From an uncultured bacterium (GTDB taxonomy: Bacteria; Patescibacteriota; Minisyncoccia; Phycocordibacterales; PALSA-1337), in contig CAIKAN010000014.1 of NCBI GenBank assembly GCA_903825415.1, positions 1 through 45,370 of the forward strand: a stretch of DNA of 45,370 bases, in the 5' to 3' direction. The translations under genes and the position numbers were made by a program. Of this stretch, positions 1 to 45,370 are shown in pieces. How positions within the stretch are numbered: position 1 is the first letter of the stretch; the number at the start of each line of letters is the position of its first letter. The notes under the pieces are model-generated. The model saw only the letters and a list, made by a program, of their open reading frames with translations, did no database searches and was not told where the DNA came from.

Positions 1-7
1 AATTAAA

Positions 8-370
8 ATGGAAAAAGAAACTGGAAAAAATAACTCGTTTACTTTAGCATATACTTTTGCTGGCATACTTCTAACCATCTTTATTTGGTTTACAATCGCT
101 TTTTTACACGGTGAGTATGTGCAAAATAATATATCTTTTGTTTTATTTCTTATTATTGGTATACCACTATTTATCGTATCTCTTGGGGTTATTCCGTTAC
201 TAAGAAGACTCGCAAACATAAGAGCAAAAAGGCACAAAAAATGGCTTGAAGATATTTCCGGTAATCCTGATAAAATACGTAGCCTAAAATTAAAAAAGGT
301 GCTTTGGTGGTTTGTCGTTATCATCCTCTTCGTTATTGTCCCTATCCTGAGATTAATGGGTAAATTCTAA
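8..370 (+). CDS. hypothetical membrane protein (about 3 TM)
   Basis: ORF with hydrophobic segments; no recognised family. Confidence 0.6.
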   Translation: MEKETGKNNSFTLAYTFAGILLTIFIWFTIAFLHGEYVQNNISFVLFLIIGIPLFIVSLGVIPLLRRLANIRAKRHKKWLEDISGNPDKIRSLKLKKVLWWFVVIILFVIVPILRLMGKF

Positions 371-462
371 TTCAGAGATTTATAATTCCGTTCTAATATC
401 ATCCCACAGCGCGCACAGTGAGATAGTCATATCAAATAATTTAAGAGAGCCCTAACATAATC

Positions 463-1203
463 ATGTTTAGAGGGAACAAAAATATGCGTTATGTGCCACC
501 TTCTGTTATGGAAGAGTCGAAAAAGATATTGTCTGGATCGACGAAGGCTGTCGGCGTGCTTCTATTTATATCCGTAATCATTTTACATAGCTTATCGACA
601 TGGCTAAGTCCTATCGTAATATTAGGGGGATATCTATGGCTGGTCCCTCTAGCGCTCTTTCTTGTATTTGTGGTCATCATATCAAGCGGGTTGAGTAAGT
701 CTCTTAGAAACAAGCATACTGACATCAAAGCCGAATACAATAGATATGGAGATTCACAACTTTTCAACTTTGCAACGAGAAAGGGGGAGCTGCAGCTTTT
801 TGATATCAAGAAAACCATTCTGATGTGTGTAATCGTTCCGTTTTCTTTCGGGGGCTTGGTATTTGGAATATTGGCATTTCATCTCGTATTATTCAGAGGC
901 ATCACGCAGTTTCTGCCTCTGGGCCTTATAGCTTTAGTCGTTTGCGCTGGCGTGACATTTCTCTTTCTATTCGAAGATAAGCGCATTCTCAATGAGGCGA
1001 GAAGAAGAGAACAGTTTGTCGATATCGCACAGAAGAGGTGGATGCTATCAAAGATAATCTATATTCTGTTGATCCTGTCTTCTTTGGTGTGCGCTTTGAT
1101 ACTCATTATGGGAAATGAGAATTTTCTGACCAAGGGCGTATTGGAATCAAGTGGGCGCGTTGTTTACGATGGCAGAGATAATACTCCAAACGGAAGGCGA
1201 TAA
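463..1203 (+). CDS. hypothetical multi-pass membrane protein
   Basis: 246 aa ORF with several hydrophobic segments; its 3' end is partly duplicated at 2115-2226. Confidence 0.65.
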   Translation: MFRGNKNMRYVPPSVMEESKKILSGSTKAVGVLLFISVIILHSLSTWLSPIVILGGYLWLVPLALFLVFVVIISSGLSKSLRNKHTDIKAEYNRYGDSQLFNFATRKGELQLFDIKKTILMCVIVPFSFGGLVFGILAFHLVLFRGITQFLPLGLIALVVCAGVTFLFLFEDKRILNEARRREQFVDIAQKRWMLSKIIYILLILSSLVCALILIMGNENFLTKGVLESSGRVVYDGRDNTPNGRR

Positions 1204-1323
1204 ACTAGTTACGAAATATGACCGGTTGAATACTTGGCTGTCCCAGAGAGCAGGTATCATCTGAGCGCAACGACTGCTATGTTTGTCGTAGTAGTCTCCC
1301 TGCCGGCTCTGCCGGCCAATCTG

Positions 1324-1354
1324 AAAACCATCAGATACAACTTGGTGGTTTTTG
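1324..1354 (+). terminator. possible terminator hairpin
   Basis: aaaacca...ttggtggttttt inverted repeat with T run. Confidence 0.4.
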
Positions 1355-1385
1355 GGTTATGTGCAAACTATGATACAGTTTCAGC

Positions 1386-2096
1386 ATGAAAAACTCTCAA
1401 AAAGGATTCGCTGTGCCATTACTAATAGCAATAGCAGTGTTGTTGATAGCGGGTGGCGTGTATTATTTTAGTAGAAAGTCGCAAAATTCCGCGCAACAAA
1501 ATACAGATTCGACTGTTGCTGATGTGAAATCACTGCCAAATACAAATCCGGATCCTTCTGTAGCATCTAGTACTGGTGTTAACAAAAATGAAATTGATCG
1601 TTACAATCAAGCAATTGCCAATAGAAAAGCAGAGGAACAAGCGAACCCACCCCAAGGATACCTTGTTCCTTCTGGAATTCCTTCTGCATATAATCTAACA
1701 TCTTCGCGTTTTACTTCTTATTCAACATTCTGGATATATCACGCCCAGCTACCTGTTCGTTTGGGTAGCGTGAACACAACTACAGATGTGGTCCTCGGTT
1801 ATGATGAAACAAGTAAAGATACTTACGATAATTATGTAAAGAAAGCGGGCAACTACACATCTCTGGTTGAGATTACAAGAATCGTTAAGAATTTTAAATG
1901 GAATGGGTCGCAGGGCGCTGTATTGGGAACATTTGTAAATGAAAAGACCTACGAGATGGAGCCTCTCAAGGCGGGAGAATATTGGCTTGTTTATAATCAC
2001 CTAGGAAGATTGCTTCGAGTTCATAAAACTGGAGATACTGCTCTGACCCCGGATGTTCTGATCAGTCTGCTTGAAAAAATGACCCCAGCGAAATAG
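1386..2096 (+). CDS. membrane-anchored extracellular protein with prepilin-like N-terminus
   Basis: MKNSQKGFAVPLLIAIAVLLIAGGVYYF N-terminus followed by a Ser/Thr/Asn-rich region. Confidence 0.65.
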   Translation: MKNSQKGFAVPLLIAIAVLLIAGGVYYFSRKSQNSAQQNTDSTVADVKSLPNTNPDPSVASSTGVNKNEIDRYNQAIANRKAEEQANPPQGYLVPSGIPSAYNLTSSRFTSYSTFWIYHAQLPVRLGSVNTTTDVVLGYDETSKDTYDNYVKKAGNYTSLVEITRIVKNFKWNGSQGAVLGTFVNEKTYEMEPLKAGEYWLVYNHLGRLLRVHKTGDTALTPDVLISLLEKMTPAK

Positions 2097-2114
2097 CGAC
2101 AATATTCGCTTATT

Positions 2115-2226
2115 ACAGATCCTGTCTTCATTGGTATGCGCTTCGATTCTCATTATGGGAAATGAGAATTTTCTGACCAAGGGCGTATTGGAATCGAATG
2201 GACGAGTGGTTTACGATGGTCGTTGA
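2115..2226 (+). pseudogene. partial duplicate of the 3' end of ORF 463-1203
   Basis: near-identical to about 1071-1178: cctgtcttc.ttggt.tgcgctt.gat.ctcattatgggaaatgagaattttctgaccaagggcgtattggaatc. Confidence 0.75.
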
Positions 2227-2274
2227 GTTCAAGTCATTTACTGATCGATGTTTTAGGACTATACTTTCCTCATT

Positions 2275-2910
2275 ATGAATACATATTTCGTAAAGAGCTT
2301 TGAGGAAGATTTCACTACGAAGATGCTGATGGGGAAGAAGAAGAGATCTTTTCAGACGCTCGACGATATCCTCGCTACCAAGACTATCAAGCCGAATACG
2401 AAGAGCTTCGGCCAGAAGAAGCGCTTGAGCACCACTATCCTCCACAAGAATTATACGGAGACATATCGGCCGCAAGGCATCATATTCCAGACTTCTTCGA
2501 GCCCAAAATATATCTTGCCATTCGATCTAGTCCTGCTCTCAGACGCCAAAGAGATCGTTGTGCATTATTACCGGATCAAGGATAATCTGCATGTCTATTA
2601 TAATCACAAGCTCATCAAAGGATTTGAAGAATTCATCTTCAAAGATATTAGCTTGATGCTGAAAAGGTTCAATTCTCCGCAAAGCGCCTGGAAGGCGGTC
2701 AATGCATTCCGCAAGAAGAATGGCTATGAGCTTTTGCCGCGGTCCAAGCACCGCTTGGTAGAATATAATGAGGCGGTCTTTTTGAATCCCGTCAAGATAA
2801 AGCCGATCGCCCTATTTGGATACAGGAAGAAAGCCAGAACCCTCGCGAATAAATACGGCCTGAGATATTTCAAATCCGCGAAGGATTTCTATGAGCGGAC
2901 ATGCGGCTAG
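2275..2910 (+). CDS. hypothetical protein
   Basis: 211 aa ORF; -10-like tatact shortly upstream. Confidence 0.6.
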   Translation: MNTYFVKSFEEDFTTKMLMGKKKRSFQTLDDILATKTIKPNTKSFGQKKRLSTTILHKNYTETYRPQGIIFQTSSSPKYILPFDLVLLSDAKEIVVHYYRIKDNLHVYYNHKLIKGFEEFIFKDISLMLKRFNSPQSAWKAVNAFRKKNGYELLPRSKHRLVEYNEAVFLNPVKIKPIALFGYRKKARTLANKYGLRYFKSAKDFYERTCG

Positions 2911-2952
2911 TCGTCGGTAGTATTCTTCTTATGGAGATGATAACATCTTTGC

Positions 2953-3522
2953 ATGAATGAGATGCCTCAGGAGCATGTCCTGAATGTCGATCCTCCGGAG
3001 TCGGAGGGCGTTTTGATTGGGGAAGAAGGCGTAGATAAAATAATCAAGGAAGTTTCTGCCAGGTTCGCTCCCTTTTTTGAGCAGATAAAGCAGATGAGAA
3101 TATCTAATTCTGACAGAGAAATCGGCGGCAAAATCGGAAAAGATGGTAGTTTAGTGCTCGCTGATGAATCACGATCAAATGAGAGTTCGGTCACTGGGGA
3201 ATCTCCTGAGAGGGAAAGAGAGATGGCGGATGAAGGCGTCTTATCTTTTCATACCCATACTGATCAGGGATTTACATCGGAATCAGGTTCAGATATTGTG
3301 GCAGCTTATTATCGATATTGTGAAGTATTCTTTCATAAAGATGGCGTAAGCTGCATTATCGCCTTGAAGAGATTGACTGTTGATGCGATTAGAAAAATAG
3401 ATCGGGAGGCTTGGAATCAAGCCTTGGGATATGCAGAAGAGAACGGTGATCCGGCCTATTGGTATTGGAAGGGAGCTTTAATGGATAGATTACCGGTAAG
3501 AGTTGTAAAGATTGATACATAG
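2953..3522 (+). CDS. hypothetical protein with JAB/MPN (JAMM)-like motif
   Basis: REIGGKIGKDGSLVL ... LSFHTHTDQGFTSESGSD resembles E...HxH-x(10)-D. Confidence 0.5.
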   Translation: MNEMPQEHVLNVDPPESEGVLIGEEGVDKIIKEVSARFAPFFEQIKQMRISNSDREIGGKIGKDGSLVLADESRSNESSVTGESPEREREMADEGVLSFHTHTDQGFTSESGSDIVAAYYRYCEVFFHKDGVSCIIALKRLTVDAIRKIDREAWNQALGYAEENGDPAYWYWKGALMDRLPVRVVKIDT

Positions 3523-3577
3523 AGGAAGCGGTGTCATCAGCTTAGATATCATTTGCCATAAACCTCGAAAGTTATGC

Positions 3578-3583
3578 TATAAT
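3578..3583 (+). promoter_or_regulatory. -10 element upstream of pyk
   Basis: TATAAT, with ttgcca upstream at non-ideal 19-bp spacing. Confidence 0.4.
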
Positions 3584-3619
3584 CGCTCGGTATAGATTAC
3601 ACATTAATCATTTTTTTCT

Positions 3620-5035
3620 ATGAACCTAGGTAAAAAAACAAAGATAGTCTGCACGATCGGTCCAGCTTCGGAAAATAGGGAAAAGATGCTGGAACTGGTC
3701 AACTCTGGTATGAATGTCGTCAGATTGAATTTCTCACATGGCGATTTCGAAGAGCACGGCAAACGCGTGACCACTATCAGAGATATAATGAAAGAGACTG
3801 GCAAAAAGGTCGCTATCCTGCAGGATCTCTGCGGTCCAAAGATACGCATCGGAACATTCAAGGATGGTTTTGTTATGTTGTACGAAGGCAAGCAATTCAT
3901 CCTCACTACGGACGATGTTGAAGGCACCGTGGACAAAGTCCACGTCAATTATCCGGAATTACCGAAAGAAGTGAAGATCGGAGGCATGATCATGCTTCAT
4001 GACGGGCTGAAGAGGCTTCAAGTCGTGGATGTGAAAGGCAACGATATCATCACCAAGGTCATGGTCGGGGGGCGCCTAGCCAATCACAAGGGCGTCAATG
4101 TCCCAGGAGCCAATCTCTCTGTCAGCTCTCTCACCGATAAGGACAAGGCAGACGTGAAGTTCGGTATAAAGAACGAGGTGGATTTCGTCGCTCTGTCTTT
4201 TGTACGCAGAGCTGCGGACATAGTCGAGCTGCGTACGATCTTGCAGGCTGCGGGATCCAAGGCTCACATCATAGCCAAGATCGAGACCCCAGAAGCTCTC
4301 GATGATATAGACGCCATTATAGAAGTCTCTGACGCCATCATGGTGGCTCGAGGAGACCTTGCTATCGAGATACCAGCTGAAGAAGTCCCGCTGGTCCAGA
4401 AGATGATCATCCATAAATGCAATTCTATCGGCAAGCCAGTTATCACAGCGACACAGATGTTGGAGTCTATGGTCAAGAGCCCTGTGCCAACACGCGCTGA
4501 AGTGTCTGATGTCGCCAATGCCATCATAGACGGAACTGATGCGATCATGCTCTCTGAGGAGACGGCGTTGGGAGATTTCCCTGTAGAAGCGGTCAAGGTT
4601 ATGACTAAAGTCGCTCTCCGCATTGAAAAGGAAGTCTATACTCAAGATACTATCGCTGAATACAGCGAGGCTCACGATGTCACAGATGTGGTCTCGCAAT
4701 CTGCTGTCAGGACAGCTCACAGCATAGGAGCCAAGACTATAGTCGCCTTGACCCGCTCAGGCCGCACCGCGCGTCTCCTAGCAAGGTACCGTCCCGCTGA
4801 ATCTATCCTCGCATTCTCTGATGTACCAGAGAATGCCAATAAACTGATGCTCTCATTCGGATGCTATCCAATCGCCGCCCCAACGTTCACAAATGTCGAT
4901 GAGATCCTCCAGAATATCAGGAAGCTCATGCTCGAGAACAAACTAGCCAAGGAGGGTGATAAGGTTGTGATAGTGGGGGGTCAACCATTCAATAGATCAG
5001 CAGCGACCAATTTTATAGTCGTCGAGACTTTGTAG
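3620..5035 (+). CDS. pyk: pyruvate kinase
   Basis: KIVCTIGPASE, MNVVRLNFSHG, VARGDLAIEIP, KPVITATQMLESM motifs. Confidence 0.97.
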   Translation: MNLGKKTKIVCTIGPASENREKMLELVNSGMNVVRLNFSHGDFEEHGKRVTTIRDIMKETGKKVAILQDLCGPKIRIGTFKDGFVMLYEGKQFILTTDDVEGTVDKVHVNYPELPKEVKIGGMIMLHDGLKRLQVVDVKGNDIITKVMVGGRLANHKGVNVPGANLSVSSLTDKDKADVKFGIKNEVDFVALSFVRRAADIVELRTILQAAGSKAHIIAKIETPEALDDIDAIIEVSDAIMVARGDLAIEIPAEEVPLVQKMIIHKCNSIGKPVITATQMLESMVKSPVPTRAEVSDVANAIIDGTDAIMLSEETALGDFPVEAVKVMTKVALRIEKEVYTQDTIAEYSEAHDVTDVVSQSAVRTAHSIGAKTIVALTRSGRTARLLARYRPAESILAFSDVPENANKLMLSFGCYPIAAPTFTNVDEILQNIRKLMLENKLAKEGDKVVIVGGQPFNRSAATNFIVVETL

Positions 5036-5038
5036 GAC

Positions 5039-5104
5039 CTAGTTACCAGTGATTAGCCACTAGAATTCTGCTATTAGCGTTCACTAGTGGCTAATTCCTA
5101 ACGA
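5039..5104. repeat. palindromic repeat family C, copy 1
   Basis: gattagccactag...ctgctattagcgttcactagtggctaa; similar at 22190 and 33370. Confidence 0.8.
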
Positions 5105-5144
5105 TAGGTTGCATTTTATGGCCGATTCTGGTAATCTTTCTCGC

Positions 5145-5492
5145 ATGCTATCAATAAGACTTCAGCGCGTTGGACGCAAGCATGAGCCCTCTTTCAGGGT
5201 GGTTTTGACCGATTCTAAGAATGGCCCGAAAAGCGGCAAATATCTCAAGAATCTTGGCTGGTATGATACGCGCCTCAATAATAAGGTTGATCAGTTGGAT
5301 ATCGAACAGATCAAGCATTTCATGTCCAAAGGCGCCAAGCTATCTCTGACGCTTCACAATTTCCTAGTCGGCCAGAAGGCCATCACCGGCAAGAAGCTCA
5401 ATGCTTTGCCAAAGAAGACTCCGATCAAGAAAGAGGTTGTCGCAGAAGCTCCCAAGGCTGCGCCTGCACCCGCTGCCGCGCCAGCGAATTAA
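5145..5492 (+). CDS. rpsP: 30S ribosomal protein S16
   Basis: MLSIRLQRVGRKHEPSFRVVLTDSKNGPKSGKYLKNLGWYD; start moved to internal ATG at 5145. Confidence 0.93.
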   Translation: MLSIRLQRVGRKHEPSFRVVLTDSKNGPKSGKYLKNLGWYDTRLNNKVDQLDIEQIKHFMSKGAKLSLTLHNFLVGQKAITGKKLNALPKKTPIKKEVVAEAPKAAPAPAAAPAN

Positions 5493-5508
5493 TAACCTAG
5501 AATATAGC

Positions 5509-5689
5509 AAGCTTCATGGACTGCCGCATGGCTTTCCAAGCTCGAGGACGAGTCAATTCCTGGCACGACCGGCATTTTCCAAAGACAAAGGCCGTGCATG
5601 TCCGAGAGGCCTTTGGCTTTGTGAAAATGCGGAGTGCAAGGAAATGACCCCGCAGAGCGCGGAAAGCCATACGGCAGTCCATGAAGCTT
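5509..5689. repeat. long (about 181 bp) imperfect palindrome
   Basis: aagcttcatggactgccgcatggctttcc ... ggaaagccatacggcagtccatgaagctt, with nested complementary inner segments. Confidence 0.85.
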
Positions 5690-5772
5690 ACTGATGATTG
5701 ACTGAGTTCTCATATTTGCTACAATGTCGGAAGTACAGCGAACTGTACGATTATTATTTAGTCAGAAAAAAC

Positions 5773-6135
5773 ATGAACGCAGACCAACAGTTCCTCGAGT
5801 ATGTTATCAAGGCTTTAGTTGACAGTCCGGATCAGGTCAAGGTCGCTCGCACGGTAGATGAGATGGGCGTGCTCCTCACTCTGGAAGTGGGCGCTGCAGA
5901 TATGGGTAAGATCATCGGAAGACAGGGCAATACCGCGAAGTCCATCCGCACTCTTCTCCGTGTCGTAGGCATGAAGAACAATTCTCGCGTCAATCTCAAG
6001 ATCAATGAGCCTGTCGGAGGCCTCCGCTCCCCAGAGATGGTCGCAGCCGCCGGAGCAGCTGGTGCCGCTCCTATGAAGTCGGCAGAGAGGGCATCCAAGA
6101 GCGTCGATGAAGCGATGGCGGATCTCAAGCTCTAA
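5773..6135 (+). CDS. khpA: KH-domain RNA-binding protein (KhpA/YlqC-like)
   Basis: FLEYVIKALVDSPDQVKV...GADMGKIIGRQGNTAKSIRTLLR; follows rpsP as usual; start refined to 5773. Confidence 0.88.
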   Translation: MNADQQFLEYVIKALVDSPDQVKVARTVDEMGVLLTLEVGAADMGKIIGRQGNTAKSIRTLLRVVGMKNNSRVNLKINEPVGGLRSPEMVAAAGAAGAAPMKSAERASKSVDEAMADLKL

Positions 6136-6157
6136 TCCACTGAACAATTTTCTCATA

Positions 6158-6190
6158 AAAAAGACTGGCAAAGGGCCGGTCTTTTTCGTT
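6158..6190 (+). terminator. rho-independent terminator
   Basis: aaaaagactggcaaagggccggtctttttc. Confidence 0.75.
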
Positions 6191-6212
6191 CGCCAGTTCA
6201 GGGTTTACAGCT

Positions 6213-6241
6213 TTGACACGAATCGCGATATTTTGTATTAT
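6213..6241 (+). promoter_or_regulatory. sigma70-like promoter
   Basis: TTGACA-17 bp-TATTAT. Confidence 0.75.
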
Positions 6242-6263
6242 GTAGCATTGGAAGGAGCTAGGA

Positions 6264-6725
6264 ATGAAAAACTTAATAAAAGTCCTTGTCCATAGCGGAA
6301 TCAATCAGGCCGAGGCAGTCGCCGGCCTTGAAGAAGTGCTCAGACCGTTCATAAGCGGTCTCACTGTTCTCTTTCTGTATCAATATAGAACAGAGTTCTC
6401 TGCGCTAGCATTCGAGCTTTCGAGGAGGCTCGGATCTGCTCCCGTGAGTTCCTATGAGAAGCTCACTGAGAAAGTGATAGAGGATAGGTGTCGGGAACTT
6501 TTCGAGGCAATTCAACAATTTGCCAAGAACAAAGCGGCTATCTTGTTTCTGATCGTCGAGCCTGGACTGGCTGGAGCTTTTGCTGAGTATCTCTTCAGAG
6601 CCGTATTTTCAGGAGATCCTCTGCCAGACCAGCCTCTGTTATTGAGTGCGGGAGATACAGTGCTCATCGATATGGAAAATAAGTCTTTGACAGTAATCGA
6701 GCTTCCAAATGCAATCCCTGCATAG
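6264..6725 (+). CDS. hypothetical protein, possibly degenerate histidine-phosphatase-like fold
   Basis: 153 aa; VEPGLAGAFAEYLF resembles the HEPGL motif of SixA-like proteins. Confidence 0.55.
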   Translation: MKNLIKVLVHSGINQAEAVAGLEEVLRPFISGLTVLFLYQYRTEFSALAFELSRRLGSAPVSSYEKLTEKVIEDRCRELFEAIQQFAKNKAAILFLIVEPGLAGAFAEYLFRAVFSGDPLPDQPLLLSAGDTVLIDMENKSLTVIELPNAIPA

Positions 6726-6840
6726 GTCGCTGAGGGCTATTTAAATAGCTTTTCAATCACGAAACTCTGTGGTATGGTGTGTGAGCACCATCCCGCAGAT
6801 TTTTTATTCTATGAAGGGGCAGGCAAATTACATAAGCTAC

Positions 6841-7566
6841 ATGATCACATTCCACATAATCACCTTATTTCCAGAAAGCTTCGAGTCATACTTGAATGCC
6901 TCTATCGTTAAGCGTGCCCAAGAAGACGGTTATATTGCATTGAAATATTACAATCCAAGAGACTTCACTATTCCTGGAAAGAAAGGGAGAGATATGACTT
7001 ATGCGGAAAGGAGAGTCGATAGTCGTCCCTATGGCGGCGGTCCAGGAATGATCATTGAAGCTTTGCCTGTTATCAGAGCTATCGATAAAGCCGTTGGGAG
7101 AAAACTTAAAGCTCAAAACGCAAAACTTAAAACCTCAGGAGCGATCACTGGAAAAAAGAATCAGAAAGTTAAGATCATATTCTTCAGCCCTTCTGGAGAG
7201 ATGTTCACAAACGGCGTCGCGGATTCTTTTAAGAGATATAAAGATATTGTCATGGTCTGCGGGCGCTATGAAGGGATAGATGCCAGGGTGAAGAAAGCAT
7301 TTCCGATGGTGGATATATCGATCGGGCCATATGTACTCACGGGAGGGGAATTGCCGGCTATGATAGTGATCGATGCTGTGACGAGGAGGATATCTGGAGT
7401 GCTTGGAGATAATCAATCCATTGAAGAGAATCGTACCGCATGTCCAGATGTTTATACTAGGCCGGAAGTCATTGAATTCAAAAAGAAGAAATACCATGTG
7501 CCGAAGATTCTCTTGTCTGGAGACCATGCGAAGATAGAAGAGTGGAAAAAGGGAAGAAAAATGTAG
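6841..7566 (+). CDS. trmD: tRNA (guanine-N1)-methyltransferase
   Basis: FHIITLFPESFESYLNASIVKRA, DSRPYGGGPGMI, CGRYEGIDAR, SIGPYVLTGGELPAM; start refined. Confidence 0.96.
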   Translation: MITFHIITLFPESFESYLNASIVKRAQEDGYIALKYYNPRDFTIPGKKGRDMTYAERRVDSRPYGGGPGMIIEALPVIRAIDKAVGRKLKAQNAKLKTSGAITGKKNQKVKIIFFSPSGEMFTNGVADSFKRYKDIVMVCGRYEGIDARVKKAFPMVDISIGPYVLTGGELPAMIVIDAVTRRISGVLGDNQSIEENRTACPDVYTRPEVIEFKKKKYHVPKILLSGDHAKIEEWKKGRKM

Positions 7567-7683
7567 CAGGACATATTTATTTGTTCTTGTGGACTTGTGC
7601 GAATCATCTTGCGCGGTAAAATTATACCAGTGTGATAAATAATGGAGCGCCACATTCATCGTCATGCCTGCCAAACAAAGAGT

Positions 7684-8118
7684 ATGAGTACAAAAACAAT
7701 TATATCTCCAATGTATATGGACAATCATGTTACAAAGCAAGAGCTCAAGCAGGAATTCAATGATTTTGGAGCCAAAATCACTAAGATTTTTGCTACCAAA
7801 CAAGAGCTCAAGCAGGAATTCAATGATTTTGGAGCCAAAATCACTAAGATTTTTGCTACCAAACAAGAGCTCAAAGATTTCGAAATCAAAGTCGATAGGC
7901 GCTTTGATGTCGTAGATCGCAGATTTGATGAGCTTAGAGAGCGATTAAATGAAGATTACGAAAGGCATACAGGCATCATAGTCGAACAGATGAATCACAA
8001 TATTCAATTGGCCTTGGAACATATGACGGCTATGGTAGAGAAGAAAGCCGACAGAGAGGCAATGCTTGAGCGCTTTGCGGAGATAGACAAATGGGTGAAT
8101 AGTAGATATCGAAGATAG
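7684..8118 (+). CDS. coiled-coil protein with internal tandem repeats
   Basis: (TKQELKQEFNDFGAKITKIFA) x2 plus partial; charged coiled-coil C-terminus. Confidence 0.65.
   Translation: MSTKTIISPMYMDNHVTKQELKQEFNDFGAKITKIFATKQELKQEFNDFGAKITKIFATKQELKDFEIKVDRRFDVVDRRFDELRERLNEDYERHTGIIVEQMNHNIQLALEHMTAMVEKKADREAMLERFAEIDKWVNSRYRR
7738..7884 (+). repeat. 63-bp tandem repeat in coding sequence, two full units plus partial
   Basis: caagagctcaagcaggaattcaatgattttggagccaaaatcactaagatttttgctaccaaa at 7738 and 7801, partial at 7864. Confidence 0.95.
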
Positions 8119-8335
8119 CACAATGTCAATATTGACTATTCCTGTGCATTTGCTAGGGTTCTACCAACTTCGCAGATTGAGTTCTGCCCGACTAGCGGAG
8201 GATTACAAGGCTCCCAACTAATCCTACCCGTGCATATCATCACTTTTTAGTGATCAATTCGTGACTCCGTCCAAAAAACGGGCTTTTTGTGTGACCGATC
8301 GATATTAGGGAATTGAGTTAGGTTGAAGACGTAAT

Positions 8336-8478
8336 TAATTTTCAATTTACAAATTCCAATTTACAATCAATTTGCAAGGTTCAAATTTTCAATTATCAAA
8401 CGTGTGGCGATGATTTGAAAATTAATTTATTGGAAATTGATAATTGATTGTAAATTGGAATTTGAAAATTGAAAATTC
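8336..8478. repeat. AT-rich palindromic repeat family A, copy 1
   Basis: attttcaatttacaaattccaatttacaatcaattt ... gattgtaaattggaatttgaaaattgaaaattc. Confidence 0.85.
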
Positions 8479-8543
8479 GGCCCATGCAGTCAGATGAATA
8501 TATTAATAACCACACGTTTTATTATTAACTTTACAAAATTAAC

Positions 8544-11500
8544 ATGACCACAATCCGTCCTAAGAAGTACTTCTCTCGCTATCAGGCACCTTTGTCACCG
8601 ATGCCGAACCTCGTTGAATCTCAATTGGCATCTTTTGATAGCTTGCTCGAGAACGGCATTCCAGCTTTGCTCAAGGAGTTCTCGCCGATCAAGGACTATG
8701 CTGACAAGAAATTCGAGCTGTCTATCGGCAATGCCGAGATCTCTCGTCCGAAGTTCGACGAGCACTATGCCAAGTTCAACAAGTTGAACTATGAAGGGCA
8801 GATCAAGGTGACAGTCACCTTGAAGAACAAGTCCTTGAATGTGGTCAAGGAACAGGAGATGTTCCTGGCTGATTTTCCCCTGATGACGGATCATGGGACA
8901 TTCATCATCAATGGCGTCGAGCGCGTGATCGTGCCTCAATTGGCGCGCTCATTTGGCGTATTCTTCACTTCTAGCGATGTGCGCGGCAAGAACTATTTCG
9001 GGGCCAAGATTATCCCTGCTCGTGGAGTTTGGATGGAGCTCGAAACGGATCTGGATGGAACAATGTATTGCCGCATCGATCGCAAGAGGAAGTTCCCCAT
9101 AACCTCGCTCATCCGCATTCTCGGGGCAGGGACGAACGAACAGATGGTCGCTCTCTTCAAAGATGATGAGAATTCCAAGAAAGCTATTGAGATGACTCTG
9201 GCCAAAGACCATGCCAAGACCATCGATGATTCATATATAGAGATACACAAGCGCTTGCGTGACGGCGATCTCGCTACAGCCGATAATGCCCGCTCTTTCA
9301 TTCAGGCCATCTTGAGCGCAGAGCGATACGATATCTCTCGTGTCGGCCGTTTTCGTTTCAATAAGCGCTTCGAGAAGCCCATGGACGAGAAGTCTCTCGA
9401 ACAACGCACTATCTCTCTTGATGATATCGCGACGATCGTGAAGCATGTCGTGACCTTGAGCGTCACTCCTGACATGCAGCCTGATGATATCGATCACCTC
9501 GGCTCTCGCCGCGTCAGATATGTAGGCGAGCTCATAGAGCAGAGGATACGTCTCGGCCTCACTCAGATGAAGAGGAATATCCAGGACAAAATGTCCACGA
9601 TCGAGCCTGATATCACTCTACCTGTCTCTTTCATATATCCACGTCCTCTCCAGGCCAGGATCAAGGAATTCTTCAGCACCAACCAGCTCTCGCAATTCAT
9701 GCAGCAGTCCAATGCCCTCGATGAGATCGAGCATCTTCGCACGCTTTCGGCTCTTGGTCCTGGCGGTCTATCGCGCGAGCGTGCCGGCTTCGAAGTCCGC
9801 GACGTCCATCCGTCTCACTACGGCCGCCTTTGCCCTATCCACACCCCTGAAGGCCCGAACATCGGTCTAGTCTTGCGCCTCACTACTTACGCTCGCATCA
9901 ATGATTTCGGCATGATCGAGACTCCTTATGCCAAGGTCAAGAAAGGAGTGGTCACCAACGATATCACCTACATGAATGCCCTTGAGGAAGAGAATTTCCG
10001 CATCGCTCACGCCGCCACTCCTCGAGATGAAAATGGCATGATCACTATCTCTGAAGCGGAAGTCCGCATCAATGGCAAGCCGGCGATGGCCACTAAAGAT
10101 GAGATCGATTATATCGACGTAGCCGCCAATCAAGCTTTCTCTATCGCGACTTCGCTCATCCCGTTCTTGAATCACGATGACGCCAACCGCGCTTTGATGG
10201 GATCGAACATGCAGAAACAAGCTACGCCTTGTCTCGTCCCTGAAGCTCCGATCGTCGCTACCGGTATGGAGCGCAAAGCTATCCTCGATACTGGCCGTGT
10301 AGTCGTCGCTCCTGAAGATGGAGAGATCGTCACTGTCGATGCCAAGAAGATCATCATGAAAGGCAAGAGCGGACGCGCCACTCAATTCAATCTCATCCTC
10401 TTCTCTCGAACAAATGGTTTTACCGCTTTCCATCAGCGCCCAGTCGTCTCCATCGGAGACAAGGTCAAGAAGGGGGATGTGCTGGCCGATACTTCGACTT
10501 CTGAGAATGGTGAGATCGCTCTCGGTCACAATTCCTTGGTGGCTTTCATGTCATGGTCTGGTTCCAACTACGAGGACGCCATCATCCTCTCTGAAAGAGT
10601 CGTCAAGAATGCCAAGTGGAGCTCTATCCATATCGAGGAGTTTGTAGTCAATGTCCGCGATACCAAGCTCGGCCCTGAAGTCACGACTTGCGATATCCCT
10701 AACGTAGGAGAAGGCAAGCTCAAGAATCTCACAGAAGAGGGCATTGTGCGCGTAGGCGCCGAAGTCCGTCAGGGAGATATCCTCGTGGGCAAGATCTGCC
10801 CGAAGGGAGAGACTCAGCTCACTCCGGAAGAGCGCTTGCTCCGCTCGATATTCGGAGAGAAGGCCCGCGATGTGAAAGATACGTCCAAGAGGATGGAGAA
10901 TGGCAAGCGCGGACGCATCATCTCTGTCAAAGTCTTCTCTCGCGAGAAGGGAGACAAACTGGAGTCTGGAATTATCAAGAAGATCTATATCGAAGTCGCT
11001 CAGGTCCGTAACGTCTCGGTCGGAGACAAGATGGCCGGACGCCACGGCAACAAGGGTGTCATCTCCAAGATCCTTCCTGAGGAAGATATGCCGTACATGG
11101 AAGATGGAACGCCTATCGATGTCATCCTCACTCCTCTCGGCGTGCCTTCACGTATGAACCTCGGTCAGATCCTTGAATTGCACCTCGGCCTCGCTGCCAA
11201 TGCTCTCGGATATCAAGCTATCGTCCCTCCTTTCATGGGAGCTTCCGATGCTGAGATCAAAGAAGAGCTCAAGAAAGCCGGCTATGATACTTCAGGCAAA
11301 ATGAAGCTGCGCGACGGCCGCACCGGCGAGCATTTCCATCAGCCTATCGCTGTCGGTTATATGTACATCATGAAGCTTCACCACATGGTGGAAGACAAGA
11401 TCCATATGCGCTCGATCGGTCCTTACTCTCTCATCACTCAGCAGCCTCTCGGCGGAAAGGCACAAGGAGGAGGACAGCGCTTCGGAGAAATGGAAGTCTG

Positions 11501-11720
11501 GGCTTTGCTCGGTCATGGCGCCGCCCATACTCTGCGCGAAATACTTACGGTGAAATCAGACGATATACTTGGCCGCTCACAGACCTTCGACGCTATCGTC
11601 AAAGGCGAGCGCATGAAAGTTCCGAACTTGCCTGCTTCGTTCAATGTTCTATTGAAGACACTCCGCGGTTTGGCCTTGAATGTGGAGCTGGTCAAGAGGG
11701 GACAAGTTGAGGAAGAATAG
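8544..11720 (+). CDS. rpoB: DNA-directed RNA polymerase subunit beta
   Basis: VHPSHYGRLCPIHTPEGPNIGLV, GDKMAGRHGNKGVISKI, GQRFGEMEVWAL. Confidence 0.98.
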   Translation: MTTIRPKKYFSRYQAPLSPMPNLVESQLASFDSLLENGIPALLKEFSPIKDYADKKFELSIGNAEISRPKFDEHYAKFNKLNYEGQIKVTVTLKNKSLNVVKEQEMFLADFPLMTDHGTFIINGVERVIVPQLARSFGVFFTSSDVRGKNYFGAKIIPARGVWMELETDLDGTMYCRIDRKRKFPITSLIRILGAGTNEQMVALFKDDENSKKAIEMTLAKDHAKTIDDSYIEIHKRLRDGDLATADNARSFIQAILSAERYDISRVGRFRFNKRFEKPMDEKSLEQRTISLDDIATIVKHVVTLSVTPDMQPDDIDHLGSRRVRYVGELIEQRIRLGLTQMKRNIQDKMSTIEPDITLPVSFIYPRPLQARIKEFFSTNQLSQFMQQSNALDEIEHLRTLSALGPGGLSRERAGFEVRDVHPSHYGRLCPIHTPEGPNIGLVLRLTTYARINDFGMIETPYAKVKKGVVTNDITYMNALEEENFRIAHAATPRDENGMITISEAEVRINGKPAMATKDEIDYIDVAANQAFSIATSLIPFLNHDDANRALMGSNMQKQATPCLVPEAPIVATGMERKAILDTGRVVVAPEDGEIVTVDAKKIIMKGKSGRATQFNLILFSRTNGFTAFHQRPVVSIGDKVKKGDVLADTSTSENGEIALGHNSLVAFMSWSGSNYEDAIILSERVVKNAKWSSIHIEEFVVNVRDTKLGPEVTTCDIPNVGEGKLKNLTEEGIVRVGAEVRQGDILVGKICPKGETQLTPEERLLRSIFGEKARDVKDTSKRMENGKRGRIISVKVFSREKGDKLESGIIKKIYIEVAQVRNVSVGDKMAGRHGNKGVISKILPEEDMPYMEDGTPIDVILTPLGVPSRMNLGQILELHLGLAANALGYQAIVPPFMGASDAEIKEELKKAGYDTSGKMKLRDGRTGEHFHQPIAVGYMYIMKLHHMVEDKIHMRSIGPYSLITQQPLGGKAQGGGQRFGEMEVWALLGHGAAHTLREILTVKSDDILGRSQTFDAIVKGERMKVPNLPASFNVLLKTLRGLALNVELVKRGQVEEE

Positions 11721-11761
11721 ATTTTGTGTATTGATTTTAAATCAAAAATCAAATATCAAAA

Positions 11762-12355
11762 ATGAAATATACAAATGAAAAATCAAAAATAGGGGCGAAT
11801 CTCCAAGGAGGTTCAATCATGCCGGCCGTTATTGCGGTTGTGGCTTTGCTGATCATCAGCGGCGTAACGTACTGGGCTGTGACAAATTCAAAGAGAGGTC
11901 CCATTGAAGTCTTTATAGACCCGAGTCATATTGCCACATCGACTACGGCGACTTCAACTTCTCAAAATCAGGATCAGACTGAAGCAGTGCCTGTGATCAC
12001 TTCCATCAATCCTTCCTCAGGTCCTCTTGGAACCGTTGTGACTATTCAAGGCAAGAATCTTTCCGGATTTGAAGGTGATCTGAAAGCATATTTTGTCAGG
12101 AAAGATGGAGATATCATAACCTTGACTGATACCTTCGGTGATTATACGAAGACAGCAGGAAATCTGATCAAGGTCTCAGTTAAAATTCCTTGTCCTACCC
12201 CGGGAGACTATCGAGGCAATACTGGCGTAGCGCTCTCTCCTTGCGATAGCACTAGCTCCGAGCTCGCTCCGGGGAATTATGAGGTGTATGCCAAGCCTTG
12301 GGGCAAGGAGAGCAATAGGGTGAAGTTCACGGTCAACGATTATGTAAATTATTAA
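11762..12355 (+). CDS. membrane-anchored IPT/TIG-domain protein
   Basis: one TM near N-terminus, then PVITSINPSSGPLGTVVTIQGKNLSGF; alternative ATG 11819 after aaggag. Confidence 0.7.
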   Translation: MKYTNEKSKIGANLQGGSIMPAVIAVVALLIISGVTYWAVTNSKRGPIEVFIDPSHIATSTTATSTSQNQDQTEAVPVITSINPSSGPLGTVVTIQGKNLSGFEGDLKAYFVRKDGDIITLTDTFGDYTKTAGNLIKVSVKIPCPTPGDYRGNTGVALSPCDSTSSELAPGNYEVYAKPWGKESNRVKFTVNDYVNY

Positions 12356-12385
12356 AGATTACCAGCCGCAATTAATAACAAAACC

Positions 12386-15300
12386 ATGCAAACAATAACA
12401 ACAAAGAAACAGTACGATCCACAGGACTTCGATATCGTGAAGCTGACCTTGGCTTCGCCTGACAAGATCATCGAATGGTCGTATGGGGAAGTCACTAAGC
12501 CGGAGACGATCAACTACAGGACGCAGAGGAGCGAGAAGAGCGGCCTCTTCGACGAGAGGATCTTCGGTCCGGATCGCGATTTCGAATGTTATTGCGGCAA
12601 ATATCGCGGCATCCGCTACAAGGGCATAGTCTGCGAGAAATGCGGCGTGGAGATCACCCGATCCATAGTTCGACGTGAGCGCATGGGCCACATCGAGCTC
12701 GCTTCGCCGGTCTCCCACATCTGGTTCCTCCGTAGCGTCCCTTCAAGGATCGGCTTGATCCTCGGCATGACTTCATCCGATCTCGAGAAGGTCGTCTACT
12801 TCGCCGGTTATATGGTCACCAAGGTCAATCAAGCTGAAAAGGACAAATTCTCAAAGGAGCTAGATAGTGAATACAAGGCCAAGGTCAAATCTGCGCAAGA
12901 TGACAAGACCAAGGAAGCTCTGAAAGAGCTTGTCTTGAATGCCAGGAAGGAGATCGAGACCATCCTCGAAGGATTCGTCATGGACGAAGTCACATATCAT
13001 AAATATGCCGTGAGATATGGCGCGATATTCGAGGCCAAGATAGGCGCTGAAGCCATATATGACATTTTGAAGAATGTAGATCTCGCCAAGCTCAAGGTCG
13101 AGCTTGAGAAAGAGTACGATGCTTCCGGAGCGGCCGACAAAGAAAAACTGGCCAAGAGGCTCTCTCTGGTCAAACAGATGATAAAATCTGGAGTCCGTCC
13201 TGAATGGATGTTTCTTACGAAGATCCCAGTCATCCCGCCTGGTTTGCGCCCGATGGTCGCCTTGGAAGGAGGACGCTTCGCTACTTCCGATGTGAACGAT
13301 TTGTATCGCCGTGTCATCAATCGCAACAATCGTCTATTGAAATTGAAGGAGATCAGTGCCCCTGAAGTCATTCTCCGTAATGAGAAGCGCATTCTCCAGG
13401 AAGCTGTTGACGCCTTGATTGACAACTCTATCCGCCACAGCTCTTCCGCTGGTGCAGCCGCTATTGCTGCCCAGAAGAGGGCTTTGAAGTCTCTGTCGGA
13501 CGGTTTGAAGTCCAAGAGGGGTCTCTTCCGACAGAATCTTCTTGGAAAGCGCGTAGACTATTCAGGTCGTTCGGTGATCGTCGTGGGTCCAGAATTGAAG
13601 ATCGATGAATGTGGTATGCCCAAACATATGGCCCTTGAATTGTTCCGACCTTTCGTCATCTCTGGCCTTTTGAAAAGGGAATTGTCATATAACATCAGAG
13701 GAGCCAATCGTCTGATTGACGATGGAGCTAAGGAGGTCTGGGAGATCCTAGAAGAGGTTATCAAGGGCAAATATGTGCTTCTGAATCGTGCTCCTACTTT
13801 GCACCGCCTGGGCATTCAAGCCTTCAGGCCGATCTTGACCGAAGGAAACGCTATCAAAGTACACCCGCTCGTCTGTACCGCTTTCAACGCCGACTTCGAT
13901 GGAGATCAGATGGCCGTTCACGTACCGCTCTCTCCGGAAGCTCAGCTCGAAGCCAAAGAGATCATGGCCGCCGACAAGAATATCTTGAAGCCTGGCAACA
14001 ATGATCCGACCGTCGTGGCAAAGATGCTAGATATCGTGCTCGGTTGTTTCTGGGTCACCAAGACTGTCGTAGGCGCCAAGGGAGAAGGCAAATATTTTGA
14101 ATCACCAGAAGCCGCAGTCCTCGCTCACAGCTTCGACGAGCTCGACCTGCGCGCCAAGATCAAGATCCTCGCCCCTGTCAATGTGAAGTACGCTGCTTTC
14201 AAAGGCAAGCTTTTTGACACTACGGCCGGACGCGTTCTCATGAACGATATATTGCCGGATGATTATCCTTTCATCAATGAAGAGGTCGGTCGCAAGCGCT
14301 TGGGTATCATTATCGATGACATGATCACTATTCGTGGCGCTGCCTTTGTTGCCCCTATTCTCGACCAGATCAAGACTTTCGGTTTTGGATTCGCGACTAC
14401 TTCAGGGACGACTTGGGGCATTGACGATATCATGGTCCCTGAAGCCAAGAAAGATATTATCATTGAGGCCAAGAAGAAAGCCGAGCATATCACGGTTCAA
14501 TTCAGCGAGGGCTTGCTCACAGAGGAAGAGCGCATCAGGAAGCATATCGAAGTCTGGCAGAAAGCCAAGAGCGATGTGGAAAAAGCTATCCCTCAATCTC
14601 TCGACAAGAATGGTTCCGTCTACGACATGTTCACTTCTGGGGCTCGCGGATCGCTCTCTCAGATCACTCAAATGGCCGGTATGAAGGGTCTCATCGCATC
14701 AGTCTCAGGAACCGTGGAATTCCCGATCTTGTCCTGTTCAAAGGAAGGTCTGACCCCTATCGAATATTTCATCACCACTCACGGCTCTCGTAAGGGTCTA
14801 TCCGACACGGCCTTGAACACTGCCAAAGCTGGATATCTGACACGCAAACTGTTCGTGGTCGCCCAGGACGTGGTCGTTTCAGAGGAAGACTGCGGAACGA
14901 AAGACAGTATCGTCATCAAGAAGCAGACTGCTTCGGGCATGAATATCCCTCTATCCAAGAATATCCGCGGTCGTGTCACCGCTGAAGATGCGAAGACTGC
15001 CGACGGCAAGATCCTTTTCAAGAAAGGTCATATCATCACCAAAGCCGATGCCACACAGATCGAAGATGCCGGTATCCATGAATTGCGCGTACGTTCGCCT
15101 CTTTCATGCAAGACTATCCGAGGCGTTTGCGCGCAGTGCTATGGTCTAGACCTTGGTAAGAATAGCTTGGTCGCACTCGGCGAAGCAGTCGGAACGGTCG
15201 CTGCTCAAGCCATCGGCGAGCCTGGTACGCAGCTCACAATGAGAACCTTCCACGCTGGAGGAGCCGCGGCTCAAGGCGGAGACATCACCATGGGTCTGCC

Positions 15301-16054
15301 TCGCGTCGAGGAGATCTTCGAGAAGCGCCGTCCCAAGAATCCGGCCGTGGTCGCTACCGCTACCGGTGTGATCACCGAGGTCAAGGATATGGGCAAGGAG
15401 AAATTGATCCGCCTCTTGCCGGAACTGGATGAGAAGAGCAAGGGCAAGAAAGCTGCCGAGATAGAATATGTCTTCCCGTATCGCAGGACTACTCTCATCA
15501 GGACAGGCGATCATGTGAAGAGGGGAGACCTTCTCACTGACGGCTCAGCTGATATCGATGAGGTCTTCGAATATGGCGGCGAAGAGCGCGCCAAGGATTA
15601 TGTCATCACCGAAGTCGGTAAGATCTACGAATTGCAGGGCGAGACGGTCTCGCGAAAGCATATCGAGATCATCGTGAAGCAGATGTTCTCGCGCCGCCGC
15701 GTTCTCGATGGCGGAGCTACGAATCTCACGGAAGGTATGGTCGTCGACGATATCCAGCTCTCTGAAGAGAATGAATTGGCCAAGAAAGAGGGGGGCGTGC
15801 CTATCAAGGCAGAGAAGATCGTCATGGGTATCACTGATACCTCTCTCACAAGGAAGAGCTTCCTTTCAGCCGCTTCATTCCAGCACACTACCCGCGTCCT
15901 TATCTCCAACGCTGTCCGCGGCGCTGAAGACGATCTCACCGGTCTCATGGAGAATGTCATCATCGGTCGTCTAGTCCCAGCTGGCTCAGGTTTCCCTGGA
16001 TCGCCAAAGAAGGCTATGGTAGATGCCATTGCGCCGAAGGAGGGGAGCTTGTAG
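12386..16054 (+). CDS. rpoC: DNA-directed RNA polymerase subunit beta'
   Basis: FNADFDGDQMAVHVPLS, zinc-finger CYCGKYRGIRYKGIVCEKCG, GEPGTQLTMRTFHAGG. Confidence 0.98.
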   Translation: MQTITTKKQYDPQDFDIVKLTLASPDKIIEWSYGEVTKPETINYRTQRSEKSGLFDERIFGPDRDFECYCGKYRGIRYKGIVCEKCGVEITRSIVRRERMGHIELASPVSHIWFLRSVPSRIGLILGMTSSDLEKVVYFAGYMVTKVNQAEKDKFSKELDSEYKAKVKSAQDDKTKEALKELVLNARKEIETILEGFVMDEVTYHKYAVRYGAIFEAKIGAEAIYDILKNVDLAKLKVELEKEYDASGAADKEKLAKRLSLVKQMIKSGVRPEWMFLTKIPVIPPGLRPMVALEGGRFATSDVNDLYRRVINRNNRLLKLKEISAPEVILRNEKRILQEAVDALIDNSIRHSSSAGAAAIAAQKRALKSLSDGLKSKRGLFRQNLLGKRVDYSGRSVIVVGPELKIDECGMPKHMALELFRPFVISGLLKRELSYNIRGANRLIDDGAKEVWEILEEVIKGKYVLLNRAPTLHRLGIQAFRPILTEGNAIKVHPLVCTAFNADFDGDQMAVHVPLSPEAQLEAKEIMAADKNILKPGNNDPTVVAKMLDIVLGCFWVTKTVVGAKGEGKYFESPEAAVLAHSFDELDLRAKIKILAPVNVKYAAFKGKLFDTTAGRVLMNDILPDDYPFINEEVGRKRLGIIIDDMITIRGAAFVAPILDQIKTFGFGFATTSGTTWGIDDIMVPEAKKDIIIEAKKKAEHITVQFSEGLLTEEERIRKHIEVWQKAKSDVEKAIPQSLDKNGSVYDMFTSGARGSLSQITQMAGMKGLIASVSGTVEFPILSCSKEGLTPIEYFITTHGSRKGLSDTALNTAKAGYLTRKLFVVAQDVVVSEEDCGTKDSIVIKKQTASGMNIPLSKNIRGRVTAEDAKTADGKILFKKGHIITKADATQIEDAGIHELRVRSPLSCKTIRGVCAQCYGLDLGKNSLVALGEAVGTVAAQAIGEPGTQLTMRTFHAGGAAAQGGDITMGLPRVEEIFEKRRPKNPAVVATATGVITEVKDMGKEKLIRLLPELDEKSKGKKAAEIEYVFPYRRTTLIRTGDHVKRGDLLTDGSADIDEVFEYGGEERAKDYVITEVGKIYELQGETVSRKHIEIIVKQMFSRRRVLDGGATNLTEGMVVDDIQLSEENELAKKEGGVPIKAEKIVMGITDTSLTRKSFLSAASFQHTTRVLISNAVRGAEDDLTGLMENVIIGRLVPAGSGFPGSPKKAMVDAIAPKEGSL

Positions 16055-16072
16055 GAGTCGATTATTTATCTG

Positions 16073-16108
16073 ACAAAACAACCCGCTAGAGATAGCTGGT
16101 TGTTTTGT
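16073..16108 (+). terminator. terminator hairpin after rpoC
   Basis: acaaaacaacc...ggttgttttgt. Confidence 0.75.
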
Positions 16109-16112
16109 ACAT

Positions 16113-16190
16113 GAATTTTCCCTACTTCGCTCTTGCAGAGCTCCGCGGGGCAAGCAAATTCCAATTTACAATCAATTTTCCAATTAATTG
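16113..16190. repeat. family A repeat, copy 2 (partial/degenerate, with GC-rich module)
   Basis: gaattttccctacttcgctc...gagctccgcggggcaagcaaattccaatttacaatcaatttt. Confidence 0.6.
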
Positions 16191-16254
16191 GGAGGCGATT
16201 GAAGAGAAAATAATAAGTGCGTCTTTTCATTAATTGTATTAGTATAAGTAGATT

Positions 16255-18069
16255 ATGGACGAGCCTACTCTAGAAAATAAAGAGAAGAAGGTTGACGACA
16301 AGATCACGAAGGGCAGCCTCCTGACAGGATTCAAGGTCTTGGTCGGTTATCTTTCAAAATATCGCAAAGATATCATCTTTTTGAGCGTCATTGGCATCCT
16401 ATCCGCTATAGGGAACGGGGTCATACCGTATATCGCCGGAACATTCTTTGATTCCATAATCACTCCGGGTGCGACCATTATTCTGGGAATGTTATTGCCC
16501 ACTTATATGGCACTGCTCATTCTCTGGGCGGTGATACAGATGGCGACCTATTTCTTCGACTGGCGCATACAGATCAAGAGCGAATATCTCTCCAACTATA
16601 TTTGGCTCGATTATGTCGCGAAAGGGTTTGGCTTCCTGGTGAACTTGCCCATGTCCTTTCACAAGAAGAATAAGGTTGGCGAGATAGGCAACAAGATAAC
16701 TATGGCAGCCGGCTCATTGGAGACGATAGTGGGCAGGATAGTCATCGATCTAGCACCGCAGATATTGAGCATAGTGATCGCTCTCATCATAACATTCGCT
16801 TTAAAGCCGCTTCTGGCAGCATTCCTTTGTGTGGGCCTCATCATATACTTATTTGCGATTGTTCGGAATGTAAAACCGCTGAGCAATTATCAAAAAGAAT
16901 ATTACGAAAAAACCTCGGAAATCTACGGGGATGCTTTTGATATGATAGGGAACACGGTGGCCATAAAGCAGGCCACCGCTGAGGCCTACGAAAAGGAGAA
17001 GCTCGTTCGGAAGTCCGGAGAAGCTCTGCCTCTATGGATGAAGCAAGTGAAAGTCTGGGGTACGCTCGGTTTGTACCAGCGCCTTACCATTCTAGGGACT
17101 CAAATATTGATATTTGTATTCTCCGTTTACTATATCCATTCAGGGACTATGACTTTGGGAGAGCTTTTGGCTTTCAATGCCTATGCGGCGATGATATTCG
17201 GGCCATTCGTGACTATTGCCAGGAATTGGCAGACCATCCAGAATGGCATCATCAATATCCAGGAAACAGAGAAAATCTTGGCCATGGAGACGGAGAATTA
17301 CTCGCCGAAGGGCTCAGGCGCGTCTGTGATCCGTGGTGACATAGAATTTGATAAGGTCTCATTCTATTATGACGAAGGGAAGCCGGTCCTTCAGGATATC
17401 TCATTTTCAGTGAAGGCGGGAGATGTCATAGCTTTTGTGGGCGAATCAGGCGTGGGTAAGAGCACTCTCATCGATCTCATTTCGGCTTACCATTTCTCGA
17501 CTCAAGGGGAAGTCAAAATAGATGGACAGCCCATAAAGTCTCTCGATCTCCGTTCTCTCCGTTCGCAGATCGCGGTAGTGCCGCAGGAAGTCGTTCTATT
17601 CAACGACACGATCAAAACCAATATCAAGTATGGTAATTTCTCCGCTTCTGATGAACAAATGGAGGAGGCCGCCAAGAAAGCTCATGCTTATGACTTCATC
17701 CAGACATTTCCTTTGAAATGGGATCAAGTCGTGGGTGAGCGCGGAATCAAGCTCTCAGTGGGTCAAAAGCAGCGCGTGGCGATCGCTCGAGCTATCCTGC
17801 GCGACCCGCGCATTCTCGTCCTGGATGAACCTACAGCGGCTCTCGATGCCGGTTCAGAGAAGATCATCACTGAATCTCTCGACAAGCTCATGGAAGGCAA
17901 GACTACCTTTATCATCGCCCATCGTCTGAGTACGGTCCGCAAGGCTGATAAGATCATAGTTTTCAAGGAAGGGAAGCTTATAGAGTCGGGGACGCATGGC
18001 GAACTAATCAAGATCGAGGGAGGGGAATACAGGAGGCTGTATGAGCTTCAGATAGGGCTACATAGATGA
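16255..18069 (+). CDS. ABC transporter, fused TM and ATPase domains
   Basis: Walker A GESGVGKST, signature LSVGQKQRVAIARA, Walker B ILVLDEPTAALD; N-terminal TM region. Confidence 0.95.
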   Translation: MDEPTLENKEKKVDDKITKGSLLTGFKVLVGYLSKYRKDIIFLSVIGILSAIGNGVIPYIAGTFFDSIITPGATIILGMLLPTYMALLILWAVIQMATYFFDWRIQIKSEYLSNYIWLDYVAKGFGFLVNLPMSFHKKNKVGEIGNKITMAAGSLETIVGRIVIDLAPQILSIVIALIITFALKPLLAAFLCVGLIIYLFAIVRNVKPLSNYQKEYYEKTSEIYGDAFDMIGNTVAIKQATAEAYEKEKLVRKSGEALPLWMKQVKVWGTLGLYQRLTILGTQILIFVFSVYYIHSGTMTLGELLAFNAYAAMIFGPFVTIARNWQTIQNGIINIQETEKILAMETENYSPKGSGASVIRGDIEFDKVSFYYDEGKPVLQDISFSVKAGDVIAFVGESGVGKSTLIDLISAYHFSTQGEVKIDGQPIKSLDLRSLRSQIAVVPQEVVLFNDTIKTNIKYGNFSASDEQMEEAAKKAHAYDFIQTFPLKWDQVVGERGIKLSVGQKQRVAIARAILRDPRILVLDEPTAALDAGSEKIITESLDKLMEGKTTFIIAHRLSTVRKADKIIVFKEGKLIESGTHGELIKIEGGEYRRLYELQIGLHR

Positions 18070-18104
18070 TTGTTTTGGTCACCGAAATATGCTATATATT
18101 CACC

Positions 18105-18317
18105 ATGACCACCAAAGCTATGGAAAAGACTATCAGGATTCTATCAAAAGAAGTCAACACGCTTCGTTCATTTTTCATTGATGCGATAAACAGCAGAGAT
18201 GATGAAGGCGCATATAAGGCCGTTTTCGTGAGGGAAGTGTTGAAGGCTGCAAAGCAGAAGGCAGCATTTCAATACTCAGGTAAGGGATCTTTGCTACAGC
18301 AGATCAAGGCTCTATGA
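18105..18317 (+). CDS. putative antitoxin
   Basis: small ORF overlapping the toxin start by 4 bp. Confidence 0.55.
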   Translation: MTTKAMEKTIRILSKEVNTLRSFFIDAINSRDDEGAYKAVFVREVLKAAKQKAAFQYSGKGSLLQQIKAL

Positions 18318-18574
18318 AGATAGTCTATTCAAAAGATTTCATTAAGCAAGCTTCGACTCTCCCAAAGAAAGCTCAAGAAATGTTGGATGTCTCCATGCAT
18401 GTCTTATCAAGAAATCCCTTTTATCCGACTCTGCATACCAAGAATTTGAAAGGAGAGTTGAGTCGGATGTTTTCATTTCGGATAACGAGGGACTGGCGTG
18501 TTATTTTTGTATTTGAAGATAATGACACGATTAGGCTGGTGAAAATAGGTAATAGGAAGGATATCTATAGATAG
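18314..18574 (+). CDS. RelE/ParE-superfamily toxin-like protein
   Basis: NPFYPTLHTKNLKGELSRMFSFRITRDWRVIFVFEDNDTIRLVKIGNRKDIYR. Confidence 0.8.
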   Translation: MKIVYSKDFIKQASTLPKKAQEMLDVSMHVLSRNPFYPTLHTKNLKGELSRMFSFRITRDWRVIFVFEDNDTIRLVKIGNRKDIYR

Positions 18575-18604
18575 CTCTTCAGAACAATCACCTGAAAATT
18601 CTGT

Positions 18605-18645
18605 ATAAAAAATACAGCGCACCGTGATGGTGCGCGCTAGCCGTT
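18605..18645 (-). terminator. rho-independent terminator on minus strand
   Basis: minus: agcgcgcaccatcacggtgcgctgtatttttt. Confidence 0.65.
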
Positions 18646-18655
18646 GTTTGGCCGG

Positions 18656-18829
18656 TCATTTGCGGAATCTCTTCCTTGGTTTGGGTGGGAAGACTTCTTC
18701 AACATATCTTGGTGAGCTCCTGAAGACTTGTGACAATGGAGCTAAGAAAGTGAACGGCTTTCTGTGTGGCCATTCTCTTCCGCTTCGCAGATAACCAGCC
18801 GTTGCAGCCAAACCTATGGGTATTTTCAT
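18656..18829 (-). CDS. small basic hypothetical protein (57 aa)
   Basis: MKIPIGLAATAGYLRSGREWPHRKPFTFLAPLSQVFRSSPRYVEEVFPPKPRKRFRK; followed by minus-strand terminator. Confidence 0.45.
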   Translation of the reverse strand: MKIPIGLAATAGYLRSGREWPHRKPFTFLAPLSQVFRSSPRYVEEVFPPKPRKRFRK

Positions 18830-18926
18830 ATTGTGCCTTTGGTGTGCTTTTTGAATATGGTATCACATGACTTCATTTGCAAAAAGCACTCTTTATAAAT
18901 CCTCCCCAATACCTTATACTCTCTCT

Positions 18927-20792
18927 ATGAATCGCAATGTTGTAGACCAGATAAAGGCCCGATTGCAGATAGAAGACGTCATCGGCTCCTATGTGAAGCT
19001 CGAGCATGCCGGCAAATCGCTGAAGGCCAAATGCCCGTTTCATAATGAGAAAAGCGCATCCTTTTTCGTTTCACCAGATAGGGGAGGATACTACTGTTTC
19101 GGCTGCGGCGCTAAGGGAGATATTTTCACTTTTGTGGAGCAATTCGAGGGACTAGATTTCCGAGGAGCTTTGAAGGTTCTTGCGGAGAAGGCAGGAGTGC
19201 CATTGGTTTTCGATCAGAAGGCGGATGGAGAGCGAGATAGGCTTTACGCTGTAATGGAGGAAGCGGCTAAATACTTTGAGGCGCAGTTAATTAATTCAAA
19301 AGAGGCAACTGAATATGTGAATGGGCGTGGCATCAATGATTCAACCAAGAAAGAATTTCGAATTGGCTGGGCGCCTGACGCTTGGAGGAATCTTTCTGTT
19401 TACTTGAAAGGAAAAGGATTCAATGAATCAGCGATGGAGAAAGCAGGATTAGTGAAGAAGAAAGAGGTTGAGCAATCCGTTGAGGCGAGAAAGGTCGGAG
19501 AGTCGCCCGATAGGGCGATCTCGTCGACCTTTGTCGCCGATAAAAGGATTGCTCAACCGGTCGCAAGTAATTCTAATTCCAACTGTTATGATCGCTTTCG
19601 AGGAAGAATAATGTTTCCAATCTTCGATTCAAGCGGTCGCGTTATCGCATTCTCTGGGCGGATCTTGAAAGCTGATGATCAGAGTGCTAAATACATTAAT
19701 AGTCCCGATACTCCTTTGTATGATAAATCCCAAGTCCTTTATGGATTGGATAAGGCCAAGAATGAGATCAGGCGCATGAATTATTCCATCTTCGTAGAAG
19801 GGCAGATGGATTTGGTCATGTCACATCAGGCGGGGATAAAGAATACTGTGGCTGCTTCCGGTACGGCTATGGGGGATGAAGTGGCGAATGAAGCGGGAAT
19901 AGTCAGCAATCTCGGTCTTGTTAGAAGGCTTTCTCCTAATGTCATAATCGCCTTCGATTCTGATTCGGCGGGTAAGAAGGCTTCTATGAGAGCTGCGGGC
20001 ATAGCTTTGTCTCTAGGGATGGATGTGAAGATTGCCGAGATCGTTGGCGGTAAAGATCCCGCTGATCTGGTTAAGGTGAATGTAGAGAATTGGAAAACTG
20101 TTTTGAGAAATGCCAAGCCGATAGTCGAATTCGAGCTGAACAATGTTTTGGCTGATAACCCGGATCCGCGTAAATTACCACGCGCTTTGCGAGAACGAGT
20201 TTTCCCATTCTTGGTAAAGATAGATAGCTCCATGGACAAGGCCCATTTCGTGAAGATGATCGCTGATCGGGCCAAGATTACCGAGAGCGCCGTTTGGGAA
20301 GACTTGAAGAAGATGCCGATTTCGGGAGGTCCGACCTCCAGAGCTCCGAGTGATTCGGGAGGTCCGACCTCCAGAAATCAACCAGCCGGCGGCCACATCG
20401 ACCTTGTCTCTCGCCGCATATTCGGCTTGCTCGCTCTGATGGATAAAAAGATCAAGGAAGAAGCCGAAAAATATCGCGAGCTGATGAAAAAGATCGCTGG
20501 TGACCGCTATGAAGATCATGTGAAAAGATCATCTGCGACCATGGTCGACCATGTATTCGAAGCTGAGGCTTTATATGGAGACGATGAGCCTTCATGGCAT
20601 CGCCATATGAAAGAGCTTCTTTTCAATTATGAGATAGATATGATAAATGATGAGCTTGTGAAGACGATGCAGGAATTGAAAGCCGCTGAACACGCCAATG
20701 ATCAAGGTTTGGTCATAGAATTGGCAAAGAAATGCCAGGCATTATCTATCAGGAAAGCGGAAGTGGCGAAGAAAGGAAGGGACGCGCTATAA
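18927..20792 (+). CDS. dnaG: DNA primase
   Basis: CPFHNEKSASFFVSPDRGGYYCFGCGAKGD zinc finger, YDRFRGRIMFPI, TOPRIM VEGQMDLVMSHQAG; start refined to 18927. Confidence 0.96.
   Translation: MNRNVVDQIKARLQIEDVIGSYVKLEHAGKSLKAKCPFHNEKSASFFVSPDRGGYYCFGCGAKGDIFTFVEQFEGLDFRGALKVLAEKAGVPLVFDQKADGERDRLYAVMEEAAKYFEAQLINSKEATEYVNGRGINDSTKKEFRIGWAPDAWRNLSVYLKGKGFNESAMEKAGLVKKKEVEQSVEARKVGESPDRAISSTFVADKRIAQPVASNSNSNCYDRFRGRIMFPIFDSSGRVIAFSGRILKADDQSAKYINSPDTPLYDKSQVLYGLDKAKNEIRRMNYSIFVEGQMDLVMSHQAGIKNTVAASGTAMGDEVANEAGIVSNLGLVRRLSPNVIIAFDSDSAGKKASMRAAGIALSLGMDVKIAEIVGGKDPADLVKVNVENWKTVLRNAKPIVEFELNNVLADNPDPRKLPRALRERVFPFLVKIDSSMDKAHFVKMIADRAKITESAVWEDLKKMPISGGPTSRAPSDSGGPTSRNQPAGGHIDLVSRRIFGLLALMDKKIKEEAEKYRELMKKIAGDRYEDHVKRSSATMVDHVFEAEALYGDDEPSWHRHMKELLFNYEIDMINDELVKTMQELKAAEHANDQGLVIELAKKCQALSIRKAEVAKKGRDAL
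19466..19558. repeat. 93-bp palindrome inside dnaG
   Basis: ggttgagcaatcc ... ggattgctcaacc, inner ggcgagaaaggtcg.gagagtcgccc-gata-gggcgatctcgtcgacctttgtcgcc. Confidence 0.9.
20323..20374. repeat. two GGTCCGACC-core palindromes in dnaG (family D)
   Basis: cgggaggtccgacctccag at 20323 and 20356. Confidence 0.9.
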
Positions 20793-20799
20793 TACTCCC

Positions 20800-21528
20800 A
20801 TGCAGACATACGCCATCCGTTCCAATGCGATGTTCCTCGACCGGCCCTTTCGTGAGTATGTGCTCACGATTAAGGATCTGCCGTCGGAAGAGAAGCCTCG
20901 CGAAAAAATCATAGCTCAGGGTCCCGAATCATTGAGTATTCGAGAGCTTTTGGCTTTAGTATTGATCAATGGGACGGTCAAAGAAGATGTCTTGGAAATG
21001 ACCAATCGCATCATCCGTGAATATGGCGAAAAGAGCATATTATCGGAGAAGAGCGCCGAGAAGCTTTCCAAAGACGTCGATATCCCCATAGTCAAAGCCT
21101 GCCAGATCGTGGCTTGTGGGGAATTGGGCCGTCGCTTCTTTGATCGGAGCCAGAATGGCTTTACGACGATCCGTAGCGCCAAAGACGCGTATGAATATCT
21201 GCAGGATATGCGCAATCTGCCAAAAGAGCATCTTAGAGGCTTGTATCTGAACAGCCACAATAGGGTCATCCGTGATGAAGTCATTTCTATCGGTACCATC
21301 AATTCCAATATGATCCATCCCCGCGAAGTTTTCAGACCAGCCATAGAATCTAACGCTTCCGCCGTAGTCTTGGCGCACAATCATCCTTCGGGAGAAGCTG
21401 TCGCCAGTCCGGAAGATATCGAGATCACCAAGCAGCTCATCCAAGCGGGCAAAATCCTAGGCATCTCCTTGCTCGACCATGTCATCATCACCAAAGATGC
21501 TTTTTCAAGCATCGAAGCGAACTATTAA
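20800..21528 (+). CDS. radC: RadC family JAMM protein
   Basis: LSIRELLALVLINGT, LNSHNRVI, VVLAHNHPSGEAVASPEDIEITKQL. Confidence 0.95.
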   Translation: MQTYAIRSNAMFLDRPFREYVLTIKDLPSEEKPREKIIAQGPESLSIRELLALVLINGTVKEDVLEMTNRIIREYGEKSILSEKSAEKLSKDVDIPIVKACQIVACGELGRRFFDRSQNGFTTIRSAKDAYEYLQDMRNLPKEHLRGLYLNSHNRVIRDEVISIGTINSNMIHPREVFRPAIESNASAVVLAHNHPSGEAVASPEDIEITKQLIQAGKILGISLLDHVIITKDAFSSIEANY

Positions 21529-21590
21529 GCAGTTGAAGGAATTTTAACTTAAATATAGACATTGAAGTTCTAGCGGGGTGATATCTCCTA

Positions 21591-21795
21591 GAATTTTCAA
21601 TTTACAAATTCCAATTTACAATGAATTTACAATGTTCAAATTATCAACTATCAGATACGGGTATGTATCCTGTTTGAAAATTTCTCAATTGAAAATTCAT
21701 TGTAAATTGGAATTTGCCTGCCCTGCGAAGCTCCGAGGTAACTTGTGGTGAGCTAGTCGAACCACGAGGAGCGAAGTAGGGAAAATTGAAAATTC
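21591..21795. repeat. family A repeat, copy 3, with about 62-bp GC-rich insertion in right arm
   Basis: gaattttcaatttacaaattccaatttacaat ... attgtaaattggaatttg[cctgccctgcg...gaagtaggg]aaaattgaaaattc. Confidence 0.85.
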
Positions 21796-21862
21796 ATGTA
21801 AATATCTTCTCGAAAAGAATCATATCTTTGTGTTTAGTTAGAATCCTTCAATCTCCAAAACA

Positions 21863-22180
21863 ATGTTACGCGATTACACTATCACCTCGCCGTCTTTGTG
21901 CGGCATTCTTAGCCATGAATTAGTAGAGTATAATAATCTCCGCAGGCCGGAGAATATAGAGAGGATATTCGATCGGCCGTCAAAACATAGACTTACTGAA
22001 GAAGAAAGCACGACAAGGCGCAAAGCCCTTGAAGAATACTTCCATGACCTATACGGCATCCTTATGAAAGAGATCTCCGAATTTTCGATCGCCGCTGAAG
22101 CTCTACCGGATAAAGCAGTTAGATTGCAGGCCATATTACAGGAGTTCGTTAAGGTGAAGGGACTGCTTACTGAGAAGTGA
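21863..22180 (+). CDS. hypothetical protein
   Basis: 105 aa ORF, predicted helical. Confidence 0.5.
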   Translation: MLRDYTITSPSLCGILSHELVEYNNLRRPENIERIFDRPSKHRLTEEESTTRRKALEEYFHDLYGILMKEISEFSIAAEALPDKAVRLQAILQEFVKVKGLLTEK

Positions 22181-22189
22181 GATAGTAGG

Positions 22190-22265
22190 GCCTGGCCACT
22201 AGTGATTAGCCACTAGTATCTTGCTGCTGACGTTCACTAGTGGCTAAACCCTAGTGGCTAGTCGC
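22190..22265. repeat. palindromic repeat family C, copy 2
   Basis: ggccactagtgattagccactagtatcttgctgctgacgttcactagtggctaaaccctagtggctagtcgc. Confidence 0.85.
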
Positions 22266-22308
22266 TTTGCCATTTCTGGATTTCCGCCTTTTGCTCTATA
22301 ATACCCTC

Positions 22309-23640
22309 ATGACTTCCCGTGACTATTTCAAAGGCAAAAGGATAGCGATGATAGGCTTAGGCCCTCATGGAGAAATGATCGACGATGCTCGATTTCTGAT
22401 TAAGAGCGGGGCGTTATTGTCTATATATGATCTTCGCAGCGAAGCCAGGCTGAAAAGCCATTTGGTCTTTTTAAGATCGGTCGGATTGGCCAATTATGTC
22501 TGCGGATCTATCCCAGCCGATGATCTGCTCGACATGGATATGATCATCCTATCGCATGAATATCCTCGCAATTCGCTATTTCTCAAACAAGCCCAAGAAA
22601 AGGGCGTGACTATCGAATACCCCGAGACTCTATTTTTCAAGCTTTCACCGCCTCTGACCTTGGTGGGAGTGATGGGATCTTGTGGTAAAGCAACCGTGCT
22701 CTCTATGCTTGCTCCTCTCCTCGAGTCTGTATGCGAATCACCGTCTGATCATGAGGCTCCTGCCCAGTCATGCTTTGTCGTAGACCCAGAGGCTAGGGGA
22801 GGCATCCTCTCTTTCCTGAAAAAAGCCCGAAATGGGGATATCATGCTCATGCGCATGACGGGGCTTATGATGAAAGAGCTCTATGGCATGAGGATCAGCC
22901 CTCAAGTGTCCGTCTTCACTACTGTGCCGTCTCCGGCGATGTACGATGAATCGCCGTTCGAGATATTGTCATATCAGACTTATAACAATTTCATAGTCGC
23001 GAGCGATGAGGTCATCGACGCGACTCGAGTATACAAGTTCGATAGCAAGGCCAAGATGCTGCGAACCAAGGCCACGATGGTTCCCTCAGAATGGGATTTC
23101 AAAGGGCGCTCTCATGATCGTGATAATGCCGCTTTGGCGCTTCAAGTAGCTAGGCTCTTCAAGGTGCCTGAAGAGAAGATCCAGGAGATCCTCGAGGCTT
23201 GGAAGCCTCTCAAGGGCAGATTGGAATTGGTGAAAAAGATCAAGAGCACGGAGTTTTATAACGATACAGCTTCAGTTTCTCCAGACGCGACGATCGCGGG
23301 GATGAGATCTCTCTCGACCGATAAAGATCTGGTTTTGATATTTGGTGGTGCTCAGAGCGGGTCTGATTACAAGGCATTCAGCGAAGTTTTGCCGAAGTAT
23401 GCGCATACCATGATCCTTTTACCTGGCAGCGGCACTATCCGGCATAGGAAGATGCTGCAAGGCCTAGATGGAATGGAGGTATTGTCAGTGCCATCGATCG
23501 AAGAAGCTGTGCTTTTGGCTCGGGAGAAGATCCATACTGGAGACAAGGTCCTATTCAGCCCAGGCTTTGATGCCGGTGGATTTGATGTTTCCAGAAAAGA
23601 GAGAGGAGAGAGGTTTGTGAGAGCGGTGAGATCGTTGTAA
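22309..23640 (+). CDS. Mur ligase family protein, MurD-like
   Basis: GVMGSCGKATV P-loop variant, SHDRDNAALALQVA, YNDTASVSPDATIAGM, LVLIFGGAQSGSDY; start refined to 22309. Confidence 0.8.
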   Translation: MTSRDYFKGKRIAMIGLGPHGEMIDDARFLIKSGALLSIYDLRSEARLKSHLVFLRSVGLANYVCGSIPADDLLDMDMIILSHEYPRNSLFLKQAQEKGVTIEYPETLFFKLSPPLTLVGVMGSCGKATVLSMLAPLLESVCESPSDHEAPAQSCFVVDPEARGGILSFLKKARNGDIMLMRMTGLMMKELYGMRISPQVSVFTTVPSPAMYDESPFEILSYQTYNNFIVASDEVIDATRVYKFDSKAKMLRTKATMVPSEWDFKGRSHDRDNAALALQVARLFKVPEEKIQEILEAWKPLKGRLELVKKIKSTEFYNDTASVSPDATIAGMRSLSTDKDLVLIFGGAQSGSDYKAFSEVLPKYAHTMILLPGSGTIRHRKMLQGLDGMEVLSVPSIEEAVLLAREKIHTGDKVLFSPGFDAGGFDVSRKERGERFVRAVRSL

Positions 23641-23654
23641 TGTAAAGTCGAATC

Positions 23655-23753
23655 ACGTTAGCCGCGACCGTCGCAGGCAGCGACAAGTGGCGACTTTCGC
23701 GTAGCGAAGCGGAGCGAAACGAAGGCACTTGTCGTGCCGAGGAGGGAGCGAGG
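23655..23753. repeat. repeat family B, copy 1
   Basis: gttagccgcgaccgtcgcaggcagcgacaagtggcgactttcgcg...gaaggcacttgtcgtgccgaggagggagcg; inverted copy at 44792-44891. Confidence 0.9.
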
Positions 23754-23765
23754 TAGTTTTTCAAA

Positions 23766-24641
23766 TCAATCTCCGCATACCAAACACACCACCGCCCCCT
23801 CGATCTCATATCCCATATATACTGCCTGCATAGCTCCGACGATGGAGAGCGCGCTATTGTTCGATATTTGAAGATCGGTATGCTCTCCGACCAATTCAAG
23901 GGCTGCTTGGATATTCTCATTTGTTGCGCACCAAGCTTGACCGCCCGTTTTCTCTATCAAGGGAACAAGCATGTCTTTACGAAAAGCCGTCTGGTCTACT
24001 ATAGCGTCAGCGATCGATCTTTCGTCTGGAATATCGAATGTTTCGAAAGCATCAGCGATCTTGTGGCAAGAAGAGGTTTGAACGATATGCACTTGGGTCT
24101 TTAGTTTATTCTTCAGGAAATAGTCAGCCAGAGCTTGCGCCGTGGTCCCTGAAGATGTGCCTATGAAGACGGCTCCTAAGTTTTTTATCTCACATAATTC
24201 TTGCGCCAGTGATTCATATCCGATCAGGGCTAGGTCATCTGTAGATTGTCGCAAGCTCCGACAGCCTTCATTCGCCGCTTGAGTCAAGGCTTGAAGAGGC
24301 CGCTCTTTGGTAAGCACGCGTACATCGTCGTCCGTCAGTTTCATCAGCTTATCTTTCTTGTGCGGAGAGATATTATTCCCCACGAAGATGTCGAGAGTGA
24401 TAGGGGAATCCGCGCAGCTAGCATTTAGTTTATTTATGTACAAAGCGGCGGCCAAGGCTGCATTTCCTGAAGATGAAATGGCGAATCGTCGATCGCCATT
24501 CTTGATATAATGATCGATCATCACGGGAATAGATCGTCCCTTATGAGAGCCATACGGATGGAGGTCCTCGCGTTTGAAATATAGGTCAGACAGACCGATA
24601 GCTTTGCCTAATTCATCATGTTTTTCATGCGGAGTGATCAT
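23766..24641 (-). CDS. fold-type II PLP-dependent enzyme
   Basis: LYFKREDLHPYGSHKGR, SSSGNAALAAALY, IGTSSGTTAQALADYF. Confidence 0.85.
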   Translation of the reverse strand: MITPHEKHDELGKAIGLSDLYFKREDLHPYGSHKGRSIPVMIDHYIKNGDRRFAISSSGNAALAAALYINKLNASCADSPITLDIFVGNNISPHKKDKLMKLTDDDVRVLTKERPLQALTQAANEGCRSLRQSTDDLALIGYESLAQELCEIKNLGAVFIGTSSGTTAQALADYFLKNKLKTQVHIVQTSSCHKIADAFETFDIPDERSIADAIVDQTAFRKDMLVPLIEKTGGQAWCATNENIQAALELVGEHTDLQISNNSALSIVGAMQAVYMGYEIEGAVVCLVCGD

Positions 24642-24705
24642 GTGTATAGTCTACAGCCTAGTCCACAGGCTGGCAACGCTGCGGTTTTTTTGCTAAGATT
24701 CATGA

Positions 24706-24822
24706 GACTTAAGCATGCGGCATTTCTTCGTTGCTTCGCTCGTTTGCTCCCGCACTGTATTTACAATACAGTTTGGTCGCAAGCCTCGCTCGCGCCTCGA
24801 ACTGCATCCAAGTGTGTAAGTC
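24706..24822. repeat. imperfect palindrome of about 117 bp
   Basis: gactta...cactgtatt-tac-aatacagt...taagtc. Confidence 0.6.
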
Positions 24823-24843
24823 CTAGAAATTAATTTCCCCAAA

Positions 24844-25038
24844 ATGATCCAAGATAATATGAAAAAACCGAATATGCTCTGTGTTTGCCCGGAATGCAAG
24901 AATGTCATAGACCTTTCTCGGTATCCTACTATCACCCCAGGAATGGTCATAGAATGCAATCACTGCGGTATGACCTTGCTCATCAAAGGATTTGATGGAG
25001 ATAATGTGAAGACGGAGATTGTGGATGAAGGGAAGTAG
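24844..25038 (+). CDS. LysW-like small zinc-ribbon protein
   Basis: CVCPECKNVIDLSRYPTITPGMVIECNHCGMTLLIKGFDGDNVKTEIVDEGK. Confidence 0.6.
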   Translation: MIQDNMKKPNMLCVCPECKNVIDLSRYPTITPGMVIECNHCGMTLLIKGFDGDNVKTEIVDEGK

Positions 25039-25046
25039 GCGAAGTG

Positions 25047-25203
25047 TCATTTACACGAATTTTCAATTTTCAAATTCCAATTTTCAATCAATGTTCAATG
25101 ATCAAATTCTCAATTGACGCATCTATTAGCGATCGCTTGAAAATTCATTCATTGTAAATTCATTGAAAATTGGAATTTGAAAATTGAAAATTCGTGTAAA
25201 TGA
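25047..25203. repeat. family A repeat, copy 4, 42-bp perfect arms
   Basis: tcatttacacgaattttcaattttcaaattccaattttcaat and exact reverse complement at 25162-25203. Confidence 0.95.
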
Positions 25204-25205
25204 CG

Positions 25206-26645
25206 TCAAGAGATGATATTTATAGTTTCCTCAATCATCCCTCTGAATCCATGCGATCCTAGAAAGGCGATCACGTCGCCTTTTTCCGAATTGGCTTTGA
25301 GAAAGCTCACAACCTCCTCATCATTTTCAATGAAATGGACATTAGAGTGAGTCTTTTTTATTATAGCGGCTAGCTCTTCTCCTTCTATCGGCTTTTCTGA
25401 ATCATCACTTGCCGCTTTTAATTTCGTGAGCCTCGGTATCACTAAAATGTCCGCATCTTTGAAGGCGCCGTTATATTTACCGACCGACTCTCTGCTTCGG
25501 CCGCCGCTATTTGGTTCAAACACACAGATAATCTTTCCTTGGTATATGGCCTGAAGAGTCGCGAGGACTGAAGAGGCTTTTTCAGGGGAATGGGCGATAT
25601 CGTCTATTATGGTCACGCCTTTCTTGGTGACATCTCCGTCGGCTCGCTTTTCTAGCCTCCTTTTTAGCCCGTTGAATTCAGAGATAGCCTCGACAATGGA
25701 GTCTGAATTGATGCCAAGCTTATGGGCCATGGCGAAGCAACCAGCTATATTCTCAGCTTGGAAAGAGCCGAGCATCGGAGAGCGCACTGTATAATTGACC
25801 CCTTCACACGAGATATTGAATTCAAGGCCGCGACTAGACTGGATCACATTGCCATAGCTGCAATAGAGCTTGGTTCCGTCATCTCTGGCCTTCCCGTAGA
25901 AGGCTTTGTCACCTCTGAATATATTCATAAGCCTCATGACTGCGGCGTTGTCCGCACATCCGACAATGAAGCCTTTGTCTGGTACCATTTCGAATAGCTT
26001 CTCAAAAGCATTGAAATAATCTTTTTCCGTTGGGTATAGATCGGCATGATCCCATGATATGGCGCTCAGCAATAGGTGAGTGGGTTTGTAATAGAAAAAC
26101 TTGGCCCTAGGATCAGTGGGCGAGCTCTTGTATTCATCGCCTTCGAAGACGCTCCAAGTGCTGTTCGTCAGTCTTGCCGAAGAATCATGAGAGAGAGATA
26201 CTCCACCGAACATATATGTCGGATCAAGGCCGGCTTTGATCATGATGAATGACAGAAGCGCTGAAGAAGAAGTCTTGCCCCACGTCCCAGCGCAGACTAT
26301 AGAATTTTCCCTAGCGAAGTATTTGCCTATAGCTTCAGCGAAAGAGTAGATTGGAATACCATTCTCCTTGGCATAGGTAGTCTCGGGATTTTGGCTGCCG
26401 GAAGCTGTGCCGACTATGACTATATCCGGCACGCCTTTCTCGACCATCTTCTCCACATGCCAGCCCGCATAGAAGTCTATCTGGTGCTTCTCCAATTCGA
26501 TAGAAATAGGAGGGAAGAAGCCTTTGTCGCTGCCGCTTACGGCTATGCCTATATCGTGAAAGGCTATGGCTAGTGCGCTGGTGGCTACGCCGCAAATGCC
26601 TATGACATGGACTCTTTTTGGCAATTCTTGTGCGGTTGCATTCAT
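25206..26645 (-). CDS. Mur ligase family protein, MurC/Mpl-like
   Basis: VHVIGICGVATSALA, CAGTWGKTSSSALLSF, EGDEYKSSPTDPRAKFFYYKPTHLLLSAISWDHADLYPT. Confidence 0.85.
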   Translation of the reverse strand: MNATAQELPKRVHVIGICGVATSALAIAFHDIGIAVSGSDKGFFPPISIELEKHQIDFYAGWHVEKMVEKGVPDIVIVGTASGSQNPETTYAKENGIPIYSFAEAIGKYFARENSIVCAGTWGKTSSSALLSFIMIKAGLDPTYMFGGVSLSHDSSARLTNSTWSVFEGDEYKSSPTDPRAKFFYYKPTHLLLSAISWDHADLYPTEKDYFNAFEKLFEMVPDKGFIVGCADNAAVMRLMNIFRGDKAFYGKARDDGTKLYCSYGNVIQSSRGLEFNISCEGVNYTVRSPMLGSFQAENIAGCFAMAHKLGINSDSIVEAISEFNGLKRRLEKRADGDVTKKGVTIIDDIAHSPEKASSVLATLQAIYQGKIICVFEPNSGGRSRESVGKYNGAFKDADILVIPRLTKLKAASDDSEKPIEGEELAAIIKKTHSNVHFIENDEEVVSFLKANSEKGDVIAFLGSHGFRGMIEETINIIS

Positions 26646-26705
26646 GGTCTGTTTAGTATAGCGTAATGGCAGAAACCTTCAAAATCATTTTTTTGTTTGT
26701 GATTT

Positions 26706-27416
26706 ATGAGTACATCAAATTGTAGTGGGATCCCGAGGTATCCCCAAGCGCCGGAAAAACTGAGCGATGCCGCTATCACAGCTCTTACAGAGCTCTGCTT
26801 CGGCGACCAAAGTTCGATCATAGGGCCTTTGACAGCAGAAGCTGCTGTAGTGTTCGGCACGTCGAACATTGGGCATTTGTACGCGATCTCGTTGATGATC
26901 GCTGACCTTATCCGGCGCACTGGGCTGCGGATAGTGTATCTTACTGGTGGAACCATCCATGGTGACGTGACGCAGTCAGAGCTGCTACAACACACGATCG
27001 GTGCGGATGGCTATGCGACTGTTAAATTCAGGACGGATCGCATTTCACTGACTACTCTTGGTAACGTTCGGTCCGCCGTTCTTCAGGGCTTGTTTGGTTA
27101 CGCAAACGTGGTATTCATCACAAAACACAGCCATTGTGGCAGGGCAAGGATGACGCTCGAGAGATATCTTGGTCCTAAGCGACATAAACTATTCCAGGCA
27201 GGCTACGCGCAGATCATTCCCGGAGTTCCGGGCCTGATGAAACCGGATAATTGGACCAGACACCAGAAATGGATAGAGAGAGTTTGGGGAGAATTCTTGA
27301 GGATCAGGGAATACGGCCTCAGGGGTGACATCTTCTATACAGATGAAACTGCCGAGCTGGTCGGTAAGATCGAAACGCTAACCGGCACAGCAACGGCAGA
27401 GCCTGTGACTGCCTGA
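26706..27416 (+). CDS. DUF218/YdcF-like protein
   Basis: AVVFGTSNIGHLYAISLMIADLIRRTGLRIVYLTGG...SEL. Confidence 0.55.
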   Translation: MSTSNCSGIPRYPQAPEKLSDAAITALTELCFGDQSSIIGPLTAEAAVVFGTSNIGHLYAISLMIADLIRRTGLRIVYLTGGTIHGDVTQSELLQHTIGADGYATVKFRTDRISLTTLGNVRSAVLQGLFGYANVVFITKHSHCGRARMTLERYLGPKRHKLFQAGYAQIIPGVPGLMKPDNWTRHQKWIERVWGEFLRIREYGLRGDIFYTDETAELVGKIETLTGTATAEPVTA

Positions 27417-27448
27417 TCAAAATGGTTAATGATGAGATGAGCACGCGA

Positions 27449-27479
27449 GCGCGCTTCTTCGGAGGCGCGCTGTTTTTTA
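27449..27479 (+). terminator. rho-independent terminator
   Basis: agcgcgcttcttcggaggcgcgctgtttttt. Confidence 0.85.
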
Positions 27480-27547
27480 CTATTAAATGATTGATTCATG
27501 AAGCAGAGACTCCTCCTTTTTCAAAGGGGGAATCCGCGCGGTCGGCA

Positions 27548-28192
27548 TTAGTTAGATAGAATAACCTTAACCTTCTCGATATCATCCACCCACCTCTCGC
27601 CATCGAACCATTCAAGGCCTTCGAATTGCAGCTTATAAGTATCAGTCGGTCTTTGAAGGGAACCAAGATAGACATAAGAGAGCCCTCTTTCCTTGGATTC
27701 ATCCAAAACCTTCGTCATCATTATGAGCCCCATATCTTTTGGCGAAGCTTCCAATTCATAGAAAGGGTATGAATAATGGAGCATATTCTGGGTTTCGTAG
27801 CAGATGGCATATCCTTTGGCGATGCCATCTTCCTTGAATGAAAGAAGAGCGTTGAAATTCTGATCGGATGTCAGGAGCTCCTTGATCTTATTGGCTGAGA
27901 ACGCCCCGCCGAATTTCTTGCCATAGAAATCTTTGGCGATCTTGCCGATCTCCCATGTATAATCGGCGTATGGTATGGCAGAATGCTCTATCGAGATCGA
28001 TTCGCCTTTTCTGAGTATGCGACGATTCTCGCTGGAAGGCTTGAATCTTGAGAGATCGATGCGCACGCTCCTGGTCTGTTGCATGACTCCTTTTCCAAGT
28101 CTAGTGAAGACATATCCGTGGCCGTACATTTCAGTGACAGAATGGTGAGATGAATCGGCGATAATTTTTTGATCCCAATGTAGGTATTTCAT
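27548..28192 (-). CDS. putative GNAT-fold transferase (arginyl/leucyl-tRNA-protein transferase C-terminal-like)
   Basis: TRSVRIDLSRFKPSSENRRILRK ... GLSYVYLGSLQRPTDTYKLQFEGLEWFDGERW. Confidence 0.5.
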   Translation of the reverse strand: MKYLHWDQKIIADSSHHSVTEMYGHGYVFTRLGKGVMQQTRSVRIDLSRFKPSSENRRILRKGESISIEHSAIPYADYTWEIGKIAKDFYGKKFGGAFSANKIKELLTSDQNFNALLSFKEDGIAKGYAICYETQNMLHYSYPFYELEASPKDMGLIMMTKVLDESKERGLSYVYLGSLQRPTDTYKLQFEGLEWFDGERWVDDIEKVKVILSN

Positions 28193-29320
28193 TTAATGCA
28201 AAGTGAGCCAAAAGCCGAAGACGACGAAGATAAAATGGATGACCCAGAATCTCATGACGGTCTTCTCTTCAGTCCATCCTCTAACCTCGAAATGATGATG
28301 CAATGGCGCCATGGCGAAGACTTTTTTCCCGAAGATCAGCTTCGAACAGATTTGTATCACTACCGATATCGCCTCTATATAGAACATGAAGCCAAGGAAA
28401 GGCAGGGTGCCGATCTCGCCTATGGCCATGGTGTTCACGGCCAGGAGTGCGCCAAGACCCAATGATCCCACATCGCCCATCATGAATCGTGCAGGTTTGA
28501 TATTGAAATACGTATAAGCTACGAGAGCGCCGACAGTCGTAGTATTCAGGATGGCGATCTCGGCGAAGCCGTTGATCCAGCTCAAGAATGTCAAAGCGCT
28601 GAAGGTGGTGATGAGCATGCCTCCAGCCAGACCATCCATACCATCGGTGAAGTTCACGGCATTGGCGGTGAACATCACGATGAGGACGATGATGGGCATG
28701 ATCAGCCAACCAGCATTCCAGGAGATATCAAAGGGCAAGTAGATATAATGCCAAGCGGGGCCGAGCCTGGCATAGATCCAATAGGCAGTGATCACGCCGG
28801 CGACGAATTGCAGGATGAGCTTTTCGTGGACGAATACTCCGCGCTGATTGCGCGAGCCGAACCATACGGATAGGCGCTTGAAAGCGGTCCATGGCAAGGT
28901 GACGAAATACCAGACGCGCATCTTCCATTCGCTGTGGACTTTGATGAGGTTCCAGATATGGGAGAGCTTGCGTGAGCGCCTCTCATTGCCGAAGATATTC
29001 ATGAAATCGTCTATGCCTCCCAAGAGAGCAGAGATGAGCATTACGCCTATGGGTACCCAGGTGAAGCTTCTGGACCAATTGAGGAAATAGGTGATGACGG
29101 CGACCGTGACGATGACGAGCAAGCCTCCCATCACCGGCGTCTCTGCTTTGTGAGCATGGGATCCGAGCTCGGCGAGCTCCACCTTTGTGCCTTTTACGAC
29201 ATTGAATTTGCGGAGCAGCCTGACCAAAAGAGGGGACCAAGCAAAAGCTACAACGGCCCCTACAAGGGCAAAACTGATGATATAAGCGAGATCGGAGGTG
29301 CCTTGCAGGAATGGTAGCAT
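28193..29320 (-). CDS. mraY: phospho-N-acetylmuramoyl-pentapeptide-transferase
   Basis: TPVMGGLLVI, GGIDDFMNI, NAVNFTDGMDGLAGGM, APLHHHFEVRGWTEEKTVMRFW. Confidence 0.95.
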   Translation of the reverse strand: MLPFLQGTSDLAYIISFALVGAVVAFAWSPLLVRLLRKFNVVKGTKVELAELGSHAHKAETPVMGGLLVIVTVAVITYFLNWSRSFTWVPIGVMLISALLGGIDDFMNIFGNERRSRKLSHIWNLIKVHSEWKMRVWYFVTLPWTAFKRLSVWFGSRNQRGVFVHEKLILQFVAGVITAYWIYARLGPAWHYIYLPFDISWNAGWLIMPIIVLIVMFTANAVNFTDGMDGLAGGMLITTFSALTFLSWINGFAEIAILNTTTVGALVAYTYFNIKPARFMMGDVGSLGLGALLAVNTMAIGEIGTLPFLGFMFYIEAISVVIQICSKLIFGKKVFAMAPLHHHFEVRGWTEEKTVMRFWVIHFIFVVFGFWLTLH

Positions 29321-29347
29321 TGGTACACGATAACATGAATATCAGGG

Positions 29348-29391
29348 TCAGTTCAAGCAGATATTACTTATGATTTGCGGGCTTGAACTGA
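29348..29391 (-). promoter_or_regulatory. hairpin upstream of mraY
   Basis: tcagttcaagc...gcttgaactga, 11-bp perfect arms. Confidence 0.4.
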
Positions 29392-29410
29392 AAGATATGA
29401 GGTGTTTATA

Positions 29411-29446
29411 AAAAACTGCAGAGGCATCCAGGGGATGTCTCTGCAG
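29411..29446 (-). terminator. terminator for DUF457-like gene
   Basis: minus: ctgcagagacatcccctggatgcctctgcagttttttat. Confidence 0.85.
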
Positions 29447-29454
29447 GGTGATGG

Positions 29455-29964
29455 CTAAACAAAATGACGGAACAAGATGATCGCAATCATAACCGTGAGG
29501 ATGACCGCTTCCGCCGGCTTAGGGATGAGTACACCAGGGGCATACCTGTACTCCCAGATGCCGATCATGGCTCCTAATTTCGAGAGCCTATTCTGGAATG
29601 GCCAGACGCAGCTCTGATCTGTATCGCGGTATTCGATCCCGCAATGCGTCAGGGCGTCGACTAGGATGTGGACCCCTGTCCCAACGAAGAAGGCTTCGAT
29701 GGCCGTCCATCCCATCGCCAGACCAACAATTAAGAGAAGAGTGTTGATCGGAAGGGAGTGTGAAAGCTCCTTGAGGAGCATGAGCTTGGAGCTCTGTGTA
29801 GCGAACGGCTGTCTGCCACGGAGCTTGTCGATCGCGAATTTCGGAACCAGAACAAGGTCTGGTTCAATCGATCCTAAGATCGTGAGGCCCTGACAAAGAG
29901 GACTGTGGGGGAAGAGGCATTGGCCGAGTGCCGCTCCCATTAACAGATGAGTGTATGTTTGCAA
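29455..29964 (-). CDS. membrane-bound metal-dependent hydrolase-like (DUF457/YdjM-like)
   Basis: QTYTHLLMGAALG...GTGVHILVDALTHC; TTG start proposed because a promoter lies in the longer ORF. Confidence 0.65.
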   Translation of the reverse strand: MQTYTHLLMGAALGQCLFPHSPLCQGLTILGSIEPDLVLVPKFAIDKLRGRQPFATQSSKLMLLKELSHSLPINTLLLIVGLAMGWTAIEAFFVGTGVHILVDALTHCGIEYRDTDQSCVWPFQNRLSKLGAMIGIWEYRYAPGVLIPKPAEAVILTVMIAIILFRHFV

Positions 29965-29997
29965 GGAACGCTCCGTTTCTCTCGAGGGTTCAATAAC

Positions 29998-30026
29998 AGA
30001 ATAGCTTATATTTGAAAAACTGTCAA
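29998..30026 (-). promoter_or_regulatory. sigma70-like promoter
   Basis: TTGACA-17 bp-TATTCT on minus strand. Confidence 0.75.
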
Positions 30027-30072
30027 GTGGGCTTCGGTGAATTCTCATTCTAAACGCAACAAAGTTTGCAGG

Positions 30073-31083
30073 CTAATTGCAACACCCCTTTAAGGGTTCA
30101 TACTCTGGTTTTAGCAATAATTTCAACCAGAGATGTCACATACACACATTGGTCCTGGAGATTGGGCGTGCATCGGGCGCATGCTTCGAGCCGATCATTC
30201 GATACGCGAAATCGCTCGTACACTTGGAAAAAGTCCCGGATCGATTAGTAGGCATGTGAATGAATATGGTGGAAGAGACGGATATGATGGAAAAGAAGTT
30301 CGGAGAAGGAAGCGGATGAAAAGGATTGCTGCCATGGATTGTATACGAGTGATCAAGGGGTCGCTTCTTCGAATGATCAAAAAGAAATTGATCGATCACA
30401 AATCCCCGGAACAGATTGCTGGTGTACTGAAGCGGGTCTCGGCCAGTTCGATATACAGGTACATCAAAGAAAGAGCACCTCACCTCTCAAAATACCTGCG
30501 ATCAAAGAAAGGTAAATACCGAAGACGAAGGGGTACTAAGAAACGTGAAATGCTTCGAGAACAAGCCAAGAAACGACGTATTGATGAGAGGCCGAAGATT
30601 GTTGAGAGGAGAGGGAGAATTGGCGACTACGAAGGCGATACGATGATCGGCAGAGACAAGCGCGTGCGTATTGTCACCTTTGTCGATCGAAGAACTGGAT
30701 ACCTGATCGCCTTCCTTCTTCCGAAAGCAAGCTCTAAGTTACTTACATCTCTCGCACTCAAATATTTTCGACACATACCGAAAAGAAAACAGAAGACGAT
30801 CACCTTCGACAATGGTTTTGAATTTTCTGACTGGGAATCTCTTGAAAAGAAATCCGGCATGACCGTGTATTTTGCGTATCCATATCATTCCTGGGAAAGA
30901 GGAACCAACGAGAACACAAACGGACTTCTTCGACAGTATTTTCCTAAGGATATGGACTTCAATCTAATCAAACCCGAAGAACTTGCACATGCAGTACGAA
31001 AACTAAACAACCGTGAAAGGAAAAGACTTAAATTTTCGAGTCCGAAACGAGTCTTCTGGAAAAGACGCAAGTGTTGCAATTAG
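30073..31083 (+). mobile_element. IS30-family insertion sequence
   Basis: 13-bp perfect terminal inverted repeats ctaattgcaacac / gtgttgcaattag around an intact transposase. Confidence 0.9.
30133..31083 (+). CDS. IS30 family transposase
   Basis: HTH IREIARTLGKSPGSISRHV, GDYEGDTMIGRDKR, FDNGFEFSDWESL, HSWERGTNENTNGLLRQYFPK. Confidence 0.95.
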   Translation: MSHTHIGPGDWACIGRMLRADHSIREIARTLGKSPGSISRHVNEYGGRDGYDGKEVRRRKRMKRIAAMDCIRVIKGSLLRMIKKKLIDHKSPEQIAGVLKRVSASSIYRYIKERAPHLSKYLRSKKGKYRRRRGTKKREMLREQAKKRRIDERPKIVERRGRIGDYEGDTMIGRDKRVRIVTFVDRRTGYLIAFLLPKASSKLLTSLALKYFRHIPKRKQKTITFDNGFEFSDWESLEKKSGMTVYFAYPYHSWERGTNENTNGLLRQYFPKDMDFNLIKPEELAHAVRKLNNRERKRLKFSSPKRVFWKRRKCCN

Positions 31084-31142
31084 AGTGACAATTCAGGATC
31101 GTGAAGCATTGTTTGAAGTCATCGGTCTAAAAGCAGATCTCT

Positions 31143-31170
31143 CCAAAAAAAGAAGGCGCCGAAGCGCCTG
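31143..31170 (-). terminator. rho-independent terminator, minus strand
   Basis: minus: aggcgcttcggcgccttctttttttgg. Confidence 0.75.
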
Positions 31171-31191
31171 CCTGTTCTATATGATCGAGGC

Positions 31192-31818
31192 TTAAGATTG
31201 TACTGCCTCTGGTTCGGGATGATTTGCGAACTGACCGTGGTATCGCGCCAGAATTGAGCTATACCGCTCGATTGCGCCGTAAGCTTCCCCAATCCAGATA
31301 GATTTGAGACGTGAGACATTGATTGGTCGAGCCTCTTCTAGGCTCCTTGCTAGCGAGGCTGCGTCGCTGAACTGGTCAACGTTTGTTACGACCATCCTGC
31401 GCCCTACACAGCCCAGGATAATCGTTGATAGCCCGATCCAGTCAGTTGTCGCAGAAACGACCTCGGGGGTCTCTCCAGCATCGGTCGCTCTTTCCGTGGA
31501 TCGGAGGATCACGCAGACAAGGTCGATCAGTGGAACGCTAGTATGGGCCAGTATCCTCCTGTTCGCTGGTGTATCATCTGCGGTCAATGCAAGTGAGAGA
31601 GATGTCTTTATGGCCACTAGTCCACCCTCATGTTCTTCCAGAATCATTGTACGTTCTCCACCAAATACGGAGACCCCGGACTGTTCAAATGCAGCAGCCA
31701 ACGGCCTTGGTGCTATGATATTCCAGCCGAGTTGGAGATAAAGAGTTCTAGTCAGGACGATTACATCTTCATCATTTTCCGCAAGGAATAATGCCGTTCG
31801 TGCTTGTGATGTGCTCAT
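31192..31818 (-). CDS. stand-alone MGS-like/PurH N-terminal-like domain protein
   Basis: LGWNIIAPRPLAAAFEQSGVSV ... PLIDLVCVILRSTE...GLSTIILGCVGRRMVVTNVDQFSDAASLARSLEE. Confidence 0.5.
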   Translation of the reverse strand: MSTSQARTALFLAENDEDVIVLTRTLYLQLGWNIIAPRPLAAAFEQSGVSVFGGERTMILEEHEGGLVAIKTSLSLALTADDTPANRRILAHTSVPLIDLVCVILRSTERATDAGETPEVVSATTDWIGLSTIILGCVGRRMVVTNVDQFSDAASLARSLEEARPINVSRLKSIWIGEAYGAIERYSSILARYHGQFANHPEPEAVQS

Positions 31819-31833
31819 ATTGTTCTTTCATGT

Positions 31834-32262
31834 TTGTTCTTGTTAGCCGAGACCATACTACTACAGAAATCAGATATTCAACAGCCTCCATTGCCAATTC
31901 CTTTTACGCGAGTAATATGTAGCCAGATAGGAGATGTCCTCCTGGTCTATGCTTCTTCTATAGGAGCATCGTTCAATTCCAATGAAAGGGCCGGTATGCT
32001 GAAATTTAGAGTTGTATTGCACGTGTTCAGGAAGATTAAGTGTGTGAATCCAGAGAACGGTCCGATTCTTGCCCAGTTGAAACGGATGGGTTTTGATGCT
32101 GAATCTTTTAGTAAGGGGACATGTATGATTATCGACCTCTCTGCTGAAGATGAAAGTTGTGCAAAACTCTCGGTTGGACGGATGTGTGTCGATGGTGGCA
32201 GTTTCTTTCTAGTCAATCCTGTCATGGAAGACTATGAGATTGTCAGTGTGACGCGGAGATAA
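31834..32262 (+). CDS. hypothetical protein
   Basis: 142 aa ORF followed by terminator. Confidence 0.5.
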   Translation: MFLLAETILLQKSDIQQPPLPIPFTRVICSQIGDVLLVYASSIGASFNSNERAGMLKFRVVLHVFRKIKCVNPENGPILAQLKRMGFDAESFSKGTCMIIDLSAEDESCAKLSVGRMCVDGGSFFLVNPVMEDYEIVSVTRR

Positions 32263-32281
32263 TCCACAACCCACTTTCAAG

Positions 32282-32315
32282 TCCCCCGCCATTCCTTGGC
32301 GGGCTCTTTTTTAGT
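32282..32315 (+). terminator. rho-independent terminator
   Basis: cccgccattccttggcgggctctttttt. Confidence 0.9.
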
Positions 32316-32393
32316 ATTTCTAATAATTGAAATTAATTTTACGCGAATCCTCATTCAAACTATATTCAAAATTAACGACGATTCGCCTTCTAT

Positions 32394-32620
32394 AAAATGG
32401 AAAACCCTACCAGATTGGTAGGGGCCGCGCGAAGTGAGGGAGGAAAGAAGAAGGAAGAAAGGACCGAAAGAACTGGGTGAAAGTGAATGAAAGGACGAAG
32501 AGATATGAGTTGGAGGTGTTACGTTGACACCGCTGAGAGTACCTGACGAATGTCTGGGTAGGCCAACTTAATCTCGTAGTCTTCTCGATCTTTTTCTTTC
32601 CTCAAAGAACTATTTACTAC
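32394..32620 (-). ncRNA. candidate structured small RNA (about 225 nt, rod-like)
   Basis: minus-strand TTGACT-16-TATACT promoter, long complementary arms, 3' hairpin ccctaccaatctggtagggtttt; no ORF. Confidence 0.55.
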
Positions 32621-32626
32621 ACCCAT

Positions 32627-32654
32627 AGTATACGCGAATAAAGGAAAAAGTCAA
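32627..32654 (-). promoter_or_regulatory. promoter of candidate sRNA
   Basis: TTGACT-16 bp-TATACT on minus strand. Confidence 0.7.
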
Positions 32655-32759
32655 CTAGACAAGGCCATTCCACCATTTCTTAATTTGCTACATCCACTCT
32701 CAAACAAAAGCAGCTCCAGTAGATTCTGAAGCTGTTTTGGTGAATATGATGCGATCACA

Positions 32760-33293
32760 CTATTCCCTTTTTGTTCTAGATCCTCCAGACCTTAAAAGAT
32801 ATTTTCCAGGCTCATCATCTAGATCCATGAAATTGTCAGCTGCCTCAATGAGCTTCGCTGAGGTAGATTTGCCGAAGGAGACGACTTCAACCTGGCAGCC
32901 TTGATTCATCTGCAGGTATTCTACGAGTGGCACGAAGTCCCCGTCTCCTGTGATGAGAATGACGGAGTCCAATTTTGGTGAAAGTTTAACAGCATCGATC
33001 GCAAGCCCTACATCCCAGTCAGCCTTCTTGGCGCCGGAGCTGAAGATCTGGAGGTCCTTTACTTTCGTCTCGATGCCCATCTTGGTCAGAGCTTCAAAGA
33101 AGGCGTTCTCTTCGCCGGATTCCGTGGCGATTACGTATGCGACCGCGCGGACAAGCTTGCGCTCATCGAGCGCATCTTTGACGATCTGTCCGAAATTGAC
33201 CTTTGAATGATATAGATTCTTGCCGCTGTGATATAGATTTTGCGCATCGATATAAACGCCGACGCGCTGTTCCTTGTGTTTTATTATTGCCAT
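32760..33293 (-). CDS. NYN domain (LabA/DUF88-like) protein
   Basis: VGVYIDAQNLYH, KADWDVGLAIDAV, DSVILITGDGDFVPLVEYL. Confidence 0.9.
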   Translation of the reverse strand: MAIIKHKEQRVGVYIDAQNLYHSGKNLYHSKVNFGQIVKDALDERKLVRAVAYVIATESGEENAFFEALTKMGIETKVKDLQIFSSGAKKADWDVGLAIDAVKLSPKLDSVILITGDGDFVPLVEYLQMNQGCQVEVVSFGKSTSAKLIEAADNFMDLDDEPGKYLLRSGGSRTKRE

Positions 33294-33364
33294 ATTTGTA
33301 TGAAAATGATTATTAGTAATTTATAAAAGTACCAGCATTATAGCTTTTTGAGTGATTAATAGCG

Positions 33365-33445
33365 AAGCGACTAGCCACTAGTGATTAGCCACTAGGGTTT
33401 TGCTGCTGGCGTCAACTAGTGGCTATACCCTAGTGGCCAATCACT
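33365..33445. repeat. palindromic repeat family C, copy 3
   Basis: gcgactagccactagtgattagccactagggttttgctgctggcgtcaactagtggctataccctagtggccaatcac. Confidence 0.85.
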
Positions 33446-33446
33446 A

Positions 33447-33713
33447 TTACTTCTTGAGATCCATCTTCTTCAAGATAGCTGTATAGCGTCGAGGGAAATT
33501 CTTGCGGAGATAGCCCAAATGGGTCTGGCGATCGGCGACCATGCCGAGCAAACCGCGTCGGCTATGATTGTCCTTTTTGTGCTTCTTCAAATGCTGGGTC
33601 AATTCATCGATCCTTTTGCTCAAAATGCCTATCTGAACTTCAGGAGAGCCTGTGTCTTTGTCGTGCATGGCGACTTCCTTCATAACTTTGGTCTTTTGGC
33701 GTGTTGATAACAT
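33447..33713 (-). CDS. rpsO: 30S ribosomal protein S15
   Basis: DTGSPEVQIGILSKRIDELTQHLKKHKKDNHSRRGLLGMVADR. Confidence 0.97.
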   Translation of the reverse strand: MLSTRQKTKVMKEVAMHDKDTGSPEVQIGILSKRIDELTQHLKKHKKDNHSRRGLLGMVADRQTHLGYLRKNFPRRYTAILKKMDLKK

Positions 33714-33797
33714 GATTGGCTATAGTAGCATGAATGGGTAAACGGCGCAAGAGCGTGGCGCAGTAATCGCATTCTATGCCATGGTGCAATGATTTTC

Positions 33798-34307
33798 TCA
33801 CCTGTTGATCTCTCTTTCTGCCTCCTCCGCCAACTCTATCATATCCGCTACTTCCTTAATGGACAATTTTCTCGGTACAGTATCCTTTATACAGAATACT
33901 CCTATAGGATATAAATGAGTCTTATCATAGAGTTTCATGCCCGCATAAAAACGGATACGAGGCGCGCCTATGACCATCGGATTATCGAAGAATCTATTGT
34001 CTTTGAGAGTATCTTCGACAATGAAGACGTTTTCTGTCATCATAGCATGCCCGCAGAATGAGATATCTCTCGGGCCACAGCATACTCCACCTAGTCCTTG
34101 GCAAGATTTATACCATTCTTTGTCTCTATCTATCAGGGTTACAGTAGAGATAGGCACGTTGAACATCCTCACGGCCTTCCTGGTGATCTCATCGAAGCGC
34201 TCCTCTGGAGGAGTATTCAGTATCTTGAGCTTATATAGAGCCTTCAAGCGAGCATCTTCATTTTTTGGTATAGGAGCTAGGATCATTTTCTTACTTATAT
34301 TATACAA
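33798..34307 (-). CDS. GAF domain protein
   Basis: NEDARLKALYKLKILNTPPEERFDEITRKAVRMFNVPISTVTLIDRDKEWYKS. Confidence 0.85.
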   Translation of the reverse strand: MYNISKKMILAPIPKNEDARLKALYKLKILNTPPEERFDEITRKAVRMFNVPISTVTLIDRDKEWYKSCQGLGGVCCGPRDISFCGHAMMTENVFIVEDTLKDNRFFDNPMVIGAPRIRFYAGMKLYDKTHLYPIGVFCIKDTVPRKLSIKEVADMIELAEEAEREINR

Positions 34308-34335
34308 TATACACAGTTAACATCTAGTGGAGGCT

Positions 34336-34433
34336 GAGTGGGCATATCGCCTAAACGCCAAAACGAAATGGGAAACCACCGCCACAGATGTCTTGCTAAA
34401 TTCGGCTTTGGCGTTTAGGCGATATGCCCACTC
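34336..34433. repeat. inverted repeat with 27-bp perfect arms
   Basis: gagtgggcatatcgcctaaacgccaaa / tttggcgtttaggcgatatgcccactc. Confidence 0.95.
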
Positions 34434-34545
34434 GGCTTAGTACAGATGTTGACACAAAGTGGACGGAGGGTCCAAATAGCGCTATAATGCCCTAGCTATC
34501 ATATTTGTGATATATGAGGCGCAGTTATTTATAAATAACCAAAAC

Positions 34546-35292
34546 ATGAATAAAACATTTCGCTTTTGTGGCGCAATAGCTCTCATCTTGGCGCTATCTC
34601 TCCCGATGACGATTCATGCGCAAGATGCTTATATATCATCATCAGATGCCGATCAAAAGGCTGCTCTGACCAAGGATGCTGGACAGAACTCTTCTATCCA
34701 GAATACGATCAGACAGAAGATGCGTTCGGTTGAAGACAAATATCAGGTTGGCCTTCAGAATGTCAGGAGCAATCAGGAAGGCAGGAATCTGATATTGAGA
34801 TCTATCAAAGCCCCCAAAAAGAATCAGATAATGATCGTGCCTCCGACTATTACTTCTGATACGGTTCAACCCCCAAAAGAGAGCGTCCCTGTCACATCAT
34901 CAGGCATGCGACACGATAATCTTTTCAAGACGCATAGGACAGGTGTCGTGAGTGAACTCTCTACGGCTATTTCCAAACTCAAACAGGTAGGAGAAAGAGT
35001 CGTCTCGAGGATACAAAAAGATGAGCAGGGCGGTAAAGATATGACTGCCACTAGGAATCTCATGCTCATATTCGGTCAGAAGATCGCCGATGCTGAGCAG
35101 TCTATAAGCGTTTTCTCGGCCACTTCCACGGATGCTTCTTCAGGTATGACAGCAGATGATATAGCTGTCTTAAAGCAGAACTACGAAATCTCTGTTAAGG
35201 CTGTCGATGTTGTCAGACAGGCTCTACAAGATGTCATTCAGAATATCGTGGGCCCAGCTTCTCCTGCTCAAACGACTAAGAATAGTCAGTAA
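34546..35292 (+). CDS. secreted hypothetical protein
   Basis: MNKTFRFCGAIALILALSLPMTIHAQ signal peptide. Confidence 0.65.
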   Translation: MNKTFRFCGAIALILALSLPMTIHAQDAYISSSDADQKAALTKDAGQNSSIQNTIRQKMRSVEDKYQVGLQNVRSNQEGRNLILRSIKAPKKNQIMIVPPTITSDTVQPPKESVPVTSSGMRHDNLFKTHRTGVVSELSTAISKLKQVGERVVSRIQKDEQGGKDMTATRNLMLIFGQKIADAEQSISVFSATSTDASSGMTADDIAVLKQNYEISVKAVDVVRQALQDVIQNIVGPASPAQTTKNSQ

Positions 35293-35310
35293 TTTCCTCT
35301 TGGAAATATT

Positions 35311-35670
35311 ATGGAAACAAATCTTTCACAGCCAGCGGCAGAGCCTTTGGAAAAGGCCTATGAGAAAAAAGCTGATGTCCAATGTCCGACTAATAAGCCT
35401 AGTAGAAAAGTCGGGCCGATCGTGGCTACCTTAGTCGTAGTCGTCATCCTTGTTATCGTGGCTATAGTCTTATTCGCTTCGCGTACAAATCAGCAAGTCA
35501 TGCCTACGGGCTCCGTCTCAAATGCATCAGCTAGTTCTACAGCCTCTTATGATCAGGCGTCTTCGACCGCTCCTACCGTTAAGCCTATAACCAATACTGC
35601 CGATGATGTACAGTCATTGCAGAACGATCTCGATAAAGCTACTCAGGGAGTTGGGTCGCAGAAGTTTTAG
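35311..35670 (+). CDS. single-TM hypothetical protein
   Basis: PIVATLVVVVILVIVAIVLFA TM followed by Ser/Thr-rich tail. Confidence 0.55.
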   Translation: METNLSQPAAEPLEKAYEKKADVQCPTNKPSRKVGPIVATLVVVVILVIVAIVLFASRTNQQVMPTGSVSNASASSTASYDQASSTAPTVKPITNTADDVQSLQNDLDKATQGVGSQKF

Positions 35671-35693
35671 ACATGTGGGACTCCGAGGCACTT

Positions 35694-35830
35694 GGTAATA
35701 TCTTCTTTTTCGTCCGGCAAAATCGCCTACACCAATTGCAACCATATCTTGCCTTACCGGAGGCGGAAAGATATGGGCAATTGTAGTTTCGGCTCAGATC
35801 GCATTGCCGGACTCAAAATAAGATATTATC
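35694..35830. repeat. core-plus-variable-arm palindrome family E, copy 1
   Basis: core caattgcaaccatatcttgccttaccggaggcggaaagatatgggcaattg...ggctcagatcgcat; arms gtccggca/tgccggac and aatatctt/aagatatt. Confidence 0.9.
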
Positions 35831-35880
35831 AAGTGCCTTCCAACTTGCGTACCCCGCCCTGAATCTGTAAACTGCTTTTT

Positions 35881-36954
35881 ATGACAACAACACAAAAAAC
35901 CTTTGATACTGCTACTATCAGTAAGCTCGATAAGTCTCGCGTAGAAGTCGTCGGTTCTATTCCAGCCGAGACTTGGGAGAGATTCAGGAGTGAAGCTATA
36001 AAGCATATAAATGGATCCGTGAAGATAGACGGTTTCCGCAATGGCATGGTTCCCGAAAGCGTCCTTATCGCCAAAGTCGGTGAGATGGCTATCCTCGAAG
36101 AGATGGCCGAGCTCGCTCTATCCAAAGCCTATCTCGATATCCTAATCGAGAATAAGATTGACGCTATCGGCCGCCCAGAAGTCCATATCACCAAGCTCGC
36201 CAAAGGAAACGCTTTGGAATTCAAGGCTATCACTTCCGTGACGCCAGAGGTCAAGCTTCCCGATTACAAGAAGATCGCAAGCGATGAGATCGCCAAGTCT
36301 CCAAAAGATGAAGAGAAAGTCACCGATCAAGATGTCGAAGATGCTATCCTCCGCATCCGCAAAGCCCACGCATCCCATGAGGGGCATGATCACGAGAAGA
36401 TGAGCACCGAGGAGCATGACAAAGCTATTATGGCCAATCTCCCTGAATTGACTGATGATTTCGTGAAGAAGCTGGGAGAGTTCAAGGATATACCTGATTT
36501 CAAGAATAAGCTCTCCTTGATGGTCGAGGAAGAGAAGCGCGACGCCGCTCGCGAGAAGAGGCGCATCCGCATCGCCGATGCCATTGTCGAAAAGGCTACT
36601 ATAGAATTACCAGAGGTCATGATTCAAAGTGAACTCGATCGAAGCGAGGCACAATTCAAGGCTGATATAGAGCGCATGGGAGTCAAGCTCGAGGATTATC
36701 TGAAGTACGCCAAGAAGTCTCTAGAAGAGATCCGCAAAGAATGGCAGCCTAGCGCCGAGAAGAAAGCCAAGCTTCAGCTGATATTGAACGAGATCGCCAA
36801 GGCGGAAAAGATCGCTCCAGAGCCGAAAGAAGTGCAGGAGGAAGTCGATCGTATCGTCGCTGTCTACAAAGATGCCGATCGCGAGCATGCCGCTGCTTAT
36901 GCAGAAACCGTTCTTACTAATGAGAAAGTCTTTCAGTGGTTGGAGAGGGCTTAG
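35881..36954 (+). CDS. tig: trigger factor
   Basis: SRVEVVGSIPAETWERFRSEAIKHINGSVKIDGFRNGMVPESVL; trigger-factor N-terminal and C-terminal helical domains. Confidence 0.92.
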   Translation: MTTTQKTFDTATISKLDKSRVEVVGSIPAETWERFRSEAIKHINGSVKIDGFRNGMVPESVLIAKVGEMAILEEMAELALSKAYLDILIENKIDAIGRPEVHITKLAKGNALEFKAITSVTPEVKLPDYKKIASDEIAKSPKDEEKVTDQDVEDAILRIRKAHASHEGHDHEKMSTEEHDKAIMANLPELTDDFVKKLGEFKDIPDFKNKLSLMVEEEKRDAAREKRRIRIADAIVEKATIELPEVMIQSELDRSEAQFKADIERMGVKLEDYLKYAKKSLEEIRKEWQPSAEKKAKLQLILNEIAKAEKIAPEPKEVQEEVDRIVAVYKDADREHAAAYAETVLTNEKVFQWLERA

Positions 36955-36963
36955 TAGTCTATT

Positions 36964-37055
36964 CCGAAGGTCCGACCTTCGGCAGCATACCTAGTTCAAA
37001 ACTAGGCAATGTTTTAGCTGTATTTTGAGGCTTCGGCGAAGGTCCGACCTTCGCC
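36964..37055. repeat. two GGTCCGACC-core palindromes (family D) between tig and rsmE
   Basis: ccgaaggtccgaccttcgg (36964) and ggcgaaggtccgaccttcgcc (37035). Confidence 0.9.
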
Positions 37056-37071
37056 GTGAAATCTGCGGAAA

Positions 37072-37866
37072 TCAGAACACCACCTGCGAGAGGATAACGA
37101 CTACCGCTGTTTCAGCTCGCAAAACCTGGCTCCCTAGACAAATGACGGGTATTTTATTCTCGTGAAACAAACTTATCTCATCGGGAGACCAGCCTCCTTC
37201 TGGGCCTATGAAAACTGCTATCGGGAGGTCCGACCTCCCGAATTTCTGGAGGTCCGACCTCCAGGATACTCCCTCTGTGTGGAAAGCTATCGATTTGGTA
37301 TTTACCGGAATCAAATGACCGCTCGAATGTCCATCGGGTTCGATCTCTTTTGACTCGGTATCTGAATGAGCAGCGCTATTACCAAGCGAGGCACGATCGA
37401 CTATCAGTTCATTCAAGGAGATTATTCCATGAATGGTAGGCACACTCCCTCTCCCGCTCTGCTCGCTCGCTTCAAGAGCGATCTTTTTCAGGCGTTCCTC
37501 ATTCAAGGACTTCTTCTCGCTCCTTTCGGAAATGACGGGAATGATATGGGTCACGCCCAATTCTGTGGCTTTCTCCACTATCCATTCAAAGTTATCTTTT
37601 TTCACTATCGATGCGCATAGGTAGATATCTCGCGTTGGCATATATCGGCTCTTCATTGTTTCTTTGATAATGAAAGATGCCGAATCTTTTTGTAAGTCTA
37701 AGATAGAGCAGATGAAATCGTTTCCTGATCCATCGAACAAGACGACCTCATCGCCCTTCTTCAGACGGAAGACATGCGAAAGCTGATTCACCATATCTTT
37801 TCCTTGAATGGTGATCTCTTCGGTCACGCCTAGTTTTTCATTCACGAAGAAGCGGTGCAGACGCAT
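37072..37866 (-). CDS. rsmE: 16S rRNA (uracil-1498-N3)-methyltransferase
   Basis: MRLHRFFVNE, HVFRLKKGDEVVLFDG, WIVEKATELGVTHIIPV, VFIGPEGGWSPDE, LGSQVLRAETAVV. Confidence 0.95.
   Translation of the reverse strand: MRLHRFFVNEKLGVTEEITIQGKDMVNQLSHVFRLKKGDEVVLFDGSGNDFICSILDLQKDSASFIIKETMKSRYMPTRDIYLCASIVKKDNFEWIVEKATELGVTHIIPVISERSEKKSLNEERLKKIALEASEQSGRGSVPTIHGIISLNELIVDRASLGNSAAHSDTESKEIEPDGHSSGHLIPVNTKSIAFHTEGVSWRSDLQKFGRSDLPIAVFIGPEGGWSPDEISLFHENKIPVICLGSQVLRAETAVVVILSQVVF
37222..37264. repeat. two GGTCCGACC-core palindromes in rsmE (family D)
   Basis: cgggaggtccgacctcccg (37222) and ctggaggtccgacctccag (37246). Confidence 0.9.
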
Positions 37867-37867
37867 T

Positions 37868-38452
37868 TTATTTCTTTGCAGAGGAGAGGACGTGATCGAC
37901 GATGCCGTATTTTTTGGAATCTTCTGCGCTCATGAAGAAATCGCGGTCGACATCTTTCTCGATCTTTGAGAGAGGCTGCCCTGTCGACTTGGTTAGCATC
38001 TTGTTGAGGTTCTCGCGGGACTTGATGATATGTTTGGCGCTGATCTCGATATCTGAAGCTTGGCCTTCGGTTCCTCCTGACGGCTGATGGATCATGACCT
38101 CTGAATTGGGCAGAGCATAGCGCTTCCCTTTCGTCCCTGAAGCCAAGATGACGGCGGCCATAGAAGCGGCAATCCCCACGCAATGAGTGGCGATATCATT
38201 CTTGATCAGATTCATGGTATCGATGATGGCGAGACCTGCGGTGATCATGCCTCCTGGCGAATTGATATACATATTTATCTCTTTCTTGGGGTCCTCGCTT
38301 TGCAAGAATAGGAGCTGGGCGATGATAAGATTGGCCATATGGTCATCTATGGGTCCGCCCAAGAAGACGATATTGTCTTTCAACAGGCGCGAGTATATGT
38401 CGTAGGCCCTCTCTCCGAAGCTGCTCTTTTCTATGACGGTTGGTATTAGCAT
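37868..38452 (-). CDS. clpP: ATP-dependent Clp protease proteolytic subunit
   Basis: [62 protein letters not shown]; start refined to 38452. Confidence 0.96.
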
Positions 38453-38516
38453 GATTGTGTCAGTTAATTGAATAGTATGAAAAGAGTCTAACACTGAAAT
38501 ATGAGGAAGTCAAAGA

Positions 38517-38545
38517 AAAAAGACGCATCGTTCAGATGCGGCTTT
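38517..38545 (-). terminator. rho-independent terminator
   Basis: minus: gccgcatctgaacgatgcgtcttttttc. Confidence 0.8.
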
Positions 38546-38564
38546 GAACTGACAGTGGCGATGG

Positions 38565-39011
38565 TTAGGTTTTCGGCGTCTCCCCCAGTTGCGTCGAAAC
38601 ATACTGAAGTAATCTGATTGCCCGTATCTTTTGATCAGACATGACCATTGAACAGAAATCGATTAAGGCTTGGAAATTAGGACTGTATCCCTCGATGATA
38701 AACTCCAGACCGGATGTCATTGGGGTATATTCCAATTTGACGATTGTACGTTCTTCCCCGAGTACAACGTACGCTTGGGTGACCATAAGAAGGCTGTTCA
38801 GGTTCTCGATGGCGCCGATAATCCTGAAGTTCGACCCTTGGGACATCGTCGGTTTTGGTAATCTACCTGTCGCTGCCAACACAAGAAACTCTGAACGGTT
38901 AGTATCTCCCCGAGCCTGTTCAATTGCCTGCAAGTCAGCTTTGCTCAAACTGATCGATATCTGCGTGGACGTATCTGCCCGTTGTGAATGACGGTTTTCG
39001 CTCATATACAA
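38565..39011 (-). CDS. hypothetical protein with possible ribbon-helix-helix N-terminus
   Basis: TQISISLSKADLQAIEQARGDTNRSEFLVLAA. Confidence 0.5.
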   Translation of the reverse strand: MYMSENRHSQRADTSTQISISLSKADLQAIEQARGDTNRSEFLVLAATGRLPKPTMSQGSNFRIIGAIENLNSLLMVTQAYVVLGEERTIVKLEYTPMTSGLEFIIEGYSPNFQALIDFCSMVMSDQKIRAIRLLQYVSTQLGETPKT

Positions 39012-39245
39012 GTGATTTGTTTCGGTTATTCTTCTTCAGATTATGCATGAATATTTTGATTTGTCAATTACTGGACAACTCCCCCTCCCATGTTATAAGA
39101 TGACATTGTTACCATTTAATTTTTGACACCGCTTTAAAGGACTAGTGACACCAAATTATTTATGAAACTTTCAGGAAATAGCACACGACAAAAGACTCAT
39201 AATAACCTTATTTCACCTTAGTTCTAGGAGCGGGTCACACCGCAT

Positions 39246-40775
39246 ATGTCATTAAAACTAGCAGCGCTCCTCCTCTCCATCGCAGGGGTGGTCGGAGTCG
39301 CCATAGGTTATTACCTGCGTTTGATCATCTCCCTCGGCAAGAAGGGCTCCATGGAGCTCGAGATCAAGGAGATGCTTTTGGCTGCCAAAGAAGAGGCCAA
39401 GAAGATCACGGCCGACACCGAAGCCAAGGCTGCCAAGATAGCCGAGGACACTAGGCATGAGATGAAAGAGAAAGAAGACAAGATCAGGCAGACGGAAGAT
39501 CGTTTGATCAAGAAAGAGGATTTCCTCGATAAGCGCCAAACCGATCTCGATAAGGAAGTCGAGCTGGTCAAAACGCGCGTATCAGAGATAAAGGCTATCC
39601 GTGAGCAGGCAGAGCGCCTTGAGAGCGACCGCAAGCTCGCTTTGGAAAAAGTGGCCAAGCTCTCTATGGAAGATGCCAAACAGGAAGTCATCAAGACGGC
39701 AGAGAAGAATTTCGAGGAAGATATCTTGGTGCGCATGAATAAGCTCGATACACAAGGTGAAGAGATGCTCGATAGGAAAGCTAGGGATATCCTAGCTGTT
39801 TCCATACAGCGCCTCGCTTCTTCCGTAGCATCTGATGTAATGTCTACCGTCGTCCCTATACCTAGCGATGATCTCAAGGGCAAGGTCATAGGCAAGGAAG
39901 GCAGGAATATCAAAGCCTTCGAACGCATCAGCGGAACAGAAGTCCTCGTGGATGATACACCTGGTGCCATCACAATCTCATCATTCGATCCAGTGCGCAG
40001 GCATGTCGCCAAGCTGGCTCTCGAAGAACTCATCAAGGACGGCCGTATCCAGCCTGCTCGCATCGAGCAAGTGGTTGAGAAGGCCAAGCAGGATATCAAC
40101 AAAGCTATCAAAGAGAAGGGAGAACAGGCTGCTTATGAATGCGGCATTCTCGGTTTGGATCCGAGGATACTTCTCATCCTTGGCCGCCTTCATTTCCGTA
40201 CTAGCTATGGCCAGAATGTCCTCCAGCACTCCATCGAAATGTCTCATATCGCCGGCATGCTCGCTGAGGAATTGGGAGCCAATGTTCAAGTCGCTAAGGC
40301 TGGAGCTCTGCTTCACGATATAGGCAAAGCCCTCGACCATGAAGTGGTCGGAACCCATGTCGAGATCGGCAGGCGTATTCTCCAGAAGTTCGGTGCTCCA
40401 GAGGAAGTCATCAAGGCTATGCAAAGCCATCATGAGGAGCATCCTTATGAGACTATCGAATCTCGCATCGTTCAGACCGCTGACGCCATTTCTGGAGCCC
40501 GCCCTGGTGCCCGTCGCGACAATATCGAGAATTATCTCAAGCGCCTGGGCGATCTAGAAGCTCTCGCCAATTCATTCTCTGGCATCGAGAAGTCCTATGC
40601 CCTTCAAGCTGGTCGTGAGATCCGTATCTTTGTGAAACCTGAAGAAATTGGCGATGTGGAAGCCAAGAATCTAGCTCGCGATATCGCTCTCAAGATCGAG
40701 AAAGACTTGAAATATCCTGGTGAGATCAAGGTTACTCTCATCAGAGAGACGAGGACTATAGAGTTTGCTAGGTAA
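39246..40775 (+). CDS. rny: ribonuclease Y
   Basis: N-terminal TM and coiled coil, KH GKVIGKEGRNIKAFERISGTEVLVDDTPGAITISSFDP, HD AGALLHDIGKALDHE. Confidence 0.97.
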   Translation: MSLKLAALLLSIAGVVGVAIGYYLRLIISLGKKGSMELEIKEMLLAAKEEAKKITADTEAKAAKIAEDTRHEMKEKEDKIRQTEDRLIKKEDFLDKRQTDLDKEVELVKTRVSEIKAIREQAERLESDRKLALEKVAKLSMEDAKQEVIKTAEKNFEEDILVRMNKLDTQGEEMLDRKARDILAVSIQRLASSVASDVMSTVVPIPSDDLKGKVIGKEGRNIKAFERISGTEVLVDDTPGAITISSFDPVRRHVAKLALEELIKDGRIQPARIEQVVEKAKQDINKAIKEKGEQAAYECGILGLDPRILLILGRLHFRTSYGQNVLQHSIEMSHIAGMLAEELGANVQVAKAGALLHDIGKALDHEVVGTHVEIGRRILQKFGAPEEVIKAMQSHHEEHPYETIESRIVQTADAISGARPGARRDNIENYLKRLGDLEALANSFSGIEKSYALQAGREIRIFVKPEEIGDVEAKNLARDIALKIEKDLKYPGEIKVTLIRETRTIEFAR

Positions 40776-40783
40776 TTACTAAA

Positions 40784-40937
40784 AAGCCGGGCGGAATACC
40801 TTTTCTTTGTATCGGTTAAGGTCGCCCTGGTCAATTGCAACCGTATCTTGCCTTGCCAGAGGCGGCAAGATACGGGCAATTGTCAGCGGGCTCAGATCAC
40901 ATTAACCGATACAAAGAAAAGGTATTCCGCCCGGCTT
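40784..40937. repeat. family E palindrome, copy 2, 36-bp perfect outer arms
   Basis: aagccgggcggaataccttttctttgtatcggttaa / exact reverse complement at 40902-40937; same core as 35694. Confidence 0.95.
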
Positions 40938-41097
40938 CCAATTCTTGCAAAAAGATATCAACAGTGACGTAATATGAGGGTCATTGCTTAAAATACGGCT
41001 TACTATATAATAATGAGCGTAGTTCGAAACTCGATCTGATTTCGCAGGTCAGCGAAAGAAGGGCCGAGACCATATTATTAACATTAAGTACACAATA

Positions 41098-41370
41098 ATG
41101 AACAAAGCAAATATTGCAGATGCAGTTCATGGAGTTCTCGGCGGAACCAAAGTTCAGGCTGAGCAGGCAGTTGAGACTATGATTAGCTCGATCGTTGATG
41201 CTCTCAAAAAGGGCGATGAGGTTTCTATCGCCGGTCTCGGTATCTTCTCAGTCAAGCAGCGTGCAGCTCGTGAAGCTCGCAATCCTCGCACCGGTGAGGC
41301 CATCAAGGTCTCGGCCATGAAGGTTCCGAAGTTCCGCGCCGCAAAGGCTCTCAAGGAGGCCGTTAAATAA
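41098..41370 (+). CDS. hup: HU-family DNA-binding protein
   Basis: MNKANIADAVHGVLGGTKVQAEQAVETMISSIVDALKKGDEVSIAGLGIFSVKQRAAREARNPRTGE. Confidence 0.95.
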   Translation: MNKANIADAVHGVLGGTKVQAEQAVETMISSIVDALKKGDEVSIAGLGIFSVKQRAAREARNPRTGEAIKVSAMKVPKFRAAKALKEAVK

Positions 41371-41429
41371 CCCCTTTCTCTCTTACCTTTCCTGTGGAAA
41401 TGAGCAACTTCATTTCCTCTGCGAATCAC

Positions 41430-41457
41430 AAAAACCGCCCTAAAGGCGGTTTTTGTT
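41430..41457 (+). terminator. rho-independent terminator
   Basis: aaaaaccgccctaaaggcggttttt. Confidence 0.9.
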
Positions 41458-41543
41458 GTATTGGTGAGCCATAAATTGGTAGTTGATAACTTAGATTGTA
41501 TGAGTCATATATAGTGCTATCATTAAAGCGAAGGAGTTTTCTT

Positions 41544-41768
41544 ATGAGAAAAGATCTTTTTGACCTCACCTGTTCGCTGATTTTCGGCAGCATACCTTGG
41601 GCGATCGCATTCTTTGTTGCTCGTCCAGTCCTGCTGCGTGAATTCAGGACTGACCATCCGTTGTTCATCGTCACCTACGCCATGTTCTTCCTTGCCGTGT
41701 CATACGGGACCGGCCATTGGCTTGTGGAGCATCTGGCGGGCCAACACAGCAAAGAACGTCATGCGTGA
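41544..41768 (+). CDS. small membrane protein (hypothetical)
   Basis: SD aaggag upstream of ATG at 41544; two hydrophobic segments; terminator follows. Confidence 0.6.
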   Translation: MRKDLFDLTCSLIFGSIPWAIAFFVARPVLLREFRTDHPLFIVTYAMFFLAVSYGTGHWLVEHLAGQHSKERHA

Positions 41769-41793
41769 ACAATTGGCGTGCTTCTCTGATGAC

Positions 41794-41827
41794 TACCCTC
41801 CTTCAATCTGTCGAGGGTAGTTTTTTG
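41794..41827 (+). terminator. rho-independent terminator
   Basis: ctaccctccttcaatctgtcgagggtagtttttt. Confidence 0.85.
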
Positions 41828-41946
41828 TAGGTGATCTCTGTAATCACTGGGTGAGTTCTAATTACAAAAAAGCACACGTTATGGTTAAACGTGTGCGATT
41901 GCGTTGGTTTGATGGATTGGATCCTTCTTTTGAATGGTGCTGAGCA

Positions 41947-42420
41947 CTACTTATTTGGAGTATAGTAGTTCTCGAAGTTTGGCGGTATATTCGGCCAACC
42001 ATTTGCTATAATCACTTGATTAGTCATCGTTGCTCCTCTGGCAAATATCAAGCAACGATATATCCCAGATTTTTCAGCTACTGTGTAGGCTTCCCAAATA
42101 GGATAGCCGCTAAACCGGATTGAGTAGCCGTTGGCTAACGCCGTGTTTGTGGTAGAGATGACGCGGACGACTTCATCCCGCATAAACTTCACACAGTAGT
42201 CGTTAGCTCCAAATTCGAACGCCTCCGATGGTTTCGCTTTCAACCAGACACAACCAGTGATGGCATCAAACTCTAAACTGATCGCGTGCCTGTTGAAGTT
42301 TGTGTAAGTTACGCTCAACGTCTTTCCTTTAGGAAATGCGGGTTCAGGGAACTTGAACATATTGTTTTGCGCGCAAGCCATGAAGGTGAAGAAATAGGTA
42401 AGTGCAAAGATCGTTTTCAT
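41947..42420 (-). CDS. putative secreted/lipoprotein hypothetical
   Basis: MKTIFALTYFFTFMACAQN signal-like N-terminus. Confidence 0.5.
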   Translation of the reverse strand: MKTIFALTYFFTFMACAQNNMFKFPEPAFPKGKTLSVTYTNFNRHAISLEFDAITGCVWLKAKPSEAFEFGANDYCVKFMRDEVVRVISTTNTALANGYSIRFSGYPIWEAYTVAEKSGIYRCLIFARGATMTNQVIIANGWPNIPPNFENYYTPNK

Positions 42421-42474
42421 AATTTCTCATTTTGCAGATTGATTATTGCTTGATTACTTCACCAAATGGTTTTT

Positions 42475-42526
42475 CGTCATAGCAGAGAATAGCTCAATGA
42501 ATGAGCTCCTTTCTGCTATGACGGAT
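42475..42526. terminator. long hairpin, possible terminator/regulatory
   Basis: cgtcatagcagagaatagctca...tgagctcctttctgctatgacg. Confidence 0.5.
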
Positions 42527-42620
42527 CAACATATATTTTCAAAGATCTTACCGGCTATCTGTCAATATTATTATACACAATGCCAATAATGTCAAAATAT
42601 CCTTATAAATCATACAAATA

Positions 42621-42661
42621 GTAAACAAAGTGTTTACTTTAGCCTACCCTTTTGATATCAT
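42621..42661 (+). promoter_or_regulatory. operator-like palindrome overlapping a -35/-10 promoter
   Basis: GTAAACAAAGTGTTTAC; TTTACT-17-TATCAT. Confidence 0.6.
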
Positions 42662-42667
42662 ATTTAT

Positions 42668-43519
42668 GTGAATATCATCAAACCAAGCTCCATAGAAGAT
42701 CTCATCATTATGCTTCTGCAGAAAAGCTCTATGCCTATAGTTAAACTCATCGAGGCCATTGATAAAGAGCGTTCTGGAACGACCAAACAAGGCGTTTACA
42801 ATATGATCAGAAAGCTGAAGAGGCAGGAGATCGTGGTGGTACATAACAAAAGCATCAGCTTGAGCGGTGTTTGGCTATCAGCCATGGAAGAATTCTTCGC
42901 TCAAGCTAGAAATATCACCAAGAGCGGCAGGATGTCGAGCGATTCATTCCTGAATCTCGCTCAAGGCGAAAAGATCCAGTACTATTTCCGGGATCCCATA
43001 CTCACCGATGCATTCTGGTCCCACATATTCATAACTCTAGTCGATGTCTCGGCTCCAAAGACTCCTGTATTGATTTATAACCCTCATGAATGGTTCCTGC
43101 TTGTCAGAACGGACAATGAGGTGGATCTATTCAAGCGCATTCACAATAGAGGCCAGCAATTAGCCGTGCTTGCGGGCAATGCCACAGCCCTCGATAAGTC
43201 GGCTCGTTCATTCCTGAAAGATTCAAATGCTATGTATGAGACGCTCGCCAAACCGCTTTTTCCAAAGAATAATTATTATGTGAATATAATCGCTGATTTT
43301 GTCATCGAAGTCTGGATCGATCAGAAGATAAGCATTCAATTAGACGAATTCTATAAGCAGAGTAAGGTCTTTAATGATGCAGATAAGCAGAGGCTGGAAC
43401 AGATCTTGATGCAAAAAGGCCGAAACAGGTTTTCTATAACCCATAATAAGAGAAAAGCGGATGCTTTAAGGAAAAAGATAGGAAAATACTTCTTTCTTCA
43501 TCGGGAAAGCGATAAATAG
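42668..43519 (+). CDS. winged-helix-like transcriptional regulator (putative)
   Basis: N-terminal SIEDLIIMLLQKSSMPIVKLIEAIDKERSGTTKQGVYNMIRKLKRQEIVVVHNKSISLS; GTG start. Confidence 0.6.
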   Translation: MNIIKPSSIEDLIIMLLQKSSMPIVKLIEAIDKERSGTTKQGVYNMIRKLKRQEIVVVHNKSISLSGVWLSAMEEFFAQARNITKSGRMSSDSFLNLAQGEKIQYYFRDPILTDAFWSHIFITLVDVSAPKTPVLIYNPHEWFLLVRTDNEVDLFKRIHNRGQQLAVLAGNATALDKSARSFLKDSNAMYETLAKPLFPKNNYYVNIIADFVIEVWIDQKISIQLDEFYKQSKVFNDADKQRLEQILMQKGRNRFSITHNKRKADALRKKIGKYFFLHRESDK

Positions 43520-43555
43520 TTACATATCTAAACTGCTTCAATCCCTACAATTATT

Positions 43556-44248
43556 CTACTGCTGACCAATGCTAATTCCCCGCACGAAATCATTCACTTT
43601 TGTAGCGTATTTATCGTAATTCGCTTTGCTCGCTGAAAAATCAACGCGCACGGTCTGGTATTTTCCATCAAAGAAGAATGTCTCCGAGATCGTATCTCCG
43701 ACCGCTCGCTCGATATGATACATCTGCAAATCGCCGCTCTTATTCGGAATGATTTCGGTTGCGATGAGCCCATCCTTCATTTTCTGTCCGATCTCGTAGT
43801 AGATCTGGGCATTATATGATTCAGTGCTAGTGGATACAGCGATCGCGATGCTGGAGAAGTCTACATGTTTAGTCTGTTGATTTGGTGATAGCACGATGCT
43901 TTGGCCTCCTGGAACTCCTTTGGTCTGCCAATGCTGTAGCGCCCAACCTGGAACATTGAGAGAGAAAGCTCCATAAGCAAAATAACCTACCGTATTGCTC
44001 TCAGATTTTACAGGTGTGAAATCGAAGGCGTCAGTTCCACCGCTGTCCGTAACGTCGATCTTTGGAACATTCACCACTGTCGATGTGGTCGAGCTAGAGA
44101 GCGGGCTAGTTGTGGCTTCATGGAAACTATAGGCGTCTATCGGCTGGGACCCATCCTGGCCTTTTCTAGATCCGAATAAATCTATGCATACCACCACTAT
44201 AATGATCGCTAGTAATATTGATAATAGTTTTATTGTTGTTTTATTCAT
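43556..44248 (-). CDS. membrane-anchored hypothetical protein
   Basis: N-terminal TM TIKLLSILLAIIIVVVCIDLFG, Ser/Thr-rich linker. Confidence 0.6.
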   Translation of the reverse strand: MNKTTIKLLSILLAIIIVVVCIDLFGSRKGQDGSQPIDAYSFHEATTSPLSSSTTSTVVNVPKIDVTDSGGTDAFDFTPVKSESNTVGYFAYGAFSLNVPGWALQHWQTKGVPGGQSIVLSPNQQTKHVDFSSIAIAVSTSTESYNAQIYYEIGQKMKDGLIATEIIPNKSGDLQMYHIERAVGDTISETFFFDGKYQTVRVDFSASKANYDKYATKVNDFVRGISIGQQ

Positions 44249-44252
44249 GGTG

Positions 44253-44323
44253 TGCGGGATGCGAGAATCGAACTCGCGACCACAGTTTGGAAAACTGTTA
44301 TTATACCATTTAACTAATCCCGC
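44253..44323 (-). tRNA. tRNA-Gly(UCC)
   Basis: GCGGGATTAGTTAAATGGTATAATAACAGTTTTCCAAACTGTGGTCGCGAGTTCGAATCTCGCATCCCGCA cloverleaf. Confidence 0.95.
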
Positions 44324-44360
44324 ATTGTCACGCTGTAGATTTCTATACTAGCAGATATCA

Positions 44361-44777
44361 TCACTTTTTCTCAACTGCCTCTTTGATCTCATCGACTTCT
44401 TTCTTGATATCTTTGATCGCAGAGCGGATCTCCCCTATCTGGCCACTTTCTTCCCGGATCTCCTTCTCAGTCTTCTCTGTCGTTTTCTTCTCTTGTTTTA
44501 AGCCGCTCAAAATGACTGTATCTCCAATGAAATAAGATACAAAAAGTCCAGAAGCTAGAAGGATGGCCAACATAATGATGAGGTTGGTCGGTTCGTAGAA
44601 TATCCAGCCAAGCCAACCTCCCTGCCCTTGTAGTATGTCGGCCGTGTGCCAAACCCCTCGCCAGAACAACACTATAGCTATGGCGCCAACAAGCGTGTAC
44701 AGAATAGGATAGCGGCTCAAATGCGCGCGAATGTAGTCCTCAAGCTTATCGAAGAAATTCAGGATGTTTTTGAACAT
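44361..44777 (-). CDS. hypothetical membrane protein with C-terminal coiled coil
   Basis: two TM segments then EKKTTEKTEKEIREESGQIGEIRSAIKDIKKEVDEIKEAVEKK; start moved out of the repeat. Confidence 0.6.
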   Translation of the reverse strand: MFKNILNFFDKLEDYIRAHLSRYPILYTLVGAIAIVLFWRGVWHTADILQGQGGWLGWIFYEPTNLIIMLAILLASGLFVSYFIGDTVILSGLKQEKKTTEKTEKEIREESGQIGEIRSAIKDIKKEVDEIKEAVEKK

Positions 44778-44791
44778 TTTAATAAAATAAC

Positions 44792-44891
44792 CCCGCTCCC
44801 TCCTCGGCGCGACGAAGTGCCTTCGTTTGGCTGCGCTTCGCTCCGCCAAAGTCGCCACTTGTCGCCGCCTGCGACGGTCGCGGCTGACGCG
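44792..44891. repeat. repeat family B, copy 2 (inverted)
   Basis: reverse complement closely matches 23655-23753. Confidence 0.9.
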
Positions 44892-44917
44892 GTTCGTTTT
44901 TTAAAATTACCGCCATG

Positions 44918-44989
44918 TCGGAGCGCCGGGATTCGAACCCGGAGTCACCTGTACCCAAAACAGGGATGTTACCGTTACACCACGCTCCG
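44918..44989 (-). tRNA. tRNA-Pro(UGG)
   Basis: CGGAGCGTGGTGTAACGGTAACATCCCTGTTTTGGGTACAGGTGACTCCGGGTTCGAATCCCGGCGCTCCGA cloverleaf. Confidence 0.95.
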
Positions 44990-45070
44990 TGGTTACGAGA
45001 ACCATCGTAGCATAAAACTCATTTTAGGCATAATTATTTCACATTGTTTTTGATTTTGGCGCTTTTCCAT

Positions 45071-45370
45071 TTACATAATGACGTTCTTTATCCACCTGAC
45101 TTTGGCCGTGCGTTGAATCATGTTCATGTAAACACATAGGATATGAAATTGAAATTCTATATCCGATTCGCCGTATTTTTCATTCAAGTAAGTTTCAACC
45201 ATTCTACGCAAGTGTTTGATCTTCCAACCGTCTACATTATCCTCTGGCCGATGAGAATTCCGCAGTTTGTCCATGAAATGAGAAGTAACGCTTTTGACTT
45301 CAAAAAAATGAAGCGATTTGTCTTTGAGAGCTACTATGTCCAATTCCCCCCACTTTTTTTGATAATTTCT
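45071..45370 (-). CDS. YraN/UPF0102-like nuclease-fold protein, partial at window edge
   Basis: KKWGELDIVALKDKSLHFFEVKS; frame is open to the window end. Confidence 0.7.
   Translation of the reverse strand, partial: RNYQKKWGELDIVALKDKSLHFFEVKSVTSHFMDKLRNSHRPEDNVDGWKIKHLRRMVETYLNEKYGESDIEFQFHILCVYMNMIQRTAKVRWIKNVIM

Follow-up and report, generated by a model that had tools for sequence, protein, structure and literature searches.

A candidate orphan small RNA gene with a CU-rich 3' half next to a purS-like gene in a Patescibacteria genome

Genetic context

The DNA analysed here, referred to as the window, is the whole 45,370-nt stretch formed by one contig (C14) of a 99-contig, 1.05-Mb draft genome that is 94.5% complete; among named organisms, Candidatus Taylorbacteria / Paceibacterota stand nearest to it. 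A candidate small RNA (sRNA) gene was found on the minus strand in a 497-nt intergenic region, between a gene for an NYN-domain protein, which is directly preceded by rpsO (33447-33713), and a convergent purS-like gene (Table 1). As the NYN-domain gene has a terminator-like site of its own, the sRNA gene looks like a separate unit.

Two other genes are found nearby. One, at 30133-31083, encodes an IS30-type transposase (HTH_38 and rve domains) and lies about 1.2-1.3 kb from the candidate sRNA. The neighbouring one, at 31192-31818, encodes a hypothetical 208-aa protein that appears vaguely PurH-like by eye. Sequence searches of this protein against Pfam, NCBIfam and PDB gave no match and its single-sequence AlphaFold model was worthless (pLDDT 32), and on these grounds the idea of a purine regulon shared by this gene and purS was dropped. 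A relative of purS was detectable in only one (G029) of the 53 other genomes of the family, where it occurs in a different context.

Table 1 Positions of the features discussed in the text. Positions are those of the window, except for the pnp leader element, for which the locus is named.
Feature	Position	Strand	Basis or remark
Sigma-70-type promoter	32627..32654	-	-35 TTGACT, 16-nt spacer, -10 TATACT; 10/12 consensus matches
Predicted sRNA transcript, ~221 nt	32400..32620	-	both ends inferred: start ~7 nt past the -10 box, 3' end in the U tract
Intrinsic terminator	32405..32423	-	CCCTACC-AAT-CTGGTAGGG stem, i.e. CCCTACC-AAT-GGTAGGG, then TTTTCC
Purine-rich 5' arm of rod, GAGGAAAGAAAAAGATCGAGAAGAC	32579..32603	-	inverted repeat with 32440-32464; MFE fold
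Pyrimidine-rich 3' arm of rod	32440..32464	-	inverted repeat with 32579-32603; MFE fold
CU-rich 3' half, proposed target-binding region	32430..32522	-	pyrimidines make up 82% of the 92-nt segment 32522-32431; partly unpaired in ensemble
Predicted pairing site 1, sRNA nt 125-135	32486..32496	-	GUCCUUUCAUU; complementary to purS -15..-5
Predicted pairing site 2, sRNA nt 154-164	32457..32467	-	UCGGUCCUUUC; complementary to purS -12..-2
35-codon ORF over purine arm	32519..32626	-	ATG 32626 to TAA 32519; MGVVNSSLRKEKDREDYEIKLAYPDIRQVLSAVST
Terminator-like site of NYN-domain gene	32711..32734	-	terminator search
NYN-domain protein gene, upstream neighbour	32760..33293	-	PF01936, E 4.6e-35
purS-like gene, convergent downstream neighbour	31996..32262	+	PF02700, E 4.6e-8
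pnp leader element, examples	L041:3805-3873, L037:5310-5392, L047:3604-3686, L072:4714-4782, L107:4082-4149, L102:4012-4068		

Promoter, terminator and predicted transcript unit

The promoter is present on the minus strand where the earlier note on this DNA had placed it, with its TTGACT box at 32654-32649 and its TATACT box ending at 32627. About 200 nt downstream on the same strand lies the terminator hairpin, which was likewise found as described. The U tract that follows the stem is short (U4), and termination at this site may be leaky. Given just these four residues, and a convergent purS gene whose end is about 140 nt beyond the terminator, transcription might run on into purS, whose expression would then be lowered by antisense RNA or by collision. 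The hairpin is nevertheless stable and a predicted purS terminator is placed between it and purS, and such read-through appears quite unlikely.

A unit was defined as a promoter with at least 10 of 12 consensus matches together with a terminator of at least 7 pairs and a T-rich tail, the terminator lying 60-400 nt past the promoter on its strand. When the intergenic region was subjected to 1000 dinucleotide shuffles, a unit arose in one of them; these thresholds were set after the feature had been seen, so that the resulting p is optimistic. The unit at the sRNA is the sole one in the window, and only three ORF-free units occur in 522 kb comprising the window and the loci of 80 relatives. The region thus carries the sequence signals of an independent sRNA, namely its own promoter and an intrinsic terminator with no long ORF, and the proposal of a candidate small RNA gene with both signals is backed by this layout and by how seldom such units occur.

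The earlier note had reported that there is no ORF, but a 35-codon ORF with an ATG start does exist and runs over the purine arm. The locus could accordingly be read as a short mRNA with a functional 35-residue product and a 3' part that is untranslated region, as the ATG start and the hydrophilic, protein-like composition of the product would allow. However, the ATG abuts the -10 hexamer and lies upstream of the expected transcription start at about 32620, no Shine-Dalgarno (SD) sequence was found for it, and its product has neither a Pfam match nor a homologue among the genomes of 54 relatives. Open frames of 35 codons are, besides, common by chance alone. The ORF is probably not translated, and a short mRNA is regarded as very unlikely.

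Fold and sequence composition

The whole predicted transcript folds better than its shuffles (z -2.8 to -3.1). Without the terminator z was -2.7, or -2.5 when the two halves were shuffled separately, corresponding to p of about 0.01-0.02; the fold of the sRNA is real, not dramatic. Both the MFE and the ensemble fold consist of several short helices and a one-sided CU-rich loop. The two arms of the rod form an inverted repeat of 25 nt with 76% complementarity, and the internal hairpin described earlier is seen in the MFE fold as GGUGU..ACACC. The complementarity between a purine-rich 5' half and a pyrimidine-rich 3' half that had been claimed for this RNA was confirmed as far as the arms are concerned, but the halves pair only in parts. 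The rod is in fact asymmetric, its 3' strand carrying a CU tract of about 40 nt that is mostly unpaired (about 32495-32452).

The pyrimidine extreme of the window, 75 of 90 nt, falls inside the 3' half of the sRNA, and the long one-sided CU/AG asymmetry of the sRNA is unique within the window. The motif UCCUUUC occurs twice in the CU-rich half.

Comparison with known RNA families

The Rfam scan that had been suggested as a check was run at gathering and at permissive thresholds and disclosed no RNA family in the sRNA stretch. The sole permissive match was to a snoRNA model (E 1.8) and was discarded as chance.

The candidate had been likened to a 6S-type rod, that is, an RNA that would mimic an open promoter and sequester RNA polymerase. 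A length of about 220 nt, an own promoter and an overall rod-like fold would fit such a function, and since no 6S RNA was detected in this family of genomes the role may be vacant: RF00013 was absent at E up to 1 from 54 of 54 family genomes, in a search that recovered it in 5 of 14 control genomes, including E. coli and B. subtilis. Against this assignment, cmscan of a 461-nt stretch with permissive filters did not return 6S even with an E limit of 10. Neither the MFE nor the ensemble fold shows the 6S architecture of a closing stem, a roughly symmetric central bubble and a terminal stem-loop, the bulge being the one-sided CU tract. Furthermore, 6S RNA, which engages the sigma-70 holoenzyme and serves as template for pRNA, is normally conserved within a genus, unlike the candidate (see below). 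The resemblance did not hold up, and a 6S-type RNA is considered highly improbable.

The Rfam SRP models do not match the sRNA stretch. In the 94.5% complete draft, neither 16S rRNA nor the small SRP RNA (RF00169) was detected. The genome carries RNase P RNA at another site, which rules out that the candidate is a displaced copy of this RNA. Narrow literature searches combining Patescibacteria with 6S RNA, and candidate phyla radiation with small or noncoding RNA, found little, the former only mitochondrial SRP work and the latter only TIGR-Tas work.

Conservation and the locus in relatives

In blastn searches of 54 family and 397 order genomes the only credible match to the sRNA was its own copy; the other matches were 20-40 nt long, and those inspected lay mostly in protein-coding sequence. 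A single-sequence covariance model (R1) applied to the same genomes found no credible relative. Its best other matches, of 18 and 15 bits, overlap predicted ORFs, are at chance level over 397 genomes and were set aside. Searches of phage sequences and of IMG/VR with the sRNA gave no match. The stretch after the NYN gene was compared in about 28 genomes and contained pnp or unrelated genes, never the sRNA, and the gene order downstream of NYN differs in nearly all relatives.

As no homologue in sequence or structure was found among the 54 family and 397 order genomes, there is neither covariation nor any indication of selection. With no credible copy in these genomes and other contents after NYN, the sRNA is an orphan. 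The earlier note had taken conservation in relatives as a test of the candidate, and at the level tested (blastn, covariance model, synteny) none was found. Many sRNAs are lineage-specific, and conservation is supporting evidence that is not strictly required. The candidate is best read as a free-standing sRNA gene specific to the species or to a narrow lineage.

The main competing explanation is that rearrangement has recently affected this intergenic region and that a functionless promoter and terminator came together there by chance. The missing conservation is in line with it, as are the variability of the site after rpsO-NYN in relatives, the nearby IS30-type transposase gene, a fold significance of only about p 0.01 and the post hoc thresholds. 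The occurrence of such a unit in only 0.1% of shuffles and the CU/AG asymmetry found nowhere else in the window speak against it, and a chance origin, while a serious contender, is on the unlikely side.

The spot between the rpsO-NYN pair and pnp was observed to be variable, the small gene cassettes it holds differing between nearly all genomes. Downstream of NYN, Bro-N was recognized in L005 (by Pfam) and in L010, L017 and L024 (by resemblance), ORF6N in L013 (by Pfam; L016 and L025 are also listed with it), and a Phd/YefM-like antitoxin in L006 (below the Pfam cut-off; L022 and L028 are also listed with it).

A conserved element upstream of pnp

A conserved hairpin with internal loops, with the consensus GCCTCCGGATAGGCAGATTTGAA...TTCAAGTCTGAAATCTGNAGGC, was observed directly upstream of pnp in relatives. 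The alignment of 13 such leaders contains 21 pairs, 15 of them with compensatory changes, and the covariance model built from these sequences matched about 33 loci in several Paceibacteria lineages (examples in Table 1). An ORF starting like PNPase follows shortly after the match in all loci but L106, where the contig ends; the PNPase-like start was flagged by a script motif in 20 of the 33 loci and judged by eye from the N-termini in the rest. No match to the element was found in Rfam 15, and it looks like an undescribed element, perhaps serving autoregulation by PNPase. It is absent from the window, in which the gene after NYN is not pnp. This leader is a side finding, and one of more weight than the candidate sRNA.

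Predicted pairing with purS

Targets were scored by ungapped pairing and accessibility against start regions, with 120 start regions sampled from the window plus some 100 kb on further contigs. In a duplex scan permitting long gapped duplexes, accessibility costs swamped the scores. Among the 30 annotated start regions of the window purS ranked first, with a net value of -9.0 kcal/mol (the next being -5.2), and it also outscored all of 300 pieces from coding interiors. In the set of 120 it ranked second, the first place being taken by a misassigned in-gene start of a TrmD-like ORF. Pairing at -15..-7, the ribosome-binding site, was also predicted for several more start regions of high rank.

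The two predicted sites in purS are 11 bp each, overlap and together span -15..-2, over the ribosome-binding site. Since 6 of 60 block-shuffled sRNAs (about 10%) equalled the purS score, CU-richness alone may explain the match. An SD-like motif is present in only 5 of the 30 start regions of the window, and G029, the sole other family genome with a purS relative, has neither the sRNA nor the pairing site. The case for purS as a target, through masking of its ribosome-binding site, is suggestive only.

Discussion

The findings taken together are best explained by a lineage-specific CU-rich sRNA that would mask ribosome-binding sites, with purS as its likeliest partner, and the probability of this explanation is put a little short of even. 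RNA polymerase would start at the TTGACT/TATACT promoter and stop at the CCCTACC hairpin, making an RNA of about 220 nt. In this RNA the purine 5' arm would fold back onto the CU-rich 3' half, but only onto part of it, and a CU-rich stretch with the UCCUUUC motifs would stay partly open. This stretch could then pair with ribosome-binding sites of the GAAAGG type and block translation, most likely that of the mRNA of the adjacent convergent purS. Transcription, the two ends, the mode of base-pairing and purS as a target are all inferred from the DNA. The narrower proposal, that in this reduced-genome Patescibacterium a lineage-specific base-pairing sRNA controls the adjacent purS via the duplicated UCCUUUC seed, is rated as unlikely.

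At present the value of the sRNA is that of a concrete, testable orphan candidate. If verified, a stand-alone sRNA would indicate lineage-specific RNA regulators even in such small genomes.

Of the known RNAs, 6S RNA (RF00013 and relatives) has a similar length, an independent promoter and an elongated fold in common with the candidate, which differs from it in having no covariance-model match, no closing stem with central bubble and no conservation. Bacterial SRP RNA (RF00169) is also an elongated hairpin RNA and was itself undetected elsewhere in the draft, but the candidate does not match the SRP model, and inspection showed neither the conserved GGAA loop nor the AGCAG internal loop. If real, the candidate would be an independently transcribed base-pairing sRNA, a known kind of regulator, without a family. 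RsaE and LhrC are trans-acting bacterial sRNAs in which C/U-rich seed motifs mask SD sequences. The candidate has no sequence relationship to sRNAs of this type, being a single-copy orphan of a Patescibacteria genome with targets that are predicted only, but it resembles them in its own promoter, its intrinsic terminator, its repeated CU-rich motif and its pairing, here predicted, with ribosome-binding sites.
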